A stretch of 59,350 nt of DNA from Ignavibacteriaceae bacterium (GTDB taxonomy: Bacteria > Bacteroidota > Ignavibacteria > Ignavibacteriales > Ignavibacteriaceae), in NCBI GenBank assembly GCA_013360295.1, contig JABWCL010000038.1:1-59350 (forward strand). Reading direction: 5' to 3'. Below are positions 1 to 59,350 of this stretch, piece after piece (within the stretch, counting starts at the first letter, position 1; every line of letters starts with the position of its first letter). The notes beneath the pieces are model-generated. The model made no database searches. It saw nothing but the letters and a program-made list of their open reading frames with translations, and was not told the origin of the DNA. The translations under genes were made by a program, and so were the position numbers.

Positions 1-501
1 CCTGATGGGATTATTATTACCGAGCTGGAAACAGGTAAAATTATTGAAGCTAACGAAAGTGTTTTACAGCTTGCAGAAATGGAACTGGATGGAGTATTAG
101 GGAAAACCACATTGGAACTGAACTTGTGGAAGGACGCTAAAGACCGGGATAAGTTTGTGGCAGAACTACAAAGTAAAGGTAATGTAAAAAACTTTGAAAC
201 GGAATTCCGGCGAAAGTCAGGAAGTTGCTTCATCGGTCTTATCTCCGGTGAGATCATACGTCTTAAAAAGAAGAAGTGTGTGCTTAGTGTCGTGAGAGAT
301 ATCAGCGACAGGAAACAAGCGGAGGAGCAGTTAAAACAGAAAATGGCTGAACTTGAAAAATTCAACAAACTTTCAGTCGGCCGGGAACTAAGAATGATCG
401 AACTGAAAAAGCAGGTTAATCATTTATCTGAAAAATTAGGTATTGATCTTCCTTATAATCTCGATTTTTTCGATGCCACACCGGATAAGAACAAAAGTTA
501 A
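1..501 (+). CDS. PAS-domain protein, 5' end cut off
   Basis: The frame is open from base 1 with no start codon, so the N-terminus lies outside the window; 166 residues are visible. Residues about 1-100 read as a PAS sensor fold (opening DGIIITELETGKIIEANES) and end in the usual PAC motif VVRDISDRKQAEEQL. A coiled coil follows (KMAELEKFNKLSVGRELR), then a short tail. There is no kinase, GGDEF or DNA-binding domain after the PAS, so the C-terminal end is probably a signalling linker or dimerisation coil. The gene ends 33 bases before the hybrid kinase at 535 on the same strand, so the two are probably co-transcribed and may act together. The sensed signal cannot be told from the sequence. Further PAS domains could lie upstream. 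Confidence 0.8.
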   Translation, partial: PDGIIITELETGKIIEANESVLQLAEMELDGVLGKTTLELNLWKDAKDRDKFVAELQSKGNVKNFETEFRRKSGSCFIGLISGEIIRLKKKKCVLSVVRDISDRKQAEEQLKQKMAELEKFNKLSVGRELRMIELKKQVNHLSEKLGIDLPYNLDFFDATPDKNKS

Positions 502-534
502 TCAGCCAGAAGAATTTTTATAGGAAGAGAAGAA

Positions 535-3500
535 ATGCCAAAGAAACGAAACGAAGATATACCGGACGGACACACCGGTAAAAATTCCGGGACTGAATTA
601 ACAACGGGCAGTGAAACCCAAAGATCTGCTCCGGAAGAGGGAGTTATGAAAGAAAGTTCAGCAGTCCGGGATAATCCGGAATTCAGCCTCTCTTACTTAC
701 TTGAGAGAAAAGTATTCCACATTATTATGGAGGAAATGAGTGATGCGGTGCTTATTCTTTGCCGGGACGGGCGAATACGATTCTGTAATCGCGGATTTGC
801 AGAATATTTTTCCACTTCCGTGGGTGCTTTAGTCGGACAATTTATTTTTGATTTTCTGGTTGAATCAGAAAAGAATCGGCTTTCCGATCTGCTAATTAAA
901 AGCGCCACTGAGAGGGTGACCTCAGATATTTTATTCTCTAAAGGGAATGGGGCTGACACTTTTTTATTAAACCTGGTTTTCCGTCCGATCGTTTGCGAAG
1001 ACACAAACAGTGTCTGTGTGCTTGCTTCGGCAACTTCCCAGTTAAAACGCAGCCACGAAGAATTATCGTCTTCAAAATCGGATCTTGAAATTAAGATTAA
1101 TGAGCGAACCGAAGAACTTGAAAACATCAATACGGAGTTGAGAAATTCAAGGTTGGCAGCTCTTAATATGATGGCTGACGCCGTGGAGGCGAAAAACGAC
1201 CTGGAGAAACTGAACCTTGAGCTGGTGAAAGAGATAAAGGAACGCGCAGCCGCGGAGGAATTGCTCAAGAGGAGCGAGGAAAGATTCAGGAATATCTTTA
1301 CTAACAGCCTTGCGGTTATGTTCCTTATTGATCCTGAAACCAGAAGACTTGTAGACGTAAACCACTCGGCGGAGCAGTTTTATGGGTGGACTCGCGAACA
1401 GTTACTTGATATGAGAATAGATGAAATCAACATCCTGCCGTCGGATAAAATTGGTGTAGAATTGAGTAAAGCAATCAGTAACGACCGCGTTCAATTTGAG
1501 TTCAAGCACCGACTTGCGGACGGTTCTATCCGAGATGTGAATGCTTATGTAAGCCGTGTGGAGATATCCGGAAAATATTTTCTTCATACAATTATAATAG
1601 ATATTACCGAGAGGAAAAAAGCTGAAAAGATAAATAATATTCAGTTCAATATCGCGAAAGCGGTAATTGCTTCGAAAAGCACAATGGAATTGTTTGAGGC
1701 AATTCACAGGGAATTATCATCGGCGATGGAGGCTGATAACTTTTATGTTGCGCTTTATAGGCAAAAGACCGGGATGCTCCGCGCTGTGCTGGATACTAAT
1801 GATGATGATATCTCAGAGTGGCCGGCGAAAAATTCTCTTTCTGGATACGTTATCGAAAAGAAAATGCCTGCACTACTGAAGAAACAGGATATACAGAACC
1901 TCATTGATGAAGGCCGGATTGAACTTATCGGGAAACCTACTGAAACCTGGCTCGGAGTTCCGCTTTTGACTGAGGACAGGATATTAGGAGTTATCGCGCT
2001 GCAAAGCTATGAAAACCCCGCTGCTTACGATCAAACCAGTATTGATATACTTGAAGTGGTTGCACACGAACTCAGCATTCACTTTGAGAAGATTGAGGCT
2101 GAAGAGGAAGCTCTCAGGCTTTTAAAAGCAATTGAACAAAGCCCGATTTCGGTTGTGATTACGGATGTGAAGGGGACTATTGAGTATGTTAACCCGCACT
2201 TTTGCAGTGTATCCGGTTACGCAGCAGACGAAGTGATTGGAAAAAATCCGAAGATTCTTAAGTCAGGAGATATGAAAAGGGAAGAGTACAGGAAATTATG
2301 GGAAACAATTAGCTCGGGAAAAGAATGGAAGGGAGAGTTTCTCAACCGGAAGAAGAATGGTGAACTATTCTGGGAGGAATCGGTAGTCGCGCCGCTGATC
2401 AATCAAAAGGGGGAAATTACCAACTACTTTGCGATTAAGGAGGACGTAACGGATAAGAAGAAAATGGTCGAAGAACTGATTTCATCGAAGGAAAAAGCCG
2501 AGGAGATGAGCCGTCTGAAGTCCCATTTTCTGGCAAATATGAGCCATGAATTGCGCACCCCGTTAATAGGTATTCTCGGATTTTCAGAAATAATGATCGA
2601 AGAGGCCGTTAAACCGGAAATAAAACAAATGGCGCAAACTATAAATAAAAGCGGCAGCAGGCTTCTGGATACACTTAACCTCATACTCGACTTATCTCGG
2701 GTTGAAGCAGGCAGGCTTGAAATTAAAAAGGAAAATGTTAATGTTAACCAGGTTATCACCGGATCTGTCATTCTTTTCAGTGAGACTGCGGCACATAAGG
2801 GACTTTACCTGAACCATAATATTCCGGATGAAAATGTATTTATAAGAGCCGATTCTAAAATACTTGAGCAGATACTTAATAATCTGGTTAATAATGCTGT
2901 GAAATTCACCAAAAAAGGCGGAGTCACCATTACTCTGCACAAACTTGATGACAGGATAAGTGTGTCGGTTGCTGATACCGGGATCGGAATATCTGAGAAT
3001 GACCAGAAAATTATCTGGGAGGAGTTCCGCCAGGCCAGTGAAGGTTACAGCAGAAGTTTTGAAGGTACCGGTCTCGGCTTAACAATAACGAAAAAGTTTA
3101 TCGAAAAGCTGGGCGGGACAATCAGTGTGAAGAGTGAAGTCAATAAAGGCTCTGAATTTATTTTCGAAATACCATTACTGTCCAGCCCTTCAGGAACTGA
3201 TGTCTTAGCCGTTAAGAGCGATACGCCTCCCGAAGTAAAAACCCTTAGTGCCCCTCCGCCCGTCAAGAAAAAGATACTCCTTGTGGAGGATGACCCGGTA
3301 GCAGTGGACCTAATGAATGCGATGCTGGGAAGAAGTTTCGAGATCGAATACGTGAATAACGGGTCGGACGGAATTAAAAAAGCAATGAACCGTAATTATG
3401 ACCTGGTGCTGATGGATATAAATCTCGGTAAAGGTATGAACGGTATCGAAGTTACCAGGAAGTTAAGAGAAATCCCAAGGTATCATAAAGTTCCGATCAT

Positions 3501-3642
3501 CGCGGTTACCGCGTTTGCTATGGTTGGAGACAGGGAAGAATTTCTTTCGGCTGGATGTACACAGTACCTCTCGAAACCTTTTACGCGGAAAGAATTGCTG
3601 AATGTTATTCAGGAGGCGTTGTCTGCCGCGCAAAACGCTTAA
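535..3642 (+). CDS. Cytosolic hybrid histidine kinase (PAS-PAS-GAF-PAS-HK-REC)
   Basis: A 1035-residue hybrid sensor kinase without an obvious membrane segment. Domains in order: a PAS around 60-170; a coiled coil around 170-245; a second PAS around 245-360 ending IIIDITERKKAEK; a GAF around 365-525; a third PAS around 530-650 ending KEDVTDKKKM; HisKA with the phospho-acceptor H671 in MSHELRTP; the HATPase with N box (NNLVNNAVKF), VADTGIGIS and GTGLGL; and a C-terminal receiver with EDD and phospho-acceptor D961 in LVLMDINLG, plus the conserved SKPF lysine. The whole phosphorelay chain therefore looks intact. No HPt protein or output regulator for it lies in the window. From SHFLANMSHELRTP onward it is nearly the same as the next gene at 3693, which points to duplication or gene conversion. 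The ATG at 535 follows AGGAAGAGAAGAA, an adequate ribosome binding site. Confidence 0.93.
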   Translation: MPKKRNEDIPDGHTGKNSGTELTTGSETQRSAPEEGVMKESSAVRDNPEFSLSYLLERKVFHIIMEEMSDAVLILCRDGRIRFCNRGFAEYFSTSVGALVGQFIFDFLVESEKNRLSDLLIKSATERVTSDILFSKGNGADTFLLNLVFRPIVCEDTNSVCVLASATSQLKRSHEELSSSKSDLEIKINERTEELENINTELRNSRLAALNMMADAVEAKNDLEKLNLELVKEIKERAAAEELLKRSEERFRNIFTNSLAVMFLIDPETRRLVDVNHSAEQFYGWTREQLLDMRIDEINILPSDKIGVELSKAISNDRVQFEFKHRLADGSIRDVNAYVSRVEISGKYFLHTIIIDITERKKAEKINNIQFNIAKAVIASKSTMELFEAIHRELSSAMEADNFYVALYRQKTGMLRAVLDTNDDDISEWPAKNSLSGYVIEKKMPALLKKQDIQNLIDEGRIELIGKPTETWLGVPLLTEDRILGVIALQSYENPAAYDQTSIDILEVVAHELSIHFEKIEAEEEALRLLKAIEQSPISVVITDVKGTIEYVNPHFCSVSGYAADEVIGKNPKILKSGDMKREEYRKLWETISSGKEWKGEFLNRKKNGELFWEESVVAPLINQKGEITNYFAIKEDVTDKKKMVEELISSKEKAEEMSRLKSHFLANMSHELRTPLIGILGFSEIMIEEAVKPEIKQMAQTINKSGSRLLDTLNLILDLSRVEAGRLEIKKENVNVNQVITGSVILFSETAAHKGLYLNHNIPDENVFIRADSKILEQILNNLVNNAVKFTKKGGVTITLHKLDDRISVSVADTGIGISENDQKIIWEEFRQASEGYSRSFEGTGLGLTITKKFIEKLGGTISVKSEVNKGSEFIFEIPLLSSPSGTDVLAVKSDTPPEVKTLSAPPPVKKKILLVEDDPVAVDLMNAMLGRSFEIEYVNNGSDGIKKAMNRNYDLVLMDINLGKGMNGIEVTRKLREIPRYHKVPIIAVTAFAMVGDREEFLSAGCTQYLSKPFTRKELLNVIQEALSAAQNA

Positions 3643-3692
3643 TTGTATTATTTTAGTTTTGTAATTTACTTTTTATATAGCTCAGAGTTTTT

Positions 3693-6600
3693 TTGGTAGT
3701 AATTGAACTGATATACAACCTCGCTATCCTTGTCGCATTCAGCGTGCTCTCGGGATTTATTGATACCCGTTATGAAAGGCGCACACTGACAGGTAAAATA
3801 CTTCAGGGAATTCTTTTTGGCACAGTTGCCGTGATAGGAATGCTCTATCCGTTTGTGCTTACAAAAGGAATTATTTTCGACGGCAGATCGGTAGTTATTA
3901 ACCTCGCGACTTTTTTCTTTGGCCCTCTTACCGGAATTATAACCGCCGGCGCTGCCGCTATTTACCGTCTTTATCTTGGCGGCGGCGGATTAGTGATGGG
4001 CGAACTGGTTATCTTCACTTCGTTTATTGTGGGTTATCTTTTCTATAGGTGGCGGCGGAAAGCCTCTTTGTTCTATGTCTCCAAATCTCTGTTTTACGTA
4101 ATGGGGCTGATAGTCCACACACTAATGGTTCTGTATATGTTTATCCTGCCCGCAGGGTGGGTGCTCGAAACATTTTATAAAGTCGCCCTTACAGTCATTA
4201 TTTTCTACCCGCTTATAACACTTATCATTGGAAAGATCCTATTAGATCAGGAACTTGGCCGCGCCTTTATGGATGAAATAAAAGGGAGCCAGCAACTTTA
4301 CAGGTCGACTTTTTATAGTATTGGAGACGGCGTAATCACTTCAGATAAGACAGGAAAAATTACGCGGATGAATGAAACCGCCCAGAAATTAACTGGATGG
4401 ACGGAATTGGAGGCCATCGGGGAAAACATAAACAAAGTATTTCGCCTCAAAAGTGAATCTGCCGGTGTAACCGTTGAAAGCCCTGTTGATTACGTTCTGA
4501 AGACAAAAACGATAAAGAAGCTGGATAAAAATTCCCTCTTAATTTCCAGGGACGGAGAGGATATCCCGGTTGCGGAGACCGCTGCACCGGTAGTGAATCA
4601 GGATGGTGAAGCAATCGGTGTTGTGATAATTTTCAGGGATCAGACTAATGAAAGAAATTATCAGAATGAGCTGAAAGAACGCGAGAGGCAGTTATCTACA
4701 CTAATGAGTAATCTGCCCGGTATGGCATACAGATGCAAGAACGACCCTGAATGGACGATGGTATTTGTTAGTGACGGATGTTTTGACCTTACCGGGTTAA
4801 AACAGGATGAACTTTTGCAGAACCGCAGAATGTCTTATTCACAAATTATTCACCCCGATTTTGTGCAATATGTATGGGACGAAGTTCAGTCTTCAATCAG
4901 ATCGAATACTGAGTTCAGGCTTTCTTACAAAATTATTACCGCGGCCGGAATTGAAAAGTGGGTGTGGGAGCAGGGGCGGGGTATTTATGATTTCAGGGGC
5001 GAACTCCTATTTCTGGAAGGGTTCATAACCGATATTACCGAAAGGAAACTTGCAGCGGACCGTCTGCAGTTTTACAATGAAAGGCTGAAACTGATTAGTT
5101 CGGTTGCCGGAGGTGTAATAGGAAAATTGCCGGTGAAGGATACCGTGAACAATATGCTTGGGGAAATAATTAATGCATTTAAAGTTGATGCCGGCTTAGT
5201 TCGCCTGATAACGGAGGATGGGCTGATCAAATTGGCTAATCTCAATATTCCTGATGAACAAATCGTGGATATAATACCCGCCGATTTCGGCCTGGCAAAA
5301 GTAATTGTTGAAACCGGAAAGCCTATTGCCGTTACAAATACTCAGTCGGACCAAGCGACGATGAGTGTTTATCACTATAATCAAAATAAATTCCGCTTTT
5401 TATCTTACGCGGGCGCGCCATTATTCGCGAAAGATAAAATAATCGGTATAGTTGGCCTATATACTGTTAATTATGAGAGGCAGTTTTCTGCTGAAGACCT
5501 GGATCACCTGCAGATTGCAGCGAATATAATTGCAGCCGCAATCGAGAACAACAGGTTATTTGATGAAGTTACGAGTAAAAAAAGCGAACTGGAAGGTGAA
5601 ATCGCGAGCAGGGTCAGAACGGAGCGCCGGCTTCTGGAGAGTGAAGCTACTTCAGAACTGATTATCAGAAGCACAAATGTTGTACTTTACCGCCTGAATT
5701 ATGCGAACCACAAATATGATTATATGACACCTGTTATTCAGGATCTCACGGGTTATAGTCTGGAGGAACTTAATGATATTGGCTTCAAATCAGTTGTTGT
5801 GAAGATTGAAAGTATGTCGGGGAAAGGCATTGACTCTAATGATCTTGAACAGGATAAAAGTCATCTTGAAAGAGAATTCCACGCGGATTATCTTGTAAAG
5901 AAGAAGAACGGTGAATACTGCTGGCTTTCTGATATTTCCCATCCCTGGTTCGATGAGAAAGGAATTCTTACCGGTTCCATCGGAGTTCTTACGGATATAA
6001 CATCCAGAAAAGCAATGGAGCGTAGTTTAGCCGAGCAAAGGCATAAATTCATGCAATTGTTCGAGAACTCACCAGTGGCCATCATTCTGCTCGACAGCCA
6101 GAATCGTATCATGGAAATAAATGAATCTTTCTCCAGACTATTTGGTTACGGAATTGAAGAAGTGCGCGGAAAGAATCCTGATGACATTATTGTCCCTGAT
6201 GACCTCGCTCAGGATGCTTCAGAGCTGAGTCGTGAAACATCCCGTGGAGTTGCATCAAGCAAGGAGACATTCCGTGTGAAGAAATACGGCGAAAAAATAT
6301 TTGTGAAAGTTGCCGGGATACCGGTTATTTCTGAGGGTGAAGTGATCGCAATATATGCGATGTATGTTGATTTGACAGAACGTAAAAAAAGCGAGGAAGA
6401 AATACGTGCAGCGAAAGAAAAGGCTGAAGAAATGAGCCGGCTGAAATCCCATTTCCTTGCTAATATGAGCCACGAGCTGCGAACTCCTTTGATAGGTATT
6501 CTTGGATTTTCGGAAATAATGATTGAAGAGGCAATAAAACCGGAAATAAAACAAATGGCTCAGACTATCAATAAAAGCGGAAGCAGGCTGCTTGAGACGT

Positions 6601-7556
6601 TGAACCTGATTCTCGATCTTTCACGGGTTGAAGCAGGCAGGCTTGAAATGAAAAAGGAGCAGGTGAATATCTGCCAGATTATCAGCGGATCAATAAATCT
6701 TTTCAGCGAAGCAGCGGCACAGAAGGGCCTGTACCTGCGCCAGGATATTCCGGAGGAGAGTGTTTTTATAAGAGCTGATTCCAAAATGCTTGAGCAGGTA
6801 ATGAACAATCTTCTTAACAATGCCCTTAAATTCACAACGGAAGGAGGTGTGATTGTTACTCTCATTAAACATTCTGATAAAATCAGTGTGTCGGTTGCTG
6901 ATACCGGAATCGGAATATCTGAGCACGATCAGGAAATTATCTGGGAGGAATTCCGCCAGGCAAGCGAAGGATACAGCAGGAGTTTTGAAGGTACCGGGCT
7001 TGGACTGGCAATAACAAAAAGGTTCATTGAAAAACTTGGTGGTGCAATAAGAGTAAAAAGTGAACTGCACAGGGGTGCGGAATTTATTTTCGAAATTCCC
7101 CTGGAATCATCGCCCTTTATTACCGGCTCTTCAGCCGCTGGGGGTGACACACTTACTGAAGAAATCAGCGGCAGCGAGTTACCGCCTGTTAAGAAAAAGG
7201 TTCTGCTGGTTGAGGATGATCCCGTGGCCGTGGACCTGATAAATGCAATGCTGGGGAAGGGTTTCGATCTCGAATATGTGAATAACGGCGAAGCGGGAAT
7301 CAAAAAAGCAAAAAGTTTTAAATACGACCTGGTGTTAATGGATATTAATCTGGGTAAAGGAATAAGCGGCATTGAAGTTACAAAGCAGTTGAAATCGCTT
7401 CCTGAGTATGCCAATGTGCCGATTATTGCCGTGACCGCGTTTGCAATGGTTGGAGACAGGGAAGAATTTCTCGCGGCAGGTTGCACGCAGTATTTGTCGA
7501 AACCGTTCACGCGAAGGGAACTGCTTAGTGTGATAAGGGAAGCGATGGGTGAATGA
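3693..7556 (+). CDS. Membrane hybrid histidine kinase with 5TMR-LYT sensor
   Basis: A 1287-residue hybrid kinase. Residues about 1-195 contain five to six hydrophobic helices of the LytS/YhcK 5TM receptor type, including the NLATFFFGPLTGIITAGAAA signature. Then come PAS domains around 205-325 and 335-455 (FITDITERK), a GAF around 460-620, two more PAS around 640-780 and 790-905, HisKA with H927 in MSHELRTP, HATPase (VADTGIGIS, GTGLGL) and a receiver with phospho-acceptor D1217 (LVLMDINLG). The only start that keeps the first helix is TTG at 3693; no ATG or GTG is available in the first 45 codons. It lies 50 bases after the stop of the previous kinase and shares its transmitter-receiver module, so the pair probably phosphorylate the same partners while sensing different cues. 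The ligand of the 5TM domain is unknown. Confidence 0.9.
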   Translation: MVVIELIYNLAILVAFSVLSGFIDTRYERRTLTGKILQGILFGTVAVIGMLYPFVLTKGIIFDGRSVVINLATFFFGPLTGIITAGAAAIYRLYLGGGGLVMGELVIFTSFIVGYLFYRWRRKASLFYVSKSLFYVMGLIVHTLMVLYMFILPAGWVLETFYKVALTVIIFYPLITLIIGKILLDQELGRAFMDEIKGSQQLYRSTFYSIGDGVITSDKTGKITRMNETAQKLTGWTELEAIGENINKVFRLKSESAGVTVESPVDYVLKTKTIKKLDKNSLLISRDGEDIPVAETAAPVVNQDGEAIGVVIIFRDQTNERNYQNELKERERQLSTLMSNLPGMAYRCKNDPEWTMVFVSDGCFDLTGLKQDELLQNRRMSYSQIIHPDFVQYVWDEVQSSIRSNTEFRLSYKIITAAGIEKWVWEQGRGIYDFRGELLFLEGFITDITERKLAADRLQFYNERLKLISSVAGGVIGKLPVKDTVNNMLGEIINAFKVDAGLVRLITEDGLIKLANLNIPDEQIVDIIPADFGLAKVIVETGKPIAVTNTQSDQATMSVYHYNQNKFRFLSYAGAPLFAKDKIIGIVGLYTVNYERQFSAEDLDHLQIAANIIAAAIENNRLFDEVTSKKSELEGEIASRVRTERRLLESEATSELIIRSTNVVLYRLNYANHKYDYMTPVIQDLTGYSLEELNDIGFKSVVVKIESMSGKGIDSNDLEQDKSHLEREFHADYLVKKKNGEYCWLSDISHPWFDEKGILTGSIGVLTDITSRKAMERSLAEQRHKFMQLFENSPVAIILLDSQNRIMEINESFSRLFGYGIEEVRGKNPDDIIVPDDLAQDASELSRETSRGVASSKETFRVKKYGEKIFVKVAGIPVISEGEVIAIYAMYVDLTERKKSEEEIRAAKEKAEEMSRLKSHFLANMSHELRTPLIGILGFSEIMIEEAIKPEIKQMAQTINKSGSRLLETLNLILDLSRVEAGRLEMKKEQVNICQIISGSINLFSEAAAQKGLYLRQDIPEESVFIRADSKMLEQVMNNLLNNALKFTTEGGVIVTLIKHSDKISVSVADTGIGISEHDQEIIWEEFRQASEGYSRSFEGTGLGLAITKRFIEKLGGAIRVKSELHRGAEFIFEIPLESSPFITGSSAAGGDTLTEEISGSELPPVKKKVLLVEDDPVAVDLINAMLGKGFDLEYVNNGEAGIKKAKSFKYDLVLMDINLGKGISGIEVTKQLKSLPEYANVPIIAVTAFAMVGDREEFLAAGCTQYLSKPFTRRELLSVIREAMGE

Positions 7557-7800
7557 CCCGTGCCGGTGATAATGCTAATGTAATAGAGGAACCCCGGGGT
7601 GAGGGACGAGTATCTTGCTGTGTGCGGCGAGAACATTGTAACACAGGATATTTTCCTGTGCGTGGTTTTGGCAACTCATATACACATTGATTTAGTAAGG
7701 TGGATAATGTTTACGGAGTACATCGATGTTGCACCGTCCTCAGGTAGATATTTATCCCGCTTCGTGGGAACCTGAGTTACAGTGGATGGTTTTTGGAAGA
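7557..7800. other. Intergenic region between convergent kinase and enolase genes
   Basis: No credible gene. It holds a hairpin at 7642-7660 (CACAGGA, 5-base loop, TCCTGTG) that could be a weak stop for the kinase transcript, though no T run follows it. It also holds one copy of a dispersed 36-bp block at 7732-7767, listed separately. Confidence 0.5.
7732..7776 (+). repeat. Dispersed 36-bp block, copy 1 (with stem)
   Basis: CACCGT, three bases, then a 27-base core beginning CAGGTAGATATTTATCC. The reverse complement recurs at 58581-58616 with the same three-base gap and a single mismatch in the core. Here the core sits in a larger hairpin: CTCAGGT (7739-7745) pairs with ACCTGAG (7770-7776), and an inner TCCC/GGGA pairs as well. 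It is not coding in any sensible frame. Function unknown. Confidence 0.6.
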
Positions 7801-7848
7801 ATATAAAAAAAAGAGGCTGCATCAGGGTGATTTTTGATACAGCCTCTT
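7801..7848 (-). terminator. Rho-independent terminator of enolase
   Basis: AAGAGGCTGCATCA (7811-7824) pairs with TGATACAGCCTCTT (7835-7848) with one mismatch. Read on the minus strand, the stem is followed by a run of eight T. It begins 12 bases past the enolase stop codon. Confidence 0.88.
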
Positions 7849-7859
7849 CTGGTAAAAGC

Positions 7860-9185
<1,326 letters not shown>

Positions 9186-9217
9186 TTATTCAATCCTAAA
9201 TTTAAGTAATTAAAACG

Positions 9218-10495
9218 TTACTTCCTTCCCCAATATTGAGATATTCCGTTACCCGCGATCCATTTATCACCGGTTTGATCAATAGCTATTGACAGGGCTT
9301 CATCGGCGATAATGCCGGAATTCCGTTTTGTGTACTGAATCATCTTCCCTGACCTGAAATAGAACAGGCCCTGGTCGCCAGTGCTGATCCATAGATTGTT
9401 TTTTAAATCAAGCGCAAGGTCAGTGATAAGGTTGGCAGTTCCTTCGCTACCCCGGACGATATAATTGCTTATCTGGCTGCCATCCCATTTTGCGATGCCT
9501 CCGGCACTGAGTGAGTATCCCATTCCGATCCATAAACTTCCATCCGGATGGAACAAGAGTTTTGAAATAAAATCACTTCTGAGGCTGTTGGAAAAACTAT
9601 TAAGTTGCCTCCAGGAGGTTCCGTTAAAAATGCTGATTCCGGCACCCGCAGTTCCGACATAGACAACTCCGCTTGTGTCTGTCGCGAGTGCCGTGACCCG
9701 GTCGGAAGCAATTCCGGAATTGTCGGTATTGTATCTGATGAAGTTCACGCCATCATATCTTAGCAGGCCGCTTGAGCGGGTACCGAACCAAAAAACCGAG
9801 TTTTTACCTTCGTACACACACGTAATATAGTTTTCCGGAAGGTCTGAATTTGCCGTGTTAAACTGAGTGAAAGTTGAACCGTCGTACCTTATAATGCCCC
9901 CTGTAGTTGCGAACCAGACTTTTCCGTCCGAAGCCGAATATAAATCAAGTATGGAAGAGCTCTGGATGCCGGAATTTCCGGAATTATAAACGGTAAAAGT
10001 GCTGTCGGCAAGTAAAATTACACCAAAATCAGAGGCGAACCATTTCCGGTTCAGTTTATCCACTCTTACTCTGTTTATGTACCCGAATGGCAGGCCGATA
10101 TAAGACATCGTGTAAGTACGCCACCAGTACACAGGGTTCTCCCTCATTTCGAAAAATAATTTATCTTCCAGCCCTCTCTTAAGTAAAACGTAATAGGTCG
10201 TATCAAGGTATGTACGTTTACTCAGAGTGAGTTTATAAAATCCGGGTTCAACGTCAGGAAGGCTTACGGGAGTAAGCGCTTTTTTATCAACGTTATTCAT
10301 ATAGACGGCGACACCTTCGGGATCGGTAGTAATGTTCAGGGAACTGCCGATTATTCCCGGAAGAACTGCGGATTCATCGTTGCAGGATATAGTAGTGATT
10401 GAAAGTAAAAGTGTGACCGTGCTCAGTAATATCTTGAATAAAGAAGTAGTGATGCCGGGACGATGAAGTGAGTGTCTGTTACATTTTATATTCAT
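9218..10495 (-). CDS. Lipoprotein with PEGA domain and propeller repeats
   Basis: 425 residues. A signal peptide with a plausible lipid attachment cysteine at C38 (TTISC) places it on the outside of the inner membrane or on the outer membrane. Residues about 52-98 look like a PEGA domain (ITTDPEGVAVYMNN...LTPVSLPDVEPGFYKLTL). Residues about 130-420 are repeated blades with the two-component-regulator propeller pattern: DKLNRKWFAS, ASDGKVWFATTGGIIRYDG, GKNSVFWFGTRSSGLLRYDG, PDGSLWIGMG, LKNNLWISTGDQGLFYF, QTGDKWIAGNG. In other Bacteroidota such blades form the sensor half of hybrid regulators; here there is no transmembrane helix or kinase after them, so this is a free-standing propeller. It starts 5 bases after the stop of the barrel gene at 10500, so it is the last gene of a three-gene operon. 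Its ligand is unknown. Confidence 0.82.
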   Translation of the reverse strand: MNIKCNRHSLHRPGITTSLFKILLSTVTLLLSITTISCNDESAVLPGIIGSSLNITTDPEGVAVYMNNVDKKALTPVSLPDVEPGFYKLTLSKRTYLDTTYYVLLKRGLEDKLFFEMRENPVYWWRTYTMSYIGLPFGYINRVRVDKLNRKWFASDFGVILLADSTFTVYNSGNSGIQSSSILDLYSASDGKVWFATTGGIIRYDGSTFTQFNTANSDLPENYITCVYEGKNSVFWFGTRSSGLLRYDGVNFIRYNTDNSGIASDRVTALATDTSGVVYVGTAGAGISIFNGTSWRQLNSFSNSLRSDFISKLLFHPDGSLWIGMGYSLSAGGIAKWDGSQISNYIVRGSEGTANLITDLALDLKNNLWISTGDQGLFYFRSGKMIQYTKRNSGIIADEALSIAIDQTGDKWIAGNGISQYWGRK

Positions 10496-10499
10496 ATTG

Positions 10500-11111
10500 T
10501 CAGATCCTGAAACTTAGTCCGCTCATTATGTTTATATAACCTCTGCCGATATAGGGTGTGATAACCGTGTTGTACTTTGCCGTAACCTCAAAGTCTAACA
10601 ATTCCGATAAGTTCATTCTGAAACCCGAGTATAGTGTGTACCCAAAATTCCAGGCTTTTGTTTCAACCGTGCTATTGCCAAGTATCTGGCTTTTTATGAT
10701 AAGATTATACCTGGAATAATATGCCCCGGCCTCGGCACCGGCAAAAGGAATCAGGTTGACATCTCCGAAATTGTAGCGGATCCCTAAAGTGGCGGGGATA
10801 AGGTCAATATCAAGATCATATCCGGGCAGGTTCTCTTTAAGCCCGGCGCGGTAGAAACCGGCAGAGAAAGTAAACTCGATATCCGAAGTGAATGGATAAT
10901 AATTTAACAGAACTGACCCGCCGTAACCAACCTCGGTATAAGTTTCCATTTCCCCCGTAGGAACCACTGAGGACAATTGAAAACCCGTACGCACCTGACC
11001 GGCGGTTTCCAGGGGGAGTAAAAATAAGAGAAGCCCCAGCGTTGCCTGAAACAGGAATGTGCCTTTTCTTTTATGCCTGATGCCGCTGTAAGGAATAATG
11101 CTATTTAACAT
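10500..11111 (-). CDS. Small outer-membrane beta-barrel protein
   Basis: 203 residues from the ATG at 11111, which overlaps the stop of the upstream gene by 11 bases, a translational-coupling arrangement. Longer in-frame starts exist upstream, but they lie inside that gene and would bury the signal peptide. Residues about 17-40 are a signal peptide (FLFQATLGLLLFLLPLETAG, then QV). The rest is alternating polar and hydrophobic strands with glycine and aromatic residues (LLNYYPFTSDIEFTFSAGFY, LGIRYNFGDVNLIPFAGAE) and ends in ...MSGLSFRI, a typical C-terminal aromatic-containing strand. It is consistent with an eight- to ten-stranded outer-membrane barrel of the OmpW/PorT-like type, but no specific family is recognised. 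Confidence 0.72.
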   Translation of the reverse strand: MLNSIIPYSGIRHKRKGTFLFQATLGLLLFLLPLETAGQVRTGFQLSSVVPTGEMETYTEVGYGGSVLLNYYPFTSDIEFTFSAGFYRAGLKENLPGYDLDIDLIPATLGIRYNFGDVNLIPFAGAEAGAYYSRYNLIIKSQILGNSTVETKAWNFGYTLYSGFRMNLSELLDFEVTAKYNTVITPYIGRGYINIMSGLSFRI

Positions 11112-13230
11112 ATAAAAATTTTGTATATACACGTTCATTTGGAGTGATAAGTACCGCAAAATAGATGCCGGATGGAATATCCGCATCGGTTGGGTTGAAA
11201 TAAATCTCGCCGCGCCCGGAAGGATTTTTTTCTTCAGCGATTCCGGCAACCCTTCTCCCGAGAATGTCATATATATCTATGGAGAATGCCGCGATATCCC
11301 GCAGTTCATAGCGGAACGTCAGGTTTCCGTTTGCCGCGTTTGCCCTGAACGGATTTGGAAAAACAGAAAGTGAATTTTTTGTAACGCTGCTTACAAGGTT
11401 ATCAGCATACGCCGGGTTCTCTCCTCCGGTTTTAGTTCTCAGAAGCAGTCCGGTCGCGCCTGCAATAAATACCGTGGACTGATTTAGCATAAAGACAGAA
11501 TAAAGTGTATGAGTAACACCTGCATCTATTTCTCTCCAGGATAAGCCGGAATCGGTGGATTTAAAGACTTTTCCCGCGGTGCCTACAGTGAAGCCGTTTT
11601 CCTTATTAAAGAAATGGACTGAGTTTAATGATGTCGCGTCAAGAACCGCCATCTCCAGGAATGATTTAGCATTCAAGGTCCTCAGTACGATACCGTATTG
11701 TCCCACAACCCAGCCAAGGGCGCCGTCAAGAAAATAAACCGATTTAAAATCATACGGAAATTGCCACGAATAGTCTACAAAATTGGTTCCCGCGTTTATC
11801 CCAAATGGCCTGTAAGCAATCCTCTGAATATAGCCGCTGTCTCCAACCAAAATACCGGCCCTGGTACTAAGGGGTGCGTAAGAATTAAATGTCCGGGTAG
11901 CGGGGATGCCGCTGACGCGTTTCCAGGGAGAGGAGCCATACTTATCAGCCGAATAAAAAAGAGCACCGCCGACTCCGCCGGCGCGGCTTGTGTGTTTGGA
12001 TATATGAATGAATTTCAGATCGTAACTTGTAATACTATTAAAAGGGCCGGGCGTGAATGTCTGCCCGGTATCCGTGGAAATAAGGCTTGTTCCGTGCGCG
12101 CCTACGATCCAGAGCTTAATTTCGGAAGTGAGCGGATCTTTATAGGCGTGTATATCGTATAGCTCCGCCGCAACCCCGGTCGGAGAGGCGTTCCAGGTTT
12201 CCCCGGCGTCAGTTGTCCGCAGTACCAGGCCGCGCCCGCCGATAATCCAGCCGTGATTTGCATCTACAAAAATAATCTTATTAAACCTGACCCTGCTTCC
12301 GGCAGAGCGGTAAAGCCAATTCGATCCGTTATCTTCGGATGCCAGCATTGTACCAAACTCGCCGGCGGCAAAAATAAAACTCCCGTCCGCGGAAAGCGTC
12401 CTGAAAGACACATCCTCGGCGGTGAATACAACCTGCCAGGTTATGCCGTCATCACCGCTCTTAAGTATCTCTCCGGTAACAGCAGCAGCATATACCGCTG
12501 ATCCAGCTCCGGCAGCGATTCCCTTAATAGCCCCTGTTCCCTGACTAACACTGCTCCAGGTTAACCCGTTATCGGTGCTGATCCCGATGAAGCCTTCGTG
12601 GCCTCCGATCAGAAGCCTGTTTGTATCGAGGTATTGAACTGCGGAAAGAGGAGGGAAGGCGGGTAAAGAAGATTTTGACCAGGTGGCTCCGTTGTCGTTT
12701 GTTCTATATAAGTATCCTTCGTCAGAGACTGCCGTTCCGCTGCCCGAGGGGTGAACTTCAATAGCTGATATGATGCCATCGTTACTGATGATATGAGAGG
12801 CAATGGAGTTAAATTTATCGTTTGTCCTGAATATTTCACCCTCCCGGGTGCAGATATAACCCGCGCTTCCGTTCAGTGAAATTTTAATGATGTCGCGTGA
12901 CGGAAACTCCCTTTGAACCGTGAAAGTATAGCCTCCGTCTGTGGTCTTCAGAAGAGTTCCTCCCCGTGTTCCAAGCCATCCATTAAGTTCGTCGGTAAAG
13001 AACAGAGACATTACAGATACCGCGGAACCAACAGGGTTTCTGAACCAGGTTTTGCCGTAGTCAAAAGAGCGTAAAAATGCTCCGTTCTCACCTGCCGCAT
13101 AAACCAGGGAATCATTTACAATCTGAACACAATTAACCGTTTTTTCCTGGGGGAGAGGATTTAATATCTCCCACGCATTCTGCGAGTATAGGGAGATGGT
13201 GTAATAAAGAATAAGGGAAAAGATTCTCAA
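11101..13230 (-). CDS. YCF48/BNR-repeat protein with type IX secretion signal
   Basis: About 709 residues. Start chosen as the TTG at 13230, because AGGA lies nine bases before it and it yields a compact signal peptide (MRIFSLILYYTISLYSQ); an in-frame TTG at 13260 has no ribosome binding site. The body is a long array of photosystem-assembly/BNR-like blades such as GWLGTRGGTLLKTTDGGYTF, GWIIGGRGLVLRTTDAGETW and GWVVGQYGIVLRTL, expected to fold as one or two beta-propellers. The last 85 residues are a type A sorting domain: LSVFPNPFRAN, then FSIDIYDILGRRVAGI, then IPSGIYFAVLITPNERVYTKFLYVK-like strands. The protein should therefore cross the outer membrane through the type IX system and be attached to the surface or released. 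First gene of the operon with 10500 and 9218. Confidence 0.85.
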   Translation of the reverse strand: MRIFSLILYYTISLYSQNAWEILNPLPQEKTVNCVQIVNDSLVYAAGENGAFLRSFDYGKTWFRNPVGSAVSVMSLFFTDELNGWLGTRGGTLLKTTDGGYTFTVQREFPSRDIIKISLNGSAGYICTREGEIFRTNDKFNSIASHIISNDGIISAIEVHPSGSGTAVSDEGYLYRTNDNGATWSKSSLPAFPPLSAVQYLDTNRLLIGGHEGFIGISTDNGLTWSSVSQGTGAIKGIAAGAGSAVYAAAVTGEILKSGDDGITWQVVFTAEDVSFRTLSADGSFIFAAGEFGTMLASEDNGSNWLYRSAGSRVRFNKIIFVDANHGWIIGGRGLVLRTTDAGETWNASPTGVAAELYDIHAYKDPLTSEIKLWIVGAHGTSLISTDTGQTFTPGPFNSITSYDLKFIHISKHTSRAGGVGGALFYSADKYGSSPWKRVSGIPATRTFNSYAPLSTRAGILVGDSGYIQRIAYRPFGINAGTNFVDYSWQFPYDFKSVYFLDGALGWVVGQYGIVLRTLNAKSFLEMAVLDATSLNSVHFFNKENGFTVGTAGKVFKSTDSGLSWREIDAGVTHTLYSVFMLNQSTVFIAGATGLLLRTKTGGENPAYADNLVSSVTKNSLSVFPNPFRANAANGNLTFRYELRDIAAFSIDIYDILGRRVAGIAEEKNPSGRGEIYFNPTDADIPSGIYFAVLITPNERVYTKFLYVK

Positions 13231-13607
13231 AATTAAGTTTCCTGCAAATAAACCGGGCAAATTACCGGAACGGTAGTCTGAAGTTTAGTAAAATTATTTA
13301 TTCCGTAAGTAATAATAGTAAATATAACTGTTTTTACTCTCTTTTTTGATAAATTTTTATTCCTTGCAACAACCGGATCTATTCGTTTTTTATCCCTGGA
13401 ATAGCTTTATGAACCATAGAGTGTGATTCCGTGAAGACACTGCACCCCGGAGGTATTCCTGGTTTGCGTGTACAAAAAGTACATTTAGAACGTATCATCG
13501 AAAGTTTCAGGAGTTGGAAAGGTTAATAAACTATTAGCAGCGTCCGTTCAATCTCAAGCAAGGATATTGACTTATTCCCGGAAAAGACGCAGAATTATGC
13601 CAACCTG
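13231..13607. other. Intergenic region, nothing identified
   Basis: Lies between the transcription start side of the propeller operon and the 3' end of the glycosyltransferase gene. A/T-rich near 13290-13390 and probably contains the operon promoter. I find no tRNA shape, strong hairpin or small gene with a ribosome binding site. Confidence 0.4.
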
Positions 13608-14741
13608 TCACCCAAGGTGATTTTTATAAATTTTTATTACCTTATCCGTAAGATATTCCATATCAAACATTTCGACCGCGCGTTTGCGGGCGTTTGCCCC
13701 GAATGTATTCCGCGTGCCGTGTGAGAGAATAAGTTTTTCGAGTTTCTGAGCAAGGTCTCCGGAGTTTTTCTTTTCGAATAATAACCCGGTTTCTCCGTCA
13801 ACAACAATATCCAGTATGCCGTCGGAATTGCTGCAAACGGCCGGTTTTCCCATTGACATCGCTTCCACCAGCGCTATGCCGAATGCTTCTGAGTGAGATG
13901 GAAAAACGAAAATATCCAGCGCTGCCAACACGTCAGGTGTATCGCTTCTGAAGCCGGTAAAGATCATATTACTTATGCTTTTCGCCTCAGCGAGGTTTTT
14001 TACCGATGCAGCGTATTCCTCTTCACCACGGCTGGCTTCGCCGACGATCAGAAAAAATAAATTTAGATGCCTGGCGGATAATTCGGCCGCTGCCTCAATG
14101 AATTCTTCGTGCCCTTTGCCCGGACTGAAACGTGCCAGCATTCCAAGCACAATGCAGTCAGGCGGAATGCAGAGTTCGTTCCTAACTTTTTGTTTGTCGA
14201 ATAAGACCGGATCAAACTTACGCGTATCGGTGCCGTTATGAAGCAGTTCAATCTTTTCTTCCGTGAGCGGGCAGGTGTCAAGAAGGTTTCGCCTGATGAT
14301 CTCGCTAATGGCGAAAGCCACGGTTACGCGATTATATAGGAACTTATGCAGGATGTCTTTTTTCTTTATGTATGAACCGACCTGCTTTGTGAGGAATAAC
14401 GGGATACGGCTTCCGGTAGCCTTGAGAGCGGGCACAAGAAGCCATAAATCTTTTGAAGCCTGGGTATGAACGAGAGAATAATTGCCGTTCCTTAATATCC
14501 TGATTAATTTGTAAACAGAAAGAGGAGCGAACGAACCGCCGCTCTTTAAGGTATGTACGGATAGTCCTTTTTCAAGACAGGCTTTGTGTATCCTGGAATT
14601 TTCTAAACAAAGGATGTCAGTTGCTATACCGCGTCTGACCAGTTTCTCCGCCGCTGTTATTGTAAACATTTCCATCCCCCCCCAGCTCAGAGAGAGGCAG
14701 GAATATAAAATCCTGATATTCTCTTGTGAGGCTGAATTCAA
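13608..14741 (-). CDS. Glycosyltransferase family 4
   Basis: 377 residues with the two-Rossmann GT-B fold. The N-terminal half has the acceptor-side motif LSLSWGGMEMFTITAAEKL. The C-terminal half has the nucleotide-sugar motifs LGMLARFSPGKGHEEFIEAA, ALDIFVFPSHSEAFGIALVE (the E-x7-E region) and EAMSMGKPAVCSNSDGILD. These are the signatures of retaining GT4 enzymes, which build lipopolysaccharide, exopolysaccharide or glycolipids at the cytosolic membrane face. Donor and acceptor cannot be deduced. Its ATG overlaps the stop of the SpoIID gene by four bases, so both are translated from one message. No other sugar-pathway gene is nearby, so it is not part of a visible polysaccharide cluster. Confidence 0.9.
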   Translation of the reverse strand: MNSASQENIRILYSCLSLSWGGMEMFTITAAEKLVRRGIATDILCLENSRIHKACLEKGLSVHTLKSGGSFAPLSVYKLIRILRNGNYSLVHTQASKDLWLLVPALKATGSRIPLFLTKQVGSYIKKKDILHKFLYNRVTVAFAISEIIRRNLLDTCPLTEEKIELLHNGTDTRKFDPVLFDKQKVRNELCIPPDCIVLGMLARFSPGKGHEEFIEAAAELSARHLNLFFLIVGEASRGEEEYAASVKNLAEAKSISNMIFTGFRSDTPDVLAALDIFVFPSHSEAFGIALVEAMSMGKPAVCSNSDGILDIVVDGETGLLFEKKNSGDLAQKLEKLILSHGTRNTFGANARKRAVEMFDMEYLTDKVIKIYKNHLG

Positions 14742-16081
14742 TATAACGTCTTGATTGTTGCCGAACGGTAGTAATGTAAAAGTATTTCGTCAAAATTATA
14801 GCCCATCTCGGCCATAACTGCAGCGCCTATCTGGCATAACCCGACGCCGTGTCCCCATCCCGCGCCGTGGAATACAAATTTTTCCGGATAACCATCCTTA
14901 TCACCAAAACTTTCAACATAAAACGCCGATGAATAAAGATGCGAAGGAGAGAGCCATCTTCTGATCTCAAGTTCTTTGCCGACTGTAAGTGTCTTTTTTG
15001 ATCCGACGATTTTCAGTCTAATAAGCCTGGCTGAAGCTCCGCGCTCAACGGGGATGAAAGCTCTTATCTTTCCAAAATCGGGTCCGCCCTTCGAAATTAT
15101 CAGCGCGGATAACTCATCATTCGTGTATTCTCTTTTCCACCTGTAAAAATCCGTGGTTTCCTGGTCATATTCCAGCAGTACCTGCGCGAGTATTCTTTTA
15201 TTTGTTGTATTGCAGAATGCCTGGGGTGAGCCCTTTATCCAGGCGACGGCATTGTTCTCGTTTGTAAGGTCAAGTTCGAAATCATCCGGTTCGTACTTTG
15301 AATCAACTATCGGGATCAGGTATGGCTTTGGAGAATTCTCCCAGACATTTTCAAAGCTTTCGGAGATGCCGCCGCAAGATTTCGAAAATCTTGCGTCGCA
15401 TATCTCATCGCCGTAAAAAAGAACCATTCCTTTTGTGTGCTGAACCGACTGGCGGACAGCATCGGTAACGATCTTTTTTATTCCCTGGTATCTCTGGCAG
15501 TGGTCATCAGCGCAAACATCATAATCCTCGTGGTCTTCGCGGTCGTACCATTTTATGAATTCATCTTCAGTTGAGAACTCACTTTGCGGTTTTACGTGCT
15601 TTTCGCGGATGATCTTAGATTTTTCTATCTGAGCGATCAGCCAGCTTCTTGAAATAACCGCGTGAGCTTTTAATAGTTCTGTTCCGCTCTTTGCGTTCAT
15701 CTCAGACGATATGACGCTGAGGAGGTAAGTCTCGATAGGTATCTTGTTTATTACGATAAGTTCTCCGTTCTTCACCAGGAATTTTACGGAACCGCGAAAG
15801 CTCTGTTTTTCCTTTCTTTCCCAGTGGAATTTAATTCCTATTGGCACGTCGAAAATCGTAGAATAATCGGAACGGTAATCATCGGGTGTAAACTCGACCG
15901 GGGAGTCGAATTCAAAATTTATTTCGCCGGATATTATCTGCACTTTATTACCGTTTATCTTAGCGTTAAACTGGCCGCTGAATTCCTTGCCTTCACCATT
16001 AACCCTATAGTCACCATTGAGGGTGAATCTGATCTTTGGTGAGTTAACTATACCCACATTTATTACGGGTTCTTTGCTCAT
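14738..16081 (-). CDS. SpoIID/LytB-domain protein
   Basis: 447 residues. The central part carries the SpoIID/LytB signature: IPIETYLLSVISSEM, then LLKAHAVISRSWLIAQIEKS, then VQHTKGMVLFYGDEICDARFSKSCGG. It ends with the family's C-terminal motif FHGAGWGHGVGLCQIGA. SpoIID proteins are lytic transglycosylases that act on denuded glycan; LytB forms stimulate amidases. In a non-sporulating Gram-negative organism the role is most likely cell-wall remodelling. No clear signal peptide is visible at the N-terminus (MSKEPVINVGIVNSPKIRF), which is unusual for a wall enzyme and leaves its location open. It is the first gene of a two-gene operon with the glycosyltransferase. Confidence 0.88.
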   Translation of the reverse strand: MSKEPVINVGIVNSPKIRFTLNGDYRVNGEGKEFSGQFNAKINGNKVQIISGEINFEFDSPVEFTPDDYRSDYSTIFDVPIGIKFHWERKEKQSFRGSVKFLVKNGELIVINKIPIETYLLSVISSEMNAKSGTELLKAHAVISRSWLIAQIEKSKIIREKHVKPQSEFSTEDEFIKWYDREDHEDYDVCADDHCQRYQGIKKIVTDAVRQSVQHTKGMVLFYGDEICDARFSKSCGGISESFENVWENSPKPYLIPIVDSKYEPDDFELDLTNENNAVAWIKGSPQAFCNTTNKRILAQVLLEYDQETTDFYRWKREYTNDELSALIISKGGPDFGKIRAFIPVERGASARLIRLKIVGSKKTLTVGKELEIRRWLSPSHLYSSAFYVESFGDKDGYPEKFVFHGAGWGHGVGLCQIGAAVMAEMGYNFDEILLHYYRSATIKTLY

Positions 16082-16199
16082 CTTTTTCTAATAATTATTA
16101 TAAAACAAACCTAAATATATTTATTATGCGCGGGAATTAATAATTTTTATCAATTGTTATGATTGGTATATTGCATTTGTAAATCTTCAAACAATTAAT

Positions 16200-17129
16200 A
16201 TGCAACCCAGACAAGCACAAAATAAAACCATAGAGATTATCGGATTTCCCGTAGACCTTGGCGCGGGGAGGCGCGGTGTTGATATGGGGCCTTCAGCATT
16301 AAGGATCGCGGGCCTCGATTCCAAACTTGCTGCCCTGGGTTATAACGTTATCGACCGTGGCGACCTGAAGATTAAAATAATGGAAGCCCAGAATATCGGG
16401 GACAGAAGATTAAAATATATGAGGGAAATCTTAAAAACTTCCGAAGTACTTGCCCACAAAGTTTTCGATACTCTTGAGAGGAATAACTTTCCGCTGATAA
16501 TAGGCGGAGATCATTCAATGGCACTGGGAGCGCTGGGGGGTATTTCCGCTCATTGTGTTAAAAACGATCTCACTCTGGGTGTAATTTGGATCGATGCCCA
16601 CGCTGATATGAATACCCACGAAACAACTCCCTCCGGCAATATTCACGGAATGCCCCTGGCTGCCGCGCTGGGATACGGATACGAAAAACTGACGAACTTT
16701 ATGGGTATCACACCAAAAGTAAAACCGCAAAATGTCGCTTTGATCGGGCTTCGGAGTATAGATCCCGGTGAAAGGCAATTACTTAAAGACCTTAAGATTC
16801 CCGCGTTCACTATGCCGGAGATTGATAAACTAGGTATTCACCGCATCATTTCGAAAATACTTAATCAGTTCAGGGAGAAAGTAGATCATATCCACGTAAG
16901 TTTTGATGTGGACAGTGTCGACCCAACTCTCGCTCCCGGAGTCGGTACCCCAATCCCGGGAGGTTTAAGTTACCGCGAGGCACACCTCCTTATGGAAAAC
17001 ATTGCGGAGTGCGGATGTATGTCATCGCTTGAAGTGGCTGAAGTCAATCCTATACTGGATAACAGGAACCAAAGCGCGGAATTTACCGTTGATCTGATCG
17101 CCTCAAGTATGGGGCAGAGGATCTTATGA
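16200..17129 (+). CDS. rocF: Arginase (ureohydrolase family)
   Basis: 309 residues. Hydrolyses L-arginine to ornithine and urea with a binuclear manganese centre. Metal ligands are all visible: H105 in GGDHSM, D132, H134 and D136 in WIDAHADMNT, D236 and D238 in SFDVDSVDP. The loop TTPSGNIHGMPLA is the arginase substrate loop, which argues for arginase over agmatinase or formimidoylglutamase. No urease or ornithine-pathway gene lies nearby. ATG at 16200 follows the A/T-rich upstream segment without a strong Shine-Dalgarno sequence, as is common in Bacteroidota. Its stop overlaps the next start by four bases (ATGA). Confidence 0.93.
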   Translation: MQPRQAQNKTIEIIGFPVDLGAGRRGVDMGPSALRIAGLDSKLAALGYNVIDRGDLKIKIMEAQNIGDRRLKYMREILKTSEVLAHKVFDTLERNNFPLIIGGDHSMALGALGGISAHCVKNDLTLGVIWIDAHADMNTHETTPSGNIHGMPLAAALGYGYEKLTNFMGITPKVKPQNVALIGLRSIDPGERQLLKDLKIPAFTMPEIDKLGIHRIISKILNQFREKVDHIHVSFDVDSVDPTLAPGVGTPIPGGLSYREAHLLMENIAECGCMSSLEVAEVNPILDNRNQSAEFTVDLIASSMGQRIL

Positions 17130-17638
17130 GCGTTCCTTCCAGGATAGTCCTCTATTCTGTCGCTTTTTTGGCAATAGCCGCGCTCGCCCGTTTCTTCGGA
17201 CTGACAGATATGACATTTAATTTAAGCCTTACGATAAGCCTTATCTTCTGCGGAATGGGAATATTTATTTTTTACTACGGTACGCATAAGACAACGCAGC
17301 TCTTTGTTTCGAGCCTGGTTTTCTTCGCGGGATTACTGATTTTTGTATTCGACAATTTTGTCCTCGATTCTTTTTCCGCCATCATACTACCGTCTGTATT
17401 ACTGATGCTTGGATTCAGTCTGCTGATCGTCTTTATTGAAGACACCAGGAAAGTAAAATTACTGATCCCCGCGGTGGTCTTCCTGCTCTTCCCCCTGATA
17501 ATTGCTTTATATAAGGGGACATTTGTCTTTGACGAGTTTTTCAGCGCAATAGGGGAGATACTCTCTCTTATCTGGGTGATGATCGCGCTGATAGGCCTGG
17601 TGTTGTTTTTTATTTATGCGACGGGGAAGAAGAATTAA
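17126..17638 (+). CDS. Small integral membrane protein, unknown function
   Basis: 170 residues made almost entirely of five to six hydrophobic helices (for example YSVAFLAIAALARFFGL, LIFCGMGIFIFYYGT, LLIPAVVFLLFPLIIALY, SLIWVMIALIGLVLFFIYAT). There are few charged residues and no motif that I recognise. It overlaps the arginase stop by four bases (ATGA), so it is translationally coupled to it, but nothing in the sequence shows an arginine or urea transport role. Its stop codon lies inside the first unit of a heptanucleotide repeat array. Confidence 0.75.
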   Translation: MSVPSRIVLYSVAFLAIAALARFFGLTDMTFNLSLTISLIFCGMGIFIFYYGTHKTTQLFVSSLVFFAGLLIFVFDNFVLDSFSAIILPSVLLMLGFSLLIVFIEDTRKVKLLIPAVVFLLFPLIIALYKGTFVFDEFFSAIGEILSLIWVMIALIGLVLFFIYATGKKN

Positions 17639-17700
17639 AAATTATGAATTAAGAATTGTAAACACAATATTAGTTAAAAGTTAAAAGTTAAGAGTTAAAA
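17633..17700 (+). repeat. Heptanucleotide repeat arrays
   Basis: Two arrays with a period of 7. At 17633-17660: AATTAAA, AATTATG, AATTAAG, AATTGTA. At 17673-17700: GTTAAAA, GTTAAAA, GTTAAGA, GTTAAAA. Between them lies TTGTAAACACAATA (17656-17669), which recurs next to the array at 36073. Confidence 0.8.
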
Positions 17701-17714
17701 TTAAAACATTGGCG

Positions 17715-17751
17715 CCTCCCATCTTTACACTTGTCCCATAGGGGAAGGGCG
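17715..17751 (+). repeat. Dispersed block C, copy 1
   Basis: A 37-base block reading CCTCCCAT, TTTACACTTGTCCCA, AGGGG and closely following bases. It recurs at 59263-59299 with about three differences. In both places it begins 82-86 bases after the start of a heptanucleotide array. Confidence 0.65.
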
Positions 17752-17754
17752 GTG

Positions 17755-17827
17755 CACTAATCCCGATACATCGGGACGTAGTGGGAGGCAGGGCGTTGCA
17801 CTGATCCCGATGCATCGGGACGAAGTG
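17755..17827. repeat. Pair of 29-bp palindromes
   Basis: Copies at 17755-17783 and 17799-17827, 44 bases apart, each with the shape CACT-RATCCCGAT-R-CATCGGGAC-G-W-AGTG. The inner ATCCCGATGCATCGGGA is nearly self-complementary, and outer CACT pairs with AGTG. They sit in a plus-strand intergenic region after the membrane protein gene and before the flavin reductase. Could be paired protein-binding sites or remnants of a palindromic element; no T tract marks a terminator. Confidence 0.7.
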
Positions 17828-17933
17828 AGAGATGATTATAGGAGAAGAAGTTATTATACAATTCAATGTTTAGTTACTAACATATTCTTAGTAAACTGTT
17901 AACAATAAAAAAGAAAATTCAAATCATCATTAT

Positions 17934-18500
17934 ATGAAAATAGCAATAATAACCGGATCGGTGCGGAATAACCGCGACGGAAGCCGGGTCGTAAAATTCA
18001 CAGAAAAAGTAGCGAAAGAGCGAGGGTGGAATGTTACCACTATTGACCCGTCCCGTTATGAACTTCCGCTGCTTCAGCAAATGTACAGAGATATGAAAGA
18101 GCCTGATGAGAAATTCAGGTTTATTCACGAGACTTTTGAAAATGCCGACGGCTTTATCATCGTAAGCGCAGAGTATAACCACAGTGTCCCCCCCGCGCTG
18201 AAAAACGTTCTCGATCATTTTCGCGAAGAATATTTCTTTAAGCCGAGCGCGATAATCTCATATTCATCCGGGCCTTTCGGGGGAGTAAGGGCAGTAGAAC
18301 ATATACGCTCCATTTGCAGCGAACTCAGAATGCCCTCCATTCCAACAGCTCTCTCAGTGTCACGGGTACACGACAGCATTGACGAAAATGGTAATTCCGT
18401 TAATGGCGACTATGAGAGAAGGAGTAAAAAATTCCTGGATGAGTTTCAGTGGTACCTCGAAGCCTTTAAGGTACAGAGGGAAAAGGGAAGACCTTATTAA
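17934..18500 (+). CDS. NADPH-dependent FMN reductase-like flavoprotein
   Basis: 188 residues with the flavodoxin-like fold of the NADPH-dependent FMN reductase family. The phosphate-binding loop near the N-terminus reads IITGSVRNNRDGSRV and the flavin-contacting segment reads SAEYNHSVPPALKNVLDH, followed by YSSGPFGGVRAVE. Such enzymes reduce free flavin, quinones or azo compounds in the cytosol; substrate choice cannot be told here. ATG at 17934 has no strong Shine-Dalgarno sequence. Single gene converging on the bacterioferritin-like gene. Confidence 0.9.
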   Translation: MKIAIITGSVRNNRDGSRVVKFTEKVAKERGWNVTTIDPSRYELPLLQQMYRDMKEPDEKFRFIHETFENADGFIIVSAEYNHSVPPALKNVLDHFREEYFFKPSAIISYSSGPFGGVRAVEHIRSICSELRMPSIPTALSVSRVHDSIDENGNSVNGDYERRSKKFLDEFQWYLEAFKVQREKGRPY

Positions 18501-18543
18501 AAGAAAAACCCGGCAGCAGATCTCAGTAAATCCGGTGCCGGGT
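18499..18543 (-). terminator. Terminator of bacterioferritin-like gene
   Basis: ACCCGGCA (18508-18515) pairs perfectly with TGCCGGGT (18536-18543). On the minus strand a T-rich tail (TTTTTCTTTT) follows, 20 bases beyond the stop at 18564. On the plus strand there is no T tract, so it mainly serves the minus-strand gene. Confidence 0.85.
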
Positions 18544-18563
18544 AAATTCCGGGGAAATAATAA

Positions 18564-19061
18564 TTAGTCTGCTCCGCCGCCTGCATTGCGGTTTTTGCTT
18601 CTTTCAATTGACTGAAGCGCGAGATACCCGGTTCCGAATTTTTCAAGGTTATCGGTTTCGGTATCGTACTGGTCAAAGTGGCGTTCTTCGTCAGCCACGA
18701 GGCTTTCGAAAATCTGTTTAGAAACAGCATCATTATTCTTCGAGCATTCGTTAGCCCACTCATTATATTCTATCGCGCTGTCGCTTTCCATCTTAGCGGC
18801 TTTCTTCAGCATCTCTTTAACATCGTGGATCTTATCGACAGGGTAAGCCGCGACCATTTCAACCTCACCTTTAAGGAAGAGAATACGTTCAGCTAATTTT
18901 TCGATATGTATCATCTCTTCGATGGCTGTTTTTTTGAACAGGCCGGCGAGGAGGTCATATCCCTGATCATCGCAGATAAAATGAAAATACATATACTGGT
19001 GGACTGCGTGCAGTTCATCTGCAATCGCCTTATTTAATAATTCCTGGCTTCGTTCGTGCAT
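18564..19061 (-). CDS. Bacterioferritin-like diiron protein
   Basis: 165 residues forming a four-helix ferritin fold. All ferroxidase ligands of bacterioferritin align at an offset of minus two from E. coli: E16, E49, H52, E92, E125 and H128. M50, equal to the haem-ligating methionine of bacterioferritin, is present in EEMIHIEKLAERILFLKG. This fits iron oxidation and storage in a 24-mer cytosolic shell, with possible haem. The C-terminal tail NRNAGGGAD is extra. ATG at 19061 follows AGTAATTA on the minus strand, a weak ribosome binding site. It has its own terminator and no bacterioferritin-associated ferredoxin nearby. Confidence 0.88.
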   Translation of the reverse strand: MHERSQELLNKAIADELHAVHQYMYFHFICDDQGYDLLAGLFKKTAIEEMIHIEKLAERILFLKGEVEMVAAYPVDKIHDVKEMLKKAAKMESDSAIEYNEWANECSKNNDAVSKQIFESLVADEERHFDQYDTETDNLEKFGTGYLALQSIERSKNRNAGGGAD

Positions 19062-19500
19062 TAATTACTCCGTAATAAAAAATTATGATATTAAATTTAA
19101 GAAGAAATTCCGGATTAATTGAGTCCGGAATGGAGGAGAGATCCGGGTATAACCGATGGACGGTACATTTTCTTTCCGCATAGAAAACAGAGAGAACTGA
19201 GAAGTAAGGAGGCATTTCGGGTTTTTTTGGTATTCTCAGAAAGCAAACTCATCTAAAACCAGTAAGTATGAATAATGGCTGTTATCCTTATTTTATCGCA
19301 AACATATAACAGAGTCAAAGTTTTCACGCCCGGATAGGATGATTTTCTTTCTTCTAAAATATCCGGAACTCTTCACGGAGGGATATTTTTTGAACGAAAT
19401 TTTCACAACAATCATAGACCTCTATCTCAATAAGCAACTTTGGATAGGGTATGTTATGGGAACTTAAACCGGATTATTCTTGACACCAAATCAATTCGGT
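19062..19500. other. Intergenic region upstream of bacterioferritin-like gene
   Basis: No gene found. One hairpin, TTCCGGA (19108-19114) with TCCGGAA (19124-19130), lies about 50 bases upstream of the bacterioferritin-like start and could be in its leader. The rest is unremarkable and runs into the tandem repeat at 19501. Confidence 0.45.
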
Positions 19501-20086
19501 AAAACATTTCGTTCCGCTGGAACTCTGATGTTTCCGGTCGGGTGCTTGCTGCTACTAATATGCCGTACCTACGGTACTTTTATCGTTTGCTGAATCAAGC
19601 GGTTTTTGTTAATATGGTCGAAAAGAATATCTTTGTTACCCCGTTTACCCATTGCAGCAGAATGGTTTCAACCATTTGCGGCCACGCATCTCCATCATTT
19701 ATTAATTCGTTGAAAAACAACCACACCCCCAAAACATTTCGTTCCGCTGGAACTCTGATATTTCCGGTCGGGTGCTTGCTGCTACTAATATGCCGTACCT
19801 ACGGTACTTTTATCATTTGTTTGAATCAAATAGTTCGTGTTAATATTGTCGAAAAGAATATCTTTGTCACCCCGTTTACCCATTGCAGCAGAATGGTTTC
19901 ATCCATTTGCGGCCACGCATATCCATCATTTATTAATTCGTTGCAAAACAACCACACCCCCAAAACATTTCGTTCCGCTGGAACTCTGATGTTTCCGGTC
20001 GGGTGCTTGCTACTACTAATATGCCGTACCTACGGTACTTTTATCGTTTGTTGAATCAAGCGGTTCTTGTTAATATGATCGAAAAG
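19501..20086 (+). repeat. Tandem 230-bp repeat, about 2.5 copies
   Basis: Unit 1 19501-19730 (230 bp), unit 2 19731-19961 (231 bp), unit 3 19962-20086 (125 bp, truncated). Copies differ at a few percent of positions. Each unit starts AAAACATTTCGTTCC and carries small palindromes: GTTCC-GCT-GGAAC, then CCGT-ACCT-ACGG, then ATGGTT-TC-AACCAT (perfect in unit 1, one mismatch in unit 2). An open frame runs through (19542-20054), but the one-base length change and lack of a ribosome binding site make it an unlikely gene. Confidence 0.9.
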
Positions 20087-20107
20087 ATTGTTCTATCCAC
20101 CATAATT

Positions 20108-20656
20108 TCAGCTGAACTCCAAATATTCCTCCTTCGTAATACTCATACAATAATGACTAAAGTTAATTCCGTTCACGGTCCTGGAGTCTTTGTGATATTC
20201 TTCTTTTCTGAAGCCTGAAGCTTCATAACACTTTATCGCCGGTGTATTGTAGTCAAAAACATTCAGCGATACTTTTTCGAATTTCATTTCCCTGAAAACA
20301 AGTTTCAGTGTTTCATTTATCAGTGATGTGCCGAGTCCTTTTCCGCGGTAATGACTGAAAATCAAAACTCTTCCGAGCCATAAAGTTTTTATCAGGTGAT
20401 CAATCCTGAGCAGTTCTATGTGTCCTGCCGTGCGCCGCGATTCGCTATCAAAAAATTTGAATAAAAGATTACGCGGTTCGGGCAGATCCGCGGAGTCAAG
20501 CAGCGGTTGAAACTGTTCCGGAGTAAGCGGATAATCAAGTCCGAAACCACCCCAAGTTATCTGGAACTCCGGTGACGGAATCTCGAAAAAGAGTTCCGGC
20601 AAGTCATTTTTCGTAAATTTTTTCAACAGAAATCGGGCCAATTGGGTGTTTTTCAT
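20108..20656 (-). CDS. GNAT-family N-acetyltransferase
   Basis: 182 residues. The acetyl-CoA binding motif A reads LGRVLIFSHYRGKGLGTSLI (R/Q-x-x-G-x-G/A type), and the C-terminal motif VSLNVFDYNTPAIKCYEASG-F is typical of the RimI/RimJ branch that acetylates protein N-termini, polyamines or small molecules. Substrate cannot be assigned. ATG at 20656 has GGAAAA-like purines upstream on the minus strand. It stands alone between the tandem repeat (its 3' side) and the RRM gene (its 5' side, divergent). Confidence 0.9.
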   Translation of the reverse strand: MKNTQLARFLLKKFTKNDLPELFFEIPSPEFQITWGGFGLDYPLTPEQFQPLLDSADLPEPRNLLFKFFDSESRRTAGHIELLRIDHLIKTLWLGRVLIFSHYRGKGLGTSLINETLKLVFREMKFEKVSLNVFDYNTPAIKCYEASGFRKEEYHKDSRTVNGINFSHYCMSITKEEYLEFS

Positions 20657-20747
20657 GGAAATTCGGTCTTTTCCTTATTGCCAATTAAAATAATAGTGAT
20701 AAATTAAGTATATCTAATTACATATTTACATAATAACAGAGGTACTT

Positions 20748-20999
20748 GTGAGTCACAAGCTTTTTGTAGGCAGTCTGCCTTGGACTACCAGCGACGATGC
20801 GCTGAAATCTAAATTTGAATCTTTTGGTGCAGTTATTTCAGCAAAAGTTATTAAGGATCGTCAGACAGGCAGATCAAAGGGATTTGGTTTTGTTGAAATG
20901 GAAAATCCCGGAGAAGCCGAACAAGCAATACAGGCTCTTAACGGTTCTGATTTTGACGGCCGTAAGATCATCGTCAGCGACGCTAGATCGAAAGAATAG
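20748..20999 (+). CDS. RRM-domain RNA-binding protein
   Basis: 83 residues, a single RNA recognition motif. RNP2 is LFVGSLPW near the N-terminus and RNP1 is RSKGFGFVEM around residues 43-52, with the aromatic residues needed for RNA stacking. Small single-RRM proteins of this kind are found in cyanobacteria and Bacteroidota, where some respond to cold and bind A/U-rich RNA. The start is GTG at 20748, with AGAGGT eight bases before it. It has its own terminator, and the long A/T-rich leader upstream (20690-20740) could carry temperature or self-regulation. Confidence 0.93.
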   Translation: MSHKLFVGSLPWTTSDDALKSKFESFGAVISAKVIKDRQTGRSKGFGFVEMENPGEAEQAIQALNGSDFDGRKIIVSDARSKE

Positions 21000-21011
21000 C
21001 TTACTTTTATA

Positions 21012-21045
21012 AAGCTGTATAAAACAGCTTAGGTCTTTTGTTTTT
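21012..21045 (+). terminator. Terminator of RRM gene
   Basis: AAGCTG (21012-21017) pairs with CAGCTT (21025-21030), followed by a T-rich stretch (TCTTTTGTTTTTT). The second arm overlaps the stop codon of the convergent gene at 21029. Confidence 0.75.
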
Positions 21046-22336
21046 TCTTCTTGGCAGCGGGAAATAAGATGTTATTAAGAATCAATCTGTAACCGGGTGA
21101 ATTCTTATATAGTGTCAAATCCGTTGGGGGATCACCGACCGCGTGTTGGTAATCTTCCGGATCGTGCCCACCATAGAAAGTAAAGGTTCCACGTCCAGAA
21201 TTTCCGTGAATATATTTCACCTGGTTCGTTCCTTTTCGTTCAGCCATTAAAACTATCGACTTCTTCAGTGTTTCTTTCCGGAACATCGTAGTTTGCCCCA
21301 TAAAACCGCGAATTACATTTGCATGGTTTTGCGTAAGCATTGCGGGGACAGGATCGTATTTTGCTGAAAAATCGAACAGGGTGAAGTAGTCATTCTGCCA
21401 ATCAAGTATTTCCATCGGCTGGATATCTATATCACTGTATTCGTAGATATAGGGGTTCAGTTCCAGTTTGAAATTTTCAAAAGCAAGAGAATTATTAAAG
21501 TCTAGTTTTGACTGCGGGGCAGGGTCCGGGGGATCTCCGTCAAACATCCTGTCGCATATATCGGTGTTCACCGCAGAGAGAGATATGTCATAGGAATCGG
21601 TTGCCGAGCACATTGCAAAAAGGAAACCGCCATTTCCGATGTAGCCTTTTATTTTCACCGCCACATCCCTCATCATCTCTGAAACTTTACGGAATCCCAG
21701 GCGTTTTGCATCGGCTTCGTAGCGCAGTTGCTGCTCTATATACCACGGGGCATTGCTGAAACTTGCATAAAATTTTCCATACTGTCCGGTAAAATCTTCG
21801 TGATGGAGGTGAAGCCAGTCATACTTTTCCAGGTCGCCTTTCACGATCTCCTCATTCCAGATTTTGTCATACTGAATGCCTGAGTATTCGAGCGCCAGCG
21901 TAACCGCGTCATCCCACGGGTGAAAACCCGGCGGAACATAAACGGCGATCTTCGGGGGTTTTTCGAGACGGATGACTTCCATATTTACATCTTCACTCTG
22001 AACTTCGGAATAAATCGCGGCAGCCTGTGAAGCTGATATTTCCGCGAATGTCACGCCGGAAATCCTGCAGTCAGCGGCTACTTTATCCGAGTAATCTATC
22101 AGGAAAGATCCGCCGCGGTAATTCAGAAGCCAGTCGGCGGTAAGGTTTTTCTCAAGCGCACGGTAGGTAACTCCGTACGCTTTGAGATGGTCGGACTGTT
22201 TTAAATCCATAATGATTAGTATCTTGTTCTGTCCGCTGGTCTGGAAAGCAGCGAACAGAAAGAATAACAGGAGATGCGCCGCCGTGAGAAGCGGCCTGAT
22301 TATTTTTATTTTACGCGGATTTTCTTTCACGCTCAA
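21029..22336 (-). CDS. Secreted protein of the family mislabelled asparagine synthetase B
   Basis: 435 residues. The N-terminus carries a signal peptide ([20 protein letters not shown], then Q). The mature protein has the motifs [32 protein letters not shown] and [12 protein letters not shown]. In Bacteroidota databases this family is often named asparagine synthetase B, but it has neither the N-terminal cysteine glutaminase nor the PP-loop ATP-binding motif SGGxDS, so that name is not supported. The [10 protein letters not shown] region suggests a glutamine-amidotransferase-like fold as in ThuA or secreted GATase-like proteins. Start is TTG at 22336, overlapping clpX by 26 bases; GTG at 22330 is an alternative. 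Confidence 0.75.
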
Positions 22337-23570
22337 TATAAATAGGTTCGCTTTTTTTCTCTACGGTATCCCGCGTGATGATACACTTTTCTATATCCTT
22401 CTTCATAGGGAGGTCGAACATAATATCCAGCATGATATCCTCAACGATGGAACGAAGGGCTCGCGCTCCTGTTTTCCTGACGAGCGCTTTATCAACAATA
22501 GCATCAAGCGCGAAAGGATCAAACTCAAGTTGAACTCCTTCAAGCGAGAACATTTTTTTATACTGTTTAAGGATCGCGTTTTTAGGTTTTACAAGAATGT
22601 TCTTCAACGCGTCCGCGCTCAGTGAATGAAGCGGAGCGAGGACCGGCAGCCTGCCGATGAGTTCAGGAATAAGCCCGAATTTCAGTAGATCTTCCGGCAG
22701 AACCTGCGCTATATATTCGTCATCGGATAAGTGGAGTTTGTCATTTATATCCGCACCGAAGCCGTATTTGCTTTTATTAACTCTCGAGGCAATTACCTTT
22801 TCTATTCCCTCAAACGCGCCGCCGACGATAAAGAGGATATTCTTTGTGTTAACATTTATCAGCGACTGTTCGGGATGCTTTCTTCCGCCTTTTGGTGGAA
22901 CGCCAGCGATTGTTCCTTCGAGTATTTTAAGTAATGCCTGCTGCACACCTTCGCCGGATACATCGCGGGTTATGGAAGAGTTTTCACTTTTCCGCGCGAT
23001 CTTATCAATCTCGTCAATATACACTATTCCTCTCTGTGCCTTTTCCAGGTTATACTCCGAAGCCTGCAGCAAGTGAACAAGTACCGTTTCAACATCATCT
23101 CCCACGTAGCCTGCTTCGGTAATGGTGGTAGCGTCAGCAATAGCAAATGGCACATCGAGAATTTTTGATAAAGTCTGGGCGAGCAGTGTTTTGCCGACGC
23201 CGGTAGGGCCGATCAGTAAAATATTACTCTTCTCAATCTCAACATCATCCAGTTCTATAAAAGACGTCCTGGAGTTAATTCTTTTATAATGATTATAAAC
23301 CGCGACGGAGAGTATTTTCTTTGCTCTGTCCTGTCCGATTACAAATTCATCAAGTGTCTTTTTTATGGAATGCGGGGTAATGACTGAGCCGCTTTTTGCC
23401 CTCGGATTGCCGTATGAGGCAAGATTGTTTTTTAATATATCAACGCTGTTCCCAACGCAAATATCGCATATATAAATATCATTCGGGCCCGCGATCAGGC
23501 TCGATACATCGTTCGAGCTTCTGCCGCAGAACGAACATTTCATTAACCTTGGATTATTCTTTTTGTTCAT
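22311..23570 (-). CDS. clpX: ClpX, ATP-dependent unfoldase of ClpXP
   Basis: 419 residues, the usual length. The N-terminal zinc-binding domain has four cysteines (KCSFCGRSS and YICDICVG). The AAA core has Walker [13 protein letters not shown], Walker [12 protein letters not shown] and the pore loop GYVGDDVE. The sensor and C-terminal small domain follow ([14 protein letters not shown]). The IGF-type tripeptide that docks ClpP reads KYGFGAD. ClpX unfolds tagged proteins and feeds them to ClpP in the cytosol. clpP is not in the window. It starts three bases after the TPR gene stop and overlaps the downstream secreted-protein gene, so these three form one operon. Confidence 0.97.
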
Positions 23571-23573
23571 TTC

Positions 23574-25409
23574 TTAAATATTTTTGTTTTTCAAATTTAA
23601 TAAAAGGTTACGGATATTATCAAAATATAGGGAGGAAGGGAATTTTTCAAGGAATTCCTCCATATTCTGAGCTGCTTCCGCAGTTTCTTTTCTGCCGTAG
23701 AGATTCACCAGGCAGGTGTAATAAGCCGCCCGGTCGGCGAAAATGTTTAATTTAACTGCCGAGAGGGACTTTCCGCGTTCAACAGCTTCCCGGTACCGGT
23801 TCAGAGCGATATCAATTTCCATCATCCTGATCCCGGCAAAATGCTTGAGCAGGTGGAGGTTTTCATTTCCCGCAAGCTGCGTATATATTTTATATGCGTC
23901 ATCAAATTTACCGGTGAGCATATCCATTTCCGCTCCGGCGAACAAGGCAAGGCTCACAGAATCGCTGAGATTGATATTGGTAAGGAGCGAAAACTCAAGC
24001 GCGTCATTTACCTGATTGTCGCGTAATTCGATATAAATAGCGCTAATGATCTCCGCGGCCGTTGTAAACTCATTTTTAAAGAAATGTATCCTGGCTTTCA
24101 GAAACTGCACTTCCGCCATATGTTTTTTTGAATTGAACGCGCTGTTTCCGATCTTTTGCAAAACAGAGTTAGCCTCATCAATTTTTCCGTTATTCAGATT
24201 CTCCTTTGCCGAGAGAATTAATGCCGGGACATAATATGCCGACATCGGATAGTTCTTTACAATTTCGTTTATGTAATATCCGCCCTTTTCATTATTCCCG
24301 CAGTCATAATACACCTTAGCAAGGCTGAATAAGGCGTCAATCGCCGGCTCAGAATGTGGAAAGGTTTTTACGATTTCCGAATAGGAATCAATTGTACTCC
24401 TGAAGCCAGACTCATCAAATTTTTTGACAGGGAGAAAGGGTTTCCAGGCGGACGCTGAATCTGCCAACTGTAAATAGACAGACCGGTTTAGATTTTTTGC
24501 CAGTCCGAGTTTTGCCTGTGAGATGTAAGGTGACTTTGCATAGGCAGAGATTACGTGCGAATATGCTTCAGCGGCGATCGCGAACTCATTTTCCTGCGCG
24601 GCTATCGAGGCAAAACTGATAAACTCACCGCCGTTATTTATTAAAGGGATATCAAGTTGTTTCAATATTTCAAGCGCTTCCCTGAATCTGCCGGACTCGC
24701 GGTAGAGTGTGGCGAGCAGGAATCTGTGGTAAGGTTTTGATTTCGGCGCGTTTGCTTCCACGTATTTTGTAAACTCTTCCACAGCGCCCGGTTTCTGCGA
24801 ATTGCTGAGTATCCTGGATTCGACGGAACGTATATTGTTCGGGTCTATGTCAAGCACGGTAAGCAGTTCCTTCGCGGCATCCTGGTACTGCATTCTAAGC
24901 GCGAGGAGGTTGGCGATGTCATAGGTCAGGGCAACTTTATCTTTTGTTCTTTCCCGCGCTTCTTTAAGGTAAACTATTGCCTTATCAAAATTCCGCAGTT
25001 CGAGGGCTGAGTTGGCGAATGCCCTGTAAACAGATGTGTTGTGTTCGGCTGAAGCGAGAAAAGCGCCCCAGAGAGAATCGGTTTTACTTTCATTGCCGCT
25101 TATATAATATGTCCTGCCGAGCAGGATTATTATATTTATATCTCCCGGCTTTTTTGAAAGCTCTTTACTGAGGAGCATCGTTGAGTTATTATACTCTTTC
25201 AACTGGATATACATCCGGTTCAGGGCTTCGAAATAGGAATAGAAGCCCGGGTTCTTCGCGTAAAGTTCAGAATAAATCTGTTTAGCGCGCGCGAATTCAC
25301 CCGCCTGTTCAAAATTCTGCGCCAGCAGAAAACGGTTGTTCTCGTCGTTTGTCTGGGCTAAAGCGAAGAATTGTATTAACAGAAAAAATGTTGATAACTT
25401 CAAATACAT
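23574..25409 (-). CDS. Secreted TPR-repeat protein
   Basis: 611 residues. A short signal peptide (MYLKLSTFFLLIQFFALAQ) is followed by tetratricopeptide repeats throughout: FEQAGEFARAKQIYSELYAK, YYISGNESKTDSLWGAFLAS, FREALEILKQL, AYSHVISAYAKSPYISQAK, LFSLAKVYYDCGNNEKGGYY. It should sit in the periplasm or on the outer membrane as a scaffold, like the TPR lipoproteins that accompany secretion and barrel-assembly machines. The cargo is unknown. First gene of the operon with clpX (3-base gap). Confidence 0.85.
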   Translation of the reverse strand: MYLKLSTFFLLIQFFALAQTNDENNRFLLAQNFEQAGEFARAKQIYSELYAKNPGFYSYFEALNRMYIQLKEYNNSTMLLSKELSKKPGDINIIILLGRTYYISGNESKTDSLWGAFLASAEHNTSVYRAFANSALELRNFDKAIVYLKEARERTKDKVALTYDIANLLALRMQYQDAAKELLTVLDIDPNNIRSVESRILSNSQKPGAVEEFTKYVEANAPKSKPYHRFLLATLYRESGRFREALEILKQLDIPLINNGGEFISFASIAAQENEFAIAAEAYSHVISAYAKSPYISQAKLGLAKNLNRSVYLQLADSASAWKPFLPVKKFDESGFRSTIDSYSEIVKTFPHSEPAIDALFSLAKVYYDCGNNEKGGYYINEIVKNYPMSAYYVPALILSAKENLNNGKIDEANSVLQKIGNSAFNSKKHMAEVQFLKARIHFFKNEFTTAAEIISAIYIELRDNQVNDALEFSLLTNINLSDSVSLALFAGAEMDMLTGKFDDAYKIYTQLAGNENLHLLKHFAGIRMMEIDIALNRYREAVERGKSLSAVKLNIFADRAAYYTCLVNLYGRKETAEAAQNMEEFLEKFPSSLYFDNIRNLLLNLKNKNI

Positions 25410-25468
25410 CTTATAAAGATAGTCTCAGAGATTGGAAATCAAAAGGCAATTTTTTACAGAGTTCAGGG

Positions 25469-25555
25469 GGGCAATGATCAAATATCAATGATCAAAGCAT
25501 TTTCAGAGATCAGGGCTCAGGAGGGGTGATCAAAATATCAATGATAAAAACAACT
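25469..25555 (+). repeat. Degenerate ATCAA heptad repeats
   Basis: Period-7 tracts around CAATGAT, CAAATAT, CAATGAT (25472-25492) and again further on (GATCAGG, GCTCAGG, then TGATCAAAATATCAATGAT). They lie in the 242-base gap between the TPR gene start and the TauE gene end. Same 7-nt rhythm as the AATTAAG arrays but a different sequence. A hairpin GTCAGGGG/CCCCTGAC at 25612-25635 lies nearby without a T tract. Confidence 0.6.
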
Positions 25556-25651
25556 TAACGTAGCGGGGAATATTATTCTCCAAGGGATATGCAACTCATC
25601 CGTCAGTATCAGTCAGGGGATAAGTGCCCCCTGACCGGGTTAAAGCATTTT

Positions 25652-26020
25652 TTATTTGGATAAAAATAGTTTTATCGCGTAAATAAAAAGGAATACGCCG
25701 AATATTTTTTTAATAATTACCTCCGGCAATTGAACGGCGACTTTAGAGCTTAAATAACTTCCGATTACGAATGTAGTAGCCATAAAGAGAGCTGCTTTTA
25801 TATTGACGTGACCGGCCTTATAGTAATTCATTACACCGAGTATACCGATGGGCATCAGAAGAAGTCCCAGGGAGGTACCCTGCGCACCCTGTTGCGTAAA
25901 GCCGAGTAAGCCGACGAGCATAGGGATGATAATAATTCCTCCGCCGATTCCAAGCAGTCCGCTTGTTAATCCCGCGGCGAGTCCTATTCCTAATAAGATT
26001 AAAATTTGTTGTGTTTCCAT
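25652..26020 (-). CDS. Half-length TauE/SafE-family membrane protein
   Basis: 122 residues, four hydrophobic helices. It opens GIGLAAGLTSGLLGIGGGII, the TauE/SafE signature, followed by GAQGTSLGLLLMP and a positive-inside loop. Full TauE/SafE sulfite or sulfoacetate exporters are about 250 residues with two such halves; this one has a single half, so it would have to dimerise to make a complete transporter. Many similar short homologues exist. The start ATG at 26020 lies 26 bases after the stop of the DUF5916 gene, so the pair is probably one transcript. Substrate not determinable. Confidence 0.85.
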   Translation of the reverse strand: METQQILILLGIGLAAGLTSGLLGIGGGIIIIPMLVGLLGFTQQGAQGTSLGLLLMPIGILGVMNYYKAGHVNIKAALFMATTFVIGSYLSSKVAVQLPEVIIKKIFGVFLFIYAIKLFLSK

Positions 26021-26046
26021 AAATCCAATATAAAATTATTTTAGAA

Positions 26047-28167
26047 CTATAAATTAAAAAGCCACACTATTTTACCCAATAAAGTGATGTTCGATGTCCT
26101 GATTTTTCCCGTTGTATCGAGCATTTGGTTTACAACAAAATAAATATTGCTTCCGATCTTGGGTTGGTAGTTTATCCTGTAAATCACCCCCACGTCATTA
26201 GTCTCGTTTTTCCATTGCACCTGGAAAAAAGTAAAAAACTTTGTAGAAAAATCAAACCTTGCAGCGGAGGAAAATTCCAGTGTGGAAAATTTATCTTCGC
26301 CTCCGAAGTACAGGTTTTCCACCTGTAACTCCAGAGTGAACAAACTGGTCGGATTATAATATATATTTCCCAGATATCCCGCGACAGGATATTCATAGAA
26401 ATCTCCCCAGGTCACTGCGGCGCCTCCGATTAAGTCAGCACCCTTACCGACCTGGTAAGCTGCCGAATAATTAGTGAACCAATGCCGGCCTTTTTTTATT
26501 ACTTTATCCTTAAAAAAAGTAAAATCATTATCAACCTCATCAAACTTTCTTTCAACCTCAAAAGCAAATTCGTCTCCGCGCGGTGTATCGAATCCAAAAG
26601 GCTGGACAGCGAACGTGCCGGAGATAAGTTCGTTCCGGTCATTCATCTCAAGAGAGGATTCCATTGGGATAAATTCGAGTTTTCTTATTCCGTATTTATT
26701 AAGCCTGGGGGTGATCCTCAGGTTATTTGATAAAACCTGGACTCCGCCTCGCGAAATAAAACCCATTTCCGGATTAAAATCTTTCTGGATAAATCTGTAA
26801 CTGGAGAAAATATTGATCAGGTCGTTTGGGAAATCCAGATATAATTTCCCTGCCCAGGAATCTGGTGAGTCGTTTTTCTCATTGCTTTTAGCGAGTCCGG
26901 TTCCTATCGTCAGGTTATAATCACCGAGGAAATCCTTCATCGCGATTTCCATATCTCCCGCGAAAACCGAATTGAAACCGGAGGCAGATAATTTGTTTGT
27001 CACTAAAAACCCGTAGTATGAATTTTCCAGGAAGTCCTGTTTTGTCCTGATCACACTATAATTTGTGAGAGGTTCGTTTCCGGATGAACTTGTTACAACA
27101 TTCAGTATCCCAAGATCAGTGTTTTCAACTCTTCCAACCAGCTTCAGCCCGTTGATAATCGGTATCTCTCTTCCCGATTTCAGACCTATCCTTCTGCTAT
27201 AAAATAAATTGTTAGAACCTCCCAAGGCAAAGTTAAACACATTGGCGCCCTCAAGGAAAAAATCTCTTTTCTCAGGGAAAAATAACGGGAAACGGGTGAG
27301 ATTGATCTCCGCTTTATCAGCTTCGACCTGGGCGAAGTCACTGTTAAACGAAACATCAAGAGTCAGGTTACGGGTAACAGGATATTTAATATCAAGCCCT
27401 GCTTTTGTTATCTCCTTAGTGTTGTCTGACTCATCCTGGTACCCGGCGGTAACGAAAGGTTTCAGGAAAACCGGGTTGCCTCTTTTTAAACTGCTTTCAA
27501 AATGCAGCTCGCCGGCGAATGGAATCTGGAAAAAACCGCGGTTCAGCCCGCTTCCCGACCATAGAATGACTTCCCCGGTGCGTCTTACTTCGCGCGAAAA
27601 ATTCACACCCCACACCTGAGGGTCACGTGCATCGAATTTAAAATTGTAGAGAGGGAAGATGAATTCTATGCTCCAGCCGCTGTCGGTTATTGCACTCTGC
27701 ACATCCCACAACCCGTTCCAGCTTTCATTGAAATTGGCCCACGAACTGCCAGTCATAAGAGCGTCATCATGCATACCCAGCGGATTCGTGGCGAACCAGT
27801 ATCCATTCATATTGTCATTAAAAGTATCGAAGATAAGCTGAAAATTATCATCCGCGCTCATCCTTCCGTCCCACTTTAATTCCCTGGCGATGATCTTTTC
27901 CGGTTCAAGATCGTAACACACCACACCTAAATAGATATTATTTTCGTCGTACAGGATCCTGACTTCTGTTTTTTGTGAGGGGGGCGCTCCGGGCTTTGGT
28001 TCCTGCTGAACAAAGTCTGAGATCACGTGAGCCTTAATCCATGCGGGTTCATCCAGTCTCCCGTCAATCGTCATTGACTGGTCGGTTTTTACAGCCCTCA
28101 TAGTTTTTTCCTGGGGGAATGAGGTGATGGAAACAAAGATGAATATTAAGAATAGCTTCAGCAGCAT
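26047..28167 (-). CDS. CBM9-like/DUF5916 outer-membrane protein
   Basis: 706 residues. A signal peptide (LKLFLIFIFVSITSFPQ) is followed at about 25-200 by a carbohydrate-binding family 9-like domain (SMTIDGRLDEPAWIKAH, VRILYDENNIYLGVVCYD, DDNFQLIFDTFND). The rest is long amphipathic beta strands with many aromatic residues (NLFYSRRIGLKSGREIPIING, LEFSSAARFDFSTKFFTFFQ) ending ...ITLLGKIVWLFNL, so an outer-membrane barrel is likely. This two-part layout matches DUF5916, a family common in Bacteroidota whose role is not established; binding of a glycan or proteoglycan at the surface is a guess. No sugar-degradation genes are adjacent. Confidence 0.85.
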   Translation of the reverse strand: MLLKLFLIFIFVSITSFPQEKTMRAVKTDQSMTIDGRLDEPAWIKAHVISDFVQQEPKPGAPPSQKTEVRILYDENNIYLGVVCYDLEPEKIIARELKWDGRMSADDNFQLIFDTFNDNMNGYWFATNPLGMHDDALMTGSSWANFNESWNGLWDVQSAITDSGWSIEFIFPLYNFKFDARDPQVWGVNFSREVRRTGEVILWSGSGLNRGFFQIPFAGELHFESSLKRGNPVFLKPFVTAGYQDESDNTKEITKAGLDIKYPVTRNLTLDVSFNSDFAQVEADKAEINLTRFPLFFPEKRDFFLEGANVFNFALGGSNNLFYSRRIGLKSGREIPIINGLKLVGRVENTDLGILNVVTSSSGNEPLTNYSVIRTKQDFLENSYYGFLVTNKLSASGFNSVFAGDMEIAMKDFLGDYNLTIGTGLAKSNEKNDSPDSWAGKLYLDFPNDLINIFSSYRFIQKDFNPEMGFISRGGVQVLSNNLRITPRLNKYGIRKLEFIPMESSLEMNDRNELISGTFAVQPFGFDTPRGDEFAFEVERKFDEVDNDFTFFKDKVIKKGRHWFTNYSAAYQVGKGADLIGGAAVTWGDFYEYPVAGYLGNIYYNPTSLFTLELQVENLYFGGEDKFSTLEFSSAARFDFSTKFFTFFQVQWKNETNDVGVIYRINYQPKIGSNIYFVVNQMLDTTGKIRTSNITLLGKIVWLFNL

Positions 28168-28299
28168 TAGTCGGAGTATCGCGGGAATTTATTAGTTCGC
28201 AAAATCATTAAGCAAATTTAATAAAACAGTATGAAGTTGAAAAGTAAATGGAGAATTATTGGCAACGCTCATACTGCCGCTGATCAGATAAACAGAAGA

Positions 28300-28327
28300 A
28301 GAAAAGAAAACCCCCGTTTCCGGGGGT
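28300..28327 (-). terminator. Terminator of duplicated membrane-protein gene
   Basis: ACCCCCG (28310-28316) pairs with CGGGGGT (28321-28327) across four bases. On the minus strand it is followed by TTTTCTTTTCTT. It lies about 57 bases past the stop at 28384. Confidence 0.85.
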
Positions 28328-28383
28328 CTATTATTTTAAATTTTGAAGAACTTATGCTGAGATACAACCCTCAGACTGCCTTA

Positions 28384-29148
28384 CTATTCTTCTTTTTCGG
28401 CCTGCATTTTTTCACCGGCAACACCGCCGATTAATGCGGCAATTAGTCCGAGAAGTAACGTGCCGATGACACTGAGTGTAGTCAGCGCGGTTGTATCAGG
28501 ATCAAGGGTGAATTTAAAAATATCGAGATTTATTACAGCGGTAAGAATTCCCGCAATAGCAGCTTCTTTTATGGTAACACCTGGTGAACGTAAACCGACA
28601 ATCCAACCTGTTACAAAGATACCAATCGCCAGGCTGAGGTAGAGAGGAGTGAGGTAAGCGCTGAAAAACTTAATGATCAGAGTAGATAGTAATAAACTAA
28701 CGGTTACTCCGATAATAGTTCCCGCAAGGATCCATCCCCATTCGATTAACTTTTCACCTTTTGCCTGTGATTCAAATGTGCCCTGGAGTTTTTCACCTGC
28801 CCAGGCTCCTCCGAAGGTCATAATGATACCGTTCAGAGTGAGAAGCAGCATATTAACATTTAGCGTTTCGCCCGTCAGTTTTGACAACCCGTGAAGGCCC
28901 ATTGCATTAATTACAAAGAAGGTAACAATACCGGTCAGGATTGAAGCAACCCCGGGTTCAGCTATTGTTTCTCCTTTGGAAATAAGTCCTATGACCATAC
29001 CGCTGATTATATAAGCGGAGAGAATTGCCATAAAAGGGAAAACCGGTGTACCGAAGTCATTTCCGGTTAGCCATGCCATTAATAGTACCAGTAGTATGCC
29101 GACGAGAGTAGATACGCTCGCGACTTTAAAGTCAAATGACTGTTTCAT
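28384..29148 (-). CDS. Membrane protein with internal duplication
   Basis: 254 residues with about eight hydrophobic segments. Two related halves of about 125 residues can be seen: both contain an ISG-x-V/ITG-x-I-x-GL turn, a gap rich in small residues (EPGVASILTGIVTFFVI in half one, KEAAIAGILTAVINLD in half two), and both end in the same motif, GGAWAGEKLQ and GGVAGEKMQ. This suggests an inverted or tandem repeat like many small transporters, but I do not recognise the family. It has its own terminator, so it is probably transcribed alone. Upstream of its ATG at 29148 there is AAGGACTCC on the minus strand. Confidence 0.7.
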   Translation of the reverse strand: MKQSFDFKVASVSTLVGILLVLLMAWLTGNDFGTPVFPFMAILSAYIISGMVIGLISKGETIAEPGVASILTGIVTFFVINAMGLHGLSKLTGETLNVNMLLLTLNGIIMTFGGAWAGEKLQGTFESQAKGEKLIEWGWILAGTIIGVTVSLLLSTLIIKFFSAYLTPLYLSLAIGIFVTGWIVGLRSPGVTIKEAAIAGILTAVINLDIFKFTLDPDTTALTTLSVIGTLLLGLIAALIGGVAGEKMQAEKEE

Positions 29149-29211
29149 TAAAGGACTCCATAATTAAATTAATTGCCAAAAATACTTCTTTTTTCAAATA
29201 TAAAAAATTCT

Positions 29212-30294
29212 CTACAACCATTTTTTGCGCCTGAAAAAATGTACCATTCCGAAACCGATTACAGCCATCAGAGCTATTATTAAAAAATACCCGTAACGCC
29301 ACTCAAGTTCAGGCATATTCTTAAAATTCATACCATACACCCCGGCAATAAAACTAAGAGGGATGAAGATTGTGGTAATTATTGTAAGGAGTTTCATTAT
29401 CTCGTTCATCTTATTACTGAGCGTACTAAGGAAGAGGTCCTGAAGCCCGGTTAACATATCTCGGTATGTTTCTATAGTTTCGATTTCCTGGATCGAATGG
29501 TCTATGGTATCGCGGATATAAAGTTTAGTGCTTTTGTCTATCAGGGGGAAATCTTCCCGTTCAAGTTTTGTAAGTATATCCCTGAGGGGCCAGATTGATT
29601 TTCTTACAAGGAGCAGTTCGTTTTTAAGACGGTGCAGTTCGTGCAGGATGTTGCTTTTTTTATTGTTAAGGATCTCAGATTCGAGCTCCTCAAGTTCATT
29701 ACCAATCTGTTCAAGTATAACAAAGTAGTTATCTACAATCGCATCAACCAATTCATAAAAAAGATAATCGGCTTTATTCTTTCTCGATTTCCCTTTAGAC
29801 CTCCTTATTCGGTCGCGCACATTTTCAAAAACATCTCCCTGTAACCCTTCCTGGAAAGTGACGAGGAAATTCTGTGAAAGGACAAAACAGACCTGCTCAA
29901 CCGCGATATGATGGTTAGAATTTTCGTGACTTAACATCCGAGCGACGAAAAAGAGCATATTATCAAAAGTCTCCGCTTTTGGGCGCTGTGATGTATCGAG
30001 TACGTCCTCAAGCAGAAGGGGGTGAAGATTGAAATTTTTTCCGGTTTGCTCTATCAGATCTATATCGTGTAGTCCGTCAATATTGAGCCACGTAACCCTG
30101 TCCGGCGGAAATTCTTCCGGCAGCGAAGACGCTTCGTTTATTTGTATTTCTTCGAAGTCGGTTTCATTATACCTGATAAGAGTTATTTTCGGCTCGGCGA
30201 GTTTTTTATCACCTGTAAATACAAGTGTTTCAGGCGGCAAGCCTTTTTTACTCGCCTTGCGGCGTTTGTTATTTTGTAAAAACTTAAGTGCCAT
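29212..30294 (-). CDS. corA: CorA-type magnesium/cobalt transporter
   Basis: 360 residues. The long cytosolic N-terminal domain includes the FNLHPLLLEDVLDTSQRPKAE segment that is nearly diagnostic of CorA. Two C-terminal helices follow, with the pore signature GMN at residues 321-323 (VYGMNFKNMPELEW) and a basic tail FFRRKKWL. It forms a pentameric Mg2+ channel in the inner membrane; Co2+ and Ni2+ can also pass in known members. The ATG at 30294 directly follows the stop of the epimerase gene at 30295, so it is the last gene of a four-gene run with an epimerase, a UpxY factor and a kinase. Confidence 0.95.
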   Translation of the reverse strand: MALKFLQNNKRRKASKKGLPPETLVFTGDKKLAEPKITLIRYNETDFEEIQINEASSLPEEFPPDRVTWLNIDGLHDIDLIEQTGKNFNLHPLLLEDVLDTSQRPKAETFDNMLFFVARMLSHENSNHHIAVEQVCFVLSQNFLVTFQEGLQGDVFENVRDRIRRSKGKSRKNKADYLFYELVDAIVDNYFVILEQIGNELEELESEILNNKKSNILHELHRLKNELLLVRKSIWPLRDILTKLEREDFPLIDKSTKLYIRDTIDHSIQEIETIETYRDMLTGLQDLFLSTLSNKMNEIMKLLTIITTIFIPLSFIAGVYGMNFKNMPELEWRYGYFLIIALMAVIGFGMVHFFRRKKWL

Positions 30295-31251
30295 CTAAAT
30301 CTTATAAAACTGTTTCGCCCATTTCAGAGTTTTAGTAACGCCAGCCTCATAATCAACAGCAGGTAAATCGCCGAAGATGTTTCTGTAAAGTTCGCCGCTA
30401 AGCAGAAGTTTTTCCTGCTTGAGGTACATCATCTCAGCGAACTCGCCTGCCATCCTATTAAATATGCCGGCGATCTTGGTCAGAAACAGGCTGTTAGAAA
30501 TGCTGATGCCGGAGTTTTTACCCCCGAGACGTGAGATAAGTTTGAGCATTTCTTTTGCTGTAATGGACGAATAGCCGGGGATATTAAAAGACATTCCGGC
30601 AGTTTTATCCGAAAGCCCCGCAACAGCCATCGCTTTGCCTGCATCCTCAATAAAAATATATTCCTGTTCTATGGTTGGGGAGCCGTACCAAACTAATTTT
30701 TTCCCTCTCAGAGCGCTAATAAAAAGCTGTTCGGTGAATCCGTTGATAACAAACGGGCCGTAAAAATCCGGCATACGAACGGTTGTGTAATCGAGTCTGC
30801 CGCTTCTGAAAGCCCTTCCCAGGTATTGTTCCATCTCCTCGCGGATGCGGCCTTTCCTGGTCAGGGGATGGTGCGGGTGTCCTTCTGTTACGGGATTGAA
30901 CTGTGGTTTGCCATAAACATACACATTGCCAGGAAAGATGAACTTCTTTCGCTGCTCAATACTGGCATCGGCTGATACTCTGAATAGGGGTATCGCTTTT
31001 GCCGCCCATTCGGTATAGGGGACATTAACACAATAGAAAAGCCTGTCACAGTCGTGCAACGCCTTTTTGATGTCCGCGGAATTTGAAGCGTCTCCCTGGA
31101 ATAGTTCATATTCTTCAAAACCATCGAGATATTTTGCGGCTTTTGCTTCATCGCGTATAAAGAGTTTTACTTTCTGCCCTTTCTCTCTGAGAGCTTTTGC
31201 GGTTGCCCATCCAATACCGCCCGTAAATCCGACAATTAAATTCTTATCCAC
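30295..31251 (-). CDS. NAD-dependent epimerase-like protein, atypical active site
   Basis: 318 residues with an N-terminal Rossmann motif (LIVGFTGGIGWATAKALREKG) and the NAD(P) epimerase segments FIFPGNVYVYGKPQFNPVTE and LDYTTVRMPDFYGP. The position that carries the catalytic YxxxK in extended SDRs reads PLTRKGRIREEMEQYL, without the tyrosine. This variant is seen in a set of epimerase-like proteins, so binding is likely but classical epimerase chemistry is doubtful. It could be a regulator or an NmrA-like protein. It lies between corA and the UpxY gene in one direction, with the stop touching corA's start. Confidence 0.82.
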   Translation of the reverse strand: MDKNLIVGFTGGIGWATAKALREKGQKVKLFIRDEAKAAKYLDGFEEYELFQGDASNSADIKKALHDCDRLFYCVNVPYTEWAAKAIPLFRVSADASIEQRKKFIFPGNVYVYGKPQFNPVTEGHPHHPLTRKGRIREEMEQYLGRAFRSGRLDYTTVRMPDFYGPFVINGFTEQLFISALRGKKLVWYGSPTIEQEYIFIEDAGKAMAVAGLSDKTAGMSFNIPGYSSITAKEMLKLISRLGGKNSGISISNSLFLTKIAGIFNRMAGEFAEMMYLKQEKLLLSGELYRNIFGDLPAVDYEAGVTKTLKWAKQFYKI

Positions 31252-31292
31252 TTTATTCTTTTATTTATTGCAAGAAAATGTAATTCTAAACT

Positions 31293-31820
31293 TTATTCTT
31301 TCTCTCGTTCGTGCAGAACCTCAACCATAGACGAGTCTTCAATCTTAGTAATAACGGTTCTGTTAAGCAAGTCGATTGAGACTGCCAGTTCCTTATTAGA
31401 GCCGTTATCAACAATGATTCCTTCGACGCCTTCAAACGGGCCTGCCTTAATACGCACTTTATTCCCCGGAACAATACCCTCGATAACAGAGTAGTCAATA
31501 TCCTGTTTGACGAACTGTTTCATATTGTCTATCTGAAACTCGGGTATCTTTGCAGCCTCTCCCCGTTCACTCACGCACCTGAACACACCGTTCAGTTCAA
31601 GGGAGGCAATCCTTTCTTTTTCGGTAGCCTTAATAAATATATATCCCCGTAAAAGCGGTTCTGTAACCCGCTTCTTCCTGTCGCTCCATTTCTTCACACG
31701 GGTAATCATCGGGAGGTAATTTTCCACACCGATGGCATCAAGCATTATTTTAACTTTAGCCTCGTGTCGGTGTCTGATATAAAGCGCGAACCAGAACTTC
31801 TTTATTATTGTCTCTTCCAT
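31293..31820 (-). CDS. UpxY/NusG-like transcription antiterminator
   Basis: 175 residues. NusG N-terminal domain around 8-105 (FWFALYIRHRHEAKVKIML, then YLPMITRVKKWSDRKKRVTEPLL, then RGYIFIKATEK) and a KOW domain around 122-150 (VPGNKVRIKAGPFEGVEGI). The R/K-rich insertion and short linker match the UpxY/RfaH-like specialised paralogues rather than housekeeping NusG. These factors bind RNA polymerase at an early site and prevent termination in long operons, often capsule loci. Here it lies seven bases after the stop of the kinase gene and 41 bases before an epimerase gene; no polysaccharide operon is visible in this direction, so its target is unclear. Confidence 0.9.
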   Translation of the reverse strand: MEETIIKKFWFALYIRHRHEAKVKIMLDAIGVENYLPMITRVKKWSDRKKRVTEPLLRGYIFIKATEKERIASLELNGVFRCVSERGEAAKIPEFQIDNMKQFVKQDIDYSVIEGIVPGNKVRIKAGPFEGVEGIIVDNGSNKELAVSIDLLNRTVITKIEDSSMVEVLHEREKE

Positions 31821-31827
31821 CGGCCTC

Positions 31828-33702
31828 TTATTTATGCAATTCCGCGGAGACCGCGCTGATCAGTTGGTCTCTTTTAACCTCTCCGATGAGTATGCTCTTC
31901 ACACCCGCCGACTGATACTTCCTGATCTCGGCGGGATCATTTTCGTCGAGCAGAATGATTACCGGTGTTCGGAGTTCGTAGTCGGACTTTTTCAGGGACT
32001 CAATTAATTGAAGTCCGTTCATTAAGGGTAAATCGTGTTTTGTTATTATCAGGTTTGGATTTTCTTCAATATTAATACCCATCGCTTCAAACCCGTTCTC
32101 CGCGGTAACGATTGAGAACTCTGGAAATGAAGTTCTGAGCAAATCATTGATCGAGTCAAGGGCTCCGGGTTCATCGTGTACAACAAGTATCGAGTTAGCG
32201 GGAAGCGGGACGGTAAAATGAAATTCAGTCCCTTTACCTTCTTCAGAATAAAACCATATTTCTCCGCCGTGTTTTTCAATTATTTCTTTAACAAGAGCTA
32301 ACCCGAATCCGCTCCCCTTTTCCCCCTTGGTTCCTTCACGCGAGTAGGTCTTTTCTATTGAAAAGATCTTCTGCTGATCTTCAGGACTGATACCAACCCC
32401 CTGATCTTTGATGGTAAATTCCATCTGTGTCGGGTTAAAGAGAGACGCCGTTATTTCTATTACTGAATTTTCATTGCTGAATTTTATGGCGTTATTAAGG
32501 AGGTTCATTATTACCTGCGAGATCAGCCTTTCATCTGCCTGTATATACAGGTTTTCGCTGATGTCTGTCTGGATATCAATGTTTTTCCTTATCGCGTTTC
32601 CGGTAAGCGCGGAGATGCAGTTATATACGATCATTAATACTTTAAGGCGCTGCGGTTCTATCTTAAGAGAGCCGGTTCTCAGCCGGGACCAATCGAGGAG
32701 GTAATTGATAAACTGTAATTGATTCTGAGATGCATCGTATATGTAGTTTAAGTACTCGGTTTTTTCGTTCTGACCGAGTTCACTTTCGTTCAATAAAATT
32801 TCGGCGAATCCGAGAATGCTCGTAAACGGAGCGCGGAGATCGTGCGACAAAATATTTATAAATCTGTCTTTAGCTTCGCTCTTTTCAATAAGCTGATTTC
32901 TCTCTTCAATGAATTCGTGTTCGTGCTTCTTAAGATCAGTAAGGTCAATCACTATGCTGAAAGTCTGATAGCCGGTTTTATCTTCATCGGGGAGAAACAG
33001 TATGTATTCCCTCAGCCATCTTATATCCCCGTCTTTTCTCCGGATCCTGAAGTTCAGGGTATCAAATCTTTGTTTGCCGGATACTTTAAGCGAGTTCAGC
33101 TCTTTAATAGTTTTCGCGGCGTCTTCCTCATGGATAAGCTGCAGCAGTTTACCCCTGAAACCGCCTAACTCTTTAGAGGAATATCCGGTTATCTTCTTAA
33201 CGCTGTCTGTTACTCTGTAGCTTTCAGATTTATTCTGAAACCGGGTTTCGTAAAAGAAGAGGTCGTTGAAATTCTCCATAAAGGAAAGATCGAATCCTTT
33301 CCCAGGTTCAGGGGGTGACTGGGGTTTAATTTCCAGCGGAACGAGTTCCAAAAAAAGGGTATTCGGATCGCCTTGAATTAGTTTAATCAGAAGGATTACG
33401 CTCGCCCCGGAGCTGCCGGTTTTCGTATGGGGTTTGATCGAACAGGTGACCTGGTGCGGAAAGGTTACTTTTCTGAAAGTCTTCTCTTCCAGTTCGAACG
33501 GAGATAGTTCAAAAAGAGATTTGTGCAGAATTGATGTGTTCGATAATCCCAGAAGCGAGGCGAACGCGGGATTGATCTTTTTTATAACAAAATCGTCAGA
33601 TAGTATGGCTGAAGGGCCCGATATCTTGAGAAGGACATCTGTTTCCGGGGAACTACTTTTCAATTCTGATAATCTTAATCTTATGGTATAGAAGTTAACC
33701 AA
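31828..33702 (-). CDS. PAS histidine kinase with degenerate receiver
   Basis: 624 residues: a PAS-like region around 25-125; a PAS/PAC around 140-265 (IVIDLTDLKKHE); HisKA with H287 (INILSHDLRAP); and HATPase (VIMNLLNNAIKF, IKDQGVGIS, GSGFGLAL). The kinase core looks active. A receiver-like domain at 502-624 follows, but the first acidic pair reads H509-D510, the phospho-acceptor position is K555 (LIITKHDLPLMNG), and the conserved lysine is G607 (ILIGEVKRD). It therefore probably cannot be phosphorylated and may act as a structural or inhibitory domain. No true transmembrane segment is seen. First gene of the run with UpxY, epimerase and corA. The start is TTG with no clear ribosome binding site, so the N-terminus is uncertain. 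Confidence 0.85.
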   Translation of the reverse strand: MVNFYTIRLRLSELKSSSPETDVLLKISGPSAILSDDFVIKKINPAFASLLGLSNTSILHKSLFELSPFELEEKTFRKVTFPHQVTCSIKPHTKTGSSGASVILLIKLIQGDPNTLFLELVPLEIKPQSPPEPGKGFDLSFMENFNDLFFYETRFQNKSESYRVTDSVKKITGYSSKELGGFRGKLLQLIHEEDAAKTIKELNSLKVSGKQRFDTLNFRIRRKDGDIRWLREYILFLPDEDKTGYQTFSIVIDLTDLKKHEHEFIEERNQLIEKSEAKDRFINILSHDLRAPFTSILGFAEILLNESELGQNEKTEYLNYIYDASQNQLQFINYLLDWSRLRTGSLKIEPQRLKVLMIVYNCISALTGNAIRKNIDIQTDISENLYIQADERLISQVIMNLLNNAIKFSNENSVIEITASLFNPTQMEFTIKDQGVGISPEDQQKIFSIEKTYSREGTKGEKGSGFGLALVKEIIEKHGGEIWFYSEEGKGTEFHFTVPLPANSILVVHDEPGALDSINDLLRTSFPEFSIVTAENGFEAMGINIEENPNLIITKHDLPLMNGLQLIESLKKSDYELRTPVIILLDENDPAEIRKYQSAGVKSILIGEVKRDQLISAVSAELHK

Positions 33703-33791
33703 TAAATATACGATGTTTCATAAAAATTAAAAACTGAACTATTTCCCATACTTTCCTGTTTATATTTACAAAAAGAAAAATTGACATTAAT

Positions 33792-36074
33792 ATGAATAAA
33801 ATTATCCTAATATTATTAGTTTTTACATCCCTTCTCAAGGCGAACCTTGAAAGGAACTTCGGAGTTATTACGGGCAAGATCACAGATGCCGCAACGGGTC
33901 AGCCCGTTCCGTTCGCAACCGTCACGCTTGTGGGCACTACCCTTGGCGCCGCCGCTGATGTGGACGGTAACTACCGCATAACAAACCTTGTGCCCGGTAC
34001 CTACCAGGTGAGGGCTACCGTTATCGGGTATAATACTATTACAAAAACAGACGTAGCAGTCAATAACAGTAAGCCGGCGCAGGTAGATTTCCAGCTTCAG
34101 CAGTTAACTATCGAACTTGAAGATGTGACAGTTACATCCAGCTATTTTTACCGTGCACCCACTGATCTGAACAGCGTGAAGAGCTTTGGGTATGAAGAGA
34201 TCAGAAGAGCGCCGGGCGGTTTTGAAGATGTAGTTCGCGCACTTTCGATACTGCCGGGAGTGGCACAGGTAGACGCGGGAAGGAATGACCTTATAGTTCG
34301 TGGCGGTGCCCCTTCAGAAAATCTCTATGTCGTGGATGGTTTCGAGGTTCCGAACATTAACCATTTTGGAACACAGGGCGCTACGGGCGGACCGCTTAGC
34401 TTCATCAACCTCGATTACGTTAAAGAAACTTCATTCTCCACCGGAGGATTCCCGGTGCTTTACGGAGATAAGCTTTCCTCGGTTCTAAGAATAGATCTGC
34501 GTGACGGCCGTTCTGACAGGCTTGGCGGTAAAGCAGTTATTTCTGCTTCCCAGTTCGGGCTTAATCTCGAAGGTCCGGTAACATCCAACTCGAACTTTCT
34601 TTTTTCAGCCAGAAGAAGCTATCTCGATTTTATTTTTAAGGCTGCCGGTTTCGGATTCGTTCCTGAGTACTACGATGTATTGTCTAAGTTCAACTACGAT
34701 ATTGATAAAAAAACTCAGTTAAACTTTTTATTCGTCTCCGCGTTTGATAATGTGAAGTACTTTAATGATACTGATGACAAAAGACTTTCGAATTCGAGAG
34801 TACTCGGAAGCGACCAGGTTCAGTATCTTACCGGGCTGTCTTACAGGCAATTGTTTAACAAGGGGTTTTACAGGATATCCCTAAGCAGAAATTTTGTTGA
34901 TTATAATACCTCGCAGCGGGATTCCCTTCTGAACCCGATATTCCTTAATGAATCAAGGGAAGGCGAGAATAAACTTAAAGCTGAGGTTGTGTACCAGATC
35001 AATCCGGCGCTGGAAATTAACGCCGGCGGGGACGTTGAACATATCAAGTTCAAGTCCAATATTATTTTCCCGGCAAATTTTGTGACTACTTTCGGCGATA
35101 CATTGCCAATAAGCACAATTAACACAACGAATGTGTTTTTCAAGTATTCACTTTTCGGAAATCTTACTACTACCCTGATGAAGCGGATCATACTGAACAC
35201 CGGGGTGAGGATGGACTATTTCGACGCGATCAATGAGAAGTACTATCTCAGCCCGCGCGCGTCGTTGTCTTATATGTTTAACGAACTTACTTCGCTCAAC
35301 CTTAGCGGCGGAATGTACTATCAGTCACCGTCGTATATATGGCTTGCCGCGGGAGATTTCAACCGTAATCTTACCAAGATACGGGTTGATCAGTATATAG
35401 TTGGTTTAGATCACGTGCTGCGTGAGGATACAAGGATCAAGTTAGAAGCATTCTACAAAGACTACCGCGATTACCCGGCCAGTTTACTGCGCCCATACCT
35501 TGTCCTTGCCAATACTGGAGCAGGCTTTGCGGGTTCGGAAGATGGATTCTCCGCGTTTGGCCTTGAGCCGCTTGTAAATGCCGGAAAGGGATACTCAAGA
35601 GGAATTGAATTTTCCGCGCAGAAAAAACTTTCTGACATTCCGGTTTACGGAATCCTTAGCGCGACATATAACCAGACAAGGTTCACTGCAATTGACGGTA
35701 TCGAACGCCGCGGCAGTTATGATCAGAACTGGATATTCAATATCAGCGGCGGATACCAGATAACCGAGACACTCGAAGCGAGTATGAAGTTCAGGTATTC
35801 CACCGGCAGGCCTGTTACACCGTTCAATCCGGACGGTACACAGTCAGTATCTCTTTATAATACTCTGACACTTGATCCGCTTCATAGTCTTGACCTGCGT
35901 GTGGATAAAAAATGGTTCTTCGACAGGCTGACACTGATTACGTATCTGGACGTGCAGAATGTATACAACAGGCAGAACCTGAATACCTTGCGCTGGAACC
36001 CGAGGGAGAAGAAGGTTGAAGAGTCCGCGAATATCGGGATACTGCCGTCGATAGGCATTAGTCTTGAGTTTTAA
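33792..36074 (+). CDS. TonB-dependent outer-membrane receptor
   Basis: 760 residues. Signal peptide at the N-terminus (IILILLVFTSLLKA). Residues about 25-110 are a carboxypeptidase-regulatory-like/CarboxypepD_reg domain (GKITDAATGQPVPFATVTLV, then GNYRITNLVPGTYQVRATVI), usual in SusC-like receptors of this group. The plug follows (FEDVVRALSILPGVAQVDAG, NDLIVRGGAPSENLYVVDGF) and then a beta-barrel with many aromatic strands, ending ...GILPSIGISLEF with the terminal phenylalanine. It imports a ligand using TonB-ExbBD energy; no substrate-binding lipoprotein partner (SusD) is adjacent, so the ligand is open. The ATG at 33792 has no Shine-Dalgarno sequence, and the stop runs directly into a heptanucleotide array. 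Confidence 0.93.
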   Translation: MNKIILILLVFTSLLKANLERNFGVITGKITDAATGQPVPFATVTLVGTTLGAAADVDGNYRITNLVPGTYQVRATVIGYNTITKTDVAVNNSKPAQVDFQLQQLTIELEDVTVTSSYFYRAPTDLNSVKSFGYEEIRRAPGGFEDVVRALSILPGVAQVDAGRNDLIVRGGAPSENLYVVDGFEVPNINHFGTQGATGGPLSFINLDYVKETSFSTGGFPVLYGDKLSSVLRIDLRDGRSDRLGGKAVISASQFGLNLEGPVTSNSNFLFSARRSYLDFIFKAAGFGFVPEYYDVLSKFNYDIDKKTQLNFLFVSAFDNVKYFNDTDDKRLSNSRVLGSDQVQYLTGLSYRQLFNKGFYRISLSRNFVDYNTSQRDSLLNPIFLNESREGENKLKAEVVYQINPALEINAGGDVEHIKFKSNIIFPANFVTTFGDTLPISTINTTNVFFKYSLFGNLTTTLMKRIILNTGVRMDYFDAINEKYYLSPRASLSYMFNELTSLNLSGGMYYQSPSYIWLAAGDFNRNLTKIRVDQYIVGLDHVLREDTRIKLEAFYKDYRDYPASLLRPYLVLANTGAGFAGSEDGFSAFGLEPLVNAGKGYSRGIEFSAQKKLSDIPVYGILSATYNQTRFTAIDGIERRGSYDQNWIFNISGGYQITETLEASMKFRYSTGRPVTPFNPDGTQSVSLYNTLTLDPLHSLDLRVDKKWFFDRLTLITYLDVQNVYNRQNLNTLRWNPREKKVEESANIGILPSIGISLEF

Positions 36075-36107
36075 TTAAGAATTAAAAATTAAGAATTAAG
36101 AATTAAA
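36073..36107 (+). repeat. Five-copy heptanucleotide array
   Basis: Exactly five units, 35 bp: AATTAAG, AATTAAA, AATTAAG, AATTAAG, AATTAAA. The first two bases belong to the stop codon of the TonB receptor. TTGTAAACACAATA (36110-36123) follows, as at 17656-17669. Compare the array at 59177, which differs in a single base. Confidence 0.92.
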
Positions 36108-36171
36108 ATTTGTAAACACAATAAAATTTAAAGTTACACGGGGCTGTCCAAAATGTAAAATTTATTATCAG

Positions 36172-36215
36172 CGAAATTTAAAAGGGCAGAGGTCATCAAT
36201 TGACCTTTGCCCTTT
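36172..36215 (-). terminator. Hairpin terminator of IS transposase
   Basis: A 15-base stem with one G-T pair: AAAGGGCAGAGGTCA (36181-36195) and TGACCTTTGCCCTTT (36201-36215), five-base loop. On the minus strand a T/A-rich tail follows. It starts six bases beyond the transposase stop and may also block read-in from the plus strand. Confidence 0.8.
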
Positions 36216-36220
36216 GAGTA

Positions 36221-37846
36221 TTATGTAAACTCATTTTCTGCAAGTGCAACTATTGTGATTTCTGTCTCCACCTTCTTCAACCCTCTTAAATGCACTCTCC
36301 TGAACGCCATATTATGCTTTATATCCCCATTAAACGTCTCCGGTTCCGTGTTTCGTCGCTTTCGCAAATCAATTCCTAGTTCACTATTTAGATTCTCCCT
36401 TGCCTGTTGCTTATACCTTTCCAATTCTGGACGAATCGTGATCGTTCGATTACCTTTTCCCGTTTTGCATTTATCAGCAATTGGACAATTCGCGCAGTCC
36501 TTTGACCGATATGTTCGCTTCTTTGTCTCATATCCCAATTTCGTTATAAATGCCTCCTCTCTCTCAAAACCCAAAACTCTGTTTTGTGTGCAATAATACT
36601 CATCTTTCTCTTCATCATAACGGAAGTTCTCTCTCTTCGACGGATCCTCCTTGAACTTCTTTCTGCTCTCATTGTAGAAACTGCTGAACTTTAAATAGTT
36701 CTCTATTTCATTCTCTTCTAGAAATTGATAATTCTCCTCCGATCCAAACCCGGAATCTCCCACCGATGCTTTCGGATAATACCCCATATTCTGATGATGC
36801 TTCTTCATATGATCTTTATACAATGCTGAATCAGATGGATTTTGTCCAGCACTAATCATTGTAACATACTGATCCGATGTGCTTACTATAGCATTATATG
36901 TCGGCAGCGTCCGTCCATCCTTCCATCTGTGGATTGCAGCATCTGTGTCTGTCCTTGAATATCCGCTCCTGTCACCCGCTATCCCTTCCTGCTGTTCATA
37001 TTTATCTATCTTTGGGAGTTCCTTCCCAACTATCGTTTTGATTCTTCGTTCATTCCTTTTGTTTGCCTTCTTTTGCTCTGGACTTTCTGTGCCTTCTTCT
37101 CTCTGTCTCTGAATTTCCTCCCTCATCTCTTCCAATCGCTTGCGTATCTTTTCCTTGTCAATCTTTTTCCCTTCTCCAACTTCTTCCAGATCTTTATCGC
37201 CATATATCTTGTCTTCAGTTTCTTGTTCCTTATCTATTTCTTTTAGCAGTTCTCTTATTCGATTCTCTGCATTCCCCTTGAACTTTGCAGCGTTCTTCTT
37301 CCAGACCACCTTATGTCGGTTGGCATCTGCTAGTATTTTTGTGCCGTCTGTAAAATATACTTCCGTCCTTATGTATCCCTCTTCGATCAGCAACTGTATT
37401 GTTTTTGTGAATATCTTCTCAATTACTTCTTTCAACCTTCCGCTGCGAAAGTTCGCTATTGTTCTGAAGTTTGGTGTGCTCCTGCCGCTAATCCACATAA
37501 TCGATATGTTTCCTCTGCATGCTTGAGCCATCTTTCTCGATGTGTATATCTTTTTTGCATAGCATCCAAGGATGATCTTCAACATTATCTCTGGATCGTA
37601 GGCGCTTGTGCCGCCTCCTTGATAACTTTCGTACATCTCCTTATTATCTATTTGCTTAATTACTGCGTTTATGTATCTAACTACATCTCCTTCTCCGATA
37701 ATTGAATCTAATGTGTCTGGGAATAGTACGGGTGTATCTAAGACTGCCTCCTTGAATACTGGTTTCATTTTCCTACGAGGTTTTCGCTGTCGCATCTTCC
37801 CGTATTCTTCTCCAAAGATTGTTTCGTTGGTTTTCTTTTCTTGCAT
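36221..37846 (-). CDS. IS1182-family transposase
   Basis: 541 residues. N-terminal DUF772-like region (MYESYQGGGTSAYDPEIMLKI is shared with IS1182/IS5 transposases), then the DDE catalytic core: first aspartate in EVYFTDGTKILADANRHK, second in KASVGDSGFGSEENYQFLEE, and the glutamate in RRNTEPETFNGDIKHN. A Cys-rich patch, DCANCPIADKC, lies between. A charged insertion, rich in K/E/R around 200-275, is also typical. It cuts and pastes the element that carries it. The frame is intact. Confidence 0.95.
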   Translation of the reverse strand: MQEKKTNETIFGEEYGKMRQRKPRRKMKPVFKEAVLDTPVLFPDTLDSIIGEGDVVRYINAVIKQIDNKEMYESYQGGGTSAYDPEIMLKIILGCYAKKIYTSRKMAQACRGNISIMWISGRSTPNFRTIANFRSGRLKEVIEKIFTKTIQLLIEEGYIRTEVYFTDGTKILADANRHKVVWKKNAAKFKGNAENRIRELLKEIDKEQETEDKIYGDKDLEEVGEGKKIDKEKIRKRLEEMREEIQRQREEGTESPEQKKANKRNERRIKTIVGKELPKIDKYEQQEGIAGDRSGYSRTDTDAAIHRWKDGRTLPTYNAIVSTSDQYVTMISAGQNPSDSALYKDHMKKHHQNMGYYPKASVGDSGFGSEENYQFLEENEIENYLKFSSFYNESRKKFKEDPSKRENFRYDEEKDEYYCTQNRVLGFEREEAFITKLGYETKKRTYRSKDCANCPIADKCKTGKGNRTITIRPELERYKQQARENLNSELGIDLRKRRNTEPETFNGDIKHNMAFRRVHLRGLKKVETEITIVALAENEFT

Positions 37847-37922
37847 TTGAGAATATTCTATTGTTTTTACACTATATACGCAATTTTTATGCCATCTTTC
37901 TTCTTACTTTTTGGACAGCCCC

Positions 37923-38277
37923 GAGGGGTTATTGTACCCGGATTGGTTTAACTAAATGCTTAATGGTACCCTCTGCCGGATTAAGAACTCATTCTTATTT
38001 CAACGGTGTGAAACCTGTTTCTGATGGTTTGATATTCACAAGTGTAGAGGAGGGGCTTGCTCCTCCTTAATGAATTAAAAATTAAGAATTCATCATTAAT
38101 TCAACATAGTTCTTGGATTTTCATTCCATTCCCGGCCTAGAAATAAACGGCCGTTGGCTTTCTTGCTATTTTTTTTGTCTTTTACCTCCCCGACTAATCC
38201 TGCCAGTACCGGCTCTATTTTTCCAACCGAAAGCATTATTTTACATTAAAGATTTAGATTCATTTCCCCAAATAGAT
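37923..38277. other. Intergenic region right of the IS, with heptad array
   Basis: No credible gene. Contains a G/C-rich hairpin near 38047-38068 (AGGAG, seven bases, CTCCT) and a short heptad tract at 38073-38101 (AATTAAA, AATTAAG, AATTCAT, CATTAAT). An in-frame extension of the downstream esterase to 38113 is possible but has no ribosome binding site and would mask the lipoprotein signal. Confidence 0.5.
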
Positions 38278-39546
38278 ATGAAATCATTTACGTCAGCCAC
38301 ATTCCGTTTTTTATTAGTCATTTGCATCTCCACAATTTTAACCGGATGTGAGGAAGATGAACATTTTCGTTACATTTCTTCCTCAACCCCCTCGCGGGAG
38401 AAAATTGTAAAAAGCGCTTTTTATCGTTTTACTGAAACCTTAAGAGAGATGGATGAAAGTGAAAGAGAAAATGCGGTTAAGGAATTCCTGATTAAAAATC
38501 CAAATTCACCAATAATTGAAGGGGGCGGCATTGCTTGTATTTATTGGTATGGTAACGCAGATACTGTTTTGGTCATTGGGGATATACAAGGCAGCTGGAA
38601 TTTTCCTGATACAATGAATTTCATCAGGTGTGGGAGCGGCAACTTTTTTTTCAGGATATATATGTTGCCTTCTGATCTCCGGGCTGATTATCTTTTAATT
38701 GTTGATGGGAAATCAATGACCGATCCACGAAATCCCGTAGTTGCTCCCAGCGTATACGGGCCGCATTCGCAAATTTCCCTTCCCGGTTTTATTCCCGATA
38801 AGGTACGCGATTTTCGTAATGAGATACCACGTGGTACAATTGATAGTCTGGTTATTAATAGTAACTACAAGGAGTTAAATTCGCGCTTAGCCGTAATTTA
38901 CAAACCACACGGATATGATACGCTGGAAGCGCTGCCGGTCGTATTCGTTAATGACGGATTAAAAGCAATAGAGTACTCGTCTTACTTAAACGTCCTTGAT
39001 AATTTGATTTGTGAGAAAAGGATTAGGCCTGTTTTAGCCGTATTTATGGAGTATAAAGAGGGAGATCAAAATTACAATCTGAACGAATACGAGGCTTACA
39101 TTACGGCTTTTTGTGATGAATTGGTTCCTTTGATTGAAAGGATATACAAGACAACCGGCAATTCATCTGATAGGATTATAACAGGTGTTTCAGCAGGAGG
39201 GCACTTATCTCTTCTTACGGTTTTAAAGAGGCCGGATGTTTTCCTGAATTCTGCCGGTCAATCCACTACCACCACCCGAGCTTTGTTCGAAACTATTGAA
39301 AAGCCACATAAATTCAAGAGGGATTTGAAAATCTATCTGGATGTTGCCCGATACGACCTCGTATACGGAGCCGCGGATTCTGAGACATTTTTATTCTCCA
39401 ACCAAAAATTGAGCAAGTCACTTGCCGAGTCAGGAATAAGGCATCAGCTCAGGATTTTCAATGATGGACATCAGTGGGGAAATTGGCGGGAAAGGACAGA
39501 CGATATACTAATTTACTTCTTAAGTACCAACCATCCTCACCCCTGA
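38278..39546 (+). CDS. Lipoprotein esterase of the Fes/EsteraseD type
   Basis: 422 residues from ATG 38278, chosen because it gives a proper lipoprotein signal (FLLVICISTILTGC, lipidated at C24). A domain around 80-190 looks like the early-set sugar-binding fold found before Fes-type esterases (IYWYGNADTVLVIGDIQGSW, YLLIVDGKSMTDPRNPV). The hydrolase domain follows: LAVIYKPHGYDTLEALPVVF, EYKEGDQNYNLNEYEAYI, the nucleophile elbow GVSAGG in RIITGVSAGGHLSLL, and the final histidine region FNDGHQWGNWRER. It should be an alpha/beta hydrolase at the cell surface, acting on an ester such as a siderophore, xylan ferulate or mycolate; the substrate is not visible. Both flanks carry heptad arrays. Confidence 0.85.
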   Translation: MKSFTSATFRFLLVICISTILTGCEEDEHFRYISSSTPSREKIVKSAFYRFTETLREMDESERENAVKEFLIKNPNSPIIEGGGIACIYWYGNADTVLVIGDIQGSWNFPDTMNFIRCGSGNFFFRIYMLPSDLRADYLLIVDGKSMTDPRNPVVAPSVYGPHSQISLPGFIPDKVRDFRNEIPRGTIDSLVINSNYKELNSRLAVIYKPHGYDTLEALPVVFVNDGLKAIEYSSYLNVLDNLICEKRIRPVLAVFMEYKEGDQNYNLNEYEAYITAFCDELVPLIERIYKTTGNSSDRIITGVSAGGHLSLLTVLKRPDVFLNSAGQSTTTTRALFETIEKPHKFKRDLKIYLDVARYDLVYGAADSETFLFSNQKLSKSLAESGIRHQLRIFNDGHQWGNWRERTDDILIYFLSTNHPHP

Positions 39547-39908
39547 AAAAACTTTTGTGATTATGATAACGTAATTTCCTTTGCCAAATCACCACGTTTA
39601 ATTCAAGTTTACGGAACTGTCACTTTAAATACCCGGATGTCGGTTAAGTGTAAGAATTTTCATACAATTGAAATAAATGAATGGCGCCCGTGATCACCGT
39701 CACACACTCCTTAATTCTTAATTTTTAATTCATAATTCTTAATTGACTATTGTCAATTATTCACCTTAAGAGAAAAATTTAGGCTCTCTTTTTACTAAAA
39801 GTGGGAAAAAGATTAATAATTGGGCTGTTTATTCGGCTTTTTTTGCGGATTTTAGTGGTACAATATTTGTATTACACAAGCGTTAATTATTTATACATCA
39901 GGAAAACA
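39547..39908. other. Intergenic region with inverted-orientation heptad array
   Basis: No gene identified. The heptad array at 39710-39744 is the only clear structure. An A/T-rich stretch follows, in which the promoter of the dehydrogenase at 39909 probably lies. Confidence 0.5.
39710..39744 (-). repeat. Five-copy heptanucleotide array, reverse orientation
   Basis: Exactly five units, 35 bp: CTTAATT, CTTAATT, TTTAATT, CATAATT, CTTAATT. On the minus strand it reads AATTAAG, AATTATG, AATTAAA, AATTAAG, AATTAAG, close to the arrays at 36073 and 59177. Confidence 0.9.
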
Positions 39909-40844
39909 ATGCAAGACGAACGGCTAAATATTGAAGATCTAATGAAGATCTCGAAATCGAATAATGACAGTGAAGCAGTTAGCCATGTTTCAATTATCGG
40001 GGCGGGAGTAATGGGACAAGGTATAGCCCAAACAATCGCTGCCTCAGGAATAGAAGCGAGCCTGATCGAAAAAGACCAGGAAGCATTAACAGTAGCTAAA
40101 GAAAATCTTACTGAAAACCTAGACCGTGAAATTAAACGGTGGGCCTTGACCGCCGGCGAAAAGAAGGCGATCCTCAGCAGGCTGAAGTGGTCGGTTAATA
40201 TCGAGGATGTTACCGACTCGGATATCATAATCGAAGCGGTTGATGAGGATTATGAACTTAAGGTCTCAATTTTCAAGACACTTGACAAGATAGCAAAGAA
40301 AGAAGCAATTTTTGTTTCGAACACTTCCACCCTCAGCCTTAGCCAGATCGCGGAATCTACTTCGCGCTCTGAGCAGGTGATAGGTATGCACTTTCTTAAT
40401 CCGGTTCCCAAAGTCCCGCTGGTTGAGCTTGTCAAGGGGCGTAATACGTCCAATGATACGGTTAAGATCGCTAAGGAATTTGCCGCCAAGATCGGCAAGA
40501 CCGCAGTAGAAGTATATGAATATCCCGGGTTTGTTACTACCAGGGCTATAGTGCCTTTGCTTAATGAAGCAATGTACATTCTGCTCGAAGACATCGCGAC
40601 GGCTAAAGATATTGACACCGCGATGAGGCTGGGTTATAACTTTCAGTACGGGCCGCTGGAAATGGCGGATATGATGGGGCTGGATGAAGTGCTTGCCTGG
40701 ATGGATACGCTTTGGCGTACGCTCGGAGAGCCGAGATACAGGGCGTGCCCCATACTGCGCAAACTTGTGCGCGAAAAGAAACTCGGAAGAAAAACGGGTG
40801 AGGGGTTTTATAAATATGATGATAACGGTAAAATTATTTTTTGA
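39909..40844 (+). CDS. 3-hydroxyacyl-CoA dehydrogenase
   Basis: 311 residues from ATG 39909, preceded by AGGAAA at a good distance; a longer frame back to 39801 lacks this site and would add a spurious hydrophobic stretch. N-terminal NAD Rossmann domain IIGAGVMGQGIAQTIAASG, then the catalytic histidine region VIGMHFLNPVPKVPLVELVKG, then the 3HCDH C-terminal domain GPLEMADMMGLDEVLAWMD. It oxidises 3-hydroxyacyl-CoA to 3-ketoacyl-CoA (beta-oxidation) or runs in reverse in butyrate-type pathways. It lies 18 bases before acetate kinase on the same strand, so the two are likely one transcript. Confidence 0.93.
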   Translation: MQDERLNIEDLMKISKSNNDSEAVSHVSIIGAGVMGQGIAQTIAASGIEASLIEKDQEALTVAKENLTENLDREIKRWALTAGEKKAILSRLKWSVNIEDVTDSDIIIEAVDEDYELKVSIFKTLDKIAKKEAIFVSNTSTLSLSQIAESTSRSEQVIGMHFLNPVPKVPLVELVKGRNTSNDTVKIAKEFAAKIGKTAVEVYEYPGFVTTRAIVPLLNEAMYILLEDIATAKDIDTAMRLGYNFQYGPLEMADMMGLDEVLAWMDTLWRTLGEPRYRACPILRKLVREKKLGRKTGEGFYKYDDNGKIIF

Positions 40845-40862
40845 TTTTGGATATACAATAAA

Positions 40863-42077
40863 ATGAAAGTATTAGTTTTAAATAGCGGCAGTTCATCAAT
40901 TAAGTATCAGTTTGTTGATACCGATCAGCAATTATTCCTTGCCAAAGGGATTGTTGAAAGAATCGGGATGAGCGGAGCCGTGCTTACACATTCCCGTTAC
41001 GACGGTGACACGGTAAGTATAGTTGGTGAAATTTTAGACCATTCAATGGCAATTGAATATGTACTCGCGGTGATGCTGAGCAAGAACCACGGAGTAATTG
41101 AAGATAAAGAAGAAATTGATGCAATCGGTCACAGGGTTGTTCACGGAGGTGAAACATTCACCGGCTCTGTCTTTATAACTGATGAAGTTATAAAGGTGCT
41201 TCAGGATAATGTTGATCTTGCACCGCTGCATAATCCGCCTAACATTAAAGGTATTCAGGCGGTCAGGCGCTTGCTTCCGGAAGCGCCTCAATGCGGTGTT
41301 TTCGATACATCGTTCCACTCGCAGATGCAGCCCCACGCATATCTATATGGTATTCCTTACGAACTCTATAAACGGTATAAGATACGCCGGTACGGATTCC
41401 ACGGAACTTCACACAGGTATGTCTCTCTGCAGGCAGCTCAGATGCTCGGTAAACCGCTCAGCGAACTGAAGATAGTTACCGCGCACCTTGGCAATGGCTG
41501 CAGTATGGCAGCGGTAGACCAGGGTATTTCGGTTGATACCACGATGGGTTTCACTCCGCTCGAGGGTTTGATAATGGGCACAAGGACCGGTGACCTGGAT
41601 CCTTCCGTTATCCTTTATATTATGGGTAAAGAAGGGCTCTCAATGGCTGAGGCAGCGACACTTATGAATAAGCATAGCGGACTGATCGGAATAAGCGGCG
41701 AGAGCAGCGATATGCGCGAAATCATCACGGCGATGAAAGAAGGAAGTAAACGTTCTAAATATGCATTTGATGTATTCTGTTACAGGATAAAGAAATATGT
41801 TGGCGCATATGCCGCGGCAATGGGAGGAATAGACGCGCTTGTATTCACCGGCGGAATTGGTGAGAATGCGGTCGATGTGAGGAAGGATGTTTGTTCAGGA
41901 CTTGGTTTCCTCGGTATTGAACTCGATCCGGAAAAGAACGCTAAGAAAGAACTTGATATCTCCGCGAAAGAATCCCGGACCAAAGTCTTCAGGATCCCTA
42001 CGAACGAAGAACTCGTTATCGCGATGGATACTGCCGAGATAGTCACAGAAATGAAAAAGGAAGCTGTCCTGAAATAA
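40863..42077 (+). CDS. ackA: Acetate kinase
   Basis: 404 residues, normal for the family. Signature 1 VLVLNSGSSSIKYQFV, signature 2 FDTSFHSQMQPHAYLYGIPY, then RRYGFHGTSHRYV, AHLGNGCSMAAVDQGISVDT and EGLIMGTRTGDLDP; GGIGENA near the C-terminus binds ATP. Catalyses acetyl phosphate + ADP to acetate + ATP, or the reverse. The partner phosphotransacetylase (pta) is not in the window. It follows the hydroxyacyl-CoA dehydrogenase by 18 bases and ends in a good terminator. Confidence 0.98.
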   Translation: MKVLVLNSGSSSIKYQFVDTDQQLFLAKGIVERIGMSGAVLTHSRYDGDTVSIVGEILDHSMAIEYVLAVMLSKNHGVIEDKEEIDAIGHRVVHGGETFTGSVFITDEVIKVLQDNVDLAPLHNPPNIKGIQAVRRLLPEAPQCGVFDTSFHSQMQPHAYLYGIPYELYKRYKIRRYGFHGTSHRYVSLQAAQMLGKPLSELKIVTAHLGNGCSMAAVDQGISVDTTMGFTPLEGLIMGTRTGDLDPSVILYIMGKEGLSMAEAATLMNKHSGLIGISGESSDMREIITAMKEGSKRSKYAFDVFCYRIKKYVGAYAAAMGGIDALVFTGGIGENAVDVRKDVCSGLGFLGIELDPEKNAKKELDISAKESRTKVFRIPTNEELVIAMDTAEIVTEMKKEAVLK

Positions 42078-42107
42078 TATTAAAGCCAGCTTAGTTCCTG
42101 CTTTTAC

Positions 42108-42142
42108 GAGGCATTTCCTTTAGACGGGAATGCCTCTTTTAA
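42108..42142 (+). terminator. Terminator of acetate kinase operon
   Basis: GAGGCATTTCC (42108-42118) pairs with GGGAATGCCTC (42126-42136) with one mismatch, then TTTTAAA. 31 bases after the ackA stop. Confidence 0.85.
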
Positions 42143-42342
42143 ATTTATAGAGAATTGGAGGTGTCGTCCGGCTGATGCACGCTTCCGGTCCGGTTTCGGA
42201 ACTGCTTCCTTTTTGGATGGTAATACTTCAGACTCCCCGATTTCTAAAATAGAGAAGCGGCATACCGGTTTGTGATTGAATTGGACCAAGCGCAAATGTC
42301 GCCGTTAGTTATTATATTTGAGCGCTTTATCAGACTAAACTT

Positions 42343-42930
42343 ATGACACTTGAACATTTTATACTCTCCTTTATCCCGCTCTTTGTGGCGATTGATATTA
42401 TCGGCACAGTGCCGATTTTTCTCGGCATAACCGGCGATCTTTCACTGAAAGATAAACGGAAACTGGTTATAGAATCGGTTGCCGCTGCGTTTATTATCGC
42501 CCTGCTATTCCTCATAGCGGGAAAGATCATTCTTAACTTCATCGGTATTACCATTGACGACTTCAGGATTGCGGGAGGAATAATCCTTCTCCTTCTTTCC
42601 ATAAATGATATTATGTTTTCATCCGATGAAAGAAAGGACACAAATGTTAAAATCGGAATCGTCCCGCTTGGTATCCCGCTTATAATCGGTCCGGGCGCCC
42701 TGACCACCATTATGATCTCAGTTGATTCATACGGGTTCATACCAACGGTCGTTTCGATGTTTCTGAACTTTATAATTGTTTGGGTAGTACTTAATTATTC
42801 AAATCTTGTTATTAAACTTATAGGTGAAGGCGGAACAAAAGCTTTCGCGAAAATAGCTTCGCTTATGCTTGCGGCGATCGCCGTAATGATGATAAGAGTT
42901 GGTTTAACGAATATTATTGCGAAATTCTAA
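42343..42930 (+). CDS. MarC-family integral membrane protein
   Basis: 195 residues with six hydrophobic helices. The family pattern is visible at FIPLFVAIDIIGTVPIFLGI, in FRIAGGIILLLLSIND and in the reentrant-like VPLGIPLIIGPGALTTIMI. MarC/NAAT proteins are inner-membrane proteins; one archaeal member carries amino acids, others have no proven substrate, and multiple-antibiotic resistance was not confirmed for E. coli MarC. ATG at 42343 has no Shine-Dalgarno sequence. It is followed by an SDR gene 16 bases downstream on the same strand. Confidence 0.92.
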   Translation: MTLEHFILSFIPLFVAIDIIGTVPIFLGITGDLSLKDKRKLVIESVAAAFIIALLFLIAGKIILNFIGITIDDFRIAGGIILLLLSINDIMFSSDERKDTNVKIGIVPLGIPLIIGPGALTTIMISVDSYGFIPTVVSMFLNFIIVWVVLNYSNLVIKLIGEGGTKAFAKIASLMLAAIAVMMIRVGLTNIIAKF

Positions 42931-42946
42931 TTAAAAGGAACGACAA

Positions 42947-43735
42947 ATGGAGACAGGATTAAAAGGAAAGACGGCATTAGTTACAGCGGCAAGCAAAGGA
43001 ATCGGCAAAGGTATCGCGCTTGCCCTGGCTAAGGAAGGCTGTAATGTGATCATATCTTCTTCAAATAAGGCTAATCTCGAATATGCAGTTAAAGAGATAG
43101 CCTCGACCGGCGCAAAGGTGCACGCTTTTAAATGCGACCTGAATTTAAAGTCTGACATACAGAATTTACAAAATGAGATAGTCGCATTATACGGCGGCGC
43201 GGATATTCTCGTCAATAACTGCGGCGGGCCTCATCCCGGATTCTTTGAAGAGATTGGAGAGGATAAATGGGACTATGCCTACGAGCAGGTTCTGATGAGC
43301 CCGGTGAGACTGATTAAACTATTCCTCCCGTATATGAAACAGAAAAAATGGGGAAGGATAATTAACATAACTTCACTTTCAGTGTACCAGCCGATTGATA
43401 ACCTGATACTTTCAAATACTTTCCGCACGGGAGTTACGGCGCTCGCGAAAACTTTAAGCAACCGTGTTGCTTCCCTCGGCATTACAGTGAATAATGTCGC
43501 GCCCGGGTATGTGCTTACTGAAAGGATAAAAGAACTGGCGGAGAATAAGTCAAAAGTTACAGGTGAAACCGCGGAAAAGATTTTAGAAAAGATGCGGGAA
43601 GAGATACCAATGCAGCAGATCGGAAAGCCTGCGGATATAGCGAACGCTGTTGTTTTCTTTGCATCGGAATCATCAGCTTACATCACCGGTAACACCCTTC
43701 ACGTTGACGGCGGCAGGGTGGGAAGTTATCTATAA
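42947..43735 (+). CDS. Short-chain dehydrogenase, non-classical catalytic site
   Basis: 262 residues, SDR fold. The cofactor motif TAASKGIGKGIALALAKEG and the NNCGG motif are standard. The active site is not: after the serine in INITSLSVYQPID, the YxxxK site reads SNTFRTGVTALAKTLSNRV, so the tyrosine and lysine are replaced (SxxxR). A recognised branch of SDRs has this SNxxR form. It is close to MarC (16 bases) and the FAD dehydrogenase (9 bases), so the three may be one operon. The reaction cannot be assigned; the annotation as 3-oxoacyl-ACP reductase that some databases give would not be safe. Confidence 0.9.
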   Translation: METGLKGKTALVTAASKGIGKGIALALAKEGCNVIISSSNKANLEYAVKEIASTGAKVHAFKCDLNLKSDIQNLQNEIVALYGGADILVNNCGGPHPGFFEEIGEDKWDYAYEQVLMSPVRLIKLFLPYMKQKKWGRIINITSLSVYQPIDNLILSNTFRTGVTALAKTLSNRVASLGITVNNVAPGYVLTERIKELAENKSKVTGETAEKILEKMREEIPMQQIGKPADIANAVVFFASESSAYITGNTLHVDGGRVGSYL

Positions 43736-43744
43736 ACCTGCTTT

Positions 43745-45319
43745 ATGAAAAGAACAGTTAACATTGTTATGCCTCCCTTTCTGGCGGGGGATAATGATTC
43801 TATCAGGAAGGCTGTTCTAAAGAAGGCGGGGATTCTCCTTGAGGAAATGGATGCAGTGAGGGTGGTTAAGCGCTCAATTGATGCGCGCAAGAAATATCCT
43901 GCCTATTATATTGAGGCGGAAGTATATACCGGTGAACAGCCGGAACCGCTCTATCCCAGAATTGATTACCTGCCGGTTGATGGAAAACAGAAGTGTATCA
44001 TCGTCGGCAGCGGCCCTGCCGGCTTATTCGCCGCACTGCGTCTGATTGAACTTGGCATAATGCCGATTGTTCTTGAGAGGGGTAAAAATGTAAGAGAGCG
44101 GCGAAGGGACCTGCGGAATGTACAACAGCTCTCAGTGGTTAACCCTGATTCAAATTACTGCTTCGGCGAAGGCGGCGCGGGGACGTACAGCGACGGTAAA
44201 TTATACACACGTTCCACCAAAAGGGGGGATGTGAAAAAGATCATCGCTATTCTTGTGCAGCACGGCGCGAATGAGGATATACTTGTTGACACCCACCCCC
44301 ACATCGGATCGAATAAACTTCCCCGGCTGGTTGAATCGTTACGCAGTACAATAATAAGGTGCGGCGGAGATGTAAGATTCGGCTGCCGAGTTACGGATAT
44401 TATCGGTAACGGTGAGTCCCCCGCGGGATTCCGGTCGGTTATTGTTAATGATTCGGAAGAAATAGAAGGAGACGCGCTTATTCTTGCCACAGGACATTCT
44501 GCCCGGGATGTTTATGAGATGCTCCTCAAAAAAAGAATCACGATGGAATCAAAGGGCTTTGCCATCGGAGTAAGGATAGAGCACCCGCAGCAAAGAATTG
44601 ATGAAATACAGTATCACTCCAAAACACGAAGCGAATACCTCCCCGCGGCTTACTATAACATTGCCTGCCAGGTAGAGGGGAGGGGTGTCTATTCTTTTTG
44701 TATGTGTCCGGGCGGATTAATAGTACCTGCTTCAACAGAAAACGACGGGCTTGTATTAAACGGAATGTCATTATCGCGCAGGGATTCTCCTTTCGCTAAT
44801 TCCGGTCTTGTGGTTTCCCTTCATCCGGAAGACATTACAAAGCTTTCAGGGGACCATCTATTTGCCGGTCTGGATCTTCAGCGTGAGATTGAACGGAAAG
44901 CGTGGGAGGCGGGTACCAAAGGTCAGCAGGCTCCCGCGCAGAGAGTTACAGATTTTATTAACAAAAAAATTTCAACATCCCTTCCATCGACTTCCTACAT
45001 TCCCGGATTAACTCCGTACAGCCTCGATGATATTTTCCCCGAATATATCTCGAAAAGATTAAGGGCTTCATTTTCTGTTTTTGATAAAAAGATGCACGGA
45101 AAATACTCAGGGGAAGCAGTAATGGCGGCGCCGGAGACAAGAACAAGTTCACCGCTGCGGATTGTCCGTGACCCTGAGACTTATATGAGTCCGTCTATGA
45201 ACGGATTATTCCCTTCGGGAGAGGGAGCGGGTTATGCGGGAGGTATTGTATCTGCGGCAATAGACGGAGAAAACTGCGCGGGGGCGGCAGCTAAATATTT
45301 AGCAGGGAAAAACTTGTAA
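43745..45319 (+). CDS. FAD-dependent dehydrogenase (COG2509-type)
   Basis: 524 residues. FAD-binding Rossmann motif KCIIVGSGPAGLFAALRLIE around residues 83-100, preceded by an N-terminal domain. The segment DSNYCFGEGGAGTYSDGKLY is diagnostic of the uncharacterised FAD-dependent dehydrogenase family (COG2509). The C-terminal FAD motif LFPSGEGAGYAGGIVSAAID is present. Such proteins probably oxidise or reduce small molecules in the cytosol, but no member's substrate is firmly established. It lies nine bases after the SDR stop. ATG start at 43745. Confidence 0.92.
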   Translation: MKRTVNIVMPPFLAGDNDSIRKAVLKKAGILLEEMDAVRVVKRSIDARKKYPAYYIEAEVYTGEQPEPLYPRIDYLPVDGKQKCIIVGSGPAGLFAALRLIELGIMPIVLERGKNVRERRRDLRNVQQLSVVNPDSNYCFGEGGAGTYSDGKLYTRSTKRGDVKKIIAILVQHGANEDILVDTHPHIGSNKLPRLVESLRSTIIRCGGDVRFGCRVTDIIGNGESPAGFRSVIVNDSEEIEGDALILATGHSARDVYEMLLKKRITMESKGFAIGVRIEHPQQRIDEIQYHSKTRSEYLPAAYYNIACQVEGRGVYSFCMCPGGLIVPASTENDGLVLNGMSLSRRDSPFANSGLVVSLHPEDITKLSGDHLFAGLDLQREIERKAWEAGTKGQQAPAQRVTDFINKKISTSLPSTSYIPGLTPYSLDDIFPEYISKRLRASFSVFDKKMHGKYSGEAVMAAPETRTSSPLRIVRDPETYMSPSMNGLFPSGEGAGYAGGIVSAAIDGENCAGAAAKYLAGKNL

Positions 45320-45330
45320 TTAGGAATAAA

Positions 45331-45393
45331 GCAGTTAGAAAAAATGCTTTGCGCAAGATGGAGATAATCTTAAGTTAAAGTTATAAGTTAAGA
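45331..45393 (+). repeat. Dispersed block B and imperfect heptads
   Basis: 45331-45370 matches 59211-59250 at about 30 of 40 bases without gaps; the core GYAGTTAGAAA and TGCGCAA are shared. It is followed at 45372-45393 by imperfect heptads (GTTAAA, GTTATAA, GTTAAGA). No gene is seen in the 238-base gap that contains it. Confidence 0.6.
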
Positions 45394-45557
45394 CGATATC
45401 ACAAAGAACTTTGAGAAACCCGCAAATATAGCCTGAAAATGACGGTTGGATTTGTACTTTATTAGTAGTGGAAACTCTAGCCGCGCTAAATGTCAGAACT
45501 CAGGTCAGAATAACCTATTAATCAGCGAAATAATAATCTGAATTAAAATTAATTTTA

Positions 45558-46796
45558 CTAAATAAGAAATAATGGCACGAAATATATTTCCGTCCCATTG
45601 AATTCTGCCCTGCCGGTGAAATCAAGAGTAAATACATAAGCTTTGGCAGGGTGATAATTCGAAATAAAATTTTTTAGAGATGTAGTAATGGCCGTGTCAT
45701 AAACACGGGTCTTTATCTCATAAGGAATAACTTCGCCGGCAATTTCGCGAACAAAGTCAACATCAGCCCCGTTTTTTGTCCTCCAGAAATTAAGAGTCCC
45801 CCCGGTACGCAATGAATTAGCCGCAAAGTTCTCCCTGAGTGCTCCTGTATCTTGCCGGTTCTCTAATTTCAGGAAATTGTCAATTACAATATTTCTGAAT
45901 CCAGGATCAAAAAAATAGGGCTTGGGATTCTTAACTAATTCTGTCCGTTTATTTGTATGAAAAGGTGTGACAGAATAAGAAACAAAAGTGTTCTCAAACA
46001 GGCTTAGCCGGTTTTTTACTGTTAATGCAGTAGATGAACTTAGTGATGAAAGTTCATTATATGCTATCAGATTTCCAATTTGAAGCGCCAGTGCCTTAAG
46101 TAGTATTTTTAATTTATAATTCTCAGCTAATCCGAGCAAGTCTTTAACTTCTCTTAGGAAATAAAGGCTATAAATACTCTCCAGAAGTTTAATTTTTACG
46201 GTATGATCTTCTGCTAATACTACCTCAGGATAACCGCCAAAAATCAAGTACTCGCTTAATAGCCTGTTAAAGCGATCCTTTATATTGCTGCTTAATTCCG
46301 GAAGTTCTCCTTTCTCTAAAAGATTTTTATTATCCCGATAAATTCCGTGAAGTGAATTATCCCTTGCGAGGATAAACTCACCAAAATTAAATGGGTACAA
46401 ATGAAAAACGAGTATTCTGCCCACAAGATATTTTACCGCTTCAACCGTAATGTCAATAGAAGACGAACCCGAAATAATTATTTTTTTTCCGGGGTGTAGA
46501 TCATAAATGTATTTCAATCTCTTTCCACCTTCTTTAGCATACTGAAATTCATCTATGATAATTACATCATACGGTTCTATTTCAGCTCGTATAAAATTAT
46601 CCAAATCACTCGCGAACAATTCTAATAACTTAAAGTTTTCGAAACTGATGTAACTTGCTCCGTTTATCATTGACTGGAGTCTTTTGATCAAAGTGGTTTT
46701 CCCGCTCCGCCTAGGTCCAATAATCGCAAGAATTTGTTGTAGTGAGAGAAACTTACCAAGTTCGGTTTCTAAATCACGCTTAATATAATTGCTCAT
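45558..46796 (-). CDS. AAA ATPase with DUF4143 (PD-D/ExK) domain
   Basis: 412 residues from ATG 46796 (AAGG precedes it on the minus strand; a longer frame to 46889 lacks such a site). Walker A is AIIGPRRSGKTTLIKRL, Walker B VIIIDEFQYAKEGGKRL, and the sensor-like KKIIISGSSS follows. The C-terminal DUF4143 half carries a nuclease-like pattern in KNGADVDFVREIAGEVIPYE-IKTR. This architecture belongs to a widespread family of nucleotide-dependent proteins of unknown role, often transferred between genomes. The gene looks A/T-richer than its neighbours, and its flanks contain repeats, so acquisition is plausible. Not clearly linked to either neighbour. Confidence 0.9.
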   Translation of the reverse strand: MSNYIKRDLETELGKFLSLQQILAIIGPRRSGKTTLIKRLQSMINGASYISFENFKLLELFASDLDNFIRAEIEPYDVIIIDEFQYAKEGGKRLKYIYDLHPGKKIIISGSSSIDITVEAVKYLVGRILVFHLYPFNFGEFILARDNSLHGIYRDNKNLLEKGELPELSSNIKDRFNRLLSEYLIFGGYPEVVLAEDHTVKIKLLESIYSLYFLREVKDLLGLAENYKLKILLKALALQIGNLIAYNELSSLSSSTALTVKNRLSLFENTFVSYSVTPFHTNKRTELVKNPKPYFFDPGFRNIVIDNFLKLENRQDTGALRENFAANSLRTGGTLNFWRTKNGADVDFVREIAGEVIPYEIKTRVYDTAITTSLKNFISNYHPAKAYVFTLDFTGRAEFNGTEIYFVPLFLI

Positions 46797-46939
46797 CTTA
46801 ACCTTACTATAATGATACCAAAGAATCGTTTTAGCATAACTATTTTGATTGTATAGAGATAAAATAGCATAACTATATTTTAAAAGCAAGCTTTCAGCCT
46901 AAAATCGCAGAAATTCAGCGGAAAAAACTTATGCTAAAA

Positions 46940-48304
46940 TCAGTGGAGATGCTGTTTCACCTCATTTATGGTCATTGGTTTTGCCACGATCTTGAGGTTT
47001 TTGTCCAGCAGGAATGTACTTGGCGTGGCGTATATAAGGTAATCGCCTGCAGTCTTTCCTTCCCATCCTTTCAGGTCGGATACATTAATTAGGGAACTGC
47101 TGTATGATTTTACAAAATTCTGCCATTCCTCTTTTTTGTTTTCCAGCGCCACTGCGAGGATCTCAAATTTTTTCTGAGACTGTGACAGGTACATTTTGTT
47201 TAACTCAGGAAGCATATCTTTGCAGTGGGGGCACTGGCTTGAGTAGAAGACGACGAGAACACGCTCCGCTTTAATTTTGCTGAGAGTTATGGATTTACCA
47301 TTAATATCGTTCAGGGTTATATCCGGGGCAGTATTGCCGATCTTAAAGAGTTTTGCCTGGTCGATTCGCCTTTTTATCATTCCTCCGGTTTGTTCATCAA
47401 GGCAGATGTCATCTTTGATCACATAATTTTCAACTATATAATCAAGTACAACATCAAACCCGAACTGTCGGAACCCGCTTATCAGGTACTCGGTAATGTG
47501 CTTATAAACAAATTCATTTATCCGTGCCCGTTCCAGAATGGAATCAACCGCGGAAGAAAATTCCTTCTCCAGCAATTCTTTCGGAAGCTGTGGATTGCTG
47601 AAGTACATCAGATACTCGATCGACTTATTGGTGTAAAGATCGGAATAAGTGAGTTCAACCTCATTAAAATCAATGTTATCAAGCGCGTGCGCGCGGAGAT
47701 ATTTTAACTGTTCCTGCTGAGTGACAGCAGCGTTTACAACAGGAAGCTGGGAGCTTTTAATATACCTGGCAACAAAGGAGCCGGGGTTCTTTTGCGAAAT
47801 ATCATTTACGAATGTTAGATAATCTGTTTGTAACTTAGCAAGCCGTGATGCTGCCTGTGTATAAAATTCGTCGTCCTTAGGATAGCGGGAGAGGATTAAC
47901 TGAAGAAGTTCGGATTTTGTTTTATAATCCTTATTTAGTTTCAGAAAGGCGAAAAATAATTCGTTGCTTTCAGAGCGGTTTACTTTCGCGGCGCCAACCG
48001 GGTCAGCGGCGGTGGTTTGAAAATCGATATCTTTTCCGTCATAAATAAAATCAATTTTCTTATTCCCGTCATACCCCACCCTGTACATACCGCGGTTGAA
48101 AAACATCGAGGGATTATTGTGGTAGAATACGCCGTTGTCTTCGTTCAGAAGGGAATCGAGGAGTGTAGTCTTTTCCCCGCTTACTGAATATAGATAGAAT
48201 TTCTCCCCCTTTACTCCGTCGATTTTAATCCTGATCTTCTGAGGGTAAGATGCAGAGGATAAAATAATCACTATAATGAGAATGCCGCGGAAAAGAAAAC
48301 GCAT
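46940..48304 (-). CDS. Periplasmic TlpA/thioredoxin-like redoxin
   Basis: 454 residues. Signal peptide LFRGILIIVIILSSASYPQ. An N-terminal beta-rich DUF4369-like region (IDGVKGEKFYLYSVSGEKTT) and a helical middle lead to a C-terminal thioredoxin fold with active site C358-P-H-C361 (FYSSQCPHCKDMLPELNKMY), cis-proline at P428 (YATPSTF) and a DLKGWEGKTAGDYL segment. CPHC is the DsbA-like active site, but the overall form matches TlpA/ResA-like reductants of Bacteroidota. It should act in the periplasm on cytochrome c or other cysteine pairs. No cytochrome gene is adjacent. ATG at 48304. Confidence 0.9.
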   Translation of the reverse strand: MRFLFRGILIIVIILSSASYPQKIRIKIDGVKGEKFYLYSVSGEKTTLLDSLLNEDNGVFYHNNPSMFFNRGMYRVGYDGNKKIDFIYDGKDIDFQTTAADPVGAAKVNRSESNELFFAFLKLNKDYKTKSELLQLILSRYPKDDEFYTQAASRLAKLQTDYLTFVNDISQKNPGSFVARYIKSSQLPVVNAAVTQQEQLKYLRAHALDNIDFNEVELTYSDLYTNKSIEYLMYFSNPQLPKELLEKEFSSAVDSILERARINEFVYKHITEYLISGFRQFGFDVVLDYIVENYVIKDDICLDEQTGGMIKRRIDQAKLFKIGNTAPDITLNDINGKSITLSKIKAERVLVVFYSSQCPHCKDMLPELNKMYLSQSQKKFEILAVALENKKEEWQNFVKSYSSSLINVSDLKGWEGKTAGDYLIYATPSTFLLDKNLKIVAKPMTINEVKQHLH

Positions 48305-48541
48305 AACCGTCCTGAAATTTTAATTAATATTTTTCGGTCCCTAAAGCTAAAAACGGGAGTTCAATTTTTCAAGGATTATTCTGCAGGACGGCTATTCAGA
48401 TTTGCCGGGCTGTAAGTGATTGGCCCGCCTGATCCTATTACCGGATACAGGATGCCTGACTGCAGAATACCGGAAACCGGCATAAAACCGAGGTGAGACG
48501 CTATACCGGAAGCCTGTTTACCCTATTTAATCACAAAAATT

Positions 48542-48557
48542 TCCGTAACTTTACGGA
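48542..48557. promoter_or_regulatory. Perfect palindrome upstream of glutamine synthetase
   Basis: TCCGTAA-CT-TTACGGA, a 7+2+7 inverted repeat ending 20 bases before the glutamine synthetase start. It could be an operator or a leader hairpin. No T tract follows. The TAAC-TTTA inside also resembles a Bacteroidota -7 promoter box (TAnnTTTG) with one mismatch. Confidence 0.45.
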
Positions 48558-48577
48558 CTCAAAAAAATGATTTAAAT

Positions 48578-50110
48578 ATGGAAAAATTCGCACTTTCAAA
48601 CCCCTTAACAATACTGCTTGATAAACCGCGTGAAGAATTTGACCGCGAAAGCCTTATCAGAGTAATAGAACAAAAACAGATAGAAAGAATTACTTTTCAC
48701 TATACCGGCCTTGACGGTAAAATCAAGGAACTTAAAATCCCGGTCGCCAGCAGGGTACAGGCAGAGCGCGTCCTTGCCGATGGTGAACGCGTGGATGGTT
48801 CGTCTTTATTTAAGGGGATGATTGACGTAGCTGTATCCGACCTGTATGTCGTCCCCATTTACAAAACGGCTTTCATCAATCCTTTTGATGAACGAAGCCT
48901 TAATTTTGTCTGCAGGTACATTAATAATAAAGGTGAATTCGCCCCGTACGCGCTGGATAATATCCTTCACAACGCGGTGAGCCTGTTTAAGAAAAATACA
49001 GGACTGGAACTGTATGCGCTTGGTGAACTTGAGTTTTTTCTCCTCAGTGATGCCGACTCAGCGCTTTTCCCTTCAACGAGGCAGCGGGGTTACCACTCAT
49101 CCGCGCCTTATCTTAAAACCGGGGAAATACTTGATGAAATGGTAAGGTACCTGACACAGATAACAGGCACCATTAAATACGCGCACAGTGAAGTTGGCTC
49201 CGTTGAAAAAGTGAGAAGCGACATTGAAGAAATTAAAAATAAACGCGCCGAACAGCTTGAAATAGAATTCCTCCCAGCGCCTGCTGAAGACGCCGCTGAC
49301 AATCTCGTCCTTGCCCGCTGGCTGATCAGGAACGTTGCGTATAAAAATAGATGCGTGGCTACCTTTACCCCGAAACTTGAAGAAGGCATTGCCGGCAACG
49401 GTATGCATATCCACATGGAACTCCGTAAGAACGGAAAAAACATTATGACTTCAGGCGGAAAACTTTCCGAAGACGCGAGGAAACTTATTGGAGGCTTATG
49501 CCAGTACGCTGACTCCCTGACGGGATTTGGGAACTCAGTATCATCGGCTTATCTTCGTTTAGTGCCCAATCAGGAAGCCCCCACGAGAATTTGCTGGAGC
49601 GATATGAACCGCAGCGCGATGATCCGCGTACCCCTCGGCTGGGCTGATATTGATAACCTTGCTTCCAAAATCAATCCGCAGCAGGTAGAAAAGCTCAAAG
49701 ATATCGAAGCCAGGCAAACAGTTGAACTGCGCTCTCCTGATGGCTCCGCAAACGTTCACCTCCTCCTTGCCGGAATAGTAATGGCAGCAGAGTGGGGTTT
49801 GACGCACAAAGATGCATTATCACTGGCAGAACAATATTATGTCACAGGCAATATTTTTAAAGATAAAGAAATACTCTCTAAGCTACCTGTTCTTCCCGGA
49901 AGTTGTGTTGATTCCGCTGAAATCCTCACATCGAAGAGAGAACTGTACGAGAGAGAAAATATCTTCCCAAAGAGCGTAATCGATTACGTGGCGAAAAAGC
50001 TTCAGGCTGAAGATGATGAAGATATGAATTCTTTCCTGAGCGACCTGCCCGCCGATGAGAGGCTGCTGGAGACAAGGAAGATAATGCACAAAGATATTCA
50101 CAATCATTGA
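48578..50110 (+). CDS. glnA: Glutamine synthetase (type I-like), no adenylylation tyrosine
   Basis: 510 residues. Makes glutamine from glutamate, ammonia and ATP. Beta-grasp and catalytic domains are complete: YALGELEFFLLSD, LEIEFLPAPAEDAADNLVLA, the GNGMHIHMELRKNGK histidine region, SSAYLRLVPNQEAPTRICWS and RQTVELRSPDGSANVH. The loop that in enteric GSI-beta reads NLYDLPPEE aligns here with NIFKDKEILSKLP, so the modified tyrosine is a phenylalanine; regulation by adenylylation is unlikely. The product is longer than enteric GlnA (about 470), mainly at the ends. The kinase and sigma-54 activator follow in the same direction (60 and 10 bases), an arrangement like glnALG. Confidence 0.93.
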   Translation: MEKFALSNPLTILLDKPREEFDRESLIRVIEQKQIERITFHYTGLDGKIKELKIPVASRVQAERVLADGERVDGSSLFKGMIDVAVSDLYVVPIYKTAFINPFDERSLNFVCRYINNKGEFAPYALDNILHNAVSLFKKNTGLELYALGELEFFLLSDADSALFPSTRQRGYHSSAPYLKTGEILDEMVRYLTQITGTIKYAHSEVGSVEKVRSDIEEIKNKRAEQLEIEFLPAPAEDAADNLVLARWLIRNVAYKNRCVATFTPKLEEGIAGNGMHIHMELRKNGKNIMTSGGKLSEDARKLIGGLCQYADSLTGFGNSVSSAYLRLVPNQEAPTRICWSDMNRSAMIRVPLGWADIDNLASKINPQQVEKLKDIEARQTVELRSPDGSANVHLLLAGIVMAAEWGLTHKDALSLAEQYYVTGNIFKDKEILSKLPVLPGSCVDSAEILTSKRELYERENIFPKSVIDYVAKKLQAEDDEDMNSFLSDLPADERLLETRKIMHKDIHNH

Positions 50111-50170
50111 TTTTTATTGATAATTACCTGATGAAATTTAAGAGGGCATTTTTCACATTCATTAGTCCGG

Positions 50171-51634
50171 GTGTGGTCTGAGATGAATTGTGACCGGCAT
50201 ATTTCTTTCGACGCGCTGAACGACTTCTCCGAGATGAGTTTCCTTCTCAGTATAGAAGGAAAGATTCTTGCTGCCAATAAGTCTGCCTTAACCTCTCTGG
50301 GAAAACCGGGCACTGAGTTACTGGATAAGCAGTTTATTTCACTTCTTAATCCCGCTCACATACTTAAAATCGAAAACGCGATTATTAAGTGTATAAGTGA
50401 ACGGGAGAAAGTTGAAATAGACTGTAAATTCATGCGTGACGGCAGGGGAGACATAGACGCGCAGTGTTATTTTTCCGTATTCAGCAACGGAGAAAAAACA
50501 AGCGATAAGATATTAATTATCGCGAAAGACGTGACTGAAGAAAAGCAGAAGGAACTTGACCTTCTCAGATTTTATAATGTTGCTCATCATACTGTAAATC
50601 CCCTTCAGATCACGGATCTTAGCGGCAGGATGATCTATGTCAACCCCGCGTTTGTTAAGATGAGCGGCTATAAAGAAGAGGAACTGCTCGGGCATACTCC
50701 GAGTCTGCTTAACAGTGGGCGCCATTCAAAAAAATTCTGGGACGAAATGTGGCACACAATTTCTGACGGTAAAGTCTGGGTTGGAGAAGTTGCTAACCGG
50801 AAAAAGAACGGAGAAGTGGTACATACTCAATTGCTGATCTCACCCATAATGAAAAGTGAAGGAGGCCTGCTCGGTTACTTTGGCATTCACAGGGATCTTA
50901 CGGAGAAGAAAAATCTGGAGAAGCAGCTTATACATACTCAGAAGATGGAAAGCATTGGTACACTCGCGGCTGGCGTGGCTCACGAAGTCGGTAACCCGCT
51001 CGCGTCAATTTCCGCTCTTGTCCAGATCATTCAGCGGTCCACGGAAGAAGTATTTATCAAAGAAAAGCTTGAACTTGTTAAAAAGCAGATCACACGGATC
51101 TCTAAGATCATCCGCGACCTTGTTGATTTTTCCCGCCCCAGTAATTATGAATTAAAGCTGACAGACGTAAACGCTAACCTTAGGGAATCAGTTGAGATCG
51201 TGAGAGTCGGAAAAAAAGCTAAGGACATCGAATTTGTTTCAGATCTTGATGAAAGTATCGAACCGCTTCATTTGGTTTCCGATCAGCTTCAGCAGGTGTT
51301 TGTAAATATCCTGATTAACGGTGTAGATGCTATTGTTGAAAAGAAAGGGGTAACGAAGGAGGACTACACCGGCAAGATCCACATAAAAACCCAGTGCGTT
51401 AACGGCAATATCCAGATAATCTTTTACGACAACGGTCCCGGTGTAAGCGAAGAGCACTCGATGAAGATCTTCGAACCTTTCTTTACGACAAAGAAAGAAG
51501 GGAAGGGAACGGGGCTGGGGCTTTGGGTGAGTTACGGAATTGTCAAGAGTTTCCAGGGTGATATTAAAGTCGGGACATCACCAATGGGCGGAGCAGAATT
51601 TGTAATTAATTTACCAACCAACCCGGTTTATTAA
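50171..51634 (+). CDS. NtrB-like PAS histidine kinase
   Basis: 487 residues from GTG 50171 (ATG 50183 gives the same protein less four residues; neither has a strong ribosome binding site). A PAS-like region around 12-120 (IIAKDVTEEKQKE) is followed by a PAS/PAC around 135-255 (IHRDLTEKKNLEKQL), HisKA with H271 (AAGVAHEVGNPLASISALVQ) and HATPase (INGVDAIVEKK, FYDNGPGVSEEH, GTGLGLWVSYG). No transmembrane segment. The H-box with VGNPL is the NtrB/AtoS type that pairs with sigma-54 activators. Its natural partner is the next gene, ten bases downstream. Gene order suggests nitrogen control, but no PII protein is in the window. Confidence 0.92.
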   Translation: MWSEMNCDRHISFDALNDFSEMSFLLSIEGKILAANKSALTSLGKPGTELLDKQFISLLNPAHILKIENAIIKCISEREKVEIDCKFMRDGRGDIDAQCYFSVFSNGEKTSDKILIIAKDVTEEKQKELDLLRFYNVAHHTVNPLQITDLSGRMIYVNPAFVKMSGYKEEELLGHTPSLLNSGRHSKKFWDEMWHTISDGKVWVGEVANRKKNGEVVHTQLLISPIMKSEGGLLGYFGIHRDLTEKKNLEKQLIHTQKMESIGTLAAGVAHEVGNPLASISALVQIIQRSTEEVFIKEKLELVKKQITRISKIIRDLVDFSRPSNYELKLTDVNANLRESVEIVRVGKKAKDIEFVSDLDESIEPLHLVSDQLQQVFVNILINGVDAIVEKKGVTKEDYTGKIHIKTQCVNGNIQIIFYDNGPGVSEEHSMKIFEPFFTTKKEGKGTGLGLWVSYGIVKSFQGDIKVGTSPMGGAEFVINLPTNPVY

Positions 51635-51644
51635 CAGGAATTAT

Positions 51645-53003
51645 ATGGCGTACAAGATATTAGTTGTTGATGATGAAGATATAATCAGGGATTCAATCTC
51701 TTTCATTCTGAAGAAAGAGGGGTATGTGGTTGAAGAGGCGGAGAACGGCCTGATCGCATATGAAAAGCTCCAGAAAGATTTCTTTGACCTCGTGATCACC
51801 GATATTGAAATGCCGCAAATGAAGGGAATAGAACTGCTGGAGAAAGGTTCGCTTATCGCAACTCAGACCGCGTTTGTGGTCATCACGGCCTACGGTTCGC
51901 TGGATACCGCGATAAGGGCGCTCCGTTCCGGCGCGAGCGACTATATTCTGAAACCGATTGAATTTGATGAACTTCTGTTTAAGCTGAAGAAACTTTTTGA
52001 CCTCAAGTCAATTATCAGCGAAAACAATATGCTGAAAAGGGAACTGCAGCGCGATTATGATTTTTCGAGGATCATCGGAAAATCCCGCTCTATGCAGAAA
52101 GTATTTGATATGATCAAGATGGTATCACAAACCGATAGTACTGTACTGATAACCGGGAACAGCGGCACTGGTAAAGAGCTTGTTGCAAGAGCGATTCACG
52201 TTAACAGCGCGCGTGAAAAGAAACCGTTCCTCGCTATCAATTGCGGGGCGATCTCTGAAAACCTGATCGAAAGCGAATTGTTCGGTCATAAAAAGGGCGC
52301 GTTTACGGGAGCCATTACCGATAAAGAAGGTTTTGTGAAAGCTGCGGAAGGAGGTACCCTCTTCCTGGATGAGGTGAGCGAGATGCCGCTGCAGCTTCAG
52401 GTGAAGCTTCTTCGCGTACTTCAGGAAAAAGAATTTACTCCCGTGGGGACAACCTATTCTCTTCCCGCTGATATCCGGTTTATTGCATCAACCAACAGGA
52501 ATCTGCAGGAGCAGGTTGCGAAGGGCACGTTTCGAGAAGACCTTTATTACAGGCTCAATGTAGTGGAACTTAACCTCCCTTCCCTGAAAAAGAGGAAGGA
52601 AGACATCCCCCACCTGATAGACCATTTTATAAATAAATACCGCGCACAGATGAATAAGAACATTCGCGGTGTGCAGCCTGAAGTACTCAGAGCGCTCTCT
52701 AATTATGACTTTAAGGGTGAGATCAGGGAACTGGAAAACCTGATAGAGCGTGCGATAATCTTTGCTCACTCTGAGACCCTCACGCTTGCAGATTTCCCCG
52801 AGAGTTTTAACCCGAATAAGGAAGGGTATCCGCCGGAGAAGATTGGTTCACTGAACGAATATATCGAGAAAGTGGAAAGAGATTATATCCTGCGCGCGCT
52901 TGAACTGAATGATTATAATAAAGAGAAAGCTGCCGAGGCTCTGGAACTCGGGCTTTCCACACTTTACAGGAAGATAAAAGAACTCGATATTACTATAGAT
53001 TAG
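51645..53003 (+). CDS. NtrC-family sigma-54 response regulator
   Basis: 452 residues. Receiver (acidic pair in LVVDDED, phospho-acceptor D53 in LVITDIEMP, lysine in YILKPIE); AAA activator with Walker A TGNSGTGKELVARA around 166-175, the sigma-54-contacting loop KKGAFTGAITDKEG and Walker B GGTLFLDEVSE; and a C-terminal Fis-type helix-turn-helix (NKEKAAEALELGLSTLYRKI). The DNA-binding part is complete, so it can act as an enhancer-bound activator of sigma-54 RNA polymerase. It sits ten bases after its cognate kinase and ends at a small terminator. Confidence 0.95.
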   Translation: MAYKILVVDDEDIIRDSISFILKKEGYVVEEAENGLIAYEKLQKDFFDLVITDIEMPQMKGIELLEKGSLIATQTAFVVITAYGSLDTAIRALRSGASDYILKPIEFDELLFKLKKLFDLKSIISENNMLKRELQRDYDFSRIIGKSRSMQKVFDMIKMVSQTDSTVLITGNSGTGKELVARAIHVNSAREKKPFLAINCGAISENLIESELFGHKKGAFTGAITDKEGFVKAAEGGTLFLDEVSEMPLQLQVKLLRVLQEKEFTPVGTTYSLPADIRFIASTNRNLQEQVAKGTFREDLYYRLNVVELNLPSLKKRKEDIPHLIDHFINKYRAQMNKNIRGVQPEVLRALSNYDFKGEIRELENLIERAIIFAHSETLTLADFPESFNPNKEGYPPEKIGSLNEYIEKVERDYILRALELNDYNKEKAAEALELGLSTLYRKIKELDITID

Positions 53004-53024
53004 GGCAGATTTTCCGCCCTTTTA
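53002..53024 (+). terminator. Short terminator after sigma-54 regulator
   Basis: AGGGC (53002-53006) pairs with GCCCT (53016-53020), followed by TTTTA; overlaps the stop codon. Short stem, so efficiency is doubtful. Confidence 0.6.
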
Positions 53025-53229
53025 TCCACGGCGGTGAGCCCTGTTACTGCCGGATTTTACCAAAAATAGCATTCCCCTTCCCAAATTTGAGAATACGGCG
53101 TCTGAATTCGGTTATTTCCCTTCGATTTTTCGCCATTTTTAACTATTAATCTATCCGTTCCCCCGAAAATTTTCTGGCATAATTTTTAGTAAATATATGT
53201 ATATGTATTTGTCCAATTATCCGGAATTA

Positions 53230-53592
53230 ATGAAGAATATACTGTTTTATAGCCCAGATCTGAACCTGTTAAGTAACCTGATGATGTATTTTAATGACAG
53301 GTATTCGGTCACAACCACGACCAATCTGAGTACTCTCAGCAGGATAGTCTCATCTAAGGAATTTGATTTGCTGATCCTCGACGCTGAGCCGACGGAAAAA
53401 GTGGAGAAGATCTGTGAAGAAATAAAAACATCGGAGAATCCGGTGCCTGTTATACTGACTTATGTTTTTACGAGCCAGTTGAAAAATATGGACCACAGGA
53501 TCCGGCGGGTAATTGACGCGATTTTCTATAAACCGATAGACCTTAAGGAAGTAACAGAAAAGATCAGCAATATGCTGGCGCCTGCCGGGTAG
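53230..53592 (+). CDS. Receiver-only protein, first acidic pair missing
   Basis: 120 residues from ATG 53230; a longer frame to 53197 adds 11 residues but has no ribosome binding site. A single CheY-like fold with phospho-acceptor D51 (FDLLILDAEP) and lysine K101 (DAIFYKPID) in the right places. The metal-binding acidic pair that should follow beta-1 reads S8-P9 with D10 next (ILFYSPDLNLL), so Mg2+ binding and phosphotransfer may be weak or lost. No output domain. It lies 226 bases after the NtrC-like gene and 140 before the STAS gene. Could be a partner of either, or of one of the kinases in the window. Confidence 0.78.
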   Translation: MKNILFYSPDLNLLSNLMMYFNDRYSVTTTTNLSTLSRIVSSKEFDLLILDAEPTEKVEKICEEIKTSENPVPVILTYVFTSQLKNMDHRIRRVIDAIFYKPIDLKEVTEKISNMLAPAG

Positions 53593-53732
53593 GCGTTTCC
53601 GGTTAGTAATATATCCGGCACCCTTCGCGGCCATCCCACCTCCCCCTTTTTTGATAGTCTCTTTTCGTAACTTATTTCTTGGAAAAGAGGCGGACTATAA
53701 TTAAATTTCAAATATTAATATCGGAGTTAATT

Positions 53733-54074
53733 ATGAAATTAAAAGTAATTGAAAAATACGAAGCCATCGTCATTGAAATTAAAGGTAACGTGCTTGGAGG
53801 GCCCGAAGCCGCGGAATTCAGTGACACCTTAAAAAAACTTCTCGGAGAAGGGAAAAAGCATATTGTACTTGACCTTTCCGAAGTCCAGTTTATGAATTCA
53901 TCCGGACTAGGAATGATGATAAGCGGATTGACCACCGTGCGTAACGGAGGCGGGATTATGAAACTCGCTAATGTTACTGACAAGATCCACAGCCTGCTTA
54001 TGATCACTAAACTGATCACGATCTTTGAATGCTTTGATTCTGTTGACGAAGCCCTTAAGAGCTTCGCCGGCTGA
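53733..54074 (+). CDS. STAS-domain anti-sigma factor antagonist
   Basis: 113 residues from ATG 53733, preceded by GGAG nine bases upstream; a longer frame to 53679 begins without such a site. STAS fold with the SpoIIAA/RsbV motif FMNSSGLGMMISGL; S56 is the phosphorylation site of the family. In known systems the unphosphorylated form binds an anti-sigma kinase of the RsbW/SpoIIAB type and frees a sigma factor. No RsbW-like kinase, PP2C phosphatase or sigma factor lies in this window, so partners must be elsewhere. It ends in a strong terminator 30 bases downstream and precedes purA. Confidence 0.92.
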   Translation: MKLKVIEKYEAIVIEIKGNVLGGPEAAEFSDTLKKLLGEGKKHIVLDLSEVQFMNSSGLGMMISGLTTVRNGGGIMKLANVTDKIHSLLMITKLITIFECFDSVDEALKSFAG

Positions 54075-54101
54075 TTCTCTCACACATATTTTTTTTAAGA
54101 G

Positions 54102-54124
54102 ACTCCGGCTTGCCGGAGTTTTTT
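54102..54124 (+). terminator. Strong terminator after STAS gene
   Basis: ACTCCGGC (54102-54109), TT loop, GCCGGAGT (54112-54119), then TTTTTT. Separates the STAS gene from purA. Confidence 0.92.
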
Positions 54125-54152
54125 GTTCATACAAATTAAAAACGGAGTTTAA

Positions 54153-55421
<1,269 letters not shown>

Positions 55422-55439
55422 ATATGAAAGAGAAACAAA

Positions 55440-56654
55440 ATGCGAATGCGAGGAGGACCCGCTTCCGTAAATATTAAAGTAATTCTTCTATTCACCGCCT
55501 TTCTGATCGGCGGCGGTACTTTATACTATACCCACACACTTGTCAAAAAACTTCAGGTGAAGGAAAAGCAGGTTGTTCAACTCTATGCTAAGGGACTTGA
55601 ATATATCGCCAATTCCTCTACCGATGACAGCGACATTACGTTCCTATTTGAAAATATTATTCGCCCCATAGATTTTCCGCTTATACTTACCGATGCGGAA
55701 GACAATATCAATATGTTAAGCAGCACCGAGATCAGGAACATTAAATATGACACATCCCTTTCCCGGGAAAAACTAAAAGCATTTTTTGCCCAGAAAATTA
55801 AGGAGATGGATGAGATCAATGACCCGATCTTTGTTAAATACATCGCAGGGACTGATACAATTATCCTTACAAAGATCCACTTCGGTGATTCTGAACTGAT
55901 TGACCAGATGAAGTATTACCCATACATTCAGCTGCTTGTAGCATCAATCTTCATTATCATAGGCTACATCAGTTTCAGCCAGATAAAGAAGAGCGAGCAG
56001 AGCAATATCTGGGTTGGAATGGCAAAGGAAACGGCGCACCAGTTCGGCACCCCCATTTCAAGCCTTATGGGGTGGGTTGAACTGCTGAAAATAAATTACA
56101 AAGACCCGGATAAAGTTGCTGATATAGCGGAGGAAATTGAAAATGACACTGAGAAATTGAATAAGATCACGGCCCGGTTCAGTAAGATCGGATCGAAACC
56201 TGAACTGAAGAAGCTAAACGTAATCGAAGAGGTTAACAAGGTCGCGGACTATTTCAAACGCCGGCTGCCGCAAACAGGCAAAGCCGCCGAAATTTCTGTC
56301 GAAGGGGATGAGCAGGCTGCCGCATTGATAAATTCGGAACTTTTTGACTGGGTCGCGGAGAACCTTATCAAAAACGCCCTTGACGCTATTGACCATCCTG
56401 CAGGCAGGATTGACATTAAAGTAAAAAATTCCGGCGGACACGTCGAAATAGAATTCTCCGATAACGGAAAGGGAATTGATATAAAGAGAAGAAAAGACAT
56501 CTTCCGTCCGGGCTACAGTACAAAGAGAAGAGGATGGGGATTAGGATTGAGCCTGTCAAAAAGGATTATTGAAGAATACCATAACGGGAAAATTTATGTT
56601 AAGTCATCTACACCCGGTACGGGAACGGTAATAAAGGTTGTATTAAAAACATAA
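55440..56654 (+). CDS. Membrane histidine kinase with variant H-box
   Basis: 404 residues. Two membrane helices at about 11-30 and 158-178 enclose an extracytoplasmic domain of about 125 residues (LYAKGLEYIANSSTDDSDIT to GDSELIDQM). H-box is MAKETAHQFGTPISSLMGWV with H200, replacing the usual HELRTP by HQFGTP, a form seen in a Bacteroidota kinase branch. HATPase follows: LIKNALDAIDHPAG, FSDNGKGID, GWGLGLSLSKR. No response regulator lies beside it; the upstream neighbour is purA (18 bases), so expression may follow nucleotide synthesis by read-through. The ligand of the periplasmic domain is unknown. ATG 55440 is weakly preceded by AAAGAG. Confidence 0.9.
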   Translation: MRMRGGPASVNIKVILLFTAFLIGGGTLYYTHTLVKKLQVKEKQVVQLYAKGLEYIANSSTDDSDITFLFENIIRPIDFPLILTDAEDNINMLSSTEIRNIKYDTSLSREKLKAFFAQKIKEMDEINDPIFVKYIAGTDTIILTKIHFGDSELIDQMKYYPYIQLLVASIFIIIGYISFSQIKKSEQSNIWVGMAKETAHQFGTPISSLMGWVELLKINYKDPDKVADIAEEIENDTEKLNKITARFSKIGSKPELKKLNVIEEVNKVADYFKRRLPQTGKAAEISVEGDEQAAALINSELFDWVAENLIKNALDAIDHPAGRIDIKVKNSGGHVEIEFSDNGKGIDIKRRKDIFRPGYSTKRRGWGLGLSLSKRIIEEYHNGKIYVKSSTPGTGTVIKVVLKT

Positions 56655-56852
56655 ATCACCTTATACTTTCGGGAAATGAGATTGTAGCGCTGTTCCCCGC
56701 GGCGTGGGAGAGCTATCTGCTTGCGCACGGTTTGAGTATAACAGGACTAGTTTAGATAGCCTTCCTCTTTCAGGCATTAATTGAGCGATAAAAACCCTTC
56801 AGAGGGAAATATACCCGCTTTCCCGGACGTCCGGTGATGCATCCTGTTGTAA

Positions 56853-58334
56853 TTAAAAAATATTCCCCGGCGACAGTATATTATTCGGATCAAGAGTACA
56901 TTTAATTCTTTTCATTACTTCAATTTCTTCCTGACTGTACATCAGACGAAGGTACTCCTTCTTAAGTTTCCCAATTCCGTGTTCGGCGGAGACGGTTCCC
57001 TTCAGTTGCACAGCCTCACCGCAAATCTTGTAATATATTTTTTTTGCAAGCTCATACTCTTTGTTGCCGGCAGGGAGCATATTCAGATGAATATGTGAAT
57101 TCCCGAAATGTCCGTATGTGACAAATTTCAATCCCGAATCCCGCGCCATTCCGGTTATTTTTTTATAAAAAGAAACAAACTCGCTGTCCGGCACTGCAAC
57201 GTCGGTTCCGACTTTTCTCAGACCTCTTCGTTTTATGTACTCGTTTACGATATAAGATACTGCGTGCCTGAACTTACCGATTTCCTCCTGCTCCTGCCTG
57301 TTGAGTGCAAGCCAGGAATCTGGAGAGGCGTGATGCTTTTCCATTAATTCGTTCCACGCTGTGTGGAGACATTCAGCGTTAGTGGAATTATATTCCTGCT
57401 CAAACCACACGGCAGCGCCGCGGACGGGGATATGTTTATATTCCTCGTTCAGCAGCGCGAGAGAGTACCGGTCAAAAAATTCCAGAGCGCGCGGATCAGG
57501 CAATCCGCCCGGAATGGGGTTTCTGTTTTTGTATGCGATATTTTTTGCTTCAGAAATAAAAGAGAGCGCGTCGTCCTCATTTTCAAAATACGTGAGGCAG
57601 GAAAGCAATTCTTCAGGCGCGTTAACAAGTTTCAGCCGCGCGGCGGTTATGATCCCAAGCGTGCCTTCCGAACCGATAAATAAATCAATTGCGTCCATTT
57701 TCCATTTAATGAAGTAACCCGCCGCATTTTTTACCTCCGGCATATTCAGTTCGCCGAGATCAATGTTATATGTATTACCTGTCTCAGAGGTTAGTGTCAG
57801 TTTATTGCCGAGCGCAAAATTTGCTCCTCTTTTCAGCTTAATAAACTCGCCGTCCGGTAGAATGATCTCAAGTTCTTCAACAAAATTTCTTGTCGGGCCA
57901 TATTTAAAAGTTTTAGCACCGGAAGCATTGGTTGCTATATTCCCGCCGATAGTACTTAACTCTTCCGTTGGGTCAGGAGGGTAGAGAAGGCCTTTACCGT
58001 AAAGAAATTCCTTCAGGTCTTTTAAGTAATAACCGGGCTCCAGGGTGACTTGCCTGGCTTCCTGGTCAAAGGAAATCAGTTTGTTTAACCGGGCAGTGTT
58101 GAGCACAATCCCGCCTTCCGGAACGCTCGATCCGGTTAAGGAAGTCCTTGCGGCAGATACTGTAACGGGAATTTTTCTGCTGTTCGCGTATTTAACAATC
58201 GCGGTAACTTCATCCTGGTTCCGCGGGAAGTAAACGGCATCGCAGTTCCCGGTAAAATTGGATGCATCGGAGGTAAAATCAATAGTTTCCTCCGCACCGG
58301 CGCGGTAAAGAATATTTTTTAAAAGTTCTGACAA
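56853..58334 (-). CDS. FAD-linked oxidase, GlcD/D-lactate dehydrogenase type
   Basis: 493 residues. FAD_binding_4 around 30-215: FPRNQDEVTAIVKYANSRKI, ISARTSLTGS-like SAARTSLTGSSVPEGGIVLN, DPTEELSTIGGNIATNASG and KYGPTRNFVEELEIILPDGE. FAD-oxidase C-terminal domain around 245-490 with the HFGNSHIHLNMLP and AEHGIGKLKKEYL histidine motifs. Such enzymes oxidise D-lactate, glycolate or other D-2-hydroxy acids and pass electrons to quinone or cytochrome; the substrate is not determined. No GlcE/GlcF partner is adjacent. ATG at 58334. It ends about 200 bases from the end of the kinase gene, tail to tail, with a palindrome CCGGACGTCCGG at 56823-56834 between them and no clear terminator. Confidence 0.92.
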   Translation of the reverse strand: MSELLKNILYRAGAEETIDFTSDASNFTGNCDAVYFPRNQDEVTAIVKYANSRKIPVTVSAARTSLTGSSVPEGGIVLNTARLNKLISFDQEARQVTLEPGYYLKDLKEFLYGKGLLYPPDPTEELSTIGGNIATNASGAKTFKYGPTRNFVEELEIILPDGEFIKLKRGANFALGNKLTLTSETGNTYNIDLGELNMPEVKNAAGYFIKWKMDAIDLFIGSEGTLGIITAARLKLVNAPEELLSCLTYFENEDDALSFISEAKNIAYKNRNPIPGGLPDPRALEFFDRYSLALLNEEYKHIPVRGAAVWFEQEYNSTNAECLHTAWNELMEKHHASPDSWLALNRQEQEEIGKFRHAVSYIVNEYIKRRGLRKVGTDVAVPDSEFVSFYKKITGMARDSGLKFVTYGHFGNSHIHLNMLPAGNKEYELAKKIYYKICGEAVQLKGTVSAEHGIGKLKKEYLRLMYSQEEIEVMKRIKCTLDPNNILSPGNIF

Positions 58335-58338
58335 TTAA

Positions 58339-58370
58339 TATTTATAATCATTAATTAAAAATTAAGCATT
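58339..58370 (+). repeat. Imperfect heptanucleotide array
   Basis: Units near AATCATT, AATTAAA, AATTAAG, CATTTTT just upstream of the FAD oxidase start on the minus strand. Imperfect compared with the five-copy arrays. Confidence 0.55.
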
Positions 58371-58948
58371 TTTATTCACATTCCTTCGAAGTTCTGTCCT
58401 GTTCTGATTGCAGAGTTTCCAGGGTCCACCAATTCTTCCCCTGAAGCTTACCCTTATTCTTAAACGAACACTGAAGCTACAATCGTATACAAGAATATAC
58501 ATTCCCCTTTTGGGGGATACAGTGTTAAAAAGCATTCAAAATTAAGCGCAGATTGTCCATCAAAAATATAACGCGGAATGCCACGGAGCGGGATAAATAT
58601 CTACCTGCGAACGGTGTAATACGACGGGACTAACTTATTAAGCCTGACGCTTGTAAAAAGCATATGAGCAATATAATCCGTTCACGGGTAGATAACCCGT
58701 GCTACATTTTTAATGGCTAACTGAGAACTTTTTAGGAAAAATATTCATAGATTTTTATCAGAAATACGCTTAAATTTGATTAAGGTTTTATGTAAAAAGC
58801 TAATGAGCCGGACCAATGAATCCGGCTGCCGATGTGTGAGGTAAAACTTTCGCGGAAAACTCACTCCGCTATATGCAAAAAGGAAAGGAAAATCTTTGAT
58901 CTTTTCTTATTATTCTGAAATAATTGTATCGAAAAATGAGGTAAGTTT
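58371..58948. other. Repeat-bearing intergenic region before the truncated gene
   Basis: No gene found. Besides the 36-bp block at 58581-58616 it holds two hairpins: CACGGGT-AGATA-ACCCGTG at 58683-58701 and AGCCGGA-8 bases-TCCGGCT at 58806-58827, neither with a T tract. Promoter for the FAD oxidase probably lies near 58340-58400. Confidence 0.5.
58581..58616 (-). repeat. Dispersed 36-bp block, copy 2 (inverted)
   Basis: On the minus strand CACCGT, three bases, then the core starting CAGGTAGATATTTATCC, matching 7732-7767. One mismatch in the 27-base core and the same three-base spacing. The flanking arms that form the hairpin at copy 1 are not conserved here. Confidence 0.65.
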
Positions 58949-59173
58949 ATGAAAAAACTAAACATCTCATCACTCCTGATAATCTTTATCTTCCTGCAAA
59001 TTAATGCCCTCTCCGCAATCCGCTATGTGAAGGCAGGAAACCCTACGCCGTTAGCTCCTTACACAAGTTGGGCAACTGCGGCTGATAGCATCTGGAAAGC
59101 GCTAAGAGTATCTGTCAGCGGGGATACGGTGTTTGTGGGAAATGGCATTTACACAGAAACCGATACACTGTAA
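58949..59173 (+). pseudogene. Truncated start of a secreted beta-helix protein
   Basis: 74 residues: a signal peptide (LNISSLLIIFIFLQINALSA) followed by IRYVKAGNPTPLAPYTSWAT, then ADSIWKALRVSVSGDTVFVG, then NGIYTETDTL. This is the typical N-terminus of right-handed parallel beta-helix proteins (DUF1565-like), which in this group are usually several hundred residues long with a type IX sorting domain. The stop comes at once after the first turn and abuts a five-copy heptanucleotide array at 59177. The simplest reading is a gene whose 3' part was lost or displaced, not a short functional protein. Full-length continuation beyond the window edge is possible only if another frame resumes. Confidence 0.7.
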
Positions 59174-59176
59174 AAT

Positions 59177-59211
59177 AATTAAGAATTAAAAATTAAGAAT
59201 TAAGAATTAAG
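59177..59211 (+). repeat. Five-copy heptanucleotide array
   Basis: Exactly five units, 35 bp: AATTAAG, AATTAAA, AATTAAG, AATTAAG, AATTAAG. Differs from the array at 36073 in one base. Directly follows the truncated gene and is followed by block B (59211-59250) and block C (59263-59299). Confidence 0.92.
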
Positions 59212-59250
59212 TAGTTAGAAAGAATATTCTGCGCAAATTGGTTATAATTT
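59211..59250 (+). repeat. Dispersed block B, copy 2
   Basis: Ungapped match to 45331-45370 at about 30 of 40 positions, most differences being transitions. Here it directly follows a heptad array; at 45331 it precedes one. Confidence 0.6.
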
Positions 59251-59262
59251 ACAATAAAATCT

Positions 59263-59299
59263 CCTCCCATTTTTACACTTGTCCCACAGGGGAAAGGGG
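59263..59299 (+). repeat. Dispersed block C, copy 2
   Basis: Matches 17715-17751 (CCTCCCAT, TTTACACTTGTCCCA, AGGGGAA). Starts 86 bases after the start of a heptad array, against 82 bases at copy 1. Confidence 0.65.
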
Positions 59300-59350
59300 A
59301 GGCCGGGAGGGGTTATCGAAACAAATATTAAGCAATCACTTATGGTACCG

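Follow-up and report, generated by a model that had tools for sequence, protein, structure and literature searches.

Short hairpin-ended elements, probably mobile, and their association with heptad arrays in an Ignavibacteriaceae genome

Results and discussion

The genome of this Ignavibacteriaceae bacterium harbors a family of short elements with two conserved ends, and the view that this end-defined family is mobile is well supported. Its ends, and not its interior, define the family. The elements are probably non-autonomous and similar to the PATEs of Haloquadratum, moved in trans by a HUH/Y1-type enzyme and using arrays of AATTAAG-type heptads as landing sites. For their movement a HUH/Y1 mechanism, with a putative enzyme, is the likeliest but unproven. 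A trans-acting single-strand transposase of this type would read the two end hairpins and would insert the elements 3' of TTANN. The arrays, which would gather just after stop codons, would serve as landing sites, since TTAAG recurs in them at 7-base intervals and on a single strand. This would explain the constant relative orientation of element and array. In this manner a puzzling intergenic repeat, from bacteria known mostly through metagenomes, becomes a mobile-element family that can be tested, with defined ends and with a target rule and a landing site proposed for it. It provides a bacterial case resembling Haloquadratum, with tiny palindromes inside palindrome-ended elements, and raises the question of which enzyme sustains the elements across genera, no examined Y1 gene carrying the ends.

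Genomes and searches

The window is the whole stretch of DNA analyzed (59,350 nucleotides), which is all of contig C2 of a genome of 4.46 Mb in 92 contigs (G000). Elements were found in five genomes: G000, a sister species of the same genus (G001), two genomes of genus g8 (G008 and G096) and one of genus g22 (G022). Block C was counted throughout G000 with the query TTTACACTTGTCCCA (<=2 mismatches), which gave 27 matches, the reversed control giving 15; 22 of the 27 were accepted as real copies by flank alignment, and L013, L022, L023, L024 and L027 were dropped. The left end (LE) can be described by the pattern TAGTTAG[AT]AAAAATATTCTGCGCAAA and the right end (RE) by GGTNCYGGCNNNGCYRGNTTATG. 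LE sites were counted by coordinate, giving 22 in G000 and 49 in the five genomes, a count that misses two C3 copies carrying a one-base LE deletion. The genome-wide heptad pattern is nearly symmetric, so that its reversed control tells little; exact matches to it are referred to as exact arrays (37). Matches to the E1 model in G000 and G001 were kept at E<=0.01.

Copies in the window

The features of the window are listed in Table 1. The sequence-only reading had described two copies of one composite, in which a heptad array is followed by a spacer and a fixed 37-bp block, here called block C. Both copies are where it had placed them, and the distances from array start to block C of 82 bases (17633 to 17715) and 86 bases (59177 to 59263) were reproduced. 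More order is present than expected by chance: block C has two matches in the window (<=3 mismatches) and none in 100 shuffles, and AATTAAGAATTAA (<=1 mismatch) has 17 matches against 0.46 expected. The array at 36073 is indeed followed by TTGTAAACACAATA, also present at 17656, and the suspected interruption of this copy by an IS (~36139-37923) was confirmed by the tail GAGGGGTTAT and a right-end-like sequence just past it (37923-37985). No family name had been recognized, and Rfam gave 0 matches above gathering score in the window. The idea of a single fixed composite was rejected, since the spacers differ, the left parts of the 17633 and 59177 copies are not the same, only the heptads and the hairpin are common to both, and the genome-wide distance from array to block C varies from 49 to 139.

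Table 1. Features of the element family and their neighbors in the window
Feature	Position	Strand	Remark
Upstream gene (170 aa) without a Pfam family	17126-17638	+	stop codon inside heptad array
Heptad array AATTAAA/AATTATG/AATTAAG	17633-17657	+	
TTGTAAACACAATA, alternative left part	17656-17669	+	common to 36110-36123 and G000:C31
Second heptad-type array (AGTTAAA)	17672-17706	+	
Block C: nested palindrome within central hairpin of left arm CCTCCCAT	17715-17744	+	
Nested 16-bp palindrome CTTGTCCCATAGGGGA	17730-17745	+	missing from base copies, e.g. G000:C92
REP-like hairpin unit R (CGGTGCACTAATCCCGATACATCGGGACGTAGTG)	17750-17783	+	
Second R unit (GCGTTGCACTGATCCCGATGCATCGGGACGAAGTG)	17793-17827	+	44 bases further on
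Heptad array	36073-36107	+	abuts stop codon of gene 33792-36074
TTGTAAACACAATA	36110-36123	+	as at 17656
IS inserted in composite	36139-37923	.	ends approximate; inverted ends CGGGGCTGTCCAAAA
DDE_Tnp_1_6/DUF772 transposase of the IS	36221-37846	-	
Hairpin tail GAGGGGTTATTG past IS	37923-37934	+	
Right-end-like GGTACCCTCTGCCGGATTAAG past IS	37965-37985	+	read by eye
Left end of element with another interior	45332-45379	+	E1 model 11.9 bits, E 0.006
74-aa ORF, no Pfam match	58949-59173	+	stops just short of array
Heptad array, 5 units, TTAAG last	59177-59211	+	directly before left end
E1 element	59212-59350	+	right end cut by contig end; E1 model 96.1 bits
Block C of 59177 copy	59263-59292	+	
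Nested 16-bp palindrome CTTGTCCCACAGGGGA	59278-59293	+	

The 17633 copy is a further composite that lacks both ends. It contains an array, the TTGTAAACACAATA left part, a second array, block C and two R units (17633-17827), and neither LE nor RE; 17654-17714 scores only 16.5 bits with the E1 model and has no right end, against 96.1 bits for 59212-59350. The product of the gene upstream of it is 79% identical to its G001 ortholog, and its C-terminus reads KKN* instead of the KKNGNL* of G001. The element with another interior starts at 45332, and no right end was found for it. The 74-aa ORF, its array and E1 form one of a pair of segmental near-copies (window 58949-59211 and L174, G000:C52), and the ORF of the C52 near-copy reads into its array. 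A 231-bp tandem repeat with 2.5 copies and 93% matches, unrelated to the element family, is present at 19501-20087.

The E1 element and its nested palindromes

E1 is a non-coding element of 139-142 bp. Its two ends are LE (TAGTTAGAAAAAATATTCTGCGC) and RE (GGTACCGGCTCYGCTGGTTTATG), with a G-rich hairpin at the center. The central hairpin reads CTCCTCCC(A/C)TTTTTACAAAGGGGAGG and is followed by CCGGGAGGGGTTATCGAAACA. The plainest copies are that of C92 in G000, with 139 bp, and three in G001, with 139-142 bp. A search with one copy listed matches at 51 places in G000 and 12 in G001, and the E1 model matched 36 and 17 places, respectively, as well as 13 more of 76 genomes of the family; outside the genus, most of the examined matches span the central hairpin only. 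Mean identity over shared alignment columns is 87% within G000, 75% within G001 and 67% between them.

Small palindromic pieces are present or absent at fixed points among the aligned E1 copies. Block C is one such case and has two layers: the central hairpin, which occurs by itself in other copies and in the sister species, and the 16-bp palindrome CTTGTCCCACAGGGGA lodged in its loop. R units (CGGTGCACTGA...CGAAGTG, with a variable middle) are inserted between AAAGG and GGAGG, in G001 as well. In the left part of E1, about 18 bases (AAAATCCCYCYGGGAATG) are present or absent. RNAalifold on 17 E1 copies returned the central hairpin only, with no compensatory pair. The central hairpin pattern was found in 3 of 146 genomes of the order, the third (G068) having other flanks. 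An exact 14-mer of block C was absent from the 40 relatives searched, and a longer block C pattern had no match in named genome contigs or viral contigs. In G001 the AAAGG site of a central hairpin is occupied by R-like units arranged in tandem, each about 27 bases long (L126, G001:C375).

Two conserved ends

The same ends surround other interiors. In G000, LE and RE enclose an unrelated interior, called E2, at C3:101934-102183 and C72:26273-26032, and in a third E2, at C72:183029, the right end is worn. In the g8 and g22 genomes the left end is TAGTTAG(T/C)AAAAATATTCTGCGCAAAATGGCAAGAATATT and the right end is GGTTCTGGCTTTGCCAGGTTATG or near it, with at least one right end per genome, again around other interiors. 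Elements measure 139-447 bp in G000 and 166-514 bp in g8/g22, too short for a transposase, and the longest stop-free stretch across 15 measured g8/g22 LE-RE spans is 78 aa. When LE and RE were compared by eye in G000, G001 and G008, no terminal inverted repeats were seen. Three left ends (L009, L016 and L141, in G000 C91, C73 and C3) follow a common longer repeat with CACGGAG units (ACACGGAGAACCACAGAGTTTACACGGAG).

Both ends of the g8/g22 elements fold, the left one with a 10-bp stem, an 8-base loop and one bulged base, and the right one with a 5-bp stem and a 3-base loop. All five RE pairs are intact at 29 of 37 sites. Among 28 distinct right ends, including four from G001, 86.4% of the cells are paired, against 10-50% in slid controls. 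Their covariation score was reached by 4 of 500 shuffles, and cells with both sides changed number 9 against 4.5 in shuffles (1/500); the pair count and the pair-type count are unremarkable, being reached by 205 and 232 of 500 shuffles. Covariation in LE is weak, its score being reached by 36 of 500 shuffles for 19 chosen left ends that are not representative of E1 (16 from g8/g22, one of the 22 in G000 and two of the six in G001). In E1 of G000 the LE hairpin is decayed, and its 3' arm is not conserved.

Insertion sites and empty sites

TTANN stands immediately left of LE at 34 of 49 sites, and 15 sites depart from it; per genome the counts are 14/22 in G000, 5/6 in G001, 13/18 in G008, 1/2 in G096 and 1/1 in G022. 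Half of the G000 sites (11/22) have TTAAG or TTATG at this position. AATTA lies right of RE at 22 of the 36 sites with a flank. RE terminates in TTATG or near it, and insertions in arrays read TTAAG, then LE to RE, then AATTA. No target duplication was visible by eye at four non-array sites (G000 C39:60122-60276 and C73:11236-11408; G001 C126 and C214), and in the 7-base arrays one would be masked.

The right junction of one E2 copy is the best evidence of movement for the end-defined elements. There, RE at C73:15141 abuts AATTAAGAATTTTTTGAGG, and at the paralogous loci C26 and C28 this same flank is preceded by an uninterrupted array.

Empty sites had been proposed as a check on the composites, and two composite sites are in fact empty in the same-genus species; both composites lack LE and RE, and these sites consequently record the gain or loss of an array-hairpin composite, not of E1. 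At the place of the 17633 composite in G001, the orthologous gene and an FMN reductase gene adjoin without array or block C. The second site follows a Dus gene in an operon compared between G000 and G001 (54% identical proteins, E 1.5e-73). The distance from this gene to its downstream neighbor is 12 bases in G001 against 379 in G000, with predicted gene starts, and the G000 gap holds an array and block C. A third candidate (L006) had just one flank matched in G001.

Search for an enzyme

Genes of the Y1_Tnp family were found in all five genomes (3 in G000, 3 in G001, 2 in G008, 9 in G096 and 3 in G022; 20 in total). Neither LE nor RE was found near any of the 20 within the flanks fetched, several of these genes being near contig ends, and no LE-RE pair was present at 30 further family loci. 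The three G000 genes are RAYT-like (L028, L029 and L030, in C83, C25 and C7), a label taken from reading their sequences, and each is beside its own palindromic repeats, e.g. GCACTTTAGTAAAGTGC with TGGGAGG, and GCAGGTCGTGACCTGC. A link of the elements to these three genes was rejected, as neither R nor LE nor RE flanks any of them; one R unit is about 1.8 kb from one of them, within another central-hairpin copy. We do not assign the elements to IS200/IS605, since we found no copy that combines these ends with a Y1 gene. In another genome, a Y1 gene (L233, G007:C1) is accompanied by tandem hairpins ACCCGCTCCGCGGGT followed by TTTAGG, whose shape resembles the right end.

The lack of these ends at all 20 Y1 genes would also suit MITE-like elements moved by a transposase outside the HUH/Y1 group, such as a DDE enzyme or a recombinase, with incidental hairpins. 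G000 does have DDE transposases, one of them in the window, and the LE hairpin is decayed in E1. We regard this alternative as doubtful, because inspection of LE and RE revealed no terminal inverted repeats, no duplication was seen by eye at the four non-array sites, and the RE hairpin covaries. The elements also differ from a DDE-type MITE in that the ends of the IS in the window are unrelated to LE and RE. In a bolder proposal, which we consider unlikely, arrays and LE/RE elements would belong to one system, in which a single enzyme, not of the known Y1 type, would both create AATTAAG arrays at gene 3' ends and insert hairpin-ended, gene-free cargo into these arrays; smaller palindromes would in turn target the cargo. 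This would be a three-level parasitic nest, spread across genera without an autonomous member.

Heptad arrays

The association of arrays with the hairpin and their common orientation are real, and the spacing is not fixed. Of the 20 block C copies that could be assessed, two of the 22 being cut by contig ends, 9 have a same-strand heptad array in the 170 bases upstream; reversed arrays numbered 0. As background, 0.57% of the window's 170-base tiles contain such an array. No heptad array was found in the upstream 170 bases of the other 11. The order suggested by the sequence-only reading therefore holds across the genome as an association in one orientation, and its regular spacing does not (49-139). 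Heptads and block C do also occur apart, as independent repeats would, although a preferred association exists. Matches to the heptad pattern (188 in G000, overlapping) far exceed those of block C, and the pattern has 74 matches in G001 and 0-6 in 23 other genomes. LE stands directly beside an AATTAAG-type array at 10 of the 22 G000 sites, and beside a reversed array at none.

The location of so many modules inside arrays (these 10 of 22 left ends) would agree with a process without transposition, in which arrays recombine or slip and gene conversion carries the blocks as passengers of the repeats. The shuffling of modules between partners and the segmental duplication of the 74-aa ORF with its array and E1 (window, C52) point the same way. 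We find this account rather improbable, given the sharp LE and RE boundaries at array-free sites, including 5 of 6 in G001, and the same ends around different interiors in other genera.

Arrays and elements are frequent just after genes. For 17 of the 37 exact arrays the start is no more than 20 bases from a stop codon on the same strand, and 12 of 22 block C copies follow the stop of a gene on their strand at a distance of 57-138 bases. Read from the sequence, heptads contain stop codons in every frame, so that the array often supplies the stop of a gene. A host 3'-UTR regulatory element under selection (terminator, mRNA stabilizer or G-quadruplex site) would account for these positions and for the conserved G-rich hairpin with a G4-like run at 59289, but is very unlikely, as there is no terminator-like site at 17500-18050, the central hairpin has no compensatory change, the sites are not shared with the sister species G001, and nested palindromes disrupt the hairpin in many copies. 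In G000:C83:158150-158365 (L026), a phage portal gene of the Mu type (346 aa; profile match 2-301 of 336) is ended early by an array, which is followed by E1.

Comparison with known systems

In structure the elements are closest to the PATEs, the palindrome-associated transposable elements of Haloquadratum walsbyi (PMC3119063). Like PATEs, they have no terminal inverted repeats, are too short for a transposase and have variable cores. PATEs also show no visible target duplication; here none was seen by eye at the four non-array sites. Near-terminal palindromes as in PATEs are present here in RE and in the g8/g22 LE, and not in the G000 E1 LE (PMC3119063). Smaller mobile repeats are lodged inside in both cases, within the palindromes in PATEs (PMC3119063). 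The elements differ from PATEs in that their ends are as yet not tied to an IS605-type transposon, that 7-base arrays are a common landing site and that the LE palindrome has decayed in the species of the window.

IS200/IS605 elements have hairpins at both ends, insert 3' of a tetra- or pentanucleotide and show neither inverted repeats nor duplication; their left-end hairpin has a 10-bp stem and an 8-base loop (PMC7290912). The lack of inverted repeats is shared with our elements, as are hairpin ends, clearly so in g8/g22, where the LE hairpin has the same sizes plus one bulged base. Insertion 3' of a short motif would also fit, TTANN preceding 34 of 49 LE sites. No tnpA, tnpB or other enzyme was present in copies with these ends at the loci examined. 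The R units are similar to REP sequences with RAYT (TnpA-REP) enzymes, the subject of PMC2817692, PMC3116915 and PMC8266576, being extragenic palindromes that are sometimes in tandem (17750-17827 and the G001:C375 array). Unlike in REP/RAYT systems, no RAYT-like gene of G000 is flanked by R units.

A literature search combining Ignavibacteria and repeats returned nothing on point; we do not assert more widely that the family is absent from the literature. Cyanobacteria are said (Elhai and others) to have very small palindromic mobile repeats in and beside heptameric tandem arrays. The tiny palindromes in or beside tandem heptamers described here are similar, in another sequence and another phylum.

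The family also bears on assembly, since several copies lie at contig ends (the window; L005, L009, L014 and L019; C10, C21, C39, C47, C69 and C92), where the repeats seem to break the assembly.
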